A stretch of 64,000 nt of DNA, taken from contig NZ_WMLB01000025.1 in NCBI RefSeq assembly GCF_009709675.1, forward strand, positions 186,001 through 250,000. The letters are read 5' to 3'. Shown piece after piece: positions 1 to 64,000 of this stretch; the stretch's first letter is position 1, and each line of letters opens with the position of its first letter. This stretch comes from Agromyces bracchium (lineage in GTDB: Bacteria > Actinomycetota > Actinomycetes > Actinomycetales > Microbacteriaceae). The translations under genes and the position numbers were made by a program. Below the pieces are notes generated by a model. It did no database searches, was not told the origin of the DNA, and saw only the letters and a list, made by a program, of their open reading frames with translations.

Positions 1-1539
<1,539 letters not shown>

Positions 1540-1577
1540 TGAGTTCCTCACGTCTGGAGTGCGCGGTTCAGCCCTCC

Positions 1578-1583
1578 AGCCTA
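1578..1583 (-). promoter_or_regulatory. Putative -10 box (TAGGCT) for ettA
   Basis: On the minus strand TAGGCT lies about 38 nt before the ettA GTG, giving a short leader that carries the ribosome binding site. It matches the -10 form found repeatedly in this window. No clear -35 is seen. Confidence 0.4.
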
Positions 1584-1629
1584 GCGGCCCGCGCCGACGC
1601 GTCCGGTCCTGACCGTTCGTCGGCACCCG

Positions 1630-2145
1630 TCAGCCGACGGGGACCGTCGCCCCGACGAGGCATCCGCCCGTGCCGAGGCCCGGTTGCTCCGCGCTCCGGT
1701 ATCCTCCGGCGGCCGGGCCGTACTGGCCGACGAGGCAGCGATCCCCGATCCGAACGGAGAACTGGATCGAGTCGGCCGGCTCGCCGAGGGTCGTCGTGTC
1801 GGAGGTGACCTGCATCGCACCCCGGTCGAACCCTGCCTCGACGAGCGCGTCGACGAACGCGGGTCCGCCCGCGGCGGCGTCGGCCTCGAGCACCGACCGA
1901 TTCACTGCATCGAAGCGACCGAGATCGGCCGATGCCGACGGTGCCGGGCTTTCGGGCTCCGATTCGCTCTGCACTTCCGCCGTCGACGACGCCGCCGAAG
2001 ACGCCTCGGATGACGGCGGTCGGTCCGCGATCCCATTCACGCCGGAGCAGCCCGCCAGGAGGAGGAGCGCGCCCGCGGCGAGGGCGGCGGCGCCGACCCG
2101 CCCGCCCGCATGGACCCTCGGCACCGTCAGTCGCTCGATCCCCAC
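1630..2145 (-). CDS. Predicted lipoprotein of unknown function
   Basis: A 171-residue protein with a short basic N-terminus, a hydrophobic stretch and a lipobox LLAGC with the modified Cys at about residue 32. Then comes a Ser/Glu/Pro/Ala-rich linker (about residues 45-70) and a compact C-terminal domain with two cysteines (in DRCLVGQYG and GGCLVG) that could form a disulfide outside the membrane. I do not recognise the domain. The start chosen is GTG 2145, because TAGACT lies 8 nt upstream; a second GTG at 2124 would give a more typical signal peptide. It is transcribed alone, between ettA and ssb. Confidence 0.7.
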   Translation of the reverse strand: MGIERLTVPRVHAGGRVGAAALAAGALLLLAGCSGVNGIADRPPSSEASSAASSTAEVQSESEPESPAPSASADLGRFDAVNRSVLEADAAAGGPAFVDALVEAGFDRGAMQVTSDTTTLGEPADSIQFSVRIGDRCLVGQYGPAAGGYRSAEQPGLGTGGCLVGATVPVG

Positions 2146-2153
2146 GGGGGCCG

Positions 2154-2159
2154 AGTCTA
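2154..2159 (-). promoter_or_regulatory. -10 box (TAGACT) for the lipoprotein gene
   Basis: TAGACT on the minus strand, 8 nt before GTG 2145. The mRNA would be leaderless or have one or two leader bases. Confidence 0.45.
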
Positions 2160-2215
2160 CGACGCGGCCACCGCGGGTCCCGGGGACGACGCCACCTGCG
2201 CGAGCGGGGCGACGG

Positions 2216-2788
2216 TCAGCGGGCGGGCGCCGGGTCGAGCGCGGAGTCCTCCTCCGCGACCTCCTCCGCGACGACGACGGTGTCATCCTCGGCGACCTCC
2301 GGAACCGACCAGTCGGCACCCTCCGCCCAGGTCGGCACGTCGGTACGCCCCGGCTCGTCGTGCACGTCGGACGACGCGATCGACGACTCGCCGGCAGCCT
2401 CGGCCTCCTCGGCGGGCTCGACGAGCCGCGCACCGGAGGTCTTCGAGTAGACCGCGACACCCCACGACAGGTCGTGGCCGATCGCATCGGCATCGATCTC
2501 GATGGCGGTGCCCGAGCGCTCGCCGGTCTCCCATGCGCGGATGCGGAGTCGCCCGTGCACGACCACCCGCTCGCCCTTGCGGAGCGAGCGTGCGGTGTTC
2601 AGGGCGAGCTGCCGGAACGACGAGACCGTGTACCAGTTGGTCTCGCCGTCGGTCCACGCGCCGGTGGCGCGGTCGAAGAAGCGGCGCGTCGAGGCCAGCC
2701 GGAAGTTGGTGATCGGCAGGCCGGTCGCGGTGACGTTGTGTCGGGGGTCGCTGCCGACGACGCCGGTGATGGTCACGAGATCGGACAT
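2216..2788 (-). CDS. ssb: Single-stranded DNA-binding protein, accessory type
   Basis: 190 residues. Residues about 3-112 form the SSB OB-fold (TITGVVGSDP at the N-terminus, NWYTVSSFRQLA, and RKGERVVVHGRLRIR). The C-terminal part is an acidic Ala/Glu/Asp-rich tail that ends PAPAR and lacks the DDxIPF tip by which replicative SSB recruits partner proteins. This suggests a second, accessory SSB (SsbB-like) rather than the essential SSB normally found between rpsF and rpsR. The ATG has GAGGAG five bases upstream. It is flanked by a hairpin on the msrA side, so it is probably monocistronic. Confidence 0.88.
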   Translation of the reverse strand: MSDLVTITGVVGSDPRHNVTATGLPITNFRLASTRRFFDRATGAWTDGETNWYTVSSFRQLALNTARSLRKGERVVVHGRLRIRAWETGERSGTAIEIDADAIGHDLSWGVAVYSKTSGARLVEPAEEAEAAGESSIASSDVHDEPGRTDVPTWAEGADWSVPEVAEDDTVVVAEEVAEEDSALDPAPAR

Positions 2789-2831
2789 GGGGGCTCCTCA
2801 AGGGGTCGACGCCGCCGCGGATCGGCGGCTC

Positions 2832-2874
2832 GCGGCATCCGGGGCCCTCGTGCCGGAACGACCCCGGATGCCGC
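2832..2874. terminator. Long inverted repeat between msrA and ssb
   Basis: A perfect 13-bp inverted repeat, GCGGCATCCGGGG (2832-2844) and its complement (2862-2874), with a 17-nt loop. It lies downstream of msrA and could end its transcript, but no T-tract follows. Both arms contain the window-wide motif CGGATGCC. Confidence 0.5.
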
Positions 2875-2966
2875 TCACCACAGCGTGGCGGCGGCGCCAC
2901 GGCCTCCGTCGGCGTCGACGCCGGACCGTGAACGGGCCGCCTCGGACGCGAGCTGGTGAGGAGGGG

Positions 2967-3494
2967 TCAGGCGACGATGTAGTCCGCGTACGAGCGTCGG
3001 ATCTTGTTCACCTTCGGGAGTGCGACCGCGAGGCAGTAGCCCTGGCCCGGGTTCTTCGCGAAGAAGTCCTGGTGGTACTCCTCCGCGGCGAAGAACTCGC
3101 CGAGCGGCTCGATGGTCGTGACCACCTCGCCCGGCCACCAGTCGGACGCGCGCGTGCGCGCCGCCTCGAACAGCTCGCGCTGCGCGTCGTCCGTGAAGAA
3201 CATCGCCGAACGGTACTGCGTGCCGACGTCCGCGCCCTGGCGGTTCAGCTGCGTCGGGTCGTGCAGCGTGAAGAACACGTCGAGCACGACCTCGCGCGGC
3301 AGCACCTCGGGATCGAAGTCGACGCGCACGGCCTCGGCGTGCCCGGTCGCGCCCGTGCAGACGAGTTCGTACGACGGGTTCGGCGTCGAACCGCCGGTGT
3401 AGCCCGACACGACGTCGTGCACGCCGCGAAGCGTGCGGTAGACGGCATCCAGGCACCAGAAGCAGCCGCCGGCGAGAACGAAGCTTTCCATCAC
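2967..3494 (-). CDS. msrA: Peptide-methionine (S)-S-oxide reductase MsrA
   Basis: Reduces methionine-S-sulfoxide in proteins and free Met using thioredoxin. The catalytic motif GGCFWC is at residues 9-14 and the family-typical segments GYTGG, TGHAEAVRVDFDP, DPTQLNRQG.DVGTQYRS and EEYHQDF are all present. A Cys near residue 154 (GQGYCLAV) is the probable resolving cysteine. In-frame starts exist at ATG 3500, GTG 3494 and ATG 3491. I chose GTG 3494 because the minus-strand -10 TAGCCT ends exactly six bases before it, as in other leaderless genes here. It is divergent from the aldo-keto reductase and shares the promoter with it. Confidence 0.93.
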   Translation of the reverse strand: MMESFVLAGGCFWCLDAVYRTLRGVHDVVSGYTGGSTPNPSYELVCTGATGHAEAVRVDFDPEVLPREVVLDVFFTLHDPTQLNRQGADVGTQYRSAMFFTDDAQRELFEAARTRASDWWPGEVVTTIEPLGEFFAAEEYHQDFFAKNPGQGYCLAVALPKVNKIRRSYADYIVA

Positions 3495-3499
3495 GGCCA

Positions 3500-3506
3500 T
3501 AGGCTA
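3500..3506. promoter_or_regulatory. Shared bidirectional -10 element (TAGGCTA) for msrA and the aldo-keto reductase
   Basis: The seven bases TAGGCTA read as TAGGCT on the plus strand (3500-3505, six nt before ATG 3512) and as TAGCCT on the minus strand (3506-3501, six nt before GTG 3494). Both genes would be leaderless and fire from the same DNA. Confidence 0.55.
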
Positions 3507-3511
3507 CCGGC

Positions 3512-4519
3512 ATGACCTTCGTCGCCTCCCCCGACCGATACGACCACATGACCTACAACCGGATCGGACGGAGCGGCCTGAAGCTCCCCGCGCTCTCCCT
3601 CGGCCTCTGGCACAACTTCGGCCACGACCGTCCGCTCGACACCCAGCGCGCGATCGTGCGGCGCGCGTTCGACCTCGGCATCACGCACTTCGACCTCGCG
3701 AACAACTACGGCCCGCCGCCCGGAAGCGCCGAGGAGAACTTCGGCCGACTGCTCGCGACCGACCTGAAGCCGTACCGCGACGAGCTCATCGTCTCGTCGA
3801 AGGCCGGCTACCTGATGTGGGACGGCCCGTACGGCGAGTGGGGTTCGCGCAAGAACCTGCTGGCCTCGCTCGACCAGAGCCTCGGGCGACTGGGCCTCGA
3901 TTATGTCGACGTGTTCTACTCGCACCGGCCCGACCCCGAGACGCCGATCGAGGAGACGATGGGCGCGCTCGCGCACGCCGTCCGGCAGGGCAAGGCGCTG
4001 TACGCGGGCATCTCCAACTACTCGCCCGAGCAGACGATCGCCGCCGCCGAGGCACTTTCCGCCGAGGGCGTGCCCCTCACGATCCACCAGCCTCGCTACT
4101 CGATGTTCGACCGGCACATCGAAGGCGGGCTCTTCCCCGCGCTCGACGAGGTGGGCGCCTCGGCCATCGTCTTCTCGCCGCTCGCGCAGGGCCTGCTCAC
4201 CGATCGCTACCTCTCCGGCGACGTGCCCGCGGGATCACGTGCGGCGACGAGCCACTTCCTGCCGGCCGAGCGCATCAGCGAGGAGTACCTCGAGCGCGCC
4301 CGCGCCCTGAACGCGATCGCCGAGGGGCGCGGCCAGTCGCTCGCGCAGCTCGCCCTGTCGTGGGTGCTGCGCGTGCCGCAGGTCGCCAGCGCGCTGATCG
4401 GTGCCTCCAGCGTCGCGCAACTCGAGCAGAACGTCGCCGCGCTCGACGCGGCGCCGCTCACCGACGAGGAGATCGCCGCGATCGAACCGCACGCCGCCGA
4501 CGGCACCGCCCTCGGCTGA
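3512..4519 (+). CDS. Aldo/keto reductase, YghZ/GPR-like
   Basis: 335-residue NADPH-dependent oxidoreductase of the AKR superfamily, closest in pattern to L-glyceraldehyde 3-phosphate reductase (YghZ). The TIM-barrel catalytic tetrad is visible: Asp61 and Tyr66 (DLANNYG), Lys97 (SSKAGY) and His138 (YSHRP). The cofactor-binding C-terminal part (FSPLAQGLLTDRYL; ALIGASSVAQLEQN) is also typical. The ATG lies six bases after TAGGCT, hence leaderless. Divergence from msrA hints at a shared role in handling oxidized or carbonyl-damaged molecules, which is inference. Confidence 0.9.
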   Translation: MTFVASPDRYDHMTYNRIGRSGLKLPALSLGLWHNFGHDRPLDTQRAIVRRAFDLGITHFDLANNYGPPPGSAEENFGRLLATDLKPYRDELIVSSKAGYLMWDGPYGEWGSRKNLLASLDQSLGRLGLDYVDVFYSHRPDPETPIEETMGALAHAVRQGKALYAGISNYSPEQTIAAAEALSAEGVPLTIHQPRYSMFDRHIEGGLFPALDEVGASAIVFSPLAQGLLTDRYLSGDVPAGSRAATSHFLPAERISEEYLERARALNAIAEGRGQSLAQLALSWVLRVPQVASALIGASSVAQLEQNVAALDAAPLTDEEIAAIEPHAADGTALG

Positions 4520-4608
4520 GCGGATGCCGCGAACCCGGCGCGCCTCGCAGCCGGCGACGGTCGCGAGGCACGCCGGGCCGGCTGCGTTCCGCCGGAGCCT
4601 CGCAGCGC

Positions 4609-4614
4609 TAGCCT
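4609..4614 (+). promoter_or_regulatory. -10 box (TAGCCT), leaderless start for the 4621 gene
   Basis: TAGCCT six bases before ATG 4621. Confidence 0.45.
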
Positions 4615-4620
4615 GCGCTC

Positions 4621-5313
4621 ATGCAGTGGTGGAATGACATCGTCGCCTGGCTCCTCTCGGACGAGAACCGTCCCGTGCTGTTCACGGCCGGGGTCGTGTT
4701 CGTCTCGGTCCTCGTCTCCGGGCTGCTCTCCGCGTGGATCGCACGGTCCGCCGTGCGCGGCCTGATCCGGCAGCGCGACCGCGAGCTGCGCCGCGCCGCG
4801 ATCGCGACGCTCATCGACGCCGCGACCGAGGCGTCCGTGTGGAACTCGCTGACCCCGCAGGAGCAGGTCCTCGCCGACCGTGCGGTCGGACAGGCCGACA
4901 TCCAGGTCCGCCTCCTGCCGCTGCGCGGCGCCGACGTCGCCGCCGACTGGGCGGCCCACCAGCTGCACGAGCTGAAGCGCGCCTCGGCGACCTTCGGCTA
5001 CCAGCTCGACCCGGCGGTCGCCGAGTTCCGGGAGCGCATGCTCGAGTGGCAGCGGCACCCGTCGCGGACTCGTCGCGACTTCCGCAACGACCTCGAGCGC
5101 TGGCGCCTGCAGCGCGACGAGCCGGTGCAGGAACTCGCCTCCGAGCAGGACACCTGGGTCGCCGAGCAGCACCACGAGCGGTACACGCAGACCCCGCTCG
5201 TCGAGGACGCCTCGACGCAGCCGGTCACGACGCCGGCCGCGCCGGCCGCACCCGAGGCAGGCGAGGTCGCCGACGCCGACACCGACCGCCGCGCGGTCGC
5301 CCAGCGCGACTGA
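4621..5313 (+). CDS. Single-pass membrane protein of unknown function
   Basis: 230 residues. One transmembrane helix spans about residues 19-41 (FTAGVVFVSVLVSGLLSAW). It is followed by a charged, largely helical cytoplasmic region (about 42-190) with many Arg/Glu/Gln residues and Trp-containing segments, and a Pro/Ala/Glu-rich tail. I do not recognise a family. It stands alone, convergent with nadE. Confidence 0.75.
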   Translation: MQWWNDIVAWLLSDENRPVLFTAGVVFVSVLVSGLLSAWIARSAVRGLIRQRDRELRRAAIATLIDAATEASVWNSLTPQEQVLADRAVGQADIQVRLLPLRGADVAADWAAHQLHELKRASATFGYQLDPAVAEFRERMLEWQRHPSRTRRDFRNDLERWRLQRDEPVQELASEQDTWVAEQHHERYTQTPLVEDASTQPVTTPAAPAAPEAGEVADADTDRRAVAQRD

Positions 5314-5362
5314 CCCCTGCTGCCGTCCACGACGCGCGCGGGGCCTCACCCGTGGCGACGCG

Positions 5363-6187
5363 TCAGGCGCGCCACCACGCGTCGAACATCGTGACGGGCT
5401 CGGCGCGCTTGTGCCGGGTCTGCAGGAAGCGGGCCTCGATCTTCTCGGCGACCAGGTCGTCGATTTCGCGGCCTTCGAGGAAGTCGTCGATGTCGCGGTA
5501 CGTCAAGCCGAGGTTCGCCTCGTCGGCCTGCCCGGGATCGTGGTCGAGCAGGTCGGCCGTCGGGGTCTTCAGGTAGAGCCGCTCGGGCGCACCGAGGTGC
5601 TCGAGGACCGCTCGCCCCTGGCGCTTGGTGAGGCCGGACAACGGCAGGAGGTCGGCACCGCCGTCGCCGAACTTGGTGAAGAAGCCGGTGACGGCCTCGG
5701 CCGCGTGGTCGGTGCCGACGACGAGCAGCCCGCCCTCGCTGGCCAACGCGTACTGGGCCACCATCCGCATGCGCGCCTTGACGTTGCCCTTGCCGAAGTC
5801 GCTGACCGGCCCGCCCACGGCGGCCTCGAAGTCGGCCGCGAGCCCGTCGACGCCGCCCTTGATGTTGAACTCGATCGTCTCGGACGGCCGGATGAACCCG
5901 AGTGCGAGCTCGGCATCGGCCGCGTCGCGCTGCACGCCGTAGGGCAGCCGGACGGCGATGAATCGCGCCGTGCGCCCCTCCACGGCGAGCTCCTCCACGG
6001 CGAGCTGGCAGAGCCGGCCGGCGAGCGAGGAGTCCTGCCCGCCGCTGATGCCGAGGACGAGGCCGTTCGCGCCGGATGCCGCGAGGTAGGCCTTGAGGAA
6101 GTCCACGCGCCGGCGGACCTGGTCGGCCGGGTCGATGGAGGCCTCGACGTGCAGTTCTTCGATGATCCGTGCCTGGAGGTCGCGCAT
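5363..6187 (-). CDS. nadE: NH3-dependent NAD+ synthetase
   Basis: Makes NAD+ from nicotinate adenine dinucleotide with ATP and ammonia. 274 residues, the length of the E. coli and Bacillus enzymes, with no glutaminase domain. The N-type ATP pyrophosphatase P-loop SGGQDSS is at residues 48-54. Other family segments are [41 protein letters not shown] and SYRDIDD-like [15 protein letters not shown] 6187 was chosen because the -10 box TATCGT lies six bases upstream, giving a leaderless mRNA, and because longer starts add an unconserved extension. Confidence 0.95.
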
Positions 6188-6193
6188 GCCACG

Positions 6194-6199
6194 ACGATA
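6194..6199 (-). promoter_or_regulatory. -10 box (TATCGT), leaderless start for nadE
   Basis: TATCGT on the minus strand, six bases before ATG 6187. Confidence 0.45.
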
Positions 6200-6291
6200 C
6201 GACACGCGTGTGACGGGCGGATGACGCATCCGCCGTTGCCCGGTCGCGGTCGTGCCGTCGGATAGCATTCCCACGACGGAGGGGGGTCCTC

Positions 6292-7497
6292 GTGCAGGTC
6301 GACGTACCCACGCTCGTGCTCATCCCCGCGATCGCGGCGCTCGCACCCCTCGCCGCCAGGGCCTTCGGCCGGTGGATCGCGATCCCCGTCGTCATCTTCG
6401 AGATCGTGCTGGGCATCGTGCTCGGCCCGTCGGCGCTCGGCTGGGTGCAGCCCGACCCGTTCATCGAGCTGCTGTCCGACTTCGGACTCGCCATGCTCTT
6501 CTTCCTCGCCGGCCAGGAGATCGACTTCGAGGCCATCCGGGGGCGCCCGCTGGTGCGGGCGAGCCTCGGGTGGGCGATCTCGATCGTCCTCGGCCTCGCC
6601 GCGGGGTGGTTCGTGGACCCCGACGCCGGGGCCGTGTTCATCGGCATCGCGCTCACCTCGACCGCGCTCGGCGCGCTCCTGCCGATCCTCAGGGACGCCG
6701 GCATGCTGCGCACGCCGTTCGGCGTCTCGGTGCTCGCCATCGGCGCGGCAGGTGAGTTCCTGCCGCTCATCGCCATCTCGCTCTTCCTCTCCGGACGCTC
6801 GCCGTTGCATGCGGCGATCGTGCTCGTCGCCTTCGCGGCGATCACCGGGGTCGCGATCTGGCGCGCGTCGAAGGGCGACGGCCGACGGCTCCACGAGGCG
6901 ATCACCGCGACGCTGCACACGAGCGGCCAGTTCGCGATCCGGCTCGTCATCCTGGTCATGCTCGCGCTGGTCGGGCTGTCGATCGTGCTCGACCTCGACA
7001 TGCTGCTCGGCGCGTTCGCCGCCGGCGTGATCGCCCGGCTCCTGCTCGACGGAGCACCCGAACAGGATCGCCGCACCATCGAGGTGAAGCTCGACGGCAT
7101 CGGGTTCGGCGTCTTCGTCCCGGTCTTCTTCATCTACACCGGCGTCACGTTCGACCTCGAGGCGCTCGTCGAGGACGCCCGGACGCTCCTGATGCTGCCC
7201 CTCTTCACCGCGCTGCTGCTCGTCACCCGCGGCGTGCCCTCGGCGCTGCTGGCCCCGCCCGGATCGAGCGCGCGCGACCGGATCTCGACCGGGCTCTTCG
7301 GGGCGACCGGCCTGCCGATCATCGTCGCGGTGACCACCATCGGCGTCGAGGCCGGCGACATGGACTCGGGCACGGCGTCGGCGCTCGTCGGCGCGGGCCT
7401 GCTCTCGCTGCTGCTCTTCCCGCTCATCGCGATCGCGATCGCCCGGAGCGGGTCTCGGCGCCCTCGGCAGGAATCGAACCTGCGACCAAGAGATTAG
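6292..7497 (+). CDS. Cation:proton antiporter, CPA2 (Kef) type membrane domain
   Basis: 401 residues made of about 11-12 hydrophobic segments, typical of the Na+/H+ exchanger domain of Kef-type transporters ([56 protein letters not shown]). No RCK/TrkA-N regulatory domain follows. Start GTG 6292, preceded by GGAGGGGGG and, farther up, TAGCAT. The last 13 codons are read from the antisense strand of the tRNA-Arg gene, and the peptide ends with the sequence typical of a translated tRNA complement ([10 protein letters not shown]). The annotated C-terminus is therefore an overlap, and the conserved part ends near residue 388. Confidence 0.88.
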
Positions 7498-7531
7498 AAG
7501 GCTCCTGCTCTATCCGCTGAGCTACGAGGGC
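7459..7531 (-). tRNA. tRNA-Arg (anticodon TCT)
   Basis: On the minus strand: acceptor GCCCTCG pairs with CGAGGGC, D-arm GCTC/GAGC, anticodon loop CTTCTAA with TCT, T-arm GCAGG-TTCGATT-CCTGC, discriminator G. 73 nt with no encoded CCA. The base pair nearest the anticodon loop (C31-T39) is a mismatch. It reads AGA codons, which are rare at this GC content. It overlaps the 3' end of the antiporter gene on the other strand. Confidence 0.95.
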
Positions 7532-7622
7532 CGATCGCCACCACGATACCGCAGGGGCCCGGACGCACCGCGGGCGCGCACACCTCGGGTGCCCGACGCA
7601 CGGCCGTGTCGGCGCGCGCGGC

Positions 7623-7628
7623 TAGACT
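7623..7628 (+). promoter_or_regulatory. -10 box (TAGACT), leaderless start for orn
   Basis: TAGACT six bases before ATG 7635. Confidence 0.5.
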
Positions 7629-7634
7629 CACCGC

Positions 7635-8276
7635 ATGGCATCCTCGAGCGACCGACTGGTCTGGATCGACTGCGAGATGACGGGGCTCGACCTCGAGGTC
7701 GACGAACTGGTCGAGATCGCGGTCGTGATCACCGACTACGACCTCGAGCCGGTCGACGAGGGCCTCGACATCGTCATCAAGCCCGACGCGAGCGCGCTCG
7801 AGTCGATGGGCGACTTCGTGCGCGCGATGCACACGCAGTCCGGCCTCATCGAGGAGATCCCGAACGGCGTGTCCGTGGCCGACGCCGAGTACCAGGTGCT
7901 CGAGTACGTGCTGAAGCACGTGCCCGACGTGCAGCGGGCCCCGCTCGCGGGCAACTCGATCGGCACCGACCGTGCGTTCATCAGCCGGTACATGCCGCGC
8001 CTCGACGCGCACCTGCACTACCGCAACGTCGACGTGTCCTCGATCAAGGAGCTCGCCAAGCGCTGGTACCCCCGCGCCTACTTCAATGCGCCGGCGAAGG
8101 ACGGCGGGCATCGGGCGCTCGCCGACATCCTCGAGTCGATCCGCGAACTGCAGTACTACCGGCGCGCGGTCTTCGTCGCCGACCCCGGGCCGACCAGCCA
8201 GGAACTCCAGGCCATCGCCGCCGACGTCGTCGCCGACGGCACCGCGGTGTCAACGAGCACCTCGAACGTGGTGTAA
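7635..8276 (+). CDS. orn: Oligoribonuclease
   Basis: 3'-5' exoribonuclease that degrades di- and short oligoribonucleotides, including pGpG. The DEDDh catalytic residues are visible: Asp12 and Glu14 (WIDCEMTG), Asp112 (GTDRAFI), His159 and Asp164 (GHRALADI). The family segment ESMGDFVRAMHTQSGL is present. It has 213 residues, slightly longer than E. coli Orn because of a C-terminal Ala/Thr/Ser tail. The start is set by a leaderless promoter. It sits between two tRNA genes, followed by tRNA-His after 38 bases. Confidence 0.96.
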   Translation: MASSSDRLVWIDCEMTGLDLEVDELVEIAVVITDYDLEPVDEGLDIVIKPDASALESMGDFVRAMHTQSGLIEEIPNGVSVADAEYQVLEYVLKHVPDVQRAPLAGNSIGTDRAFISRYMPRLDAHLHYRNVDVSSIKELAKRWYPRAYFNAPAKDGGHRALADILESIRELQYYRRAVFVADPGPTSQELQAIAADVVADGTAVSTSTSNVV

Positions 8277-8314
8277 TCTCGTAGGGTTGCCGCTCGTGCG
8301 AACGAGCCGCGCAT

Positions 8315-8391
8315 GGTGGGTATAGCTCAGTCGGTAGAGCGCCTGGTTGTGGTCCAGGAGGTCGCGGGTTCAAGCCCCGTTACTCACCCCA
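8315..8391 (+). tRNA. tRNA-His (anticodon GTG)
   Basis: The acceptor GTGGGTA pairs with TACTCAC, with the extra G(-1) of tRNA-His at 8315 opposite C73 at 8388. D-arm GCTC/GAGC, anticodon stem-loop CCTGG-TTGTGGT-CCAGG, T-arm CGGG-TTCAAGC-CCCG. Unlike tRNA-Arg in this window it has an encoded CCA (8389-8391). Confidence 0.96.
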
Positions 8392-8416
8392 ATTCGCCTC
8401 CAGATCGGAGCCGCTC

Positions 8417-8764
8417 GTGGAACTCGACGCCGAGGCGTTCGAACGGCTCGTCGTCGACGAACTCGACGAGTTGCCCGACGACATGGTCGAGGGCCTCGAG
8501 AACGTCGTGTTCGTGGTCGAGGACCGCCCGGAGGACGGCTCGCTCGACCTGCTCGGCCTGTACGAGGGCGTGTCGCTGACCGAACGCGACCGCTACGGCT
8601 TCGGCGAGATGCCCGACCGGATCGTGCTCTACCGCGAGCCGCTGCTCGCGATCGCCGACACCGAAGACGAGCTCCGCGACGAGATCCACGTGACGCTCGT
8701 CCACGAGATCGCGCATTTCTACGGCATCGACGACGACCGGCTGCACGAGCTCGGCTGGGCGTGA
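8417..8764 (+). CDS. Small metallopeptidase-fold protein (Zincin_1 / PF06262-like)
   Basis: 115 residues. The C-terminal part holds the zinc-binding motif HEIAHFYG (HExxH at residues 96-100) followed by DDDRLHELGW. This is the signature of a family of minimal metallopeptidases common in actinobacteria and of unknown substrate. The GTG start at 8417 follows tRNA-His by 25 bases, so the mRNA could be processed from the tRNA precursor. Confidence 0.85.
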   Translation: MELDAEAFERLVVDELDELPDDMVEGLENVVFVVEDRPEDGSLDLLGLYEGVSLTERDRYGFGEMPDRIVLYREPLLAIADTEDELRDEIHVTLVHEIAHFYGIDDDRLHELGWA

Positions 8765-8776
8765 CCTCGGTCGCGC

Positions 8777-8782
8777 TAGCCT
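8777..8782 (+). promoter_or_regulatory. -10 box (TAGCCT), leaderless start for the 8790 gene
   Basis: TAGCCT seven bases before ATG 8790. Confidence 0.45.
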
Positions 8783-8789
8783 GATTCGC

Positions 8790-10040
8790 ATGAGTCCCTC
8801 CCCCGGACGCGTCGTCGGCATCGCCGTCGGCGCGCTCGCCATCCTCGGCATCGGCGTGTACGGCCCGGCGATGCTCCTGGGTCCGCTTCCCGACGTCGAG
8901 GTCAGCGTCGACACGGCGCAGGCCGCCGCCCCGGCGACGAGTTCGGTCGCCCTCCCCGCGGAGGACGCCTCGGCGGTCGCATTCGTCGACGACGACGGCT
9001 CGGCCTCCCTCGTCGCGGCATCCGCCGACGACGAGGCCGCGCCGATCGGCGGGGCGGCGAAGCTCGTCACCGCGTTGGTGGTGCTCGACACGCTTCCCCT
9101 CACGGCCGACGACGACGGCCCCGCGATCCGGATCGGGCCCGAGGACTACACCGACTACCTCCGGTACTCCGGCGAGGGGTCGCGAACCGTGCAGGTCTCG
9201 CCCGGCGACTCCTGGACCGAGCGCGACGTCATCCGAGCGGTCCTCCTCGCATCGAGCAACAACCACGCCGACACCCTCGCGAGGTGGGCCTTCGGCAGCG
9301 TCGACGCGTACGTCACGGCGGCCGACGAATGGCTCGCGGAACAGGGCTTCACGTCGACCTCGGTGGTCGACGCGACCGGGCTGTCCGGTGACAACGTCGG
9401 GACGGCGACGGAGCTCACGCGCCTCGCTGCCATGGTGCTCGCGGAACCGACGCTCGGCGCGATGCTCGAGGGCGACTCGGGTGCACCCACGCCGAGCGAC
9501 GACCGGCGGATCCCCGACGCCATCGCGCACCTCGCCGACGACGGCATCCGCGCCCTCAGCCGGAGCTTCACCGACCAGGCCGCGATCAGCTTCGTGTGGA
9601 CGGCCGAACTCCGCTCCGGCGAGGAGCGACGCACGATGGTGGGTGCGATGACCGGCGTCGACGACTACGACACGCTCGATCCCGCTGTGCTCGCCGCGGT
9701 CGAGGGGATGCAGGCGGCATCCGAGCCGATCGAGGTGATCGTCGCCGGGGCGAGCTACGGCGAGGTCACCTCGGCGTGGGGCGACCGTGCGAGACTCATC
9801 GCGACGGCGGGGCGAACGGATGCCGCGTTCGGCGCGATCGCGGAGGACGCGAGTGTCGCGGTGGAGCCGTTCACGACCTCACCGGCCGGACGTCAGGTCG
9901 GCACGGTCACGGTCGCGATCGGCGAACGCGAGGTCAGCTCGGCGCTCGAACTCGACGGAGCGATCGCCGACCCGGGGCCGATCTGGCGCCTCACCCACCC
10001 GGGCGAGCTCATCGGTGCCTTCCTCGAGGACGACGCCTAG
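8790..10040 (+). CDS. D-alanyl-D-alanine carboxypeptidase (S11)-like protein, probably inactive
   Basis: 416 residues with an N-terminal membrane anchor (about 9-30). The fold-defining region resembles S11 penicillin-binding carboxypeptidases: PIGGAAKLVTALVVLD (85-100) aligns with the SxxK helix, and VLLASSNNHADTLA (151-164) with the SxN motif. The catalytic Ser is replaced by Gly88 while Lys91 remains, and no KTG motif is visible in the expected strand. It is therefore likely a pseudoenzyme that may still bind peptidoglycan or scaffold wall enzymes. That role is inferred. Confidence 0.75.
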   Translation: MSPSPGRVVGIAVGALAILGIGVYGPAMLLGPLPDVEVSVDTAQAAAPATSSVALPAEDASAVAFVDDDGSASLVAASADDEAAPIGGAAKLVTALVVLDTLPLTADDDGPAIRIGPEDYTDYLRYSGEGSRTVQVSPGDSWTERDVIRAVLLASSNNHADTLARWAFGSVDAYVTAADEWLAEQGFTSTSVVDATGLSGDNVGTATELTRLAAMVLAEPTLGAMLEGDSGAPTPSDDRRIPDAIAHLADDGIRALSRSFTDQAAISFVWTAELRSGEERRTMVGAMTGVDDYDTLDPAVLAAVEGMQAASEPIEVIVAGASYGEVTSAWGDRARLIATAGRTDAAFGAIAEDASVAVEPFTTSPAGRQVGTVTVAIGEREVSSALELDGAIADPGPIWRLTHPGELIGAFLEDDA

Positions 10041-10042
10041 GG

Positions 10043-10288
10043 TCAGTCGTTCTCCTCGTCGGACTCGACGGGGTCGGAGTCGGCCGCGTCGAAGCGGAAC
10101 CGGACGCGGAGCTGTCCGCCGACGTCCTTCTGCTCGACGGCGTCGTACCAGAACAAGGACTCGAGCCCGTCGACGGCGGCGACCATGCCGACCCGCTTCT
10201 CCGGCTCGCCGCGGACGAGGGCCCGCTGCTCGAAGTCGCCTTCGAGCGGGCCGTCGATGAACTCCGCCACATACGTCGCATCACCCAT
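10043..10288 (-). CDS. Small acidic protein of unknown function
   Basis: 81 residues beginning MGDATYVAEFIDGPLEGDFE. It contains a predicted beta-rich core (RVGMVAAVDGLESLFWYDA) and an acidic tail. No family is recognised. ATG 10288 is six bases from a TACGCT box. It converges on the preceding carboxypeptidase-like gene with only two bases between stop codons. Confidence 0.7.
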   Translation of the reverse strand: MGDATYVAEFIDGPLEGDFEQRALVRGEPEKRVGMVAAVDGLESLFWYDAVEQKDVGGQLRVRFRFDAADSDPVESDEEND

Positions 10289-10294
10289 GTGCCG

Positions 10295-10300
10295 AGCGTA
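10295..10300 (-). promoter_or_regulatory. -10 box (TACGCT), leaderless start for the 10288 gene
   Basis: TACGCT on the minus strand, six bases before ATG 10288. Confidence 0.45.
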
Positions 10301-10336
10301 GTCCCGGCCGGGTCCGTGGCACAGCATCCGCGCGGA

Positions 10337-10900
10337 TCAGTCGCCCAGTCGCACCCGGATCGCCGATCGCCGTTCCGCACCGGACCGGCGTCGCACGCGC
10401 CGCCAGTCCGACTCCCACGACGCCCAGAAGTCGTCGAACGCACCCTCGTCGCGCGCGAGCGCCCGCTCGCGACGAATGGCGTACGGCGCGTCGAGCCAGA
10501 CCCGCACGGCGTCGGTCGCATCGATGCCCGCGAGGAACGCACCGCATCCCTCGAGGACGAGCGGTCGACCGGGACGCAGGCGCTCGACGGAGCCGGGTCG
10601 ATCGGCGAGCCAGTCCCACCGGTCGAGCGCGCCCACGAGCCCTGCACCGTGCGGGCGCACGAGTCGGGGACCGAGGGCGCCCGCGCCTCGACGGAGGCCG
10701 CGCCATCCGGGGATCGCCTCGTCGACGCGCACGAGCTTCGGCGGATGCCCCGGCCATTCGGCCACCAGTGCGGCCGCGAACGTGCTCTTGCCGGCCCCGC
10801 TCGGTCCGTCGACGAGGACGAGCGGATGCCGCCGGGCGCGCGCAGCGCGGCGCACCGCGTCGAGCGCGGGGCGGAGGGCGAGCGCGCGCTCGGCGTTCAC
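10337..10900 (-). CDS. P-loop kinase of the uridine-kinase-like superfamily in the thiamine/HMP transport operon
   Basis: 187 residues. Walker A GPSGAGKST is at residues 32-40, a possible Walker B region is LVLEGCGAF (114-122), and a LID-like Arg-rich segment AIRRERALARDEG (141-153) follows. The substrate is unknown. The GTG start overlaps the TGA of ykoC (GTGA), so translation is coupled to the transporter. Because the operon is led by a TPP riboswitch, phosphorylation of an imported pyrimidine or thiazole precursor, or of thiamine, is a reasonable inference. It does not look like ThiD, ThiM or ThiN. Confidence 0.8.
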   Translation of the reverse strand: MNAERALALRPALDAVRRAARARRHPLVLVDGPSGAGKSTFAAALVAEWPGHPPKLVRVDEAIPGWRGLRRGAGALGPRLVRPHGAGLVGALDRWDWLADRPGSVERLRPGRPLVLEGCGAFLAGIDATDAVRVWLDAPYAIRRERALARDEGAFDDFWASWESDWRRVRRRSGAERRSAIRVRLGD

Positions 10901-11697
10901 GCCCACACCGGGTGGAAGGTGCCCGCCCACACCGCTCCGGCGATGGCGGCCGCCGCGACCGCCGCGGCGATCGCGACGAGCACCGCGTCCGGCGCGCCGA
11001 CGGTCGACGGGCGCGCCCACGTCCGCGGTGCGTCGGCGCCGAACCCGCGCGCCTCCATCGCGGTCGCGAGCTTCGACCCGCGCCGGATCGCGAGCACGAG
11101 CAGCGCGAACGCCATCGTGGACGCACGACGCACGGCGCCGTGGTCGCCGATGCCGCGCGCACGTCTCGCGAGCGACATGGCACGCCAGTCCTCGACGAAC
11201 AGCCCGACGAGCCGCGTCGCCGCGAGCGCGCCGAGCACGAAGCGCGCGGGCAGCCGCCACACCTGGGCGAGGCCGTCGGCGAGGTCGGTCGGGTCGACGC
11301 GGAGGAACAGCAGCGCCGCCGGCAGTCCGATCGCGAGCACGCGGAGGGTGACGGCGATCGCGAGCTGGATCGACCCGTCGGTGACCTTCGCCAGCCAGAA
11401 CTCCCAGTAGACGGTGCCCGACGGGCGACCGTAGAGCAGCATGCTGATGCCGGCGAGGGGTGCGGCGACGAGGATCGGCCACGTGCGCCGGACGAGGAGG
11501 CCGGGCGTGACGCCCGCGAGGGCGAACAGCACGAGTTGGATGCCGAGCGCGATCGCGGCGCTCACCCAGTCGACGGTGAGGAGGAGCGGAGTCGTGAGCA
11601 CCATCGCCGCGGCGAGCCGCGTGGCCGGGTTCACCCGGTCGACGAAGCGCAGGGTGGGCACGGAGGTCGTCGCGTCGGCGAGGTCGACGGTGCTCAT
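10897..11697 (-). CDS. ykoC: ECF transporter transmembrane (T) component YkoC/EcfT
   Basis: 266 residues with about five to six membrane helices. The two coupling Ala-Arg-Gly motifs that contact the ATPases are at 180-182 (RRARGIG) and 216-218 (MEARGFG). It couples ATP hydrolysis by YkoD to the substrate-binding subunit YkoE. Its ATG overlaps the stop of ykoD (ATGA) and its stop overlaps the start of the kinase (GTGA). This is the third gene of the TPP-riboswitch operon. Confidence 0.93.
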   Translation of the reverse strand: MSTVDLADATTSVPTLRFVDRVNPATRLAAAMVLTTPLLLTVDWVSAAIALGIQLVLFALAGVTPGLLVRRTWPILVAAPLAGISMLLYGRPSGTVYWEFWLAKVTDGSIQLAIAVTLRVLAIGLPAALLFLRVDPTDLADGLAQVWRLPARFVLGALAATRLVGLFVEDWRAMSLARRARGIGDHGAVRRASTMAFALLVLAIRRGSKLATAMEARGFGADAPRTWARPSTVGAPDAVLVAIAAAVAAAAIAGAVWAGTFHPVWA

Positions 11698-13205
11698 GCG
11701 CGTCCGTCCCGTCCTGCAGCGGCGGCAGCCACGGACGCCTGCGCGTCGAGGCGGATACGGTGCCCGCCGAGCGACGCGATGAAGGCCGCGTCGTGCGTGA
11801 CCGACAGCAGTGTCGTGCCCTCATTGACGAGTTCGTGCAGCAGCCGCACGAGCTCGACCCAGCCGAGCCGGTCCTGGCCGAACGTCGGCTCGTCGAGGAT
11901 CACCGCGCTCGGTCGCGTCGCCAGTACGGCGCCGACCGTGAGACGCCGCGCCTCGCCGCCGGAGAGGGTGAACGGGTTGGCCGCGGCGAGGTGATCGAGG
12001 CGGAGGCGCTGCAGGACCTCATCGACCCGGGCGTCGACCACGGCGGGCGCGAGCCCGAGCGCGCGCGGGGCGACCGCGACCTCGTCGCGGACGGTCGATG
12101 CGACGAACTGGTGCTCGGGCTCCTGGAAGACCGTGCCGATCCGCGACAGGAGTTCGCGCGAACGCCAGCGGACGGGCGCGTCGCCGATTCCTCGCGCGAT
12201 CCGCGGTGCGGCGACGACGCGCCCCGCCCGCGGCGCGAGGAGGCCGCCGAGCGTCAGCGCGAGCGTGGACTTGCCCGCGCCGTTCGGCCCGGTGAGCACC
12301 GTGGAGGATGCGTCGGGCACGACGAGGTCGAGCCCTTCGTGCAGCACTGCGCCGCGCGGGCGCCCGATGCCGAGCGACTCGGTCGAGATCGCCGGCCCCG
12401 CACCGGGCGCCGCGGCATCCGTCGCCTCGGGCACCTCGAGCGGCACGCCCGGAACCCACACGCCCGCGGCCGCGAGCGCCTCGCGACGCGCGTCGAGCAC
12501 GACCGACGGCGGACCGTCGGCGAGCAGCCGCCCGTCGGCGCCGAGGATCACGACGCGGTCGACGAGGTCGAGCCACACGTCGACCCGGTGTTCCACGACG
12601 ACGAGCGTCGCGCCCGTCCGGTCGAGCACGCGCGCGACCGCCTCGCGCACCTCGGCGACGCCGACGGGATCGAGGTTGGCGGTGGGCTCGTCGAGGAGGA
12701 GCAGGCCCGGGCGCATCGCGATCGCGCCGGCGAGCGCCATCCGCTGCTTCTGGCCGCCCGACAGGCGCGAGGTGGGGTGATCGAGCGGCAGGTCGAGGCC
12801 GACCGCGTCGATCGCCTCGCGCACGCGCGACCAGGTCTCGTCCCGCGGGATGCCGAGGTTCTCGCAGCCGAAGGCGACGTCGTCGCCGACGCGGGCGAGG
12901 ATCACCTGCGAGTCGGGGTCCTGCAGCACGAGGCCGGCGCGGCCGCGCGCCTCGGCGGGCGCGCGGCCGTCGAGCAGCAGGCGGCCGTGGTGCTCGCCCT
13001 CGTCATCGCCGCCGAGCACGCCCGCGAGGGCGTGCAGCAGGGTCGACTTCCCCGACCCGGAGGGGCCGAGCAGGAGCACCCGCTCCCCCGGGTGGATGCG
13101 GAGGTCTATGCCCTGCAGTGCCGCACGACGGCGGCCCGCGTGCCGCCAGCCCCACCCGGTGGCATCCACGCGGGCGGGACCGGCGGCTCCCGGTGCGCGG
13201 TCCAC
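11694..13205 (-). CDS. ykoD: ECF transporter ATPase, two ABC domains fused (YkoD)
   Basis: 503 residues with two ATP-binding cassettes in one chain, as in YkoD. The first Walker A is GPSGSGKST (47-55) with signature LSGGQKQR; the second is GPNGAGKST with signature LSGGEARR. Walker B segments are LLLDEPTANLDP and VILDEPTFGQDR. The GTG start at 13205 lies two bases after the ykoE stop. It powers uptake of thiamine or its hydroxymethylpyrimidine (HMP) precursor together with YkoE and YkoC. Confidence 0.93.
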   Translation of the reverse strand: MDRAPGAAGPARVDATGWGWRHAGRRRAALQGIDLRIHPGERVLLLGPSGSGKSTLLHALAGVLGGDDEGEHHGRLLLDGRAPAEARGRAGLVLQDPDSQVILARVGDDVAFGCENLGIPRDETWSRVREAIDAVGLDLPLDHPTSRLSGGQKQRMALAGAIAMRPGLLLLDEPTANLDPVGVAEVREAVARVLDRTGATLVVVEHRVDVWLDLVDRVVILGADGRLLADGPPSVVLDARREALAAAGVWVPGVPLEVPEATDAAAPGAGPAISTESLGIGRPRGAVLHEGLDLVVPDASSTVLTGPNGAGKSTLALTLGGLLAPRAGRVVAAPRIARGIGDAPVRWRSRELLSRIGTVFQEPEHQFVASTVRDEVAVAPRALGLAPAVVDARVDEVLQRLRLDHLAAANPFTLSGGEARRLTVGAVLATRPSAVILDEPTFGQDRLGWVELVRLLHELVNEGTTLLSVTHDAAFIASLGGHRIRLDAQASVAAAAAGRDGRA

Positions 13206-13207
13206 GG

Positions 13208-13861
13208 TCAGACCCGCCCGGTGACGTCCCGTCCGGCGCCGAACCGGCTGAGGGCGCCGGTCGCCGCGAGCGCCCGCACCACGATCCAGCCGAGGAGGCC
13301 GGCGAGGACCGCCCCGGAGACGACCACGGTGCCGAAGTAGAGCACGAGGAACTCGGCCGACTTCTGCAGGTTGCCCGAGAGGAACAGCTCGAGGACCCAC
13401 GCCGCGGCACCGGCCGCCGCGCCCGCGAGCATCGCGGTGACGACGCCGAACCGGCGGTAGCCCGTCGCGAGGAACACGAGTTCGGCGCCGAGGCCCTGCG
13501 CGAGACCCGAGTAGATCGTCTCGATGCCCCACTGGTTGCCGACGAGCGCCGAGACGATCGCCGCGAGCAGCTCGACGTAGAGCGCGGCGCCCGGCTTGCG
13601 GATGATGAGCCCGCCGAGCACGCCGCCGATGAGCCAGATGCCGACGGCGATGCCGCCGAGGCCCGGCGTGAGCGCGTCGGCGGCGCTGAACCAGGCGTAG
13701 CCGACGTTGTTCCAGAAGAGGAAGACCAGGCCGGTCGCGACGCCGATCACGCTCGCGACGACGATGTCGACGACCCGCCAGCGGGTGCTGCGGGATGCCG
13801 CGGGCTCACGCTCGCCGCTGGTTCCGGCCGTCGGGTTCTGGTCGGTGGATGTCTCGTGCAC
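13208..13861 (-). CDS. ykoE: ECF transporter substrate-binding (S) component YkoE, thiamine/HMP
   Basis: 217 residues. A hydrophilic N-terminal stretch of about 27 residues is followed by five to six membrane helices (VVDIVVASVIGVATGLVFLFW, GGIAVGIWLIGGVLGGLI and others). The pattern matches the YkoE family, and the riboswitch upstream confirms the thiamine link. Start GTG 13861 has AAAGGG seven bases upstream, outside the riboswitch body. It is the first gene of ykoE-ykoD-ykoC-kinase. Whether the ligand is thiamine or HMP cannot be told from sequence. Confidence 0.9.
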   Translation of the reverse strand: MHETSTDQNPTAGTSGEREPAASRSTRWRVVDIVVASVIGVATGLVFLFWNNVGYAWFSAADALTPGLGGIAVGIWLIGGVLGGLIIRKPGAALYVELLAAIVSALVGNQWGIETIYSGLAQGLGAELVFLATGYRRFGVVTAMLAGAAAGAAAWVLELFLSGNLQKSAEFLVLYFGTVVVSGAVLAGLLGWIVVRALAATGALSRFGAGRDVTGRV

Positions 13862-13908
13862 TGTCGTGCCCTTTCGTCTCGTGGAAAGCGGCACGGGAAA
13901 TGAGATTG

Positions 13909-14002
13909 GATGCCCTCCCTGCGCTGGCATGACCCAGATCAGGTTCGACGGTCGAAGGTTGGAGAACCTTCCTCTCAGCCCGGCTCACCGGACTCCCGTG
14001 TT
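13909..14002 (-). promoter_or_regulatory. TPP riboswitch (THI element)
   Basis: Read on the minus strand, the conserved core is clear: CGGGAGTCCGG, then GGGCTGAGAGGA, then CGAACCTGATCTGGGTCATG and CCAGCGCAGGGAG. These are the THI-box signatures that bind thiamine pyrophosphate. It lies about 48 bases upstream of ykoE, so TPP probably blocks the ykoE ribosome binding site. Confidence 0.95.
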
Positions 14003-14010
14003 CGAGCACG

Positions 14011-14016
14011 AGTATA
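14011..14016 (-). promoter_or_regulatory. -10 box (TATACT) for the ykoEDC-kinase operon
   Basis: TATACT on the minus strand, about ten bases before the riboswitch core, which places the transcript start at the 5' edge of the riboswitch. Confidence 0.5.
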
Positions 14017-14104
14017 CGCGCGCCGGGAGGGCCTCACGTCGTCGATGACGCCGGACGCCGGGCGCCTGCCCGCCGCGGCCGGCGGCGGATGCCGCGGGCG
14101 CGCG

Positions 14105-14437
14105 CTACTTCTTCAGCGCGCGGATGACCATGCGCAGCGCCTTGCCCGTCACCACCACGAGTGGGATCGAGACGATGAGCAGGCCGAGCACGTTCGGCTC
14201 GAAGCGGACGTCGCCGCCGCGGCCGACGTACGCGCCGAGCGGGACGGACCACCCGCCGCCACCGCCGCCCGAGCCCTCGCCCTGCTCCTCGGAACTGCCC
14301 GATCCGCCGCCGAACCCGTACGCGCCGAGCGCGACCGGCACGACCTCGGCACCGCCGATCTCGACCTTGTCGGCGTAGGAGGTGCGGACGCCGACGCCGG
14401 CGACCTTGTCTGCGAGCTCGAGCACGAAATCAGCCAT
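14105..14437 (-). CDS. GerW/YtfJ-like protein
   Basis: 110 residues. The N-terminal part (VRTSYADKVEIGGAEVVPVA) and the later WSVPLGAYV...FEPN segment resemble the GerW (sporulation protein YtfJ, PF09579) family. A Gly/Ser-rich insert of low complexity lies at about 41-63. A single hydrophobic helix (about 82-98) near the C-terminus suggests membrane attachment. The organism is presumably not endospore-forming, so the function must differ from Bacillus. ATG is six bases after TAGCGT. Confidence 0.75.
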   Translation of the reverse strand: MADFVLELADKVAGVGVRTSYADKVEIGGAEVVPVALGAYGFGGGSGSSEEQGEGSGGGGGGWSVPLGAYVGRGGDVRFEPNVLGLLIVSIPLVVVTGKALRMVIRALKK

Positions 14438-14443
14438 GCGGCC

Positions 14444-14449
14444 ACGCTA
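14444..14449 (-). promoter_or_regulatory. -10 box (TAGCGT), leaderless start for the GerW-like gene
   Basis: TAGCGT on the minus strand, six bases before ATG 14437. Confidence 0.45.
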
Positions 14450-14541
14450 CCGGCGCACCGCGGCCGTCGGAAGGGCATTGACGGATGCCGCGACCCGCTC
14501 CCCTGCTCGGAACGACCCTCGCGCTCTGCAGCCGGGTCGCG

Positions 14542-15828
14542 TCACCAGAACGAGCGCGGACCCGGTGGCGGCTCGTCGTCGGGCCCGCCATCGCGCACGG
14601 TCGGCGCCGCCGACTCCACCGCCGGCCGCACGAGCGCCGCCGGGCGCACGGCGCCGCGCCCGAACCGGCGCACGACCTCGTCGATCGTCCGTTCGGCGTC
14701 GCGCCACTCCTCGTCGGGGTCCCACAGCGGCGCGCCGTCGCCGGCGGGTCTCAAGTGCTCGCCGCGCACGCCGATGAGCCGGACGCGCCGACCGTCGCCG
14801 ACGAGGTCGCCGAGCGGCACCAGGGCCTCTTCGTAGATGCGCCTCGCGACATCGGTCGGTTCGGCGAGCGTGCGCGACCGCGTGACGGTCGTGAAGTCGC
14901 CGTACCGGAGCTTCAGCGTGACGGTGCGCGCCAGCATCCCGGCGCGACGCAGGCGCACGCCGACATCGGTCGCCAGGCGCAGGAGCTCGCGCGCGATCTC
15001 GTCGCGCGCGACGAGGTCGTGATGGAAGGTCGTCTCGTGCCCGATGCTCTTCTCCACGCGCCGCGTCTCGACGTCGCGCGGGTCGATGCCGTTCGCGAGC
15101 CGTGTCAGGCGGGCGGCGAGCGCCGGGCCGACGGCACGCGCGAGCGCCTCCTCGGGCATCTCGGCCACGTCGCCGACGGTGCGGAGCCCGAGCTTCAGGA
15201 GGGACTCCTCGGTCACGCGACCGACGCCCCACAACGCCGAGACCGGCAGCGGGTGCAGGAACGCGGTGGTCTCCGACGCGGGCACGACGAGCATGCCGTC
15301 GGGCTTGGCGCGCGACGACGCGACCTTCGCGACGTACTTGCTCGCGGCGACGCCGACCGAGCACGTGAGTCCCGTCTCGTCGCGCACACGCCGGCGGATC
15401 GTCCAGGCGATCTCAGCCGGGCTGCCGTGCAGGCGACGCGCTCCGGAGACGTCGAGGAACGCCTCGTCGATCGACAACGGCTCGACGAGCGGCGTGAGCT
15501 CGCGGAAGATCGCCATCACCCGATCGGAGTACTCGGAGTAACGCCGGTAGTCGCCGCGGAGCACGATCGCGTTCGGGCACCGCTGCAGCGCGACCGACAT
15601 CGGCATCGCCGAATTCACGCCGAAGCGCCGGGCCTCGTAGCTCGCGGCCGCGACGACCCCGCGACCGGCCGTGCCGCCGACGAGCACGGGCTTGCCGCGC
15701 AACTCAGGGCGGCGCAGCAGCTCGACGGACACGAAGAACGCATCCATGTCGACGTGCAGGATCGGGGTCGCGGAGTCGTCGACCGGGCCGGTCGTGACCT
15801 GCCGCGACGAGCCGTCCTGCTTGCTCAC
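14542..15828 (-). CDS. dinB: DNA polymerase IV
   Basis: Y-family translesion polymerase, 428 residues. Palm metal ligands are Asp27/Asp29 (HVDMDAFF) and Asp121-Glu122 (LSIDEAFLDV). The finger segment GVVAAASYEARRFGV, the thumb helix-hairpin-helix (LWGVGRVTEESL) and a little-finger domain follow. The C-terminus (after about 390) is Pro/Ala-rich, ends PGPRSFW and lacks an obvious beta-clamp-binding QxxLF motif. Start GTG 15828 follows TAGGGT by six bases, hence leaderless. Confidence 0.95.
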   Translation of the reverse strand: MSKQDGSSRQVTTGPVDDSATPILHVDMDAFFVSVELLRRPELRGKPVLVGGTAGRGVVAAASYEARRFGVNSAMPMSVALQRCPNAIVLRGDYRRYSEYSDRVMAIFRELTPLVEPLSIDEAFLDVSGARRLHGSPAEIAWTIRRRVRDETGLTCSVGVAASKYVAKVASSRAKPDGMLVVPASETTAFLHPLPVSALWGVGRVTEESLLKLGLRTVGDVAEMPEEALARAVGPALAARLTRLANGIDPRDVETRRVEKSIGHETTFHHDLVARDEIARELLRLATDVGVRLRRAGMLARTVTLKLRYGDFTTVTRSRTLAEPTDVARRIYEEALVPLGDLVGDGRRVRLIGVRGEHLRPAGDGAPLWDPDEEWRDAERTIDEVVRRFGRGAVRPAALVRPAVESAAPTVRDGGPDDEPPPGPRSFW

Positions 15829-15834
15829 GCAGCG

Positions 15835-15840
15835 ACCCTA
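15835..15840 (-). promoter_or_regulatory. -10 box (TAGGGT), leaderless start for dinB
   Basis: TAGGGT on the minus strand, six bases before GTG 15828. Confidence 0.45.
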
Positions 15841-15862
15841 GCGCCCACCGCCGACACCCGCG

Positions 15863-16540
15863 TCAGAACCCGAAGTCGCCGAAATCCCCGCCGCCGAAGT
15901 CGCCGCCACCGCCGAAGTCGCCGAACCCGCCCCAGTCGCCGCCCGCATCGCCCGCGCCGGCGGCGTCGACCGACCCCGCGTCGGCACCGGCGTCCGCGCC
16001 TGCGTCGCCGCCCGCATCGGCGCCGCCGTCCGTCGCACCGGACGCGTCGAACGCCGACGGGTCGGGCAGGAACGCCTGCGCGATGGCGGAGCCGATCACG
16101 ACACCCGCGATCGTCCCGAGCATCGAGCCGCCCACCATCGAGCCGAACGACGGGCCTGCCGTCCGCGCGCCCGGGGCGGTGCCCGCCGCGCCCGGCGCAC
16201 CCGCGAACGCGCGCTCCATCGACCCCGGCTGGCGCAGCTCCTGCCGCGTCGCGGCCCGGGCGAGCGCGTTCGGGTCGTCGGAGACCAGGCGCTCCCCGTC
16301 GGGGGCCTGCTCCGCGAGCGAACGGAAGACCTGCTGCCTCTGCTCGGGCGTGAGCTTCGCGAACGCCTCGGCGTGCACCGCCTCGATCGACTCGGGCGGG
16401 GCCGTGCGCAGCAGGTAGCGGTAGCGCTCGATCGCGAGCTCGTCCTCGCTGAGCCGGCGCTCCTGAGGCGCCCGCGGCACGGGCGGGGCGGGTCGAGCGG
16501 CGCGGTCGTCGGTGCCGAAGAGTCGGTCAAGGAATCCCAT
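15863..16540 (-). CDS. Unknown protein with helical N-domain, one hydrophobic segment and Asp/Gly/Phe-rich tail
   Basis: 225 residues. Starts MGFLDRLFG. Residues about 30-100 are charged and helical (LSEDELAIERYRYLLRTAPPESIE; AFAKLTPEQRQQVFRSLAEQAP). A glycine-zipper-like hydrophobic stretch lies at about 130-150 (SMVGGSMLGTIAGVVIGSAIA). The last 70 residues are low complexity: repeated DAG/GAD units, then GGFGDFGGGGDFGGGDFGDFGF. It may be secreted or membrane-linked, although no classical signal peptide is seen. No family is recognised. Confidence 0.7.
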   Translation of the reverse strand: MGFLDRLFGTDDRAARPAPPVPRAPQERRLSEDELAIERYRYLLRTAPPESIEAVHAEAFAKLTPEQRQQVFRSLAEQAPDGERLVSDDPNALARAATRQELRQPGSMERAFAGAPGAAGTAPGARTAGPSFGSMVGGSMLGTIAGVVIGSAIAQAFLPDPSAFDASGATDGGADAGGDAGADAGADAGSVDAAGAGDAGGDWGGFGDFGGGGDFGGGDFGDFGF

Positions 16541-16606
16541 GGTGTCCTCGCAAGTGGTTCGGGGTGGTTCAGGCTACTGACGCCCGCCATGAGCGGGCTG
16601 TGAGAC

Positions 16607-16648
16607 GACGGATGCCGCGGCGCGAACACGCGCGCCGCGGCATCCGTC
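16607..16648. terminator. Perfect 18-bp hairpin downstream of gatB
   Basis: Perfect inverted repeat 16607-16624 / 16631-16648 around a 6-nt loop. It lies between the gatB stop (16661) and the start of the upstream gene (16540). It would end gatCAB transcription as an intrinsic terminator without a T-tract. Each arm contains CGGATGCCGCGG, the window-wide motif. Confidence 0.6.
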
Positions 16649-16660
16649 GACGGGGTCGAC

Positions 16661-18178
16661 CTAGTTGTCGGCGGCCGCCCGCTCGAGCACGAGCTCGCGC
16701 ACGCGGGCCGCGTCGGCCTTGCCCTGCATGGCCTTCATGACCGCGCCGATGACGGCGCCCGCGGCCTGCACCTTGCCGTCGCGGATCTTCGCGAGCACGT
16801 CGGGCTGCGCGGCGAGCGCCTGGTCGATCGCGGCGATGAGCGCGCCGTCGTCGGAGACGACCGCGAGGCCGCGGGTGTCGACGATCTCGCGCGGCGAGCC
16901 CTCGCCCGCGATGACGCCCTCGAGCACCTGGCGAGCGAGGCGGTCGGTGAGGGTGCCCTCGTCGACGAGCGCCGCGAGCTCGGCGACGTGCGCCGGCTCG
17001 GCGAGGCCCGCGGCATCCGCGCCCTGCGCGTTCGCGATGCGGGTGAGCTCGCCCGTCCACCACTTGCGGGCGGCGGCCGGGGTCGCACCGGCCTCGACGG
17101 TCGCGGCGACTTCGTTCAGCAGCCCGCCGTTCGCGACGTCCTGGAACTCGAGGTCGGTGAAGCCCCACTCGGCCTTCAGGCGGCGGCGGCGCGCGGCGGG
17201 CGGCTCGGGCAGCGCCGCACGGAGCTCCTCGATCACGGCCGGGTCGGGCTCGACCGGGAGCAGGTCGGGCTCGGGGAAGTAGCGGTAGTCGTCGGCGTCG
17301 GACTTCGGACGACCAGGGCTCGTGGTCCCGGTGTCCTCGTGCCAGTGGCGCGTCTCCTGGGTGATCGTGCCGCCGTCGGCGAGGATCGCCGCCTGGCGCT
17401 GGATCTCGTAGCGGACCGCGCGCTCGACCGAGCGCATCGAGTTGACGTTCTTCGTCTCGGTGCGCGTGCCGAACCTCTCCTGGCCCTTCGGGCGCAGCGA
17501 GACGTTCGCGTCGCAGCGGAGGTTGCCGCGCTCCATTCGTGCCTCGGAGATGCCGAGCGAGAGCACGATGTCGCGGATCGTCGCCACGTACGCGCGGGCG
17601 AGCGCCGGAGCATCCGCCCCGGCCCCCACGATCGGCTTCGTGACGATCTCGACGAGCGGCACGCCCGCACGGTTGTAGTCGACGAGCGAGTACTCGGCAC
17701 CGTGGATGCGACCGGTCGAGCCCACGTGCGTGAGCTTGCCGGCGTCCTCCTCCATGTGCGCGCGCTCGATCGCGACCTCGAACGTGCGGCCGTTCTCGAG
17801 TTCGACCTCGACCGAGCCCTCGAAGGCGATCGGCTCGTCGTACTGCGAGATCTGGTAGTTCTTGCCGAGGTCGGGGTAGAAGTAGTTCTTCCGCGCGAAC
17901 CGGCTCGACGGGGCGATCCCGCAGCCGAGTGCGAGCCCGAGCGAGATCGAGTACCGCACCGCGGTGCCGTTCACGGCCGGGAGCGACCCCGGCAGGCCCA
18001 TGTCGACCGGCGCGACGAGCGTGTTCGGCTCGGCGCCGTGGAACTCGTCGTTCGCCGGGTTCGGCGCCGACGAGAACATCTTCGTCTTCGTGTTGAGCTC
18101 GACGTGCACCTCGAGGCCGATCACCGGCTCGAAGCGCTCGAGTGCCTCGTCGAAGTCCATCAGTGCCGCGCGCGCCAT
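16661..18178 (-). CDS. gatB: Aspartyl/glutamyl-tRNA(Asn/Gln) amidotransferase subunit B
   Basis: 505 residues. It binds and kinase-activates Glu-tRNA(Gln) or Asp-tRNA(Asn) so that GatA ammonia can form the amide. Family segments: [22 protein letters not shown] near the N-terminus, [53 protein letters not shown] and [10 protein letters not shown]. The C-terminal YqeY/tail domain includes [17 protein letters not shown]. The ATG shares a base with the gatA stop (TGATG). It is the last gene of gatC-gatA-gatB. Confidence 0.97.
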
Positions 18179-19707
18179 CAGACCACGCCCTCCTCGGTCG
18201 CCATGAGTTCGTGGGTGGACAGGTCGGGCGCCTGCGCGAGCAGCGGACCGCCCCAGCGGTCGACGAGGAGCGCCTCGAGCGCACCGCCGACGTTGTACAG
18301 GCGCGCGTCCTCGCGGGCGGGCGCCAGGAACTGGATGCCGACCGGCAGGCCGTCCTCCGGCGCGAGCCCCGCCGGCACCGAGATGCCGGGCACGCCCGCG
18401 AGGTTCGCGGGAATCGTCGCGACGTCGTTGAGGTACATCGACAGCGGGTCGTGCAGCTTCTCGCCGAGCTTGAACGCCGTGGTCGGCGCCGTGGGCGTCG
18501 CGAGCACGTCGACCTTCGCGAACGCGGCGTCGAAGTCCTGCTGCACGAGCGTGCGCACCTTCTGGGCGCTGCCGTAGTAGGCGTCGTAGTAGCCGGCCGA
18601 CAGGGCGTAGGTGCCGAGGATGATGCGGCGCTTGACCTCGGGGCCGAAGCCCGCCTCGCGCGTGGCCGCCATGACCTCCTCGACCGTGCCGCCGCCCTCC
18701 GGGACGACGCGGAGGCCGAAGCGCACCGAGTCGAACTTCGCGAGGTTGGAGGACGCCTCGGCGGGCAGGATCAGGTAGTACGCGGCGATCGCGTACTCGA
18801 AGTTCGGCGCGCTCACCTCGACGATCTCCGCGCCGTTCGCGGCGAGCAGCTCGAGCGACTCGTGGAAGCGCTGGCGGACGCCCGCCTGGAAGCCGTCGGA
18901 GTCGAGTTCCTTCACGACGCCGATGCGCAGGCCCGAGACATCCGCCCGGCGGACCGCCTCGGCCATCGACGGCCATGCGTCGGGGATCGAGGTCTGGTCG
19001 TGCGGGTCGTGCCCGGCGATGACGTCGTGCAGCAGCGCCGCGTCGAGCACGGTGCGGCTCACCGGGCCGATCTGGTCGAGTGAGGACGCGAGCGCGATCG
19101 AGCCGTAGCGGCTGACGCCGCCGTAGGTGGGCTTGGTGCCGACCGTGCCCGTGACGTGCGCGGGCTGGCGGATCGAGCCGCCCGTGTCGCTGCCGAGCGC
19201 GAGCGGCGCCTCGAAGGCCGCGACGGCCGCGGCCGAGCCGCCGCCCGAACCGCCGGGGATGCGGTCGAGGTCCCACGGGTTGTGCGTCGGGCCGTAGGCG
19301 GAGTGCTCCGTCGAGGAGCCCATCGCGAACTCGTCCATGTTGGTCTTGCCGAGCGGCACCATGCCGGCCTCGCGGACCTTGCGCACGGGCGTCGCGTCGT
19401 ACGGCGGGATCCATCCCTCGAGGATGCGCGATCCCGACGTCGAGGGCATGCCCTTCGTGACCAGCACGTCCTTGACGGCGATCGGGACGCCCGCGAGCGG
19501 GCCGAGCTCCTCGCCGGCCGCGCGACGACGGTCGACGTCGGCGGCGGTCTCGAGCGCCTCGGCGTTGACGTGCAGGAAGGCGTGCACCGCGCCGTCGACG
19601 GCCGCGATGCGGTCGAGGTGGGCCTTCGTCGCCTCGACGGACGAGACCTCGCCGGAGGCGAGCTTCGCGGCGAGGTCGGCGGCGCTCAGCCGGATCAGGT
19701 CGCTCAC
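18178..19707 (-). CDS. gatA: Aspartyl/glutamyl-tRNA(Asn/Gln) amidotransferase subunit A
   Basis: Glutaminase subunit of the amidase-signature family, 509 residues. The catalytic triad is Lys79 (PIAVKDVL), Ser154 (PGGSGGGSA) and Ser178 ([12 protein letters not shown]). It releases ammonia from glutamine for transamidation of misacylated tRNA. The ATG overlaps the gatC stop (ATGA), so the subunits are made in step. Confidence 0.97.
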
Positions 19708-20003
19708 TGCTCCTCCCCCAGGATCGCCGAGACCACGAAGCGGGTGCCGTCGTGCTCGGGAGCGCCCGAGAGCGCCTGCTCGACGCTCAGCACGTCGGTC
19801 GGCACGTCCTCCCGAAGCGGGTTGTGCAAGGGGATCGGGTGGCTCGTGGGGACCACGTCGGGCGTGGCCACCTCGCTCACCTTCTCGACCGCCTGCATGA
19901 TCTGGCCGAGCTCCGTCGTGAGGTGCTCGATCTCTTCCTCGGTGAGCGCGATGCGTGCGAGGTTCGCGAGATGCGCGACCTGCTCGGCGCTGATTTCAGA
20001 CAT
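19704..20003 (-). CDS. gatC: Aspartyl/glutamyl-tRNA(Asn/Gln) amidotransferase subunit C
   Basis: 99 residues, the small subunit that stabilises GatA-GatB. Typical N-terminus [30 protein letters not shown] and C-terminal region [11 protein letters not shown] 20003 has CGGAG five bases upstream. First gene of the operon. Confidence 0.96.
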
Positions 20004-20036
20004 GCTGCTCCGTCGTCCGGGAATGGGGATGCAGCG

Positions 20037-20042
20037 ATTCTA
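20037..20042 (-). promoter_or_regulatory. -10 box (TAGAAT) for gatCAB
   Basis: TAGAAT on the minus strand gives a leader of about 27 nt. It overlaps the stop codon of the upstream phosphoesterase gene. Confidence 0.4.
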
Positions 20043-21815
20043 TCGAGGCGTGCCGAACAGGCCGACGCCGTACTTCTGCAGCAGCTCGTACGCGTCGCCG
20101 TAGGTCTGCGGCTCGGCCTCGCCGTCGCCGTACTTGGCGATGAGGAGGCCGAGCAGGCCTTTCGCCGGCGGGCTGAGCGGGGCGGTGCGGTGCGCGTCGC
20201 CGGGGTGGAGGGGTCTGGCTTCGGGGTTCGGCGGCGTGTACTGCGGCGTGGTGGCCGGCCAGGTGAGCGGATGCCTCGGCGCGTCGAGCGTCACGGCGTT
20301 CCGGATGGTGGGCGCCCCGTCGTCGCGGTCGGTGAGCGCGTCGAGGCCGTGGACGGCGCACAGCGTGGCGATGACCGAACCGTGGTGCATGGGGTCGTGG
20401 ATGACGGCACCCTCGGCGGTGTACGCCGAGATCGCGATCGTGGGCACGCGGCATCCGAGCCGGTCGAACGTGAAGCCCATCTCGCCGGCGCCGTCATCGG
20501 CGCTCGGCGGCGTCGCGGCGGGAGGCGGCACGTGGTCGTAGGTACCGCCGTGCTCGTCGAAGGTGACGAGGAGCATCGTGTTCATCGCGTTGGAGCCGGA
20601 GTCGGCCGCGCTCTCGCGGATCGCGGAGTAGATCGAGTGGATCAGGGCCTCACCGGCGCGGACATCGGAGATCGCGCCGTCGGTCACCTCGTCGCCGTCG
20701 ACGTCGGATTCGCGGAGCCGGCCGACCGGCGGGTGGAAGTCGTTGTGGTCGAAGATCATCCGCGGCTCGACGAAGCTGTAGGGCGCCAGCTTGCCGTCGG
20801 CCACGTCGCTCCAGAACTGCGACATCGGCGCGAAGTGGGCGGTGCGCCAGAACTGCTCGAGCGCGGGCGCGTGGATCACACCGGTCATCGAGACGAGCTG
20901 CAGGTCGTCGAAGTAGATGCGCCAGTCGAGGCCCGCATCGTCGAGCCGGTTGAAGATCGTGGGGCTCGCGTCGGCGTCGAGCCACTTGCGGAAACCGCCG
21001 TCGCCCCGGTTGGTGACGAACCCGTGCGAGGTCGAGGCGTGGAAGAACGACCGGTTGCAGAACGTCTGCGACGGCACCGCGCAGTGCCACGCGTCGTAGA
21101 CCGCGAACCCCTTCGCGAGGGTCGAGAGCACGGGCAGCATCTCGGGCGAGAACGAGCCCATGATCTGGCGGATGTCGCGGTCCTCCGGATCACGCCGACG
21201 ATGCTCGACGTGGTTCGCGTAGTCGATCACGAAGCCGTCCATGCTCGGCGTCGCACCGGCGTCGGGGGCGTTGAAGGGCGCGGTCATGTCGTCGATCTCG
21301 ACGGTCGCGTTCGAGGCGGGGCGGACGGTGCCGAAGAGCTGGGTGTTGACGTGCGGGTACTCCTCGCCCGGGTCGGGGTCGGGGCGCCGCATGATCGAAT
21401 CGGTCGGGCCGTCGTAGACGTGCGCGGGGATCTGCTCGCCATCGGCGGTCGCGTTCGCGTACTCGCCGAACGCGAGGCCGTCGTAGGACACCCCGTCGGG
21501 AAGGTCGCCGGTGTCGTAGAGCCAGCCGAGGAGGTTGTCGAACGACCGGTTCTCGCCCATCACGACCACGAGGTGATCGAAGCCCGGCTTCGTGCGGGTC
21601 GGCGGCGGGGGCGGCAGTGCGGCGACCCCCGCCGCACCCTCCTCGACGCCGGCCGAGTGGCCAGCAGTGGCGGCGATCGCAGCGGCTCCCCCGCCCGCGA
21701 CGATCGCGCTCGCCCCCGCCACGCCGCCGTAACGCAGGAAGTCGCGACGCGTCGTGCCGGATTCACCCTCCGGGCGCACGGCCTCGGACGACTCGTCGTG
21801 CTCCTCGGCCTGCAT
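20040..21815 (-). CDS. Tat-exported phosphoesterase, phospholipase C / acid phosphatase AcpA type
   Basis: 591 residues. The twin-arginine signal TTRRDFLRYGG (21-31) is followed by a hydrophobic Ala/Gly segment, so the protein is exported folded. The PF04185 domain begins about residue 79 with the active-site segment HLVVVMGENRSFDNLLG (Glu88, Asn89). Later segments are MDGFV, FCNRSFFHASTSHGF, and TFDEHGGTYDHVPPP, with His/Asp ligands. Substrate is phospholipid headgroup or another phosphomonoester or diester; the choice cannot be made here. The start has GAGAGGGGG upstream. Confidence 0.9.
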   Translation of the reverse strand: MQAEEHDESSEAVRPEGESGTTRRDFLRYGGVAGASAIVAGGGAAAIAATAGHSAGVEEGAAGVAALPPPPPTRTKPGFDHLVVVMGENRSFDNLLGWLYDTGDLPDGVSYDGLAFGEYANATADGEQIPAHVYDGPTDSIMRRPDPDPGEEYPHVNTQLFGTVRPASNATVEIDDMTAPFNAPDAGATPSMDGFVIDYANHVEHRRRDPEDRDIRQIMGSFSPEMLPVLSTLAKGFAVYDAWHCAVPSQTFCNRSFFHASTSHGFVTNRGDGGFRKWLDADASPTIFNRLDDAGLDWRIYFDDLQLVSMTGVIHAPALEQFWRTAHFAPMSQFWSDVADGKLAPYSFVEPRMIFDHNDFHPPVGRLRESDVDGDEVTDGAISDVRAGEALIHSIYSAIRESAADSGSNAMNTMLLVTFDEHGGTYDHVPPPAATPPSADDGAGEMGFTFDRLGCRVPTIAISAYTAEGAVIHDPMHHGSVIATLCAVHGLDALTDRDDGAPTIRNAVTLDAPRHPLTWPATTPQYTPPNPEARPLHPGDAHRTAPLSPPAKGLLGLLIAKYGDGEAEPQTYGDAYELLQKYGVGLFGTPR

Positions 21816-21828
21816 CCTCCGCCCCCTC

Positions 21829-25197
<3,369 letters not shown>

Positions 25198-25276
25198 TCA
25201 CGGCGTGCAGGCAACACCCAGCAGGCGCTCAGGTGTCGAATCGGACCGCGCTCGGCCATTGAGGTCGTCCCTCGGC

Positions 25277-26008
25277 TCACGGGACCGAACGGACCTCGGC
25301 GTCGAGCCCGACGCGGTCGACCCGCCGGTGGTACCGGACCCCGACGACCCCGCCCAGCACGGCGCCGCCCAGCGCGACGACGGCGACGGCGAGCGCGGCG
25401 ACGATGCCCGCGAGCACGAGCGTGTCGGCGGGCACGGGAACGCTCGGGACCGCCGTCATGGCGCGGGCGAGGAGGTCGTAGCGGCCATCCAGGAGCACGA
25501 CGCCGATGGCCGCCGCGATGGTGATCACGATCGCCCACACCCACACGGCGAGGCCCTGCGCGACGCCGCTGAAGCGCGCCATCCGCCCCGCCACGTAGCC
25601 GCCGCAGTACGCGGCGGCGAGCACGATCGCGAGCACGACGCCGACGACGATCCAGCCGACCGCGGTCGGATCGAGCGGCCCGATGCCGCCCGACGCCCAC
25701 GGGTCCGGGACCACGCCGAGGCCGAGCGTCGCGTCGGCGACGACGAGCGCCCCGATGAGCAGCGAGCCCGTCGCCGCAGCGATCAGCACGCCGAAGAATC
25801 CCGCGCCGACCTTCGGGCCGCCGAACGCCTCGCGCTGTCGTGCGGCGACCTCCTCGAGGGTCACGGGCGGCGATTCGACGAGGTCGTCGAAGCCGTCGGG
25901 ACCGGGATCGATGACCATCGTCGGCCGCGTGCCGGGTGCCGGATCGAGGTTCCGGAACGGGTCTGCGGGGTCGCGCACCGGATCGGAGGGGTACAGCGGA
26001 TACGTCAC
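25277..26008 (-). CDS. Four-helix membrane protein, paralogue of the neighbouring gene
   Basis: 243 residues. A Pro/Asp-rich N-terminus (1-60) is followed by [47 protein letters not shown] and RYHRRVDRVG, each matching the downstream paralogue in order. Four membrane helices are expected. GTG 26008 was chosen because GAGGAG lies seven bases upstream; an ATG 42 bases earlier has no such site. It is separated from the paralogue by about 190 bases without a recognisable gene. Confidence 0.75.
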   Translation of the reverse strand: MTYPLYPSDPVRDPADPFRNLDPAPGTRPTMVIDPGPDGFDDLVESPPVTLEEVAARQREAFGGPKVGAGFFGVLIAAATGSLLIGALVVADATLGLGVVPDPWASGGIGPLDPTAVGWIVVGVVLAIVLAAAYCGGYVAGRMARFSGVAQGLAVWVWAIVITIAAAIGVVLLDGRYDLLARAMTAVPSVPVPADTLVLAGIVAALAVAVVALGGAVLGGVVGVRYHRRVDRVGLDAEVRSVP

Positions 26009-26057
26009 GGGATCACTCCTCACGGACGTCGCCGGGGGACGCGACGTCACCGAGGCG

Positions 26058-26063
26058 ACTTTA
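26058..26063 (-). promoter_or_regulatory. Putative -10 box (TAAAGT) for the 26008 gene
   Basis: TAAAGT on the minus strand about 50 bases before the GTG, in a locally AT-richer stretch. Confidence 0.3.
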
Positions 26064-26098
26064 CGCGATTCGACCCCCGAATGGGGGCCATTTCTCGA

Positions 26099-27238
26099 TC
26101 AGGCGTCGACGGGGACCGCGCTGACCGTCCGGTCGATCGTGCACTGGCCGAGCACGCGCGTGCCCACGTAGACGACCGCCGTCTGCCCCGGTGCGACGCC
26201 GTCGAGCGGCGTGGAGGGCGTGATCACGAGTTCGGCGGAGCCGGAGGCATCCGTCGCCACCCTCGCGACCGCGGGCACGGGGTCGGCGTGCGCCCTGATC
26301 TGCACCTCGCACTCGAACGCGTCGCCGTCGGCGGCGACGAGGCCGGATGCCACGGGGTCGGCGCCCGCCCACGAGAACCTCGATCCCGCGATGAGCCCGA
26401 TCGCGAGCGCCTCCTTCGGGCCGACCACGACCGTGCGCTCCTTGGGGCGGACCTCGAGCACGAACCGCGGCTTGCCGTCGTCTGCCGGCGTGCCGAGCCG
26501 GAGCCCACGACGCTGGCCGACGGTGTAGGCGTGCGCACCCTCGTGCGCGCCGACCACGGCGCCTGAGCGATCGACGATCTCGCCGGGCGCGGTGCCGACC
26601 TTCTCGGCGAGCCAGCCCTTCGTGTCGCCGTCGGAGATGAAGCAGATGTCGTACGAGTCGGGCTTCTGCGCGACCGACAGGCCGCGGCGCGCGGCCTCCT
26701 CGCGGACGAGCTGCTTGGACGGCGTGTCGCCGAGCGGGAAGTACGCGTGCGCGAGCTGCTCGGCCGTGAGCACGCCGAGCACGTAGCTCTGGTCCTTCGC
26801 CTCCGCGCTCGCGCGGTGCAGCTCGCGACGGCCGGCGGCATCCGTCGTGATCTTCGCGTAATGGCCCGTGGCGACGGCGTCGAAGCCGAGCGCGAGCGCC
26901 TTCTCGAGCAGTGCCGCGAACTTGATGCGCTCGTTGCAGCGCATGCACGGGTTCGGCGTGCGCCCGGCGGCGTACTCGGCGATGAAGTCGTCGACGACGT
27001 CGGCCTTGAATCGCTCGGAGAAGTCCCACACGTAGTACGGGATGCCGAGCACGTTCGCGGCGCGCTGGGCGTCCATCGAGTCCTCGATCGTGCAGCAGCC
27101 CCGGCTGCCGGTGCGGAGCGTGCCGGGCATGCGGCTGAGCGCGAGGTGCACGCCGACGACGTCGTGCCCGGCCTCGACGGCGCGCGCGGCCGCGACGGCG
27201 CTGTCGACGCCGCCGCTCATCGCTGCCAGGACTCGCAT
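26099..27238 (-). CDS. mnmA: tRNA-specific 2-thiouridylase
   Basis: 379 residues. Adds sulfur to U34 of tRNA-Glu, -Gln and -Lys. The ATP pyrophosphatase P-loop SGGVDS is at 8-13. The catalytic cysteines are Cys98 (NPCMRCN) and Cys199 ([10 protein letters not shown]). Other family motifs are GHYAKI and [11 protein letters not shown]. The ATG follows TAGACT by seven bases. The cysteine desulfurase 155 bases upstream on the same strand is the likely sulfur source, an arrangement common in Gram-positive bacteria. Confidence 0.96.
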
Positions 27239-27245
27239 GCCCTCC

Positions 27246-27251
27246 AGTCTA
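27246..27251 (-). promoter_or_regulatory. -10 box (TAGACT), leaderless start for mnmA
   Basis: TAGACT on the minus strand, seven bases before ATG 27238. It shows that mnmA has its own promoter and need not be co-transcribed with the desulfurase. Confidence 0.5.
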
Positions 27252-27294
27252 CGAACCCCCTCCTGAGCGGATGCCGCGCGGCGTCTGCATTCCG

Positions 27295-27379
27295 TTCTCA
27301 GGAACCCGGGGTGGAACCCGGCGCTTCTCAGGAAGACTCGCCGACGATGACCGCGACACGCCGGAAATCTCCTGAGAAA
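27295..27379. repeat. Repeated TTCTCAGGAA motif upstream of mnmA
   Basis: TTCTCAGGAA occurs at 27295-27304 and 27325-27334, exactly 30 bases apart, and an inverted copy TCCTGAGAAA at 27370-27379. The half motif TCCTGAG also occurs at 27261. The spacing of three helical turns suggests binding sites for one regulator. A short GGAACCCGG duplication lies between the first two copies. Confidence 0.5.
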
Positions 27380-27392
27380 CGCACCACTGCGC

Positions 27393-28628
27393 TCAGCGGT
27401 CGAAGCTCGTCACGCGGTCGGCCATGCCGGCGCGGGTCGCTCGCTCGACGGCGGCGGGCAGCGCCTCGAGGAACGCGTCGACGTCGGCGTCGGTCGTCGT
27501 CGCGCCGAGCGTGATGCGCAGCGCGCCGCGCGCCTCGGCTTCCGTACGGCCCATCGCGAGGAGCACGTGCGAGGGCTCGGGCACGCCCGCCTGGCACGCC
27601 GACCCCGTCGAGACCGCGACGCCCGCGGCATCCAGCAGGAACAGCAACGAGTCGCCCTCGCAGCCGGGGAACGAGAAGTGCGCGTTGCCGGGCAGCCGAC
27701 CCGCCGGGTCGGGGTCGCCCGAGAGCCTGGCGTCGGGCACGGATGCCGCGACCCCCGCCACGAGCCGGTCGCGCAGGCGCGACATCCGCTCGTCCGCGGC
27801 TGCGGCGTGCGCGGCCGTCGCCAGGGCGGCCGCCGCGAACCCGGCCGCCGCCGCGACGTCCTGCGTGCCCGAGCGGATGCGTCGCTGCTGCCCGCCGCCG
27901 TGCAGGAGCGGCTCGATGCGCGTCGACCGGTCGAGCACGAGGGCGCCGATGCCGACCGGCCCGCCGACCTTGTGCGCCGACACGCTCATCGCCACGAGCC
28001 CCGCACCCGCGGGCGCTGCGGTCTCCCGGCGGATCGCGTGCAGGTCGATCGGCACGTGGCCGTACGCCGCGATCGCATCGACGTGCAGCGGAACGCCGGC
28101 CCGCGCGCAGAGTTCGGCGACCTCGAGGACCGGCTCGATCGTGCCGACCTCGTTGTTCGCCCAGAGCATCGTGACGAGGGCGACGGATGCCGCGTCCCGC
28201 GCGAACTCCGCGGCGAGCGCGTCGACCCGCAGCCGTCCGAGCGCGTCGAGGGGCAGTTCGACGACCTCGGCGCCCTCCATGCCCGCGAGCCACTCGACCG
28301 TGTCGATGGTGGCGTGGTGCTCGCCGCCCGGTATGAGGATGCGACGAGCGGACGCCTCTGCCCGTCGCCGCCAGAAGAGGCCCTTGATCGCGAGGTTCAC
28401 GGCCTCGGTGCCGCTGCCGGTGAAGACGACCTCGATGGGGTCGGCGCCGAGCGTCGCGGCGACCTGCTCGCGGGACTCCTCGAGGAGCCGCTTCGCGTGC
28501 TGGCCGGCGCTGTGGATCGAGGCGGGGTTGCCGACGAGCCGAAGTGCGTGCGTGATCGCGTCGATCGCCTCGGGTCGGAGCGGCGTCGTGGCGGCGTGGT
28601 CGAGGTAGACGGGGTCGGGGCGGGGCAT
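27393..28628 (-). CDS. Cysteine desulfurase (NifS/IscS type)
   Basis: 411 residues, PLP-dependent, takes sulfur from cysteine as an enzyme persulfide. PLP lysine Lys220 (SAHKVGGP), catalytic Cys345 in a flexible loop (STGSACQAG), PLP contacts EHHAT and HVDA. N-terminus [11 protein letters not shown] is typical. ATG 28628 has AGGAGGT six bases upstream. It is likely to feed MnmA and perhaps other sulfur acceptors. No iscU or sufU is seen nearby. It is divergent from glgX across two palindromes. Confidence 0.93.
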
Positions 28629-28644
28629 CGAGCACCTCCTGACC

Positions 28645-28658
28645 GGGAACCGGTTCCC
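28645..28658. promoter_or_regulatory. Perfect palindrome GGGAACCGGTTCCC, LacI-family-like operator
   Basis: A 14-bp perfect palindrome with central CG in the 5' leader of the cysteine desulfurase and about 20 bases upstream of the glgX start. LacI-family operators commonly have the AACCGGTT core form. A role in sugar control of glgX is inferred. Confidence 0.5.
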
Positions 28659-28660
28659 CA

Positions 28661-28677
28661 CGAACTACTGTAGTTCG
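28661..28677. promoter_or_regulatory. Inverted repeat CGAACTAC-T-GTAGTTCG carrying the glgX -10
   Basis: An 8-bp perfect inverted repeat around one base. It contains TACTGT (28666-28671), seven bases before ATG 28679 (leaderless glgX). On the other strand it holds TACAGT, the likely -10 of the desulfurase gene. The palindrome therefore sits on both promoters. Confidence 0.55.
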
Positions 28678-28678
28678 C

Positions 28679-30889
28679 ATGTCTCCGGCCGATCCGCTCC
28701 ACGACCTGGGCGTGCGCACCGGACCGGGCGGCGGCACGATCCGCGTCTGGTCCGAGCACGCGACCTCCGTGGACCTCGAGATCTTCGGCGCCGAAGACCT
28801 GGACTGGGCGCTCGAGCGCGTGCCGCTCGAACGTCACGAGCACGGCGTGTGGCAGGCGGCATCCGCTGCCCTGCTGCCCGGCGCACGCTACGGGCTGCGC
28901 GTCGACGGGCCGGCGGGGCTCGAGCACGCCTTCAACCCGGCGCACACGCTGCTCGATCCGTGGGCCCGCGGCCTCCAGCCCGCGGCGGACGGGTCGTGGC
29001 GCGGCGTCGTGATGGACTCGCTCGCGGCGGAGGGCTTCGACTGGGGCGGCGTCGGCAAGCCGCGCGTGCCGCTCGACCACACGGTCGTCTACGAGGCGCA
29101 CCCGAAGGGGTTCAGCCGGCTCAACGAGCGCATCCCCGAGGTCCTGCGGGGCACCTACGCCGGGCTCGCGCACGACGCGTCGCTCGAGTACCTCACCGGC
29201 CTCGGCGTCACGACCGTCGAACTGCTGCCCGTGCAGGCGTTCGTGGCCGAGGAACGGCTCGTCCGCCAGGGTCAGGTCAACTACTGGGGCTACAACACGC
29301 TCGGCTTCTTCGCGCCGCACGCGCCGTACGCGAGCGCAGCGGCCCAGGCCGCCGGCCCCGCCGCGGTGCGACGCGAGTTCGCGGGCATGGTCAAGCGCCT
29401 CCACGAGGCGGGCCTCGAGGTCGTGCTCGACGTCGTCTACAACCACACCGCGGAGGAGGGCCGGCAGGGGCCGACGTACAGCTTCCGCGGCATCGACAAC
29501 GCCTCGTACTACCGCCACGACGCGCACGGCCGCTACGTGGACACCACGGGGTGCGGCAACACGCTCGACTTCGGCCACGACGCGCCCGTGCGGCTCGTGC
29601 TCGACTCGCTGCGCTACTGGGCCGACGAACTGCAGGTCGACGGCTTCCGCCTCGACCTCGCGGCGACGCTCGGCCGCGATGCGCTCGGCGCCTACTCCCC
29701 CGAGCATCCGCTGCTCGCCGCCATGCTCGCCGACCCCGTCATCGGCGCGGGAAAGCTCATCGCCGAGCCGTGGGACGTCGGCCCGTTCGGCTGGCAGACC
29801 GGCAACTTCGCGCCCGGCTTCAGCGAGTGGAACGACCGCTACCGCGACCGCATGCGCGACTTCTGGCTCGGCGACCTGCGTCGCGAGCGGCACGGCGAGC
29901 ACGGCAGCGGCATCGGCCGTTTCGCGACGCGCCTCGCGGGTTCGTCGAACACGTTCGCCGTCGAACGCGGACCGCTCGCGAGCCTGAACTTCATCACCGC
30001 GCACGACGGGTTCACGCTCGCCGACCTCGCCGCCTACGACGTCAAGCACAACCTCGGCAACGGCGAGCACAACCGCGACGGCGCCGATCACAACAACTCC
30101 TACAACCACGGCGTGGAGGGGGCAACGGACGACCCGGACGTCTCGGCGGCGCGCCGCCGGAGCATCCGGAACCTGCTCGGCACCCTGTTGCTCTCGGCGG
30201 GCGTGCCCATGCTGACGGCGGGCGACGAGTACGGCCGCAGCCAGCGCGGCAACAACAACGCGTACTGCCACGACTCCGAGCTGACCTGGCTGGCGTGGTC
30301 GGCCGACGAGCGGGACGCCGCGCTCGAGGCGACCACCCGGCACCTGCTGCGGCTCCGCCGCGAGCACCCGGCGCTGCGGCCGGTCCGGTACGGGCGCTTC
30401 GGCGAGCGCGTGCCGAGCGCGTCGCAGATGGACTGGTACAACGCCGACGGCGAGACCATGACGATCGAGCACTGGCACGACCCGTCGCAGCGGACCCTGC
30501 AGTTCCTCGCCGCCTCGACGCCCGAGTTCGAGGGGTTCAACCGCATCCTGCTCGTCGTCCACGCCTCGGAGCGCGAGGTCGAGGTGCTGCTGCCCGAGCA
30601 CCCCGGCGTCGACGACTACGAGCTGCTGTGGGACTCGGCCGTCGACGAGCCGGGCGACGAGCTCGGCGCGCGGCACCAGCCCGGCACGCGCCTCGCGATG
30701 ACCCCGCAGTCGATGCGGCTCTACCGTGCGTCGGGCGACCCGGCGCCGGTGCTCGTCGATGCCGCGGCCGGCTCGCTCGGCGCGGGCGCCGACGAGGCCG
30801 ACGTCGCGGACGACGGTCGCCGAGCCGACGACACCGCGGACCGTGGCGCGAGCGACGCAGCGAACGCGGTACCCGAGGCCCCGGCCTGA
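28679..30889 (+). CDS. glgX: Glycogen debranching enzyme GlgX
   Basis: 736 residues of GH13. It hydrolyses alpha-1,6 branches of phosphorylase-trimmed glycogen. N-terminal CBM48-like domain, then barrel motifs DVVYNHTAE, DGFRLDLAATLGRD (nucleophile Asp), IAEPWDVGPFGWQTGNFAPGF-type acid/base Glu segment and ITAHDGFTLADL. The isoamylase-type NHNRDG region HNLGNGEHNRDGADHN is present. The C-terminus carries an Ala/Asp-rich extension of about 40 residues. Overlaps ybaK by TGATG. Confidence 0.95.
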   Translation: MSPADPLHDLGVRTGPGGGTIRVWSEHATSVDLEIFGAEDLDWALERVPLERHEHGVWQAASAALLPGARYGLRVDGPAGLEHAFNPAHTLLDPWARGLQPAADGSWRGVVMDSLAAEGFDWGGVGKPRVPLDHTVVYEAHPKGFSRLNERIPEVLRGTYAGLAHDASLEYLTGLGVTTVELLPVQAFVAEERLVRQGQVNYWGYNTLGFFAPHAPYASAAAQAAGPAAVRREFAGMVKRLHEAGLEVVLDVVYNHTAEEGRQGPTYSFRGIDNASYYRHDAHGRYVDTTGCGNTLDFGHDAPVRLVLDSLRYWADELQVDGFRLDLAATLGRDALGAYSPEHPLLAAMLADPVIGAGKLIAEPWDVGPFGWQTGNFAPGFSEWNDRYRDRMRDFWLGDLRRERHGEHGSGIGRFATRLAGSSNTFAVERGPLASLNFITAHDGFTLADLAAYDVKHNLGNGEHNRDGADHNNSYNHGVEGATDDPDVSAARRRSIRNLLGTLLLSAGVPMLTAGDEYGRSQRGNNNAYCHDSELTWLAWSADERDAALEATTRHLLRLRREHPALRPVRYGRFGERVPSASQMDWYNADGETMTIEHWHDPSQRTLQFLAASTPEFEGFNRILLVVHASEREVEVLLPEHPGVDDYELLWDSAVDEPGDELGARHQPGTRLAMTPQSMRLYRASGDPAPVLVDAAAGSLGAGADEADVADDGRRADDTADRGASDAANAVPEAPA

Positions 30890-31386
30890 TGGCGAAGCGA
30901 GCGGATGCCTCGGCCGGCACGCCCGCGACCGTCGCGCTGGCACGCGCCGGCATCCGCTTCACGGCGCACCCGTACGAGCACGACCCGCGCGCGGCCGCGT
31001 ACGGCCTCGAGGCCGCCGAGAAGCTCGGCATCGAGCCGGAGCGCGTCTTCAAGACGCTCCTCGCGAGCGTCGACGGCGCGCTCGCCGTGGGCATCGTCCC
31101 CGTCGCCGACCAGCTCGACCTGAAGGCGCTCGCCGCAGCGCTCGGCGGCAAGCGCGCCGAGATGGCCGACCCCTCGCTCGCGGAGCGGAAGACGGGCTAC
31201 GTCGTCGGCGGCATCAGCCCGATCGGCCAGAAGGTCGCGCTGCCGACCGTGCTCGACGAGTCCGCGATCCTGTTCGAGACGATCCTCGTCTCGGGAGGTC
31301 GCCGCGGCCTCGACCTCGAGCTCGCCCCCGACGACCTCCTGGCGGTCACCTCGGGCCGCTACGCCCCGATCGCCCGGGCGCGCTGA
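30889..31386 (+). CDS. ybaK: Cys-tRNA(Pro)/Cys-tRNA(Cys) deacylase YbaK
   Basis: 165 residues of the YbaK/EbsC editing family, which clears Cys mischarged on tRNA-Pro in trans. Recognised by GLEAAEKLGIEPERVFKTLL, the Lys in FKTL, VADQLDLKALAAALGGKRAEMA and the segment GYVVGGISPIGQK. The ATG shares a base with the glgX stop, so it is translated from the glgX message, although the functions are not related. It converges on glgP. Confidence 0.93.
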   Translation: MAKRADASAGTPATVALARAGIRFTAHPYEHDPRAAAYGLEAAEKLGIEPERVFKTLLASVDGALAVGIVPVADQLDLKALAAALGGKRAEMADPSLAERKTGYVVGGISPIGQKVALPTVLDESAILFETILVSGGRRGLDLELAPDDLLAVTSGRYAPIARAR

Positions 31387-31398
31387 CCCGGCGTCCGT

Positions 31399-33963
31399 TC
31401 AGCCGGCGGCGGCGACCAGCCCCAACTCGGCCGGCGAGACGAGCAGCGGATGCCGCGGCACCACCCGCACGGTGTACCCGAATGCGCCGGCCCGGTCGAG
31501 CGTGACGGCGCCCGTGTACACGCAGGTCGCGGCATCCGTCGTCGACGCCCCGTCGGGCACGAGCTCGGCGACGCGCGCGTGGTCGATGCGGTCGTCGCCG
31601 TGCGAGTGGCCGTAGACGACCTCGACGGCCACGTCGGCCTCCGTCAGCGCGCCCAGCGCGACGTGCGCGCGCAGGTGCAGCTCGTCGCCGACGTGCGGCG
31701 TCGACTCGAGCCCGCCGGACTCGACGTGCGCGACCTGCACGCCCGGCCAGGCGGCGCGCACGCGCGCGCCCCACGCGGCGAGCTCGCGCGCGGGCTTCGC
31801 CCCGTCCGCACCGACCACGGCGGCGTGCTCGGCCGCCGGGCGGTACAGCCGCTCGACGTACTCGCGCACCATGCGGTCGGCGCCGAGCTCGGGCGAGAGG
31901 TGCGCGAGCGTGCGTCGCACGCGCGCCATCCACTCCGTCGGCACGCCGTCGCGGTCGCGGTCGTAGAAGAGCCGCGTGATGCGGTGCTCGATGAGGTCGT
32001 ACAGGGCGGATGCCTCGAGCCGATCCCGCTCGGCCTGGTCGCCCGCGGCATCGGCGGTCGGGATCACCCAGCCGTGGTCGTCGGCGGCGTACTCGGCCCA
32101 CCAGCCGTCGAGGATCGACAGGTTCAGGGCTCCGTTCATGGCGGCCTTCATGCCCGACGTGCCGCACGCCTCGAGCGGGCGGAGGGGGTTGTTCATCCAG
32201 ACGTCGCAGCCCGGATAGAGCAGCTGAGCCATTCCGATGTCGTAGTCGGGCAGGAACACGATGCGCTCGCGGAGCTCGGGTCGCTGCGCGAACTGCACGA
32301 GCCGCTGGATGAGTCGCTTGCCCTCGTCGTCGGCCGGATGCGCCTTTCCCGCGATCACGAACTGCACCGGGCGGTCGGGATTCGTGAGGATCGCCGCGAA
32401 GCGCTCCGGATCCTGCAGCATGAGGGTCAGTCGCTTGTACGTCGGCACGCGGCGCGCGAAGCCGATCGTGAGCACGTCGGGGTCGAGCACGCGGCGCACC
32501 CAGTCGGGCGCGACGGCGCCGCCGTGCTGGTCGGCCCACGCACTCGAGAGGCGGCGGCGGGCGTCCTCCACGAGCTGCAGGCGCATGCCGCGCTTCACGC
32601 CCCAGAGCTCGGCGTCGCTGACCGCGGCGCTCAGCCAGTCGGCGTGCTCGGTGTCGCCCGTGCCGAGTCGCTCCTCGGCGAGCGCGAGCAGCGCCGGGTC
32701 GGTCCAGGTCGGGGCGTGCACGCCGTTCGTGACCGAGGTGATGGGCACCTCGTCGGCGTCGAAGCCGGGCCACAGGTCGCCGAACATGCGTCGGCTGACC
32801 TCGCCGTGCAGCTTCGAGACGCCGTTCGCACGCTGCGCGAGCCGGAGCCCCATCATCGCCATGTTGAACGCGCTGTCCTCCGCAGGCACTCCCGGTTCGA
32901 GCCCGAGCGGGAGCGCGTCGGCGGGGTCGATGCCGGGCAGCAGTCCCGACTCGAGGTAGCTCGCGACGAGCGCCTGGTCGAAGCGGTCGATGCCCGCGGG
33001 CACGGGCGTGTGGGTCGTGAAGACCGTGCCGGCGCGCACGAGCTGGAGCGCCTCGGCGAACGAGAGCCCGTCGCCGATGCATGCCGAGATGCGCTCGAGC
33101 CCGAGGAACCCGGCATGCCCCTCGTTCATGTGGAACACGTCGGGGAAGTGCCGGCCGGTGAGCCCGCTCCACGCGCGGAGCGCGCGCACGCCGCCGATGC
33201 CGAGCAGCAGCTCCTGCTGCAGGCGGTGCTCGCCGCCGCCGCCGTAGAGCCGGTCGGTCACCTGGCGGAGGTCGTCGTCGTTCGCGGGGATGTCGGTGTC
33301 GAGGAGCAGCAGCGGCACCCGACCCACCGCGGCCTGCCAGACGCGGGCGTGCAGGCTGCGACCGCCCGGCACGGCGAGGGTGACCTGCACCGGGGTCCCG
33401 TCGGCGCGACGCAGAACCGAGAGGGGCAGCCCGTCCGGATCGAGCGCCGGGTAGCGCTCCTGCTGCCAGCCGTCGGGCGCGATGGCCTGCGAGAAGTAGC
33501 CCGCCTTGTAGAACAGGCCGACCGCCACGAGCGGCACCCCCAGGTCGGAGGCGGCCTTGAGGTGGTCGCCCGCGAGGATGCCGAGTCCGCCCGAGTACTG
33601 CGGCAGCGCCTCGGTGATGCCGAACTCCGGCGAGAAGTACGCGACCGTCCTCGGCGTCTCGGCGCCGAGCGACTGGTACCAGCGCGGCTCCGACACATAC
33701 GCGCGGAGCTCGTCGCGCTCGCGCTCGGCCCATCCGATGAAGCCCTCGTCGGCCGCGAGTTCGTCGAGCCGGCGGGCCTCGACGTCGCCGAGGAACGCGA
33801 TCGGGTCGCGTCCCGAACGGCGCCAGCCCAGGGGGTCGATGTGCTCGAACAGGCGTCGCGTCGGCTCGTGCCACGACCATCGGAGGTTCGCGGCGAGCTC
33901 CTCGAGCGCGCCCAGCTGAGGCGGAACGACGGCGCGGACGGTGAACTTGCGGATGGGCTTCAC
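31399..33963 (-). CDS. glgP: Alpha-glucan (glycogen/maltodextrin) phosphorylase
   Basis: 854 residues, GT35 phosphorylase of the actinobacterial type with an N-terminal DUF3417-like region (RKFTVRAVVPPQLGALEELAANLRWSWHEPT). PLP/phosphate site segments: AYFSPEFGITEALPQYSGGLG, FHMNEGHAGF, ITSVTNGVH, GFARRVPTYKR and the PLP-lysine region EACGTSGMKAAMNG. It releases glucose-1-phosphate from glycogen ends. GTG 33963 lies seven bases after TAGGGT. It is divergent from glgE. Confidence 0.95.
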   Translation of the reverse strand: MKPIRKFTVRAVVPPQLGALEELAANLRWSWHEPTRRLFEHIDPLGWRRSGRDPIAFLGDVEARRLDELAADEGFIGWAERERDELRAYVSEPRWYQSLGAETPRTVAYFSPEFGITEALPQYSGGLGILAGDHLKAASDLGVPLVAVGLFYKAGYFSQAIAPDGWQQERYPALDPDGLPLSVLRRADGTPVQVTLAVPGGRSLHARVWQAAVGRVPLLLLDTDIPANDDDLRQVTDRLYGGGGEHRLQQELLLGIGGVRALRAWSGLTGRHFPDVFHMNEGHAGFLGLERISACIGDGLSFAEALQLVRAGTVFTTHTPVPAGIDRFDQALVASYLESGLLPGIDPADALPLGLEPGVPAEDSAFNMAMMGLRLAQRANGVSKLHGEVSRRMFGDLWPGFDADEVPITSVTNGVHAPTWTDPALLALAEERLGTGDTEHADWLSAAVSDAELWGVKRGMRLQLVEDARRRLSSAWADQHGGAVAPDWVRRVLDPDVLTIGFARRVPTYKRLTLMLQDPERFAAILTNPDRPVQFVIAGKAHPADDEGKRLIQRLVQFAQRPELRERIVFLPDYDIGMAQLLYPGCDVWMNNPLRPLEACGTSGMKAAMNGALNLSILDGWWAEYAADDHGWVIPTADAAGDQAERDRLEASALYDLIEHRITRLFYDRDRDGVPTEWMARVRRTLAHLSPELGADRMVREYVERLYRPAAEHAAVVGADGAKPARELAAWGARVRAAWPGVQVAHVESGGLESTPHVGDELHLRAHVALGALTEADVAVEVVYGHSHGDDRIDHARVAELVPDGASTTDAATCVYTGAVTLDRAGAFGYTVRVVPRHPLLVSPAELGLVAAAG

Positions 33964-33970
33964 GGGGTCA

Positions 33971-33976
33971 ACCCTA
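33971..33976 (-). promoter_or_regulatory. -10 box (TAGGGT), leaderless start for glgP
   Basis: TAGGGT on the minus strand, seven bases before GTG 33963. Confidence 0.45.
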
Positions 33977-34073
33977 CGCAGCACCGTGTGTCCGAGAGAT
34001 GAACGGATGCGACGACACCGTCGGGGGGCGCGCAGCACCGCGCAACCCGGTGTCGATCGAGCGGCATCCGCGC

Positions 34074-34079
34074 TACGGT
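34074..34079 (+). promoter_or_regulatory. -10 box (TACGGT), leaderless start for glgE-glgB
   Basis: TACGGT six bases before GTG 34086. Confidence 0.45.
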
Positions 34080-34085
34080 CGGAAC

Positions 34086-36101
34086 GTGACGAGCCGCCCA
34101 GTTCGAGCCGGCCGGATCCCCGTGACCCGGCTCACGCCCGCCCTGCCCGATCCGCGATGGAACCCGAAGGCGTTCTCCGGGGAGGTGGTCCCGTTCCGCG
34201 CCACGGTGTTCCGCGAGGGGCACGACCTCGTGGGCGCGATGCTCGTGCTCACGAGCCCGTCGGGCGTGAAGCAGCGGCACCGCATGACGGCGGGCGCCGC
34301 GGGCACCGACCGCTGGGAGGCGAAGGTCCGGCTCGACGAGCTCGGCACCTGGCGCTGGCGTGTGACGGGCTTCGGCGACGAGGTCGGCACGTGGGTGCAC
34401 GACGCCGAGGTGAAGATCGACGCGGGCGTCGACGTCGAGCTGATGTACGAGATCGGCGCGCGCCTCGCCGAGCGCGCGGCGAAGGAGGCCGGCCGGCCGG
34501 CCGCCGTGCGCAAGCGCCTGAAGGCGTACGCCGCCGCGCTCCGCGAGACTGAGGCCGCGGCATCCGCTCGCCGCGCGCTGCTCGAGGACCCGGTGCTCGA
34601 GGAGTTCCGCGCCCGGCCGCTCGCCCGCCTCACGACCGACTCCGAGGAGCACGAGATCCTCGTGGAGCGGCGGCGCGCGGGCGTCGGCTCGTGGTACGAG
34701 TTCTTCCCGCGGTCCGAGGGCGCGCGCCGGCTCAAGAAGGACGGCTCGTGGAAGTCGGGCACGTTCCGCACCGCGCAGCGCCGGCTCGACGGCGTCGCGG
34801 CGATGGGCTTCGACGTGGTCTACCTGCCGCCGATCCACCCCATCGGCTTCGCGTTCCGCAAGGGCCCGAACAACACGCTGACGCCCGGCCCGTTCGATCC
34901 CGGCTCGCCGTGGGCGATCGGCGCGGCGACCGGCGGTCACGACGCGATCCACCCCGACCTCGGCACGCTCGCCGACTTCCGCGCCTTCGTGCGCAGGGCC
35001 GCGGCGCTCGGTATCGAGATCGCGCTCGACCTGGCCCTCCAGGCCTCCCCCGACCACCCGTGGGTGACCGAGCACCCGGAGTGGTTCACGACCCTCCCCG
35101 ACGGCACGATCGCCTACGCCGAGAACCCGCCGAAGAAGTACCAGGACATCTATCCCGTGAACTTCGACGACGACTTCGAGGGCCTCGTCGTCGAGGTGAC
35201 CCGCATCGTGCGGCACTGGATGAAGCAGGGCGTGCGCATCTTCCGCGTCGACAACCCGCACACCAAGCCGCTCGCGTTCTGGGAGCGCCTCATCGGCGAC
35301 ATCAACGCGACCGACCCCGACGTGGTGTTCCTCGCCGAGGCGTTCACGCGGCCGGCGATGATGCATGCGCTCGCCATGGTCGGCTTCCAGCAGTCGTACT
35401 CGTACTTCACCTGGCGCAACACCAAGGCCGAGCTCGAGGAGTTCCTCACGAGCGTGTCGCAGGAGACGGCCGACTTCATGCGGCCGAACCTGTTCGTGAA
35501 CACCCCCGACATCCTCACCGAGTACCTCCAGTTCGGCGGGCCGGCCGCGTTCACCGTGCGGGCGACCATCGCAGCCACGGCCGGGGCGACGTGGGGCGTG
35601 TACTCGGGCTTCGAGCTGTTCGAATCGGTCGCGCGGCCGGGTGCCGAAGAGGCCATCGACAACGAGAAGTACGAGTACAAGCCGCGCGACTTCGCCAAGG
35701 CCGAGGCGGATGGCCGGTCCCTCGGCCTCTACCTCGGGATCCTGAACCGCATCCGCGCCGACCACCCCGCGCTCGGGCAGCTCCGGAACATCCGCTTCTA
35801 CTACAGCGACGACGACTCGGTGCTCGTCTACTCCAAGCACCTCGAGGGGCGCTTCATCGAGGGGCACGGCCCCGACGACCACGACACGATCCTCGTCGTG
35901 GCGAACGTCGACCCGCACTCGGTGCGCGAGACGACCGTGCACCTCGACCTCCCGGCGATCGACCTGCCCGAAGGCGGCACGTTCGAGGTCGAGGACCTCG
36001 TGACCGGCGACCGCTGGGAGTGGGGCGAGCACAACTACGTGCGACTGGACGCGTTCACGCAGCCGGTGCACATCCTCCGAGTGATTCGAGGCGCGGAATG
36101 A
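34086..36101 (+). CDS. glgE: Alpha-1,4-glucan:maltose-1-phosphate maltosyltransferase GlgE
   Basis: 671 residues, GH13_3. It extends alpha-1,4-glucan with maltosyl units from maltose-1-phosphate. Motifs: [42 protein letters not shown] (nucleophile Asp), [10 protein letters not shown] (acid/base Glu) and [12 protein letters not shown] helical insert lies at about 140-175. The GTG follows TACGGT by six bases; the next upstream in-frame ATG would add an unconserved tail. It overlaps glgB by ATGA, the same gene pair as in mycobacteria. TreS and Pep2, which make maltose-1-phosphate, are not in this window. Confidence 0.95.
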
Positions 36102-38302
36102 CCGACACGACCCCCGTCCATGCACCATCGGTCCCCGACGACCTCCTGCTGGCCGTCGCCGAGGGGCGCCACCACGACCCGCACCAGGTGCTCGGCCAGC
36201 ACGGGTTCGAGTCGCCCGGCGAGGGCGGGGCGCACACGGTCATCCGCGTGCGACGTCCGCTCGCGGCATCCGTCACCGCCCTGCTCGACGACGGCGCCGA
36301 ACTCGGCCTCGCGCACGTCGGCCACGGCGTCTGGGCTGGTGCCGGCACGTTCGGGCCGACCGGCTACCGCGTGCGCGCCCGGTACGACGACGGCACGGAA
36401 TGGACCGCCGACGACCCCTACCGCTACGCGCCCACCATCGGCGAGCTCGACCTGCACCTCATCGAGGAGGGCCGACACGAGGAGCTGTGGACCGTGCTCG
36501 GCGCGCACCACCGCGAGTTCCCGTCGATCACGGGGCCGCTTCGCGGCGTCTCGTTCACCGTGTGGGCACCGCGCGCCCGCGCGGTGCGCGTCGTCGGCGA
36601 CTTCAACCGGTGGGACGGCCTCGGGCACTCCATGCGCAACATGGGCTCGAGCGGCGTCTGGGAGCTGTTCGTGCCCGACGTCGAACCCGGGGCGGCGTAC
36701 AAGTTCGAGATCCTCGCGCAGTCGGGCGAGTGGCTGATGAAGGCAGACCCGATGGCCCGCCGCGCCGAGGTCGCGCCCGCGACCGCGTCGGTCGTGGCGA
36801 CGAGCGGTCACGACTGGGCCGACGGCGAGTGGATGTCGGGGCGCGCGCACCGCAACCCGCACGAGCTGCCCATGAGCATCTACGAGCTCCACCTCGGGTC
36901 CTGGCGCCCCGGCAAGGGGTACCGCGACATCGCGGACGAGCTGATCGAGTACGTGCAGTGGCTCGGCTACACGCACGTCGAGTTCCTGCCCCTGGCGGAG
37001 CATCCGTTCGGCGGATCGTGGGGCTACCAGGTCACCGGCTACTACGCGATCACGAGCCGGTTCGGCTCCCCGGACGACCTGAAGTACCTCATCGACCGGC
37101 TGCACCAGGCGGGCATCGGCGTGATCATGGACTGGGTGCCAGGGCACTTCCCGAAGGACGAGTGGGCACTCGCGAGCTTCGACGGCGAACCGCTCTACGA
37201 GCACCCCGACCCGCGCCGCGGCGAGCAGAAGGACTGGGGCACGCTGGTCTTCGACTACGGCAACCCCCGCGTGCGGAACTTCCTCGTCGCGAACGCGCTC
37301 TTCTGGCTGGAGGAGATGCACGTCGACGGTCTCCGCGTCGACGCCGTGGCCTCCATGCTCTACCTCGACTACTCGCGCGAGGACGGCGAGTGGCTGCCGA
37401 ACTGGTACGGCGGCCGCGAGCACCTCGAGGCCATCGGCTTCCTGCAGGAGGCCACCGCGACGGCCTACAAGCGCAACCCGGGCGTGGTGATGATCGCCGA
37501 GGAGTCGACGTCGTGGCCGGGCGTGACCGCGACGACCTCGTCCGGCGGCCTCGGCTTCGGGTACAAGTGGAACATGGGGTGGATGCACGACACCCTGCAG
37601 TACATCCAGCGCGACCCGATGTACCGCTCGCACCACCACGGCGAGCTCACCTTCTCGTTCCTGTACACGTTCAGCGAGCACTTCATCCTGCCGATCAGCC
37701 ACGACGAGGTCGTGCACGGCAAGGGGTCGCTCGTGCGCAAGATGCCGGGCGACCACTGGCAGCAGCTCGCGAACACGCGCGCCTACCTCGCGTACATGTG
37801 GGCGCACCCCGGCAAGCAGCTGCTGTTCATGGGGCAGGAGTTCGGGCAGCTCTCCGAGTGGAGCGAGGAGCGCGGCCTCGACTGGTGGATCCTCGACCAG
37901 CCGAGCCACCGCCAGCTCGCGGAGCTCGTCGGCCGTCTGAACCGCACCTACGCCGAGACGCCCGCGCTCTGGCAGCTCGACGACGACTCGGCCGGCTTCG
38001 ACTGGGTCGAGGGCGGCGCGGCCGACATGAACGTGATCGCGTTCCTCCGCTACGACCGGGATCGCCGGCCGCTGCTGTGCATCGTCAACTTCGCGGGCAA
38101 CCCGCACGAGGGCGTGCGCTTCGGCCTGCCGTTCGCGGGCCGCTGGCGCGAGGTGCTGAACACGGATGCCGCGGAGTTCGGCGGCTCGGGCGTGGGCAAC
38201 CTCGGCGGGGTCGACGCGACCGACGAGCCGTGGGCGGGCAAGCCGGCCTCAGCCGTCTTCACGCTGCCGCCGCTCGGGGCGCTCTGGTTCCGGCCCGCCT
38301 GA
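36098..38302 (+). CDS. glgB: 1,4-alpha-glucan branching enzyme
   Basis: 734 residues, GH13_9. N1 domain (about 10-110) precedes the CBM48 domain ([24 protein letters not shown]). The catalytic barrel follows: [41 protein letters not shown] (nucleophile Asp), [13 protein letters not shown] (Glu) and [14 protein letters not shown]. It introduces alpha-1,6 branches and forms with GlgE the glucan-building pair. The ATG lies inside the glgE stop (ATGA). Confidence 0.97.
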
Positions 38303-38324
38303 CCTCGGCGGTCGAGCAGCCGGT

Positions 38325-38363
38325 GGTCGAGTAGCACCGGCGAAGCCGGAGCGTATCGAGACC
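38325..38363. repeat. REP-like element between the convergent glgB and thioredoxin-like genes
   Basis: GGTCGAGTAG, then the hairpin CCGGC-GAA-GCCGG, then CGTATCGAGACC. From memory this resembles palindromic intergenic elements that recur in Microbacteriaceae genomes. The outer arms pair only at their ends. It fills the 60-base gap between two convergent genes, where it may act as a two-way terminator. GGTCGAGCAG just upstream (38310-38319) is a partial second copy. Confidence 0.55.
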
Positions 38364-39325
38364 TAGTAGAGCAGCATCGCGAGTCGGCGACGCGCCGCGG
38401 CCACGCGCGGGTCCTCGACGCCGACCACCTGGAACAGCTCGAGCAGACGCTCGCGGACGCGGTTCTTCCCGTCGCCGTCGAGCGTCGGGAAGAGCTCGAG
38501 CAACCGGGCGAACGCGTCGTCGACATGCCCGCCCGAGAGGTCGAGGTCGGCGACGTCGAGCTGCGCATCGAGGTCCGCCGGAGCGGTCGCCGCGCGGTTC
38601 CGGATCTCGTCGAGCGTCTTGCCCTGCAGGCGGCCGAGGAGGTTCGCCTGCGCGAGCCCCGCGACGGCGAGGTCGTCCCGCGGGTCCTGCCCGATCGCCG
38701 TACGGTAGGCGGATGCCGCGGCGTCGTAGTCGCCGCGGCTGATCGCGTCGAACGCCTCCTGGTGCAGGGGCGGAAGCGGCTCCTCGACGGGCTCCTCGGG
38801 CGCACCCTCGACCGCGCCCTCGCCGTCGGCGGCGGGCACGCGCCCGGTCACGCCGTTGCGTTCGGCGACCTCGAGCAGCTGGTCGAACACCTGGTCGATG
38901 ACGTCGTCAGGCTGCACGCCCTGGAAGAGCGGGACCGGCTGGCCGGCGACGAGGGCGACCACCGTCGGGATCGCCTGCGCCTGCAGCGCCTGCACGAGCT
39001 GCGGGCTGCGGTCGGCGTCGGCGGGGGCGAGCACGAGGCGCCCCTCGCGGGCGTTCACGAGTCGCTCGAGCGACGCGACCAGCTGGGTGGACTGCTCGCT
39101 CCACGAGGCCCACAAAGCGAGGACCACCGGCACGGAACGCGACAGCTCGAGCACCTGGCCGAAGCTCTGGTCGTCGACGGCCGCGACGTAGCCGGTCGCG
39201 CCTCCGGCCGCGGGCGTCGCGCCCGGGGCATCCGTCGCCCGACGCTCGTCGCGGTGCACGAGCGAGGACAGGTCGACCGCGCCGCGCAGGCTGGCGGGCT
39301 CGTGGGGCGGGAACGCGTTCGTCAC
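38363..39325 (-). CDS. Thioredoxin-fold/TPR co-chaperone, CnoX (YbbN)-like
   Basis: 320 residues. A thioredoxin-like domain lies at about 45-155, where the redox motif position reads WASWSEQS (72-79), so both cysteines are missing and it cannot be a disulfide reductase. The C-terminal half (about 190-320) has TPR-like helices (HQEAFDAISRGDYDAAASAYRTAI...; HVDDAFARLLELF). The layout matches YbbN/CnoX, a holdase that hands clients to chaperones. The GTG start overlaps the stop of the upstream membrane-protein gene (GTGA). Confidence 0.82.
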   Translation of the reverse strand: MTNAFPPHEPASLRGAVDLSSLVHRDERRATDAPGATPAAGGATGYVAAVDDQSFGQVLELSRSVPVVLALWASWSEQSTQLVASLERLVNAREGRLVLAPADADRSPQLVQALQAQAIPTVVALVAGQPVPLFQGVQPDDVIDQVFDQLLEVAERNGVTGRVPAADGEGAVEGAPEEPVEEPLPPLHQEAFDAISRGDYDAAASAYRTAIGQDPRDDLAVAGLAQANLLGRLQGKTLDEIRNRAATAPADLDAQLDVADLDLSGGHVDDAFARLLELFPTLDGDGKNRVRERLLELFQVVGVEDPRVAAARRRLAMLLY

Positions 39326-41211
39326 TTGACCTCCGATGCGCCGATCAGGGATTCGGACCAGCCCAGCAGCCGGATCTGCTCCTCGGATCCGACCGCGGGC
39401 ACGTAGAACATGAGCTGGATGCCGATGACGCGCTGCACGCCCTTGGCGCTCTTCTCATCGAAGCCGGAGAGCGCGGCGCCGGGCTGGCCCTCCTTGAAGC
39501 CGATGGTGCCGCCGTCGTTCGGCGTGACCTTCTCGGTCTGCGTGATCGAGACCGTCACGAGTGCGCCGGAGTCGTTCGTGGCGAGCGCGACGGTCGGGCT
39601 GTCGCCCGGCTCGTTGGAGAACGCGACGTCGGCGGTGTCGGGAAGGTCGTCGGCGATGGCCTTCTGCCCCTCGACGCCGAGCTGCTGCCGGATGACGTCG
39701 CCCTCGGGGTCGAAGAACTGCGCGAACTCGGACTCGTCGCCCTTCAGCAGCACGTCGGCGTAGGCGGGGGCGACCTGACCGGTCGGCATCACGAGGCCCT
39801 TGAACTCGGGGTTGATCGGCGGAGCGCCGATCGACGCCGGGGCGACCTCGGGCACGTCGGCGTCGGGGACGAGCGCCGTCGCGTACAGGACCTTGTAGTT
39901 CTCGCGCGGGGACTCCTGGCGCAGGACCAGGGCGGTCGGGGCGACCGTCTCGTCGTCGTTGTTCTTCGCGATGGTCAGCACGGTCCGCGGCCATCCGGTC
40001 GCCTGCTGCGGCAGGGTCAGCGTCAGCGGCGCGGCGGGGATCGCGGGAAGCGAGGCCTGGTCGGGCAGCGACTTGCGGATCGCGTAGTTCGCCTTGCGCG
40101 CCTCGTAGGCGGGACCGGTGAACCGCTCCGCGAGCTGCTGCGCATCGGCGGCGGCGTCGACCTCGGTCGTGAAGACCGCGACGCGGCGCATGATGCGCTC
40201 CATCTGGGGCACCGTCACCGCGGGCACGACCGCCGGAGCCTCCGGCTCGGTCGACTCGGCCTCATCGGCTTCCCCCTCGGCCGCGGTCTCGACCGGGGTG
40301 GCCGGGGCCGTCGTCTCGGGCGCCGACGACAGGTCGGGCCAGTAGTCCGAGGAGCACGCCGACAGGGCGATCGCCGGAACCAGGAGCACGGGCAGGAGCG
40401 CGATGCGCTTGGCGCGGCCGGCCGAGCGGCTCGGACCGGTCGAGCCCAGCGCGGCGCGCTGCGACCGAGGCGGGCGGGGTGCGCGCATGAGCTTGCCCTT
40501 CGGACCCTTCGGGAGGTTGCGTCGGGGCCCGCGCGAACGGCGATGCGCCAGGACGCCGGAGATGACGAGGACGATGCCCACGATGAACAGCAGCGCGCCG
40601 CCGGCGATCAGCGGGCCGGCCCACGGCGTGGCGTTGTCGAGCGGCCATGCGACGACGATGCGACCGGGCGCGGGGGCCGTGCCGTCGGACGAGACGAGGA
40701 CCGTGATCCCCTCGGGCACGTCGACCGTGGTCGTGAGGGTGCGGTCGCCGGTGAACTCGTCGAGCCACAGGTCGCTGCCGACCGGCGACGCGGCGGGGTC
40801 GGGCTCCGCCTCGGCGGACTCGGACTCCTCGTCGGCCTGCGGTTCGTCGGTCGCCGGGGTCCCGGGGGTGTTGTCGTCGACGGGCTGCGCCACGACCACC
40901 TCGCTCGTGAGCTCGCCGGCCTCGCCGTCGTAGCCGACCGACACGTACGGGTCCTCGCCGATCCAGCTCAAGACGTCCTCGGTGCGCCCGTAGGCGAGAT
41001 GGACGGGGCCGCCGCCGGAGACCGTGATGGTCTGTTTTCCCGGGTTCGCGGCGAGCGCCTCGGGCGTGAGGACCGTGTAGCTCGCCTGGTTCTCGACCAC
41101 CGCTCCGAGGGAGACCTTGTCGGGCTCGAGGAAGACGGTTCGTTGGGCGATGCCGATGCCGACCAGCACGGCGGCAGCAGCGAACGCCAGAATGGCGAGG
41201 ACGAAGCGCAC
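39322..41211 (-). CDS. Large envelope protein with two membrane helices and an internal lipobox-like segment
   Basis: 629 residues. First helix at 2-20 (FVLAILAFAAAAVLVGIGIA), an outside domain to about 195 with an acidic Glu/Ser/Asp linker, second helix about 199-222 (LLFIVGIVLVISGVLA), then a basic stretch and a third hydrophobic segment ending LSAC at Cys286 like a lipobox. The C-terminal domain (about 330-629) is secreted-like and unrecognised. It looks like a joined membrane protein plus lipoprotein. Start GTG 41211 has GGAGGT seven bases upstream, which rules out the longer ATG start. Confidence 0.78.
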   Translation of the reverse strand: MRFVLAILAFAAAAVLVGIGIAQRTVFLEPDKVSLGAVVENQASYTVLTPEALAANPGKQTITVSGGGPVHLAYGRTEDVLSWIGEDPYVSVGYDGEAGELTSEVVVAQPVDDNTPGTPATDEPQADEESESAEAEPDPAASPVGSDLWLDEFTGDRTLTTTVDVPEGITVLVSSDGTAPAPGRIVVAWPLDNATPWAGPLIAGGALLFIVGIVLVISGVLAHRRSRGPRRNLPKGPKGKLMRAPRPPRSQRAALGSTGPSRSAGRAKRIALLPVLLVPAIALSACSSDYWPDLSSAPETTAPATPVETAAEGEADEAESTEPEAPAVVPAVTVPQMERIMRRVAVFTTEVDAAADAQQLAERFTGPAYEARKANYAIRKSLPDQASLPAIPAAPLTLTLPQQATGWPRTVLTIAKNNDDETVAPTALVLRQESPRENYKVLYATALVPDADVPEVAPASIGAPPINPEFKGLVMPTGQVAPAYADVLLKGDESEFAQFFDPEGDVIRQQLGVEGQKAIADDLPDTADVAFSNEPGDSPTVALATNDSGALVTVSITQTEKVTPNDGGTIGFKEGQPGAALSGFDEKSAKGVQRVIGIQLMFYVPAVGSEEQIRLLGWSESLIGASEVK

Positions 41212-41259
41212 TCGGGTTACCTCCAGGCCGCCCGCGGCGGCATCCGACAAAGACACCCC

Positions 41260-41265
41260 ACACTA
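41260..41265 (-). promoter_or_regulatory. -10 box (TAGTGT) for the 41211 gene
   Basis: TAGTGT on the minus strand about 48 bases before GTG 41211, giving a leader with the GGAGGT site. Confidence 0.4.
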
Positions 41266-41336
41266 CCGACGCAGTCTGGGAGTCTCCTAACCGATGTCTG
41301 GGTGACATCGGACCCCATCCGGGCCGCGCCGGGCCG

Positions 41337-41342
41337 TATGAT
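41337..41342 (+). promoter_or_regulatory. -10 box (TATGAT) for the coiled-coil gene
   Basis: TATGAT 64 bases before TTG 41407. The leader ends in GGAGGAAGAA directly before the start. Confidence 0.45.
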
Positions 41343-41406
41343 CGGAGGCGACCCGCGCGCCCCCCACAACCCCCCACAACGCGGGACACGGACCCCGGAG
41401 GAAGAA

Positions 41407-43014
41407 TTGGCCGTCGAAGAGACCGAGTTCACGCAGGTGTTCCGCGGATACGACAAGGACGAGGTCGACCGCAGCATCAACCAGCTCCGCCGCGAGATCA
41501 TCTCGGCGAACAATGCGTCGGGTGACGTGCAGAAGGAGAACAAGCGCCTTCACGCTCGCATCGAGGAGCTCACCGCCGAGCTCGAGGAGGTCGGCAGCCC
41601 GACGTTCTCGGGCCTCGGCACGAAGCTCGAGAACACGCTCCGCGTCGCCGAGGAGCAGTCGACGCGCCTGATCGCCCAGGCCGACATCGACGCCGAGAAG
41701 CTCCGTCGCGCGGCCGAGGACGAGGCGCACCTCATGCGCTCCGACGCGCACGAACTCGCCGAGCGCACGCTGAGCGAGGCGCGCGCCCAGGCGAACCGCC
41801 TGCTCGAGAACGCCCGCGCCGAGGCCGACGACATGGTCGCCCGTGCGCACGAGGCGAGCGAGCAGGTCCGCGACGACGCCAACCGCGACGCGGCGACGAT
41901 CCGCGGCACCGCATCGACCGAGGCGGCCGAGGCGCGTGCGACCGCGAAGCGCGAGTCGGCGGCCGTCGTCTCCGAGGCCGAGCGGAAGGCCGCGGAGATG
42001 CTCGTCGCCGCCAACACCGAGGCCAACGAGGCTCGTGCCGCCGCGGCCGGCCTCCAGGAGGAGACCGAGCAGACCCGCGCGGAGGTCGCGGTCGAGCTCG
42101 ACCAGAAGCGCGCCGAGCTCGCCAAGGAGACCGAGCAGGCCCGCATCGACCTCGCCAAGGAGACCGAGCAGGCGCGTCTCGACCTCGAGCGCGAGACCGC
42201 CGAGGCGCGCGCCGCGCTCGACGCCGAGATCGAGGAGCGCCGCGCGGTGCTCGAGCACGAGCTCGAGCAGGCGCGCACCGACCTCGACCGCGAGCTCGAC
42301 GCGGAGCGCGTCAAGCTCGCGCAGGAGCGCGAGCAGGTCTCGGTCGACCTGGAGCGCGAGACGGAGACCGCCCGCCTCAAGCTGCAGCACGAGCTCGACC
42401 GCATCCGTGCCAAGCACGCGGCGGAGCTCGAGCAGATGCGAGCCGACCTCGCCCTCGAGCAGGAGCAGGCGCGCGCCGACTTCGAGGCCGAGGCGGAGCA
42501 GGCCCGCATCGACCTCGACAACCAGCTGACCTCGATGAAGAAGAAGACGACCCACGAGGTCGATCGGATGCGTCGCGAGATCGAGCGTGCGCGCATGGAC
42601 CTCGATGCCGAGCTCGCGACCAAGCGCGACGAGGCCGAGCAGGAGCTGCTCGCCGCGCAGCAGGAGGCCGCCGACCAGACGAAGAAGTTCCTCGACGACT
42701 CCAACGCCGAGCTCGCCGAGGCCGTCGCCCGCACTGCGGAGGCTCGCGCCGAGGCCGAGCGTCTGGAGACCGAGGCTCGGACCGAGATCGCCGACGCTCG
42801 CGACAGGGCCGACGAGGAGGCGCGCGAGCGCGTCGCCGCGGCGCACTCGCAGGCGCGCAAGCTGATCGCCGACGCCGAGGAGCGCACGCGCGCCCTCGTG
42901 GCGGACGCCGAGGACCGCCTCGCCCAGATTAGGATCGAGCGAGACGCGGTCGCGGGCTACTTCGAGAGCCTGCGCGGCGTGCTGACCCAGGCGGAGCAGG
43001 TGGCGAACAAGTAA
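41407..43014 (+). CDS. Long coiled-coil cytoskeletal protein with DivIVA-like N-terminus (Scy/FilP-like)
   Basis: 535 residues. The N-terminus TEFTQVFRGYDKDEVDRSINQLRREI resembles the membrane/pole-binding head of DivIVA. Almost all the rest is predicted helix, with no Pro between about 66 and 535. Residues 216-414 follow an 11-residue (hendecad) pattern, with a hydrophobic residue at nearly every eleventh position. This recalls actinobacterial Scy, FilP and DivIVA scaffold proteins that organise polar growth, but the exact group is uncertain. The start is TTG 41407, six bases after GGAGG; there is no ATG nearby. Confidence 0.85.
   Translation: MAVEETEFTQVFRGYDKDEVDRSINQLRREIISANNASGDVQKENKRLHARIEELTAELEEVGSPTFSGLGTKLENTLRVAEEQSTRLIAQADIDAEKLRRAAEDEAHLMRSDAHELAERTLSEARAQANRLLENARAEADDMVARAHEASEQVRDDANRDAATIRGTASTEAAEARATAKRESAAVVSEAERKAAEMLVAANTEANEARAAAAGLQEETEQTRAEVAVELDQKRAELAKETEQARIDLAKETEQARLDLERETAEARAALDAEIEERRAVLEHELEQARTDLDRELDAERVKLAQEREQVSVDLERETETARLKLQHELDRIRAKHAAELEQMRADLALEQEQARADFEAEAEQARIDLDNQLTSMKKKTTHEVDRMRREIERARMDLDAELATKRDEAEQELLAAQQEAADQTKKFLDDSNAELAEAVARTAEARAEAERLETEARTEIADARDRADEEARERVAAAHSQARKLIADAEERTRALVADAEDRLAQIRIERDAVAGYFESLRGVLTQAEQVANK
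42052..42648 (+). repeat. Hendecad (33-bp) repeat region inside the coiled-coil gene
   Basis: Hydrophobic residues fall at 216, 227, 238, 249, 260, 271, 282, 293, 304, 315, 326, 348, 359, 370, 392, 403 and 414; only 337 (His) and 381 (Thr) break the series. The best-preserved DNA copies are the 33-bp tandem units 42118-42150 and 42151-42183, encoding LAKETEQARID and LAKETEQARLD. Confidence 0.85.
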
Positions 43015-43037
43015 CGCGAGACGAGGGAGCGCGGGGA

Positions 43038-44102
43038 TTGAAGATCCAGAACGCGTTCCGCATCGCGCTCGTCGGCACGCTCGGCGTCGGAACCGGACTC
43101 CTGATCCTGTCCGCCGTCTCGAGCCTGTCGACGATCCTCACCTACATCGGAGCAGCACTGTTCCTGGCCCTCGGCCTCGAGCCCGCCGTCAGCGGGCTCG
43201 AGCGCCGAGGGCTTCCGCGTTGGGGCGCCATCCTGCTCGTCATCGCGGGGGTCGCGGCGGTCGTCGCCGCCCTCCTCATCGCGGTGATCCCGATCATCGT
43301 CGACCAGGTCGCCGACCTGATCGCCCAGATCCCGGGGATCGTCGCGCAGATCAACCGCGTCGACTGGATCGCGTGGCTCCAGGAGCAGTTCCCGCTGCTC
43401 CTCATCGAGGAGATCAGCCAGCAGGCGGGGGCGGCGCTCACCGACTTCTTCACCAACCCGAACCGGCTGAGCGAACTCCTGGGCGGCGTGTGGGCGGTCG
43501 CGATCGCGATCGGCGGAGGAGTGTTCGCGGTGATCGTGGTCGCGGTCCTCACGATCTACTTCACGGCGTCGCTCGACGCGATGAAGCGGGCCACCTACCA
43601 GCTCATCCCGGCGTCGCGTCGCGCACGCTTCGCCGACCTGACGGAGCAGATCACGCAGTCCGTCGGCCGCTACGTCATCGGCCAGGTCTCGCTCGCGGCC
43701 GTCAACGGCTTCCTGAGCTTCACGTTCCTCTCGATCATCCAGGCGCCGTTCCCCGCCGTGCTCGCCTTCATCGCGTTCCTGTTCTCGCTCGTCCCGCTCG
43801 TGGGCACGCTCACGGGTTCCGTGATCATCGTGCTGCTCTGCCTCATCCCGGGCCTCGGGTCGCCGCTCACCGCGCTCGTGGCGGCGATCTACTACCTGAT
43901 CTACATGCAGGTCGAGGCGTACGTGCTCTCGCCGCGCATCATGAGTCGCGCGGTCAAGGTGCCCGGGGCCCTCGTGGTCGTCGCGGCGCTCGCCGGCGGC
44001 GCGTTGCTCGGCATCCTCGGGGCGCTCGTCGCGATCCCGATCGCCGCGGCCATCCTCCTCATCATCAAGCAGGTCGTCATCCCGCGCCAGAACGAGCGCT
44101 GA
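43038..44102 (+). CDS. AI-2E transporter family permease (PerM-like)
   Basis: 354 residues with about seven to eight membrane helices and a soluble loop between helices 2 and 3 (DQVADLIAQIPGIVAQINR...). The family signature near the C-terminus is clear: FLFSLVPLVGTLTGSVI and MQVEAYVLSPRIMSRAVKVP. Some members move autoinducer-2, others act as Na+/H+ antiporters; the substrate here is unknown. TTG 43038 has GCGGGG just upstream. It starts 23 bases after the coiled-coil gene, so the two are probably one operon. Confidence 0.9.
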   Translation: MKIQNAFRIALVGTLGVGTGLLILSAVSSLSTILTYIGAALFLALGLEPAVSGLERRGLPRWGAILLVIAGVAAVVAALLIAVIPIIVDQVADLIAQIPGIVAQINRVDWIAWLQEQFPLLLIEEISQQAGAALTDFFTNPNRLSELLGGVWAVAIAIGGGVFAVIVVAVLTIYFTASLDAMKRATYQLIPASRRARFADLTEQITQSVGRYVIGQVSLAAVNGFLSFTFLSIIQAPFPAVLAFIAFLFSLVPLVGTLTGSVIIVLLCLIPGLGSPLTALVAAIYYLIYMQVEAYVLSPRIMSRAVKVPGALVVVAALAGGALLGILGALVAIPIAAAILLIIKQVVIPRQNER

Positions 44103-44172
44103 CACCGACGCACGGCCGGCCGCCGTTCGAGCGGGCGCGGGCCGTCCGAGCGTGCGCCGCCGGCGCGGCGCG

Positions 44173-44925
44173 TCAGGCCTCGGGCGTCGAGACGGATGCC
44201 GCGGGCCACTCGGTCGGCAACGGCAGCGCCGCGGGGTTCACCGCGCCGACGATCTCGTCCAGCACGCGGCGGGTCTGGGACTCGCCCACCCAGAGGTGCT
44301 TGCCGCCCTCGACATCGATGCGCGTCAGGTTCGGCAGCCCGGCGAACCGCTCGGCCGCCTCGGCGGGCTTGAGGTAGTCGTCGTGCTCGGGGATCAGCGC
44401 CACGACGGGCACCGGAGCGGAGCGCCAGCGCGCGAGCTCCTCATCGCTCGTGCGGTGCAGCGGCGGCGAGAGCAGGATCGCGCCCGCGATGCCGTGCTCG
44501 AGTCCGTACTTCAGCGCGAGCTCGGTCCCGAACGACCAGCCGACGAGCCACGGGTTCGGCAGCCCCCGCTCCACGACGAAGCGCATCGCGGCCGCGACAT
44601 CCGCTCGCTCGCTCACGCCGTGGCCGAACTCGCCCTCGCTCGTGCCGCGCACGGAGCTGGTGCCGCGCGTATTGAAGCGGAGCACCGCGAGGTCGGCGAG
44701 TGCGGGCAGCCGCGCGGCGGCCTTCCGCAGGATGTGCGAGTCCATGAACCCGCCGGCGGTCGGCAGCGGATGCAGCGTCACGAGCGTCGCCACCGGGGGC
44801 CGGTCGAGCGGCATCGCGAGCTCGCCGACGAGGCGGAGCCCGTCATCGGTGCGGAGTTCGATCTCCTCGCGGCGCGCAGGCAGCAGCGCTCCGGCTCGGA
44901 TCTCGGTCATGGTGTCGTCGGTCAC
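44173..44925 (-). CDS. Alpha/beta hydrolase
   Basis: 250 residues. The nucleophile elbow is GWSFGTE (Ser). Probable acid and base are Asp in IPEHDDYL and His in GGKHLWVG. The early segment TLVTLHPLPTAGGFMDSHIL and FNTRGTSSVRGTS resemble the dienelactone-hydrolase / CocE-like group of small serine hydrolases. Substrate unknown. GTG 44925 overlaps the stop of the upstream small gene (GTGA), so the pair is co-translated. The inner ATG 44910 is a weaker choice. Confidence 0.85.
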   Translation of the reverse strand: MTDDTMTEIRAGALLPARREEIELRTDDGLRLVGELAMPLDRPPVATLVTLHPLPTAGGFMDSHILRKAAARLPALADLAVLRFNTRGTSSVRGTSEGEFGHGVSERADVAAAMRFVVERGLPNPWLVGWSFGTELALKYGLEHGIAGAILLSPPLHRTSDEELARWRSAPVPVVALIPEHDDYLKPAEAAERFAGLPNLTRIDVEGGKHLWVGESQTRRVLDEIVGAVNPAALPLPTEWPAASVSTPEA

Positions 44926-45230
44926 GTGGGTCCGATCCTCCAGCAGTGGGTGTGCCAGTGTCGTCGCGAGGCCAGGTCGGCCGAGTCGCCCAGGACGCCG
45001 TCGGCGCGCCAGGCCACGAGGTGCGCGACACCGGGGTCGATCTCGAGCCCGCAACCCGGGCACAGGTAGGCCTTCACCGCCTGCGCCTCGGACACCGGCT
45101 GCACGTTCCATTCGCGCCCGCCGCGCACCTCGGTGCGCCGCCAGCCGGCCGTCATCCGCGCGACGTCGAGCTCCGGATGCGGCTCGCGCGCCTTCGCGGC
45201 GCGACCACGGGAGCGGTGCGAACGGGCCAT
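44922..45230 (-). CDS. Small basic protein with a likely zinc site
   Basis: 102 residues. A basic N-terminus (ARSHRSRGRAAKAR) is followed by a compact domain with CPGCGLEIDPGVAH (Cys-x2-Cys) and HWHTHCW near the C-terminus, a plausible zinc ribbon using Cys and His. It is a conserved-looking actinobacterial type often seen next to hydrolase genes, but I cannot name a function. ATG follows TAGACT by six bases. Confidence 0.75.
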   Translation of the reverse strand: MARSHRSRGRAAKAREPHPELDVARMTAGWRRTEVRGGREWNVQPVSEAQAVKAYLCPGCGLEIDPGVAHLVAWRADGVLGDSADLASRRHWHTHCWRIGPT

Positions 45231-45236
45231 CGGTCC

Positions 45237-45242
45237 AGTCTA
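45237..45242 (-). promoter_or_regulatory. -10 box (TAGACT), leaderless start for the zinc-site protein/hydrolase pair
   Basis: TAGACT on the minus strand, six bases before ATG 45230. Confidence 0.5.
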
Positions 45243-45268
45243 GGGTCGGGTCGGACTCGGGAGCCGAC

Positions 45269-46081
45269 TCAGTACCAGCCGACGCTCTGCGAGTGCGCCC
45301 ACGCGCCGCAGGGCGTGCCGTAGCGGCCCTGGATGTAGCCGAGGCCCCATTCGATCTGCGTGGCCGCGTTCGTCTCCCAGTCGGCGCCCGCGGTGGCCAT
45401 CTTCGAGCCGGGGAGCGCCTGCGGGATGCCGTAGGCCCCGCTCGAGGCGTTGTAGGCGTTCACGCGCCATCCGGATTCCTTGCTCCAGAGTGCGACGAGG
45501 CAGTCGAACTCGGTCGTCGGCCAGCCGCGCGCGGCGACGGCCTGTGCACCGTACGCCTGTGCGCTGCCCGGATCGGGCACCACGGCGGGCGGCGCCCAGC
45601 CGGCGGCGGCCGCGGGCTCGGGCTCGTCGGGCTTCGCCTCGACGACGTACCCCTCGGAGGCCACCGCGAGCGAGGAGTAGCCGTCGGCGAGCTCGACCTC
45701 CTGCGCGGTCTCGCCGCCGAAGCGGTCGACCGGGACGTACGTCGAGGTCGCCGTCGCGCCCGAGTACGGGTCGACGACGTTGACGAGCAGGAAGCTGACG
45801 GATGCCGCGAACGCGAACACCACGGTCGCCGCCTGCTTGACCGGGCCGGCGACGCTCCCCCGCTGCGCCGGTCGACCCGATGCGCGTGCCTCCGGGCGGG
45901 CGGCCGACCGGGCGTCGGGCCGAACGGCGGGTCGGGCGTCGAGGTCTGTCGCGGGCCGGACCGGGCGTGCCGCCTGCGGCACCCGACGAGGTCGCACGCC
46001 CGCCGCGGCGTCGGCGCGCGCCCACCGCTCCCGGACGGCATCCATCGGCACGTCGTCGTACTCGTCCGAATGCCTGCCCAC
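45269..46081 (-). CDS. Membrane-anchored lytic transglycosylase-like protein
   Basis: 270 residues. A Pro/Arg/Ala-rich cytoplasmic N-terminus (1-85) leads into one transmembrane helix (about 88-106, VVFAFAASVSFLLVNVV). An extracellular linker follows, then a C-terminal SLT-type domain: FDCLVALWSKESGWRVNAYN (catalytic Glu), SGAYGIPQALPGSKMA and IEWGLGYIQGRYGTPCGAW, ending WY. It should cleave peptidoglycan glycan strands. GTG 46081 is nine bases after TACACT; ATG 46045 is an alternative start. Confidence 0.85.
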   Translation of the reverse strand: MGRHSDEYDDVPMDAVRERWARADAAAGVRPRRVPQAARPVRPATDLDARPAVRPDARSAARPEARASGRPAQRGSVAGPVKQAATVVFAFAASVSFLLVNVVDPYSGATATSTYVPVDRFGGETAQEVELADGYSSLAVASEGYVVEAKPDEPEPAAAAGWAPPAVVPDPGSAQAYGAQAVAARGWPTTEFDCLVALWSKESGWRVNAYNASSGAYGIPQALPGSKMATAGADWETNAATQIEWGLGYIQGRYGTPCGAWAHSQSVGWY

Positions 46082-46090
46082 GATTGGTCG

Positions 46091-46096
46091 AGTGTA
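46091..46096 (-). promoter_or_regulatory. -10 box (TACACT) for the transglycosylase-like gene
   Basis: TACACT on the minus strand, nine bases before GTG 46081; a leader of only two or three bases is expected. Confidence 0.35.
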
Positions 46097-46131
46097 ACGG
46101 AGGGAATCCCCCCGGTCGAACGCCGGGCCGC

Positions 46132-46686
46132 TCACCGGACCGCGAGCATCACGTCGACGACGGCATCGAGGACGAGGTCGACCTGCGCCTCGCGGTACCC
46201 GCCGCGCTGCGGCGAGAACACGACGCCCCGGACGTCGTCGATCGCGACCGGCCATCCGTCGCGGAAGTACCGCGTGAGTCGGTCGGCGAACGCATCGACC
46301 TCGTGCACGTCGTACCCGAGGGCGAGCCAGCTCACGCGCTCGAAACGAGCGCCCTCGGGCCGCGCGAGACGGTTCGCGACCACCTGCGCCGTCGTGCGGG
46401 CCTCGGCGAGCCACGCCTCGTCGCCGTGCAGCCGGGAGGCGATCTGCCGCTCCCGGAACGCGAAGGCGTCCTCCAGTCGCTCCATGGCCGCGTCGACGTG
46501 GGAGGTCGAGTAGCCGCCCTTCTGCATCGAGAACGCGGTCAGTCGGATCCGCTCGGCGTCGAGGCCCTGGTCTTCGGGGTCGGGGCGGCCGTCGTACGCG
46601 CGACGGGCACGCTGGAGGAAGTCCTCGACCTCGGCGGTCTTGTAGCCCAGCTGGTTCCTGCGGGCCCGGGGGAACGTGGCATCCAC
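46132..46686 (-). CDS. Protein built of four DivIVA-like motifs
   Basis: 184 residues. Four copies of a short motif of the DivIVA N-terminal type (F..x.GY....VD.fl..) are centred on Tyr15, Tyr59, Tyr125 and Tyr164: FPRARRNQLGYKTAEVEDFL, FSMQKGGYSTSHVDAAM, LALGYDVHEVDAF and FSPQRGGYREAQVDLVL. It looks like two tandem pairs without a long coiled coil. A membrane-curvature or division role is inferred. GTG 46686 follows GATACT by six bases. Confidence 0.8.
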   Translation of the reverse strand: MDATFPRARRNQLGYKTAEVEDFLQRARRAYDGRPDPEDQGLDAERIRLTAFSMQKGGYSTSHVDAAMERLEDAFAFRERQIASRLHGDEAWLAEARTTAQVVANRLARPEGARFERVSWLALGYDVHEVDAFADRLTRYFRDGWPVAIDDVRGVVFSPQRGGYREAQVDLVLDAVVDVMLAVR

Positions 46687-46692
46687 CGCACC

Positions 46693-46698
46693 AGTATC
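46693..46698 (-). promoter_or_regulatory. -10 box (GATACT), leaderless start for the four-motif protein
   Basis: GATACT on the minus strand, six bases before GTG 46686; a weaker match than the others. Confidence 0.35.
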
Positions 46699-46727
46699 GC
46701 GCACGCGCGACGGTTCCTCGCGCACGG

Positions 46728-47711
46728 TCACGAGAAGATCTGGAACGCGGCGAACGCGACGGCCGCCGACGGGAGGATCGAGTCGAGCCGGTCGAGGAAG
46801 CCCCCGTGCCCCGGCAGCCACGAACTCATGTCCTTGATGCCGAGGTCTCGCTTGATGAGCGACTCGGCGAGGTCTCCGAGGGTCGCCGAGAGGAAGATGG
46901 CGGCGCCGAACACCAGGCCGAACCACCACGGCTGCCCGAGCATGAACAGCGCGAGCAGGACGCCCGCGAGCAGGCTCGCGAGCGCGCCGCCCGCGAATCC
47001 CTCCCAGGTCTTCTTCGGGCTGATGACGGGCGCCATCGGGTGCCGGCCGAACGCCAGGCCCGATGCGTACGCCCCCGTGTCCGCCGCGACCGCGGTGATG
47101 ATGAACGCCAGCGTCCACCACTGGCCGCCGTCGGCGGCCGTGAGCACCACCGCGAACGTGGCGAGGAAGGTGACGTAGCCCTGCACGAACACGCCGGCCC
47201 CGAGGTCGCGCACGAGGCTCGAGGTCTCGGCGCGGACTGAGGCGGAGGCCTGCTCGGCGAGCCGCCAGACCACCACGAGCGCCATCCCGCCGAGGACCCC
47301 GACGAGCTGCCCGGCCGGCCCGCCGTAGTACGCCACCGGTACGGCGACGACCGCCGCGATCACGGTCGGGATGCGCGGCACCCGGTATCCGCCGTGCTTC
47401 AGCGCCGCCGCGAGCTCGGAGCTGGAGAACCCGGCCACGACGACCGCGAACACCATGAACAGCTCCTTGAACACCAGGAGGCTGAGGAGCAGGGTGCCGC
47501 CGAACGCCAGGCCGATCAGGATGGCGAGGAGGAGGTTCCGACCGGTTCGCGCGTTGATGCGCTCCTGGGCTTCGTCGAACTGCGCGCGGGATGCCTCGAA
47601 CTGGCGCTCGAGGTCCACGCGCCGCGCGTGCATCTGCGCGCGGAGCTCGTCGCGCGTCGAATGCCGCTGGTCGTCGGCGTCCGACCGTTCCCCATCAGGG
47701 ACGCCCGTCAT
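46728..47711 (-). CDS. cdsA: Phosphatidate cytidylyltransferase
   Basis: 327 residues. It makes CDP-diacylglycerol from phosphatidate and CTP at the membrane. The family signature SLIKRDLGIKDMSSWLPGHGGFLDRLDS is at the C-terminus. About eight helices follow an N-terminal cytoplasmic extension of about 60 residues with a short coiled coil (RDELRAQMHARRVDLERQFEASRAQFDEAQERI), longer than in E. coli. It is 12 bases downstream of frr in the rpsB-tsf-pyrH-frr-cdsA block. Confidence 0.95.
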   Translation of the reverse strand: MTGVPDGERSDADDQRHSTRDELRAQMHARRVDLERQFEASRAQFDEAQERINARTGRNLLLAILIGLAFGGTLLLSLLVFKELFMVFAVVVAGFSSSELAAALKHGGYRVPRIPTVIAAVVAVPVAYYGGPAGQLVGVLGGMALVVVWRLAEQASASVRAETSSLVRDLGAGVFVQGYVTFLATFAVVLTAADGGQWWTLAFIITAVAADTGAYASGLAFGRHPMAPVISPKKTWEGFAGGALASLLAGVLLALFMLGQPWWFGLVFGAAIFLSATLGDLAESLIKRDLGIKDMSSWLPGHGGFLDRLDSILPSAAVAFAAFQIFS

Positions 47712-47722
47712 GGTGTGGCCCC

Positions 47723-48277
47723 TCAGACCTCGAGGAGTTCGGCTTCCTTGCGCTTCAGCGCCTCGTCGATCTGGTCGACGTGCGACTTGGTGACGTGCTC
47801 GAGTTCCTTCTCGCCGCGCACCACCTCGTCGTCGCCCACCTCGCCCTTCAGTGACTCGAGGTCGTCCTTCGCCTTGCGACGGATGTTGCGGACGGACACC
47901 CGCGCATCCTCGGCCTTCGAACGCACGATCTTGACGAACTCCTTGCGTCGCTCCTCGGTGAGCTCGGGCAGGGTGACGCGGATGATGTTGCCGTCGTTCG
48001 ACGGGTTCGCACCGAGGTTGGGGGTGTCGCGGATCGCCTGCTCGATGTCCTTCATCGCGGACTTGTCGTAGGGCGTCACGACGAGCGTGCGCGCCTCGGG
48101 GTTCGCGAGCGAGGCGAGCTGGGCGAGCGGCGTCGGCGTGCCGTAGTAGCTCACCATGATCTTCTGGAAGAGCTGCGGGTTGGCGCGGCCGGTGCGGACG
48201 GAGGCGAAGTCGTCCTTGGCGACCTCGACGGCCTTCTGCATGCGTGCACTTGCTTCGGACAGTACATCCGCGATCAC
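47723..48277 (-). CDS. frr: Ribosome recycling factor
   Basis: 184 residues, the usual RRF length. With EF-G it splits post-termination ribosomes. Recognised by [48 protein letters not shown] and [22 protein letters not shown]. Start GTG 48277 with GGAG upstream. It follows pyrH after 30 bases. Confidence 0.98.
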
Positions 48278-48307
48278 GGGGACTCCTTCTCTCGGGCTCG
48301 GGACAGT

Positions 48308-49039
48308 CTATCGATCGGTGGCCGGCTCGCCGTTGCTGACGACGGTGCCCAACTCGGCGCCGAGGATCGCCTTGGTCACGTTGCCCGCGGGCTCCATGCC
48401 GAACACCTGCATCGGCATGCCGTTGTCCATGCAGAGGCTGAAAGCCGTCGAATCGACCACCTTGAGCCCGCGCTGCAGCGCCTCCTGGTAGCTGATCCGG
48501 TCGATCTTGTGGGCGTCGGGGTTGGTGCGCGGGTCGTCGGAGTAGACCCCGTCGACGCCGTTCTTCGCGACGAGCACCACATCGGCGCCGATCTCGAGTG
48601 CGCGCTGCGCGGCGACCGTGTCGGTGGAGAAGTACGGCAGCCCGGCACCGGCGCCGAAGATGACCACGCGGCCCTTCTCCAGGTGCCGCTCGGCGCGACG
48701 CGGAATGTACGGCTCGGCGACCTGCGTCATCGAGATCGCGGACTGCACGCGCGTCTCGGCACCCGCCTGCTCGAGGAAGTCCTGGAGGGCGAGCGAGTTC
48801 ATGACCGTGCCGAGCATGCCCATGTAGTCGGCCCGACCGCGGTCCATGCCGCGCTGGCTGAGCTCGGCGCCTCGGAAGAAGTTGCCGCCGCCGACCACGA
48901 TCGCGACCTCGACGGTGCGTGCCGCGTCGGCGATCTCGCGGGCCAGCGAGCTGACGACGTCGGGGTTGACCCCGAGTGCGCCGCCGCCGAACGCCTCACC
49001 CGACAGCTTGAGCAGCACCCTGCGCGTGTGTTCCGTCAT
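48308..49039 (-). CDS. pyrH: UMP kinase
   Basis: 243 residues of the amino-acid-kinase family. It converts UMP to UDP. Motifs: [65 protein letters not shown] and [13 protein letters not shown]. The leader contains GGGGAAGGA before the ATG and TAGTTT about 31 bases upstream. Confidence 0.98.
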
Positions 49040-49069
49040 CCCCGACCGATCCTTCCCCTCTGGGAGTCA

Positions 49070-49075
49070 AAACTA
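49070..49075 (-). promoter_or_regulatory. -10 box (TAGTTT) for pyrH-frr-cdsA
   Basis: TAGTTT on the minus strand in the pyrH-tsf gap, after the tsf terminator; it would start a second transcript for pyrH, frr and cdsA. Confidence 0.4.
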
Positions 49076-49150
49076 GTGGTTCCGGGCCGTCGCCGCAGTG
49101 CGGCCGGGCCCGCGCCGTGCCCGCGCGTCGCCGCGACATCCGGACACAGC

Positions 49151-49186
49151 AAAGGAGCCCGGACCGCGCGATGCGGTCCGGACTCC
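49151..49186 (-). terminator. Intrinsic terminator of rpsB-tsf
   Basis: Minus-strand hairpin GGAGTCCGGACCGC / GCGGTCCGGGCTCC (arms 49173-49186 and 49154-49167, one G-T pair), 5-nt loop, followed by TTTGCTGTGT. It starts 12 bases after the tsf stop. Confidence 0.85.
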
Positions 49187-49197
49187 CCTGGCACGTG

Positions 49198-50028
49198 TTA
49201 CGCGCCGACCTTGAAGCGGGCGAAGTCGCTCACGGTCAGGCCGGCGTCCTGCACGACCTTGCCGACGGACAGCTTGTTGTCCTTGGCGTAGTCCTGCTCG
49301 AGCAGCGCGACCTGCTTGAAGAACGCGCCGAGGCGACCCTCGACGATCTTCGGGAGTGCAGCCTCGGGCTTGCCCTCCTCGCGGGTGATCTGCTCGACGA
49401 GCGCGCGCTCCTTCTCGACGGCCTCGGCCGGGACGTCCTCACGAGTGAGGTACTCCGGCGCGGCGAACGAGATGTGCTGCGCGATCGAACGCGCGGTCTC
49501 CGCGTCGTCGCCCGCGTAGCCGAGGACCACGCCGACCTGCGGGGGCAGGTCCTTCGAGGTCTTGTGCAGGTAGATCGAGAAGTGCTCGCCCTTCACGAGG
49601 CGGACCCGGCGGAGCTCGACCTTCTCGCCGAGGATCGCGGCCTCGCCGTCGATGAGCTCGGCGACGGTGCCCGTCTCGGCCGGCGCGGCCAGGGCGGCCT
49701 CGACGGTCTCGGCGCGGGCCGCGGCGACGGCCGCGAGCACGCGGTCGGCGAGGCCGACGAACTTCTCGCCCTTGGCGACGAAGTCGGTCTCGCAGGCGAG
49801 CTCGATGAGGGTCGCGGTGCCGTCGCCGTTCTCGGCGGCGGCGACGAGGCCCTCGGAGGTCGAGCGGTCGGCGCGCTTGGCGTTGCCCTTGGCGCCCTTC
49901 AGGCGGAGGATCTCCGTCGCCTTCTCGATGTCGCCGTCGGCCTCGACGAGCGCGTTCTTGGTGTCGGTCATGCCGGTTCCGAGCTGCTCGCGGAGCGCCT
50001 TGATGTCGGCGATGCTGACGTTGGCCAT
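49198..50028 (-). CDS. tsf: Elongation factor Ts
   Basis: 276 residues. Nucleotide exchange factor for EF-Tu. N-terminal UBA-like domain (IADIKALREQLGTGMTDTKNALVEADGDIEKATEILR) with the EF-Tu contact GTGMTD. Core segments CETDFVAKGEKF and PEYLTREDVPAEAVEKE follow. Second gene of rpsB-tsf, 45 bases after rpsB. Confidence 0.98.
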   Translation of the reverse strand: MANVSIADIKALREQLGTGMTDTKNALVEADGDIEKATEILRLKGAKGNAKRADRSTSEGLVAAAENGDGTATLIELACETDFVAKGEKFVGLADRVLAAVAAARAETVEAALAAPAETGTVAELIDGEAAILGEKVELRRVRLVKGEHFSIYLHKTSKDLPPQVGVVLGYAGDDAETARSIAQHISFAAPEYLTREDVPAEAVEKERALVEQITREEGKPEAALPKIVEGRLGAFFKQVALLEQDYAKDNKLSVGKVVQDAGLTVSDFARFKVGA

Positions 50029-50073
50029 GTGGAATGGACTCCCTGTCGTTTCGGAGTGGGTGGGGGTGCCGAG

Positions 50074-50991
50074 TTACTCGGCGGCAGCTGCGCCCGCGGC
50101 GTCGGCCTCGGACTCGGTCGCGGCGACCTCGGTGGCCGCCTCGTCGACGACCTCCGCGGCCTCGGCCTTGGCCTCGGTCTTCGACTCGGCGACCTTCTCG
50201 GTCTCGGCGGACGACTGCTCGGGGGTGCTCTCCGACCCGGCGTTGAGGAGCTCCTGCTCCCACTCGGCCAGCGGCTCAGCCTCCTCGCCCTCCTCGGGCT
50301 TCTGGTGGCGCTGGATGAGGCCCTCGGCCGCGGCGTCGGCGACGATGCGCGTGAGCAGGCTCACCGAACGGATCGCGTCGTCGTTGCCCGGGATCGGGTA
50401 CTGGACCTCGTCGGGGTCGCAGTTGGTGTCGAGGATGCCGATGACGGGGATGCCGAGCTTCTTGGCCTCGTCGATCGCGAGGTGCTCCTTCTTGGTGTCC
50501 ACGACCCAGAGCGCCGACGGCGTCTTCGAGAGGTTGCGGATGCCGCCGAGCGACTTGTGCAGCTTGTCGAGCTCGCGCTTCTTGAGGAGGAGCTCCTTCT
50601 TGGTGAAGCCCGAGGTGGTGCCCTCGAAGTCCAGCTCCTCGAGCTCCTTCATGCGCGCGAGGCGCTTGGACACCGTGGCGAAGTTGGTGAGGAGGCCGCC
50701 GAGCCAGCGCTGGTTGACGTACGGCTGGCCCACGCGCGTGGCCTGCTCGGCGATCGACTCCTGCGCCTGCTTCTTGGTGCCGACGAAGAGGATGGTGCCG
50801 CCGTGGGCGACCGTCTCCTTGACGAAGTCGTAGGCCTTGTCGATGTAGGCGAGCGACTGCTGCAGGTCGATGATGTAGATGCCGGAACGCTCGGTGAAGA
50901 TGAACCGCTTCATCTTCGGGTTCCAACGGCGGGTCTGGTGCCCGAAGTGCACGCCGCTGTCGAGCAGCTGGCGAATGGTGACGACGGCCAT
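50074..50991 (-). CDS. rpsB: 30S ribosomal protein S2
   Basis: 305 residues. The S2 core (about 1-235) is standard: [46 protein letters not shown] and [31 protein letters not shown]-terminal Ala/Glu-rich acidic tail of about 70 residues follows, as in many actinobacterial S2 proteins. ATG 50991 has GGAG seven bases upstream. Confidence 0.98.
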
Positions 50992-51148
50992 GGCCGTTCT
51001 CCTTCTGTTCTCAGTTGTCGCTCCGGCCGGCGGCCGGAAGCCCTGGTGCCCGGCACGGCTCCGCCGGCTCGCGCTGCGAGCGGGACTGAGTGGAGTCGGT
51101 GGCCGAATGGGCACGCGTAGTCGCCCCGACAGGCGGGGCGCTCCGGAC

Positions 51149-51154
51149 ATGCTA
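51149..51154 (-). promoter_or_regulatory. Putative -10 box (TAGCAT) and long leader of rpsB
   Basis: TAGCAT on the minus strand implies a 5' leader of about 150 bases before the rpsB ATG. The leader holds strong GC hairpins, for example TTCCGGCCGCCGGCCGG around 51024-51042 close to the ribosome binding site. This is the arrangement expected for feedback by S2, but the fold is not verified. Confidence 0.35.
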
Positions 51155-51263
51155 TCACGCGGCGGGTGCGCGACCCCTCCTCACCATCGGCGTCCGGAGG
51201 CGGGCAGCGCACGGGCTCGGCGACCCCTCCGACGAGCGGATGCCGCGGCGGCACGCTCGACGC

Positions 51264-51836
51264 ATGCGCCTCTCCCCCGTTCCCGGCACCGCCATCGCGG
51301 CGAGCGTCGCCGGCATGCTCGCCGTCCTCGTCGTGGTGCTCGCGGCGCCCGGCTCGGCCGCTGCGTCGACCGTCGACGCGACCGCCCCGATCGGGCGCGC
51401 CGACGCGATCGGCGAGGCGCCCGCCGATCGCTGGGTCTGGCCGGTCGGCCCGCCGGTGCTCGTCATCGAACCGTTCCGCGCTCCGCCGACGCCGTACTCG
51501 GCCGGGCACCGCGGGATCGACCTGACCGCCGCACCCGGGGGCACGGTCGTGGCGACGGCCCCCGGCGTGGTCTCGTTCGCCGGCCCCGTCGCCGGGCGCG
51601 GAGTGCTCTCGATCGATCACGGCGACGGCGTCGTCAGCTCGATCGAGCCGGTCGACGCCGCCGTGGCAGCCGGCGACGCGGTGCGGGCCGGCGAGCCCGT
51701 CGCGACGGTGGCGACCGGCGGTCACTGCGACGGCGAGTGCATCCACCTCGGCGTTCGGGTGCACGGCGAGTACGTGTCGCCCCTGCGGTGGTTCGGCGGC
51801 GTGCCGCGCGCGGTGCTCCTGCCGATGACTGGATGA
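51264..51836 (+). CDS. Secreted M23-family peptidase (LytM-like)
   Basis: 190 residues. A signal peptide spans about 1-35 (AASVAGMLAVLVVVLAAPGSAAAS). The LytM domain follows: GHRGIDLTAAPGGTVVATAPGVVSFAG with HxxxD zinc ligands, and ECIHLGVRVHGEYV near the end, where the first position of the usual HxH motif is Cys. It likely acts on the peptide part of peptidoglycan. The next upstream ATG (51240) is possible, but the chosen start gives a shorter, normal signal peptide. It converges on xerC with a gap of seven bases. Confidence 0.85.
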   Translation: MRLSPVPGTAIAASVAGMLAVLVVVLAAPGSAAASTVDATAPIGRADAIGEAPADRWVWPVGPPVLVIEPFRAPPTPYSAGHRGIDLTAAPGGTVVATAPGVVSFAGPVAGRGVLSIDHGDGVVSSIEPVDAAVAAGDAVRAGEPVATVATGGHCDGECIHLGVRVHGEYVSPLRWFGGVPRAVLLPMTG

Positions 51837-51843
51837 CGCCTCG

Positions 51844-52839
51844 TCAGGCCCGCGGGTGCGCCGTGCGGTAGGTCTGCTTGAGTCGCTCGGCCGAGACGTG
51901 CGTGTAGATCTGGGTCGTGCCGAGGCTCGCGTGTCCGAGGAACTCCTGCACGGCACGGAGGTCGGCACCGCCGTCGAGCAGGTGGGTCGCCGCGCTGTGC
52001 CGGAACGCGTGCGGCCCCGCCGGGCCGGAACCGGGCAGGTCGGCCAGGAGCCCGGCGACGAGTCGGTGCACGCTGCGGACACCGAGTCGTGCGCCACGCA
52101 CGCCCACGAACAGCGGCCGCACCCCGCCCGCAGGAGTCGGGGCGCCGTCGCCGGCCGCGGCACGGAGCAGCGCGGGGCGGGCCGTCTCGAGGTAGCGGTC
52201 GAGCGCGGCGGCGGCCGGTGCGCCGTACGGCACGACGCGTTCCTTCGACCCCTTGCCCGTGACGCGGACCGTCCGGTTGCCGCGATCGACGTCGTCGACG
52301 TCGAGCCCGACGAGCTCCGAGACGCGGAGCCCGCAGGCGTAGAGCAGTTCGATCACGGCGAGATCGCGGAGCGGAACCGGGTCTCCCGTCGCGGCTCGCA
52401 GCTGCATCCCGTCGAGCAGGCTCGCGACCGCGGGTGCCGCGACGACCCGGGGCAGCGTGCGCTTGGCTCGGGGCGCGCGCAGGCGCGCGGCCGGATCGGC
52501 CGGGAGCGCGCCCGTGCGTTCGAGCCAGGCGCAGAACCCCCGGGCGGATGCCGCGCGCCGGGCGACGGTCGTCCGGGCGAGCCCGCGCTCGGTCGCCGCC
52601 CAGAGCCAGTCGCGCAGCAGGTCGAGGTCGAGGCCCTCGATCCCGGTCGCGGATCGCTCCTCCGCGAACCGGGCCAGGTCGGCGAGGTCGGAGCCGTAGG
52701 CCGCCGCGGTGTGCTCGGAGTAGCCGCGCTCGAGGCGCACGTGCTCGAGATAGGCCTCCACGGCGGCATCCATGCCCGACCGCCCGGCGCCGACGGGCGA
52801 CAGGCCCCCCGTCGTGCCGGCCCGCGCCGGTTCAGCCAT
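51844..52839 (-). CDS. xerC: Tyrosine recombinase XerC
   Basis: 331 residues. SAM-like N-terminal core-binding domain (about 24-110), catalytic domain with Arg172 (CGLRVSEL), Lys196 (VTGKGSKER), His277 and Arg280 ([13 protein letters not shown]), His303 (LGHASLG) and Tyr312 (IYTHVS). It resolves chromosome dimers at dif with XerD. The ATG overlaps the last eight bases of cpdA (ATGGCTGA). Its position in the dprA-xerC-rpsB block is the normal actinobacterial one for the chromosomal enzyme, not an integrase. Confidence 0.94.
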
Positions 52840-53752
52840 CCGTCACCCATTCGCGCTTGCGCGAGAAGCGATCGAGGCGTCCCTCCTCGTCGAGCGCTTC
52901 GACCTCTGCCAGGAACTGCTCGCCGAAGCTCGTGATCTCGCCGAACGTGCCGACCGGGACCACCGAGCTCACGACCGCGTCGTCGAAGCAGTGGACGAGG
53001 GAGAAGGACCTGCCGCCGTCGATGCCGACGAGGTGCCGCGCCGGCGCGGAGAGGTCCATCGTGTACGCCAGCGAACCGGCGACGGAGACGGGGACCCCGG
53101 CGAACGTGCCCTGCGTCGGGTAGTGGAGGTGGCCGCCGAGGATCGCGCGGACGTCGCGGTCGCGGAGCACCTCTGCGAGCTCGTCCTGCCTGCGGAGTTC
53201 GAGCACGTCCATCAACGCCAGCGGCGTGGCGATCGGTGCGTGGTGGAGCGCGAGGATCGTGCCGTTGGGGGCAGGCTCCGCGAGCACGGCGTCGAGCCAG
53301 TCCAGGGTCTCCGCCTCGAGGATGCCGTGGTGGTAGCCGGGCACGCTCGAGTCGACGGCCACGACGCGGAGGCCGTCGACGTCGATGATCTGGTTGACGG
53401 GGCCGTCGTCGCCGCTCTCGTCGCCGAGCAGGACCCGTCGGAACGGCTCGCGCTCGTCGTGGTTGCCCATGACCCAGATCAGCTGGGCACCGGTCACCTC
53501 GGCGACGGGTTCGAGCGTGGCGCGGACGCGACGATACGCGTCCTCCTCGCCGAGGTCGGCGACGTCGCCGCTGACGAGGATCGCGTCGAGCCCGCCGACC
53601 ATCCGGGAGAGCTGCTCGGCCGCGCGGTCGAGGTTGGTGACGGTGTCCGCACGCCCGCCGAGCGGCGCCCCGCCCTCGAGGAGATGCGTATCGCTGAGGT
53701 GCGCGATCACGTGACGTGCCGCGGGGTACCTGCCGAGTCGAGGGTGATCCAT
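52832..53752 (-). CDS. cpdA: Metallophosphoesterase, CpdA-like (3',5'-cyclic nucleotide phosphodiesterase)
   Basis: 306 residues. The calcineurin-like metal site is complete: [41 protein letters not shown] and [10 protein letters not shown]. Closest in form to CpdA/Rv0805-type class III cyclic nucleotide phosphodiesterases; other phosphodiester substrates are possible. ATG 53752 has GGAGGT five bases upstream. It lies between dprA and xerC, which are usually adjacent, so it is an insertion into that conserved order. Confidence 0.87.
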
Positions 53753-53802
53753 GTGTACCTCCGCGGCCAGCCTAGAACCACGAGCCCCGTCGCACCGAGG
53801 CC

Positions 53803-55092
53803 TCATCCGGGGGGTCGTCGAACCCAGCCCTCCCCGGACCGGGCTGCGAGGCCCGTGGCGTCCAGCGCGCCGAGTGCGCCCATGACCGCGCCCGGGGTCA
53901 GGCCCGTGTCACGGACGAGCTCGCCGATGGCACGTGCTCGGCGGGTCCCGAGTGCGTCGAGCACGCGCCGCTCGGCCGAGGTGAGCACCTCGAGCGCGCG
54001 CGGCAGCGCCGCCTCGGCCGCGCCGCCGCTGCCGTCGTCTTCGCCGCCGACGCTCGCGCCTGCGGCGACGGACGCGACGAGTTCGGCCATCTGCGCGGCA
54101 TTCGTCACGCACACGGCGTCGAACTCGCGCAACAGCCGGTGACACCCGGCGGAGGCGGGGCTCGTGACCGGGCCGGGCACCGCCCCGAGCGGGCGCCCGA
54201 GCGCCGCCGCGTGACCCGCCGTGTTGAGCGAACCCGAGCGCATCCCCGCCTCGAGCACGACGGTCGCGTGGGAGGAGGCGGCGATCAACCGGTTGCGCTG
54301 CAGGAAGCGCCAGCGCGTTGGCGCGGCTCCGCATGCGAGTTCGGAGACGACCACACCCGTCTCGACGATCCGGCCGAGGAGCGTCTCGTGCCCGGCGGGA
54401 TAGAAGCGGTCGACGCCGCCGGCGAGGAACGCCACCGTCGTTCCGGCCGCCGCGAGCGCCGCCCGGTGCGCGGTGCCGTCGATCCCGTACGCGCCGCCGG
54501 AGACGACGGCGAGCCCGCGATCGACGAGGCCGGCAGCCGCCTCGACGGCGACATGCTCGCCGTACCCCGTTGCGGCCCGGGCGCCCACGAGGGCGAGGGA
54601 GGGCCGCTCGGTGAGCGCGGAGGGTCGACCGCGCACCCACAGCGCGAGAGGCGCGTGCGCCCTGAGATCGTCGACTCCGGCCGGCCAGTCGGCGTCACCC
54701 GGAAGAAGCAGCCGTGCGCCGACGCGCGCCGCCTGCGCGATCGAGCGCGCGAACGCGTCCTCGTCGAGTCGCGGCCTCCAGCGTGCGAGCCCGGCGGCGA
54801 CCTCGCGCGCGCTCGGCGCATCTGACGGGCCGAGGCCGTCGGCGGCCTGCGCAGCGATGACGGTCCCCGACCGACCCTCCAGCAGCGCGTTCGCCGCACC
54901 GCCGACGCCGAGCGCACCGACGAGCCGGCCGAGCACGCCGTCGCCGGGCTCGGAGACGAAGCCGAGCAGCGCCGTGGCGACCGACTCGACGGGAGCGCTC
55001 GACGCGGAATCCTCGGTCGCCGCGGCCGGCCTGACCGTGGCGAGCGCGTCACCCAGGCGATGTGCGAGTTCGCTCAGGGTGCCGGCGCTCAT
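53803..55092 (-). CDS. dprA: DNA processing protein DprA
   Basis: 429 residues. The Rossmann-like DprA core is recognised by SLALVGARAATGYGEHVAVEAA, VVSGGAYGIDGTAHRAAL, VAFLAGGVDRFYPAGHETLL, FLQRNRLIAASSHATVVLEAGMRSGSLNTA and AVPGPV. An N-terminal helical region and a C-terminal winged-helix (DprA_WH-like, about 365-429) flank it. It binds incoming ssDNA and loads RecA. The ATG overlaps the comM stop (ATGA). Confidence 0.95.
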   Translation of the reverse strand: MSAGTLSELAHRLGDALATVRPAAATEDSASSAPVESVATALLGFVSEPGDGVLGRLVGALGVGGAANALLEGRSGTVIAAQAADGLGPSDAPSAREVAAGLARWRPRLDEDAFARSIAQAARVGARLLLPGDADWPAGVDDLRAHAPLALWVRGRPSALTERPSLALVGARAATGYGEHVAVEAAAGLVDRGLAVVSGGAYGIDGTAHRAALAAAGTTVAFLAGGVDRFYPAGHETLLGRIVETGVVVSELACGAAPTRWRFLQRNRLIAASSHATVVLEAGMRSGSLNTAGHAAALGRPLGAVPGPVTSPASAGCHRLLREFDAVCVTNAAQMAELVASVAAGASVGGEDDGSGGAAEAALPRALEVLTSAERRVLDALGTRRARAIGELVRDTGLTPGAVMGALGALDATGLAARSGEGWVRRPPG

Positions 55093-56669
55093 GCCGCCGC
55101 GCCCATGCGCATCGCGAGCGCCCGACCGACGTGCTCGCCGGTCGGCCGTTCGACACCGTCGAGGTCGGCGATCGTCCACGCGACCTTCAGCACGCGGTCG
55201 TAGCCGCGCATCGTGACGCCGCCCCGCTCCAACGAGAGGTCGAGTGCGCGTGTCGCGGTCGAGCCGGGATGCAGGCCGCCCTCGCCGCGCAGCCACGGTC
55301 CCGGCATCTCGGCGTTGGTGCGCCACGGGGTGCCGGCGAGGCGCCGAGCGGCCGCGGCACGGGCACGCACGACCTTCTCGCGCGCTTCGCGCGAGGTCAC
55401 CGGCGGGCTCGCGCCGGGGTCGCGGACGCGATCGCGATCCATCATCAGCTTCGTCGGGGTGACGCGGTGGACCCACAACCGCAGGTCGACCCGATCCAGC
55501 AGCGGTCCGGAGATGCGCGCGAAGTAGCGGCGCTTGGTGGCCGGCGGACAGGCGCACCCCTCGTCGGGCGAGTCGCCGCCCCCGCACGGGCACGGGTTGG
55601 CCGCGAGGACGAGCTGGAACCGCGCGGGGAAAGTCGCGACCGAGTTCGCCCGGTGGATGCTGATCCGGCCCGACTCGAGCGGCTGGCGGAGCGCGTCGAG
55701 CACCCTGGCGGGGAACTCGGGAGCCTCGTCGAGGAAGAGGACGCCGTGCGACGCGCGGGCCGCGGCTCCCGGGCGGATGACCCGGCTCCCGCCGCCGACC
55801 ATTGCCGCGGAACTCGCAGTGTGATGCGGTGACTCGAAGGGCGGTCGCACCGACAGCGTCTCGCCGACGGGGTGCCCGGCGAGCGAGCGCAGCGAGGCCA
55901 CCTCGAGCGCTGCCTCGGCCGAGAGATCGGGCAGGATGCCGGGCAGTCGCGACGCGAGCATGGTCTTGCCCGCGCCAGGCGGGCCCGTGAGGAGCAGGTG
56001 GTGACCGCCGGCCGCCGCGACGAGCAGGGCCTCGATCGGCTCCTCGCCGCCGATGACGTCGGCGAGGTCGCCCTCGGGCACCGGTGCGGCGACCGCCGTG
56101 ATGGCGGCGTCGTGCGGTTCGACCGCTGCTCCGAGCCGGACCGGCTCGGGCCCGGGGCGCCCGCCGTGCCGCACGACCGCCTCTCGGAGCGTCGCCACGG
56201 CGACGATCTCGACACCGGGCACGAGTCGCGCCTCTGCCGCGTTCGCCACTGGCACCATGACCCGCTCGTGGCCGGCTCGCACCGCGGCGTGCACGGCGGG
56301 GAGGATGCCGTGCGTCGGGCGCAGGCGACCGTCGAGTCCGAGTTCGCCGAGGTGCACGAACCGGGACACGGACTGCGCGTCGACCGTGCCGGCCGCAGCC
56401 AGGCAGGACATCGCGATCGCGAGGTCGAAGGCCGAGCCGTGCTTGGGCAGTGCGGCGGGCGAGAGGTTGACCGTGAGGCGACGTGCCGGCAGGGCGCAGC
56501 CTGCGTTCGTGGCGGCGGAGCGCACGCGCTCGCGGGCCTCGCCGAGCGCGGTGTCGGGCAGCCCGATGATGACGAAGGCCGGGAGCTGGCTGGAGAGGTC
56601 GGCCTCGACCTCGACGACCGATCCCGCGAGTCCGACGAGCGCGATGGCCCGGGTCCGTGCGACGGGCAT
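55089..56669 (-). CDS. comM: YifB/ComM family AAA+ ATPase (Mg-chelatase-like)
   Basis: 526 residues. N-terminal ChlI/Lon-like domain (AFVIIGLPDTALGEARERVRSA; RRLTVNLSPAALPKHGSAFDLAIA), then AAA+ core with Walker A TGPPGAGKTML and Walker B HGVLFLDEAPEF. The Cys-containing loop NPCPCGG...CACPP and the C-terminal lid follow. In Gram-negatives it is a branch-migration helicase for natural transformation. The ATG shares a base with the yraN stop, and its stop overlaps dprA. Confidence 0.94.
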   Translation of the reverse strand: MPVARTRAIALVGLAGSVVEVEADLSSQLPAFVIIGLPDTALGEARERVRSAATNAGCALPARRLTVNLSPAALPKHGSAFDLAIAMSCLAAAGTVDAQSVSRFVHLGELGLDGRLRPTHGILPAVHAAVRAGHERVMVPVANAAEARLVPGVEIVAVATLREAVVRHGGRPGPEPVRLGAAVEPHDAAITAVAAPVPEGDLADVIGGEEPIEALLVAAAGGHHLLLTGPPGAGKTMLASRLPGILPDLSAEAALEVASLRSLAGHPVGETLSVRPPFESPHHTASSAAMVGGGSRVIRPGAAARASHGVLFLDEAPEFPARVLDALRQPLESGRISIHRANSVATFPARFQLVLAANPCPCGGGDSPDEGCACPPATKRRYFARISGPLLDRVDLRLWVHRVTPTKLMMDRDRVRDPGASPPVTSREAREKVVRARAAAARRLAGTPWRTNAEMPGPWLRGEGGLHPGSTATRALDLSLERGGVTMRGYDRVLKVAWTIADLDGVERPTGEHVGRALAMRMGAAA

Positions 56670-57025
56670 CAGGCGATCCCCTCGAGGTGCTCGACGACGG
56701 CGGGCGCCTCGGCGGGCGCGTGCACCGCGACGGCGTCGATGCGGATCTGCGCGGTCGGGTGGTCGTGCTCCTCGCACCAGGCGAGCGCGAGTCGGCGCAG
56801 TCGCGCCAGCTTCTGCGCCGTGATCGCCTCGAACGGGTGACCGAACGCCGGTCCGGTGCGGGTCTTCACCTCGACGAAGACGGTGCAGTCGCCGTCGCGC
56901 AGCACGAGGTCGACCTCGCCGTGCGGGCAGCGCCAGTTGCGGTCGACGACGCGCATGCCGCGCGCCTCGAGGTGCTCGGCCGCGACCAGTTCGCCGCGTC
57001 GACCGAGTTCGATGTTGTGGGCCAT
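56669..57025 (-). CDS. yraN: YraN/UPF0102 endonuclease-fold protein
   Basis: 118 residues. Starts AHNIELGRRGELVAAEHLEARGMRVVDRNWR; the PD-(D/E)xK-type core is GEVDLVLRDGDCTVFVEVKTRTG. Function is not settled, though it travels with comM and dprA. ATG 57025 gives the normal family length. First gene of yraN-comM-dprA with two overlapping starts. Confidence 0.93.
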   Translation of the reverse strand: MAHNIELGRRGELVAAEHLEARGMRVVDRNWRCPHGEVDLVLRDGDCTVFVEVKTRTGPAFGHPFEAITAQKLARLRRLALAWCEEHDHPTAQIRIDAVAVHAPAEAPAVVEHLEGIA

Positions 57026-57127
57026 GGCCCCAGCGTCGCGGCCCTGCGCGGACCCGTCGGCAGCCCGCTGCCGACCCGTGACCGGAGCCGCCGATTCCAC
57101 GTCGGTGGAGGACGGCTCGCCGAGCCG

Positions 57128-57451
57128 CTACTCCTCGAGCGCGAGGTCCTTCGGCAGCTCGAACTCGCGCGTCGCGAGCTCCTCGACGTTGACGTCCTTG
57201 AAGGTCAGCACGCGCACCGACTTCACGAAGCGGTCGGCGCGGTAGACGTCCCAGACCCAGACGTCCTTCATCGAGAGCTCGAAGTAGAAATCGTGCTCGG
57301 TGTCGCGGCGCACCAGTTCGACCTCGTTCGCGAGGTAGAAGCGCCGCTCGGTCTCGACCACGTACTTGAACTGCGAGACGATGTCGCGGTACTCGCGGTA
57401 CAGCGCGAGCTCCACTTCACGGTCGTAGTCGTCGAACTCGTCCTCATCCAT
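57128..57451 (-). CDS. DUF2469 family protein
   Basis: 107 residues: EDEFDDYDREVELALYREYRDIVSQFKYVVETERRFYLAN...VELVRRDTEHDFYFELSMKDVWVWDVYRADRFVKSV. This matches the small actinobacterial DUF2469 protein normally found between rnhB and yraN. Function unknown. It starts six bases after rnhB. Confidence 0.93.
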   Translation of the reverse strand: MDEDEFDDYDREVELALYREYRDIVSQFKYVVETERRFYLANEVELVRRDTEHDFYFELSMKDVWVWDVYRADRFVKSVRVLTFKDVNVEELATREFELPKDLALEE

Positions 57452-57457
57452 CGTGGA

Positions 57458-58144
57458 TCATCCTACTTCGAGGTCGAACAGCGACGGTGCCGGTTCGGGC
57501 GACCGGTCGTGCAGCCACGTTCGCCGGTGCAGCGCGCTCGGCCCGTGCTCGGCGATCGCGGCGAAGTGCGCGGCGCTCGAGTAGCCCTTGTTCTCGTGCC
57601 AGTGGTAGAGCGGCGTCTCGTCGTGCGCCCGTCGCATGCCGCGGTCGCGGTGCACCTTGGCGATGACGGATGCCGCGGACACCGACGCGCAGTCGCGGTC
57701 GGCCTTGATGCGCGTGATGACCTGCGCCCGGTGCTCGATGGACTGGCTGAGCCAGTCGTAGTTGCCGTCGAGCACCAGCGGTGCGCCGGCGACGAGCGCG
57801 CGATCGACGCCGAGGGCGGCGAACGCCCGGGCGCCCGCGAGGCCGAGGCACGCCATGATGCCGAGGCGATCGATCTCGTCGGCGCTGGCCTCGCCGACCG
57901 CCGACGCGAGGACCCACGACGCCGCACGCGGAGCGAGCAGTTCTCGCTTCGGTTCGGGGAGGAGCTTCGAGTCGCGCAGGCCCGCCGGCATCCGCTTCAC
58001 GGTCGCGTCGATGACGACGATGCCGACCGTCACCGGCCCCGCGAGCGCCCCGCGACCGACCTCGTCGCACGCGAGCACCACGGGTGCCCCTCCGGCCAGC
58101 AGGTCGCGCTCGAACCGCAGCGTCGGCACCCCGGCGGGCGGCAC
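57458..58144 (-). CDS. rnhB: Ribonuclease HII
   Basis: 228 residues. It cuts RNA in RNA-DNA hybrids and removes single ribonucleotides. Active-site residues Asp27-Glu28 (ACDEVGRG) and Asp near 125 (VLDGNYDWL) with KADRDCASVSAASVIAKVHRD are visible. GTG 58144 is one base after the lepB stop, so translation is coupled. Confidence 0.96.
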   Translation of the reverse strand: MPPAGVPTLRFERDLLAGGAPVVLACDEVGRGALAGPVTVGIVVIDATVKRMPAGLRDSKLLPEPKRELLAPRAASWVLASAVGEASADEIDRLGIMACLGLAGARAFAALGVDRALVAGAPLVLDGNYDWLSQSIEHRAQVITRIKADRDCASVSAASVIAKVHRDRGMRRAHDETPLYHWHENKGYSSAAHFAAIAEHGPSALHRRTWLHDRSPEPAPSLFDLEVG

Positions 58145-58145
58145 G

Positions 58146-58892
58146 TCAGCCAGCCGCCTCGTCGACGCCCGCGAACACCTCGGGGTAGTTGTCGAGCCAG
58201 GCCCAGTTCGAGATGGGCCAGCTCACGACCACGGCGCGGCCGACGACGTTCTCGATCGGCACGAAGCCCTCGAGCGGCGTCTCGGTGTTGTAGCGGGAGT
58301 CCTTGGAGTTGTACCGGTTGTCGCCCATGACCCAGAGCGAGTCGTCGGGCACCGTGACATCGAAGTCGTCGCGCGAGACCTTCGTCTCGCCGGGCGGAAG
58401 CGCGACGTACGGCTCGTCGAGCGGCACGCCGTTGACCGTCATCTGGCCGAGCGCGTTGCAGCACGCGACCTGGTCGCCGGGCAGGCCGACGACGCGCTTG
58501 ACGAGGTGGTCGTTCGAGTCGGGCGCCGACAGGCCGACGAACGCGAGGAACCCGTCGACGACCGCCACGAGCGGCGGGCGCGCCTCGTCGGCGCGCGCGG
58601 GCAGCCATCCGCCCGGGTCCTTGAACACGACGACGTCGCCGTGCTCGATCGGCGTGACCTCGGGCACGAGTTGGTTGACGATGATGCGGTCGTCCTGCAT
58701 CAGCGTCTCCTCCATCGACTGCGACGGGATGAAGAACGACCGGATCAGGAACGTCTTGATGAGGAACGAGACGAGCACGGCGACCAGGAAGATCACCACC
58801 AGGTCGCGGAGGAACAGCAGGGTGCTCCGGCGGCGCGACGACGCCCCGGAGGTGGCGCGTTCGTCGCGCTCAGTACGTGTGTCTTCAGTCAT
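58146..58892 (-). CDS. lepB: Signal peptidase I
   Basis: 248 residues. One transmembrane helix at about 26-50, catalytic Ser59 (IPSQSMEETL) and Lys132 (LVKRVVGLPGD), box E WVMGDNRYNSKDSR. It cleaves signal peptides outside the membrane. First gene of lepB-rnhB-DUF2469. Confidence 0.97.
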   Translation of the reverse strand: MTEDTRTERDERATSGASSRRRSTLLFLRDLVVIFLVAVLVSFLIKTFLIRSFFIPSQSMEETLMQDDRIIVNQLVPEVTPIEHGDVVVFKDPGGWLPARADEARPPLVAVVDGFLAFVGLSAPDSNDHLVKRVVGLPGDQVACCNALGQMTVNGVPLDEPYVALPPGETKVSRDDFDVTVPDDSLWVMGDNRYNSKDSRYNTETPLEGFVPIENVVGRAVVVSWPISNWAWLDNYPEVFAGVDEAAG

Positions 58893-58916
58893 GAAACGGC
58901 TCGAGCTCCCCGCCCC

Positions 58917-58922
58917 AGTCTA
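58917..58922 (-). promoter_or_regulatory. -10 box (TAGACT) for lepB-rnhB
   Basis: TAGACT on the minus strand about 24 bases before the lepB ATG. Confidence 0.45.
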
Positions 58923-58971
58923 GGGGTGAGGAGCTCGAGCGGATGACGCGTTCGGAACGGCGCGCGGCCGA

Positions 58972-59319
58972 TCAGTTCTCGCGCTTCTCCTTGATCTTCG
59001 CCTTCTTGCCGCGGAGCTCGCGCAGGTAGTAGAGCTTGGCGCGACGGACGTCACCGCGGGTGACGACCTCGATGTGGTCGATCACCGGCGAGTGGACCGG
59101 GAACTTGCGCTCGACGCCCACCTGGAAGCTGATCTTCCGGACGGTGAAGGTCTCGCGCACGCCCTCGCCCGAGCGGCCGATGACGACGCCCTGGAAGACC
59201 TGGATGCGCGAGCGGGTGCCTTCGATGATGTTGACGTGCACCTTGACGGTGTCGCCCGGGCGGAAGTCCGGGATGTCCGAGCGGAGGCTCGCGGCGTCGA
59301 CGTGGTCGAGGATGTGCAT
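58972..59319 (-). CDS. rplS: 50S ribosomal protein L19
   Basis: 115 residues, standard length. [63 protein letters not shown] is typical L19. ATG 59319 gives the conserved N-terminus. It is expressed as a single gene here; the 211 bases upstream hold its leader, and no trmD or rimM lies next to it. Confidence 0.98.
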
Positions 59320-59530
59320 GATGGTTCGCTCTCTGCGCCCGCCACCGGTCGAACGCGGATCTGATTGGAAGAAGAGTTCGGCGCCGTTCGCGCGATCACT
59401 CGCGACGTGCGGGCTCCCCGGAGGCAGAGCCATGCGACGGCACAAACAACCATTCTGCCAGATCGGGTCGCTCCCGGCCAAAAGCGGTGAACGGATGCCT
59501 CGCTGCGGCGCCGCGCGGAACGCGGGAGGG

Positions 59531-60052
59531 TCAGCCCTGCCGCTCCTCCCAGTGCCGCTCCTCGCGGATCACGATGACCTCGCCGGCGTCGTCGGCCGGC
59601 GCGCGTCGGGCGTCGCCGCCGACGCCCTGCGGCGAGGAGCCCTCGGCGACCAGTCGCTCGTATTCGTCCATCGTCGCGCGGACGCGCCGCGCGCCGTCGC
59701 GGAGGAGCCGCCAGACCGCGTACCAGAACGCGGCGATGCCGCCGACCATGGCGAGGACGGCGAAGGTGATGCCGGTCGGGCCGTAGAACCCCGCGGCGAT
59801 GATGAGCAGGTGCCAGGCGCCGAGCACTGCGACATCCGACCAGGCCACTGCACGGTCGCGACGCACGTCGGGCCGCGCGGCCACGAGCAGGGCGACGACG
59901 CCGAGCATGACGAACGCGACGGGAGTGGCGAACATCAGGCCGAGCACGCCCCAGCCGCTCGAGCCGAAGATCGCGTAGCCGATGAGCAGCCACACCGGGA
60001 GCACGATCGCGGCGGCGAACTGCCACCGGTGGAACCCGCGTCGGATGAGCAT
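59531..60052 (-). CDS. Four-helix membrane protein of unknown function
   Basis: 173 residues. Predicted membrane helices at about 11-29, 33-52, 75-92 and 98-117 with short basic loops, then a cytoplasmic tail with an acidic Glu/Asp-rich end. No family is recognised. ATG follows TACGCT by six bases. Confidence 0.75.
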
Positions 60053-60058
60053 GCGCCC

Positions 60059-60064
60059 AGCGTA
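60059..60064 (-). promoter_or_regulatory. -10 box (TACGCT), leaderless start for the 60052 gene
   Basis: TACGCT on the minus strand, six bases before ATG 60052. Confidence 0.45.
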
Positions 60065-60132
60065 CTTCCGGTGACTGGGGGACGGCCGGGTGTTCACTCA
60101 GGGCGGAGCCGCCAGAATGGGATGCGGAGAGG

Positions 60133-60906
60133 ATGAGCGTGATCGAACTGAGGACCCCCGCCGAGATCGAGGAGATGCGTCCCGCGGGCCGCTTCGTCGC
60201 CAGCGTGCTGGAGGCGACGTCGAAGGCCGCGGCCGTCGGCGTGAACCTGCTGGAGCTCGACGCGCTCGCGCACGAGATGATCCGGAAGGCCGGCGCCGAG
60301 AGCTGCTACATCGACTACCACCCGTCGTTCGGCGCGAGCCCGTTCGGCAAGGTGATCTGCACGTCGGTGAACGACGCCGTCCTGCACGGCCTCCCCCACG
60401 ACTACCGGCTGAAGGACGGCGACCTGCTGAGCCTCGACTTCGCCGCGTCGGTCGACGGCTGGGTCGCCGACTCGGCCGTCTCGATCGTCGTCGGCACGCC
60501 GCGCGAGGAGGACCTCCGCCTCATCGACACGACGCAGCGCGCGCTCGACGCCGGCATCGCCGCCGCCCGCGCGGGCAACCGCATCGGCGACATCTCGCGC
60601 GCCATCGCCGACGTCGCCAAGGCCGAGGGCCTCTCGATCAACACCGACTTCGGCGGGCACGGCGTGGGCCGCACCATGCATGGCGACCCGCACATCCCGA
60701 ACAACGGGCGCCCGGGTCGCGGGCTGCCGCTGAAGCCCGGACTCGTCGTGGCGATCGAGCCGTGGTTCCTGCACCGGACCGACCGGATCTTCACCGACCC
60801 CGACGGCTGGACCCTGCGGAGCGTCGACGGCTCGCGCGGTGCGCACTCCGAGCATACGGTCGCGATCACCGACGGCGACCCGATCGTGCTCACGCAGCGC
60901 GGCTGA
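60133..60906 (+). CDS. map: Methionine aminopeptidase, type I
   Basis: 257 residues. It removes the initiator Met. All five metal ligands are present: Asp102, Asp113, His176, Glu209 and Glu240 (LDFAASVDGWVADSA, GGHGVGRTMHGDP, AIEPW, SEHTVAI). It is a stand-alone copy with GGAGAGG before the ATG; the ribosomal-operon map is not in this window, so this may be a second paralogue. Confidence 0.96.
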   Translation: MSVIELRTPAEIEEMRPAGRFVASVLEATSKAAAVGVNLLELDALAHEMIRKAGAESCYIDYHPSFGASPFGKVICTSVNDAVLHGLPHDYRLKDGDLLSLDFAASVDGWVADSAVSIVVGTPREEDLRLIDTTQRALDAGIAAARAGNRIGDISRAIADVAKAEGLSINTDFGGHGVGRTMHGDPHIPNNGRPGRGLPLKPGLVVAIEPWFLHRTDRIFTDPDGWTLRSVDGSRGAHSEHTVAITDGDPIVLTQRG

Positions 60907-60921
60907 CGGCTCCCCGCACTC

Positions 60922-61272
60922 TCAGTCGTCGAACTCCACCTGGATCATCCCGCCGACGACCCGCGTGCGGTAGGTGCGGAGCCCCAGCGACGGATCGGTG
61001 AAGCACTCCCCCGTGCCGAGGTCGTAGACCTCCTTGTGCAGCGGTGAGGCGATCGTCGGCCGGTCGCCGCGCGAGCCCACGATGCCGCGCGCCATGACCG
61101 GCGCGCCCGTGTGCGGGTCGTGGTGGTCGACTGCGTACACCTCGTCGCCGTCGACCCGCACGAGTGCGACCATCCGGGCGCCGACGAGTGCGACCTCGCC
61201 CCACCCGGGTTCGAGGTCGGCGACCCCGCAGGCGGGGACCCAGTCGGTCGTGAGTTCGATGGTCGACGTCAT
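60922..61272 (-). CDS. nirD: Assimilatory nitrite reductase small subunit NirD
   Basis: 116 residues with a Rieske-like fold but without the Cys/His cluster ligands, as usual for NirD. Matches: DHHDPHTGAPVMARGIVGSRGDRPTIASPLHKEVYDLGTGECF. It partners NirB in reduction of nitrite to ammonium with NADH. It is divergent from nirB here instead of following it. ATG 61272 has GAGGAGAGGAAG upstream. Confidence 0.93.
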   Translation of the reverse strand: MTSTIELTTDWVPACGVADLEPGWGEVALVGARMVALVRVDGDEVYAVDHHDPHTGAPVMARGIVGSRGDRPTIASPLHKEVYDLGTGECFTDPSLGLRTYRTRVVGGMIQVEFDD

Positions 61273-61300
61273 GTGCGGCTTCCTCTCCTCGGTGACGGCG

Positions 61301-61306
61301 ACGCTA
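61301..61306 (-). promoter_or_regulatory. -10 box (TAGCGT) for nirD
   Basis: TAGCGT on the minus strand about 29 bases before ATG 61272. Confidence 0.4.
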
Positions 61307-61339
61307 CGGGCCGCATGTTTCACCGGTCGCGCCGGCGGT

Positions 61340-61357
61340 GTTTCGCACGGGTGAAAC
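61340..61357 (-). promoter_or_regulatory. GlnR-type box upstream of nirD
   Basis: On the minus strand TTCAC-n6-GAAAC, an imperfect match to the actinobacterial GlnR form GTnAC-n6-GAAAC, about 34 bases upstream of the nirD -10 (centred near position -55). Confidence 0.5.
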
Positions 61358-61404
61358 CCCCCTCACACGACGCACGGCGTCATGCAAGGTCTCCGAGCAG
61401 TTGT

Positions 61405-61431
61405 GTTACGGCCCCGAAACAGGAGCGAAAC
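61405..61431 (+). promoter_or_regulatory. GlnR-type box upstream of nirB
   Basis: GTTAC-n6-GAAAC-n6-GAAAC, an excellent match to the GlnR binding pattern, ending ten bases before the nirB -10. GlnR activates nitrate and nitrite assimilation when nitrogen is limiting in other actinobacteria. Confidence 0.7.
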
Positions 61432-61441
61432 CGCGTCGCCG

Positions 61442-61447
61442 TACGCT
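61442..61447 (+). promoter_or_regulatory. -10 box (TACGCT) for nirB
   Basis: TACGCT 28 bases before ATG 61475, with GGAGGA in the leader. Confidence 0.45.
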
Positions 61448-61474
61448 CGCCGGCAACCCAGGACCGGAGGAGCC

Positions 61475-64000
61475 ATGAACGACACCGAGATCGACGCCGT
61501 CGCCCCGCGCGACGTCCTCGTCGTCGGCGGCGGGCCCGCCGCCCACCGACTGGCCGACAGCCTGCACGCCCGCGACGGCGGCCGCACGCTCCGCGTGACC
61601 GTCGTCGCCGACGAGGTGCACGCGCCGTACGACCGCGTCGCGCTGAGCACCCGGCTCGCCGACACCGCGGCCGACCTCGCCCTGCCCCCGACGCCCTGGA
61701 CCGTCGGCTCGGTGCGCCTGCTCACGGGCGAGCGCGTGACCGACGTGGATGCCGCGGCCGGCGTCGCGACGACGGCGAACGGCCTGGAGCTCCGCTTCGA
61801 CGAGCTCGTGCTCGCGACCGGCTCGAGCGCACCCGTGCCGGCGATCCCGGGCAGCGAGCACATCCGCGTGTACCGCACGATCGACGACGTCGACGCGCTC
61901 GTCGCGGAGACGCAGGGCCTCGCCGAGCGCCTCGGCCGCACCCCGCGCGTGGTCGTGGCCGGTGGGGGCCTGCTCGGCCTCGAGGCCGCGGGCGGCCTCG
62001 CGAAGCTCGGCGCGCACGCCGCGATCGTGCATTCCGGCTCCTGGCTGATGTCGGCGCAGCTCGACGAGGGCGCGGGCCGCGCCCTCGGGCGCATCATCGC
62101 CGGCCAGGGCATCGACCTGCACCTCGGGGTCCGCCCCGCGAAGGTGCTCACCGGCAGCGGCGGCGTCGTGGGGGTGGAGCTCACCGACGACCGCCGCGTC
62201 GACGCCGATCTCGTCGTGTTCGCGATCGGGATCACGCCACGCGACGAGCTGGCTCGGGCGATGGGGCTCGAGCTCGGACCGCGCGGCGGCGTCGCGATCG
62301 ACACGGGCTGCGCGGCATCCGTCCCGCACGTCTGGGCGATCGGCGAGGTCGCGAGCTTCGAGGGCCGCTGCACCGGCCTCGTCGCCCCCGCGAACGCGAT
62401 GGCCGAGGTCGTCGCCGACCGCCTGCTGGGCGGCGCGGCCGAGTTCACCACGGTCGACGACGCGACGAAGCTGAAGCTCGCGGGCGTCGACGTCGCGAGC
62501 TTCGGCGACGCGCTCGCGCGCACCGACCAGGCCCTCGAGATCGTGTACGCCGACCCGGCACGCGGCATGTACCAGAAGCTCGTCATGACGGATGACGCGA
62601 AGACCCTGCTCGGCGGGATCTTCGTGGGCGACGCCTCGCCGTACGCCTCGCTCCGGCCGCTCCTCGGCACCGAGCTGTCGGGCGAGCCGGCCGCGTACCT
62701 GTCGGCGTCGGGCATGGAGGCGCCCGCGGGCGACGAGCTCCCGGCATCCGCCCTCGTCTGCGCCTGCAACAACGTCGCCGCCGGCACGATCCGCGACGCG
62801 GTGAACGGCCCGCACGCGGAGCACCAGGAGGGGTGCGCCGAGCTCGGACCGCTCAAGGCCTGCACCCGCGCGGGCACCCAGTGCGGCTCGTGCGTGCCGC
62901 TCGTGAAGAAGCTGCTCGAGGCCGAGCTGAAGAAGTCGGGGCAGGCCGTCTCGCGCGCGCTGTGCGAGCACTTCCCGATCTCGCGGCAGGAGATCTTCGA
63001 GTCCGTCCGGGTGCTCGAGCTCGGATCGTTCGAGGAGATCATCGGCCGGCTCGGCACCGGGCGCGGCTGCGACGTGTGCAAGCCCGTCGTCGCGTCGGTG
63101 CTCGCCGCCCAGCACGGCTCGTACATCCTCGACGGCGGCCGCGGCGGCCTGCAGGACACGAACGACCGGGCGATGGCGAACATGCAGAAGGACGGCACGT
63201 ACTCGGTCGTGCCGCGCATCCCGGCCGGCGAGATCACGCCGCAGAAGCTCGCCGTGATCGCGCAGGTCGCCACCGACTTCGGGCTCTACACGAAGATCAC
63301 GGGCGGCCAGCGGATCGACCTGTTCGGCGCCCGGCTCGACCAGCTCCCCGACATCTGGAAGCAGCTCATCGACGCCGGGTTCGAATCGGGGCAGGCGTAC
63401 GGCAAGGCGCTGCGGAACGTGAAGAGCTGCGTCGGGTCGACCTGGTGCCGATACGGGGTGCAGGACTCGGTCGCGATGGCGATCCGCCTCGAGCTCCGAT
63501 ACCGGGGGCTGAGGTCGCCGCACAAGCTGAAGTTCGGGGTCTCGGGCTGCGCGCGCGAGTGCGCCGAGGCGCGCGGCAAGGACGTCGGCGTGATCGCCAC
63601 CGACCAAGGTTGGAACCTCTACGTCGGCGGCAACGGCGGCTTCCAGCCGACGCACGCGCAGCTGCTCGCGAGCGACCTCGACGACGAGACGCTCATCCGG
63701 TACATCGACCGCTACATGATGTACTACATCCGCACCGCCGACCGGCTGCAGCGCACCGCCCGGTGGATCGAGGACATCGAGGGCGGCCTCGACCACGTGC
63801 GCGACGTCGTCGTCCACGACTCGCTGGGCCTCGCCGACGAGCTCGAGGCGGCGATGGCGACGCACGTCGACACGTACGAGGACGAGTGGGCGGCCACCCT
63901 CGCCGACCCCGAGCGGCTGCGCCGCTTCCGGCCCTTCGTGAACGCCCCCGACCCCGACGACCCCGACGCCGCGGCGGTCTCGGCGCTCGCGCGCGTCGAG
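61475..64000 (+). CDS. nirB: Assimilatory nitrite reductase large subunit NirB, 3' end cut off by the window
   Basis: 842 codons to the window end without a stop; the family is about 840-870 residues, so it is almost complete. Domains in order: FAD/NAD oxidoreductase (GGGPAAHRLA near residue 19; VVVAGGGLLGLEA), BFD-like [2Fe-2S] domain with Cys429 and Cys431 (VCACNN) and CTRAGTQCGSC, then the nitrite/sulfite reductase halves. The siroheme-[4Fe-4S] ligands are at Cys652 and Cys658 (CVGSTWC) and Cys692 and Cys696 (CAREC). It reduces nitrite to ammonium. ATG 61475 has GGAGGA upstream. Confidence 0.96.
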   Translation, partial: MNDTEIDAVAPRDVLVVGGGPAAHRLADSLHARDGGRTLRVTVVADEVHAPYDRVALSTRLADTAADLALPPTPWTVGSVRLLTGERVTDVDAAAGVATTANGLELRFDELVLATGSSAPVPAIPGSEHIRVYRTIDDVDALVAETQGLAERLGRTPRVVVAGGGLLGLEAAGGLAKLGAHAAIVHSGSWLMSAQLDEGAGRALGRIIAGQGIDLHLGVRPAKVLTGSGGVVGVELTDDRRVDADLVVFAIGITPRDELARAMGLELGPRGGVAIDTGCAASVPHVWAIGEVASFEGRCTGLVAPANAMAEVVADRLLGGAAEFTTVDDATKLKLAGVDVASFGDALARTDQALEIVYADPARGMYQKLVMTDDAKTLLGGIFVGDASPYASLRPLLGTELSGEPAAYLSASGMEAPAGDELPASALVCACNNVAAGTIRDAVNGPHAEHQEGCAELGPLKACTRAGTQCGSCVPLVKKLLEAELKKSGQAVSRALCEHFPISRQEIFESVRVLELGSFEEIIGRLGTGRGCDVCKPVVASVLAAQHGSYILDGGRGGLQDTNDRAMANMQKDGTYSVVPRIPAGEITPQKLAVIAQVATDFGLYTKITGGQRIDLFGARLDQLPDIWKQLIDAGFESGQAYGKALRNVKSCVGSTWCRYGVQDSVAMAIRLELRYRGLRSPHKLKFGVSGCARECAEARGKDVGVIATDQGWNLYVGGNGGFQPTHAQLLASDLDDETLIRYIDRYMMYYIRTADRLQRTARWIEDIEGGLDHVRDVVVHDSLGLADELEAAMATHVDTYEDEWAATLADPERLRRFRPFVNAPDPDDPDAAAVSALARVE

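Follow-up and report, generated by a model that had tools for sequence, protein, structure and literature searches.

Rod length in a FilP-type protein of Agromyces and its relatives changes mostly by whole hendecads, probably under selection for register

The 64,000-nt window of Agromyces bracchium DNA analysed here (contig NZ_WMLB01000025.1, positions 186,001 to 250,000) encodes a coiled-coil protein whose relatives in the Microbacteriaceae have changed rod length many times while almost always keeping the 11-residue helical register. We consider it likely that this is a FilP-type rod whose length is altered in whole hendecads under selection for register and which assembles near the cell poles. 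Length variation and hendecads are both already known in the FilP/Scy group; what seems new here is that the rod evolves by whole hendecads.

The window protein is 98% and 97% identical to its counterparts in A. luteolus and A. kandeliae, and an alignment of 29 proteins from at least five genera (52–97% identity) has 535 columns, with none added to the window protein. The gene, its parts and its downstream neighbour are as follows (positions are those of the window).

41407..43014, + strand: whole gene for the 535-residue protein, assigned to the FilP group from a DivIVA Pfam match over the cut-off and from the FilP matches of its residues 1–80 profile; TTG start behind GGAGGA, stop included
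41407..41592, + strand: DivIVA-like head, residues 1–62, with the RGYD motif (FRGYDKDEVD) and the first coil (predicted helix 17–62); Pfam PF05103 matches residues 3–124
41593..41631, + strand: linker and second conserved motif SPTFSGLGTKLE, residues 63–75; of the 285 loci measured, 278 have 55 residues from GY to GLG
41620..42051, + strand: block 1, residues 72–215, a hendecad coil of fixed length with an Ala core
42052..42579, + strand: block 2, residues 216–391, 16 hendecads with a mostly Leu core and E/R flanks; the length variation of the rod in relatives is located here
42580..42711, + strand: end of the array, residues 392–435, where the E/R pattern is gone; residues 381–435 keep an 11/3 power of 4.5 (55 of 5,000 shuffles)
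42712..43011, + strand: C-terminal coil, residues 436–535, with the conserved motif IERDAVAGYFESLRGVL; predicted helix 385–534
43038..44102, + strand: gene for an AI-2E family transporter (Pfam, 182.8 bits), 23 nt downstream on the same strand

The original prediction concerned positions 42052–42648, which are exactly residues 216–414 of the protein, and placed hydrophobic residues at 17 of 19 positions spaced 11 residues apart. That count is correct: positions 216+11k read LVLLLLLLLLLHLFLTILL, and none of 20,000 composition shuffles matches it in any of the 11 phases. The consensus proposed with it, acidic at columns +3, +5 and +10 from the hydrophobic column and basic at +8, is matched as well (acidic in 15 of 18 at +3 and at +5 and in 12 of 18 at +10, basic in 15 of 18 at +8), but the E/R pattern extends no further than residue 391, and in residues 392–414 the hydrophobic column alone remains. 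Periodicity was assessed as the Fourier power of hydrophobic residues (LIVMFYW, optionally with Ala) against 5,000 shuffles. For residues 216–414, the LIVMFYW power is 12.5 at the hendecad period of 11/3 (0 of 5,000 shuffles) and 0.0 at the heptad period of 7/2 (4,778 of 5,000), confirming the hendecad reading; with Ala counted as hydrophobic, the 11/3 power is weaker at 5.3 (25 of 5,000). The hendecads extend beyond this segment into block 1, where the 11/3 power is 14.6 with Ala (0 of 5,000) and 4.5 without it (48 of 5,000). Heptad dominance, named beforehand as the observation that would speak against the hendecad, is absent by Fourier power from residues 72–435, and neither period stands out in residues 436–535.

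Rod length across relatives was measured from the GLG of the linker to a tyrosine motif near the C-terminus; the start was moved from GY to GLG since a few proteins have a head coil longer by 7 residues (GY to GLG 62 residues, one heptad more, in 7 of 285 loci). Since the loci include repeats (L001, L047 and L048 are the same gene, and some species occur in both collections), distinct lengths and a tree serve as the basis of the analysis. Thirty of 316 loci lie outside the length count, mostly those with no recognisable linker or C-terminal motif; excluded loci include L046 (a Wag31-like gene), L085 (an internal TAG, reflecting either an error or a broken gene) and several cut by contig or locus ends (e.g. 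L142, L180, L233 and L244), while L257, L299 and L301, which are 0 or 7 mod 11 by an earlier pattern, are outside the final count.

The 243 Microbacteriaceae loci carry 67 distinct rod lengths, from 275 to 1012 residues, and 64 of the 67 fall into two register classes, 42 being 0 and 22 being 7 mod 11. The off-class rods have 446 and 501 residues (both 6 mod 11) and 477 residues (4 mod 11). Among moduli from 3 to 24, none but 11 and 22 shows comparable clustering of these lengths. The 43 loci from other families of the order have 19 lengths, which fall mod 11 into class 4 (11 lengths), class 6 (four), class 3 (three) and class 8 (one); here classes 3 and 6 stem from one genus, represented by L277–L284, with rods of 740–1073 residues. 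Divergent genes lacking GLG, measured from GY, give 0 mod 11 for lengths of 374, 330 and 473 residues, 6 for 325 and 325, and 8 for 327. Rod length is identical in the 25 loci L001–L025 of the window's own genus, so the variation lies between genera and within other genera.

Comparison of congeners shows where the steps fall. In pairs above 55% identity (L049–L148), 243 of 260 gaps are multiples of 11, the pairs not being independent and gap placement within repeats being arbitrary. One 7-residue gap marks a change from one register class to the other within a single genus. In the listed pairs above 60% identity from the same loci, gaps first appear some 160 residues or further past the linker, which places them in the array. 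Block 1 is by comparison invariant, the distance from GLG to the IRG marker being 96 residues in all 208 loci, out of 243, in which the marker was found.

A quick maximum-likelihood tree was built from the conserved columns of 141 proteins (136 from Microbacteriaceae, with 14 chosen proteins representing all those of rod length 447); 45 of its 138 inner branches are weak and several are long. With the fewest changes on this tree, rod length in the 136 family proteins has changed at least 87 times and register 6 times. As an internal control, the tail between the C-terminal motif and the stop (median 22 residues, against a median rod of 511) was traced on the same tree, where it requires at least 52 changes of length and 46 of register (135 rows), although this is not a clean rate test, tails being under weaker constraint and also shifted by stop-codon changes. 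The 36 distinct tail lengths are spread over all 11 classes mod 11. Length changes of any size arise in the gene, and nearly all of those surviving in the rod keep register. As the tail changes register freely while the rod rarely does, these data suggest strong selection on the helical register of the rod.

Head sequence and register are paired in the Microbacteriaceae: heads reading F-RG[YF] have class 7 rods in 152 of 153 loci and other heads class 0 rods in 86 of 90. The head letter (F versus others) changes once on the tree, and the pairing may therefore reflect shared descent. A second copy in one genome of the window's genus (L112), 38% identical, keeps the rod length of 447 residues. 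At E 0.001 the protein has no match in 69 of the 398 genomes of the family, and one genus (g100) gives only weak matches or none, indicating that the protein is either lost or very divergent there.

Could mutation alone produce whole-unit lengths, with 33-nt repeats recombining and no selection on register needed? Block 2 DNA is self-similar at 33, 66 and 99 nt (identity 0.53, versus 0.34 at other in-frame offsets), and its longest exact repeat is 16 nt versus a median of 10 nt. Nine inserted pieces in eight close pairs find their best match elsewhere in the same gene (0.66–0.94), always displaced by a whole number of 33-nt units. Judged from these sequences, unequal exchange of 33-nt units is the likely mutational route, and it accounts for part of the whole-unit pattern without selection. 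As the full explanation we find it rather unlikely, though worth weighing, since indels of other sizes do occur in the gene, register has changed at least 46 times in the tail against 6 times in a far longer rod, and the length of block 1 is unchanged wherever its marker was found. We therefore retain selection for register acting on whole-hendecad steps as the preferred reading.

The composition of the array in relatives bears on how such a rod might pair. Across 4,946 block 2 units from 209 distinct sequences, column 0 is L, I, V, M or F in 0.88 of units (the column itself having been picked as the richest), column +3 is acidic in 0.82 and column +8 basic in 0.76, and in 199 of the 209 sequences the hydrophobic column has phase 4 when counted from the linker. 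On an 11/3 helix, columns 0, +3 and +8 lie at 0, –65 and +65 degrees, so that column 0 by geometry faces the coil axis and the acidic and basic columns flank it on opposite sides; columns 0, +4 and +7 make up a narrow hydrophobic face. Neighbouring chains with one acidic and one basic flank would attract each other in a parallel coil and repel each other in an antiparallel one.

An 11-residue array might also form an amphipathic helix lying on a membrane, as in apolipoproteins and synuclein, rather than a coiled coil, and the Pfam Apolipoprotein model does match residues 278–440 (E 1.4e-8). The score of 35.1 bits is nevertheless under the cut-off of 90. In membrane helices of this kind, basic residues tend to sit on both flanks. 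The narrow hydrophobic face of the array lies instead between an acidic and a basic flank, the pattern of a parallel coil, and the head is of the dimerising type (PMC9858780); together these make a membrane helix very improbable and leave the coiled-coil rod as the reading we adopt.

The oligomeric state is less certain. A small residue at the axis-facing position has been argued to be necessary for hendecad dimers (PMC9858780); this position is Ala in 0.78 of cases in block 1 and Leu in 0.69 in block 2. We are accordingly unsure of a plain dimer in block 2, where Leu faces the axis in place of the Ala considered suitable for hendecad dimers, and this Leu may allow a higher oligomer there. The expectation of a continuous 199-residue rod was not clearly borne out by an AlphaFold2 monomer model (29-row alignment, mean pLDDT 78.5, pTM 0.39). 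Its helices span residues 17–62, 68–216, 230–373 and 385–534, leaving residues 1–16, 63–67, 217–229, 374–384 and the last residue non-helical, so that the predicted rod is broken at 217–229 and 374–384, both breaks being of low confidence. A coiled coil modelled as a monomer may fold back on itself, so these breaks are no firm refutation of the rod. No relative was found among solved structures at E 0.01.

The DivIVA-like head that had been proposed is supported by the Pfam DivIVA model at 37.6 bits (cut-off 28). The FilP family is defined by two conserved motifs bordering the first two coils, whatever the coil length (Bagchi et al. 2008, PMC2680258), and both are present: RGYDxxEVD before the dimerising coil, as FRGYDKDEVD at residues 12–21, and SPTFSGLGTKLE at the start of the second coil. 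In a set of 29 sequences, a profile of residues 1–80 built from relatives matches 8 of 8 FilP proteins over its positions 8–79 (E 1.4e-8 to 3e-8) and none of 13 Scy proteins; in the protein's own genome it reaches a Wag31-like protein at E 0.023 and a PolyDIV-type protein at E 0.36. These motifs and profiles place the protein in the FilP group of the DivIVA-like superfamily. Profiles of the remaining parts give no preference for FilP over Scy: among the matches listed, Scy, which is four times longer, scores above FilP with block 1 (e.g. 2.8e-26 versus 3.5e-7) and is also matched by the C-terminal profile (4.5e-8), as would be expected of long hendecad proteins. An extended hendecad rod with an Ala-rich core, a trait of FilP and Scy, is found in block 1, while block 2 is hendecad but mostly Leu-core.

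Scy and FilP had been invoked in the original prediction as a comparison for unusual coil periodicities. The protein in fact belongs to that group, and the group's long hendecad rods are published, with lengths from under 200 to over 1000 residues (Martinez-Goikoetxea and Lupas, PMC9858780). A hendecad rod alone thus makes the protein an ordinary member of a known group.

Assignments to Scy (NCBIfam model NF041483, 21.5 bits, cut-off 1040), to DivIVA/Wag31 (NCBIfam Wag31 model, 42.3 bits, cut-off 260) and to PolyDIV, which has 2 to 8 DivIVA-like domains per chain (here one match over the cut-off, the second in the frame scoring 14.7 bits against 28), were tried and rejected. The one other DivIVA Pfam match over the cut-off in this genome lies in a 226-aa open frame on contig 11 (C11:143915-144085) and, at 50.4 bits, scores higher than the window gene; we take it for Wag31 from its head and size. 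That the window protein is itself the polar scaffold DivIVA/Wag31 with an unusually long rod is extremely improbable, for although its head passes the Pfam cut-off and the Wag31 model does match, that match is below the model's cut-off, the better-scoring contig 11 gene is separate, and the family profile favours FilP.

An AI-2E transporter relative accompanies the gene at 79 of 79 named loci; in 75 of these it was counted as lying downstream in the same orientation. Neighbours identified among the open reading frames scanned are GlgB, a thioredoxin/TPR protein, a lipoprotein, the AI-2E transporter, a hydrolase and a PolyDIV-type protein; in some FilP/Scy clusters, the gene lies near methylmalonyl-CoA epimerase or crotonyl-CoA reductase. 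The divergent neighbour (39322–41256, – strand) is weakly like the SCO2278 lipoprotein family over residues 342–640 (57.3 bits, cut-off 210). About 3.1 kb from the rod gene, an open frame at 46132–47121 (– strand) matches TIGR03543, a DivIVA-repeat protein of PolyDIV type, at 196 bits (cut-off 154.2) over its residues 150–328, the gene probably being shorter than the frame; the Pfam DivIVA model is below its cut-off there (24 versus 28 bits). Near it lie a cdsA-like frame (97.4 bits, cut-off 385), ribosome recycling factor, an amino-acid-kinase-family gene (pyrH by position) and ribosomal protein S2.

In the model we propose, the DivIVA-like head would, as in its family, dimerise the chains, and beyond it these would lie parallel as a hendecad coil with almost no supercoiling. 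The sequence orders the rod as a fixed Ala-core stretch, a Leu-core array with E on one flank and R on the other, and a conserved C-terminal coil. Within the family, the array would act as an adjustable spacer in which 33-nt units are gained and lost, and nearly only whole hendecads would survive because other steps would interrupt the hydrophobic seam or put the head out of register with the C-terminal motif. Streptomyces FilP forms striated filaments in vitro and is located near hyphal tips (Javadi et al. 2019, PMC6599971); from its place in this family, the Agromyces protein probably builds a cytoskeletal mesh at the poles, most likely assembling into FilP-like filaments or a meshwork near growing poles. 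A more tentative extension, possible but less likely than the model itself, is that the array is a register-locked ruler, spacing the head from a C-terminal docking motif in hendecad steps of about 1.6 nm, with the E/R seam and the axis-facing Leu zipping parallel rods into a higher-order coil (e.g. two dimers into a tetramer) and each lineage having its own filament pitch.

At least 87 changes of length against 6 of register amount to a natural experiment on the limits of a bacterial intermediate-filament-like rod. A register lock predicts that steps of ±11 residues are tolerated and steps of ±4 or 5 are not, and rod length could be linked to filament spacing lineage by lineage. Our search of published work, which took in a minority of subscription papers, recognised no paper stating whole-hendecad length steps in the FilP family. 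Walshaw et al. reportedly studied coiled-coil repeats in Streptomyces proteins in 2010.

The window protein shares with FilP the motif pair opening the first two coils, the DivIVA-like head, a long coiled rod and a C-terminal motif found by the same pattern. The FilP rod is 202 residues long, 4 mod 11, in 8 of 8 measured (their source genomes being assigned to Streptomyces on the strength of a Scy model match above the cut-off), whereas that of the window protein is about twice as long and contains the Leu-core E/R hendecad array that is length-variable in the family. In the Scy frames inspected, the strongest self-similarity has a period of 11 and block 1 resembles the Scy repeats, but the window protein is far shorter and its head profile matches none of the 13 Scy proteins. 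The head domain is common to DivIVA/Wag31, although the family profile reaches the genome's own Wag31-like protein only at E 0.023, and a DivIVA-like motif is common to PolyDIV, of which the window protein has one head copy rather than 2 to 8. The closest parallel to the length steps is in the linkers of phytochrome-diguanylate cyclases (PadCs), where coiled-coil lengths also differ by whole repeats, 54% of PadCs being divisible by 7 and 38% at –4 (PMC9587094). Those linkers are heptad signalling elements of about 28 residues, whereas the family described here builds its rods of 275–1012 residues from hendecads.
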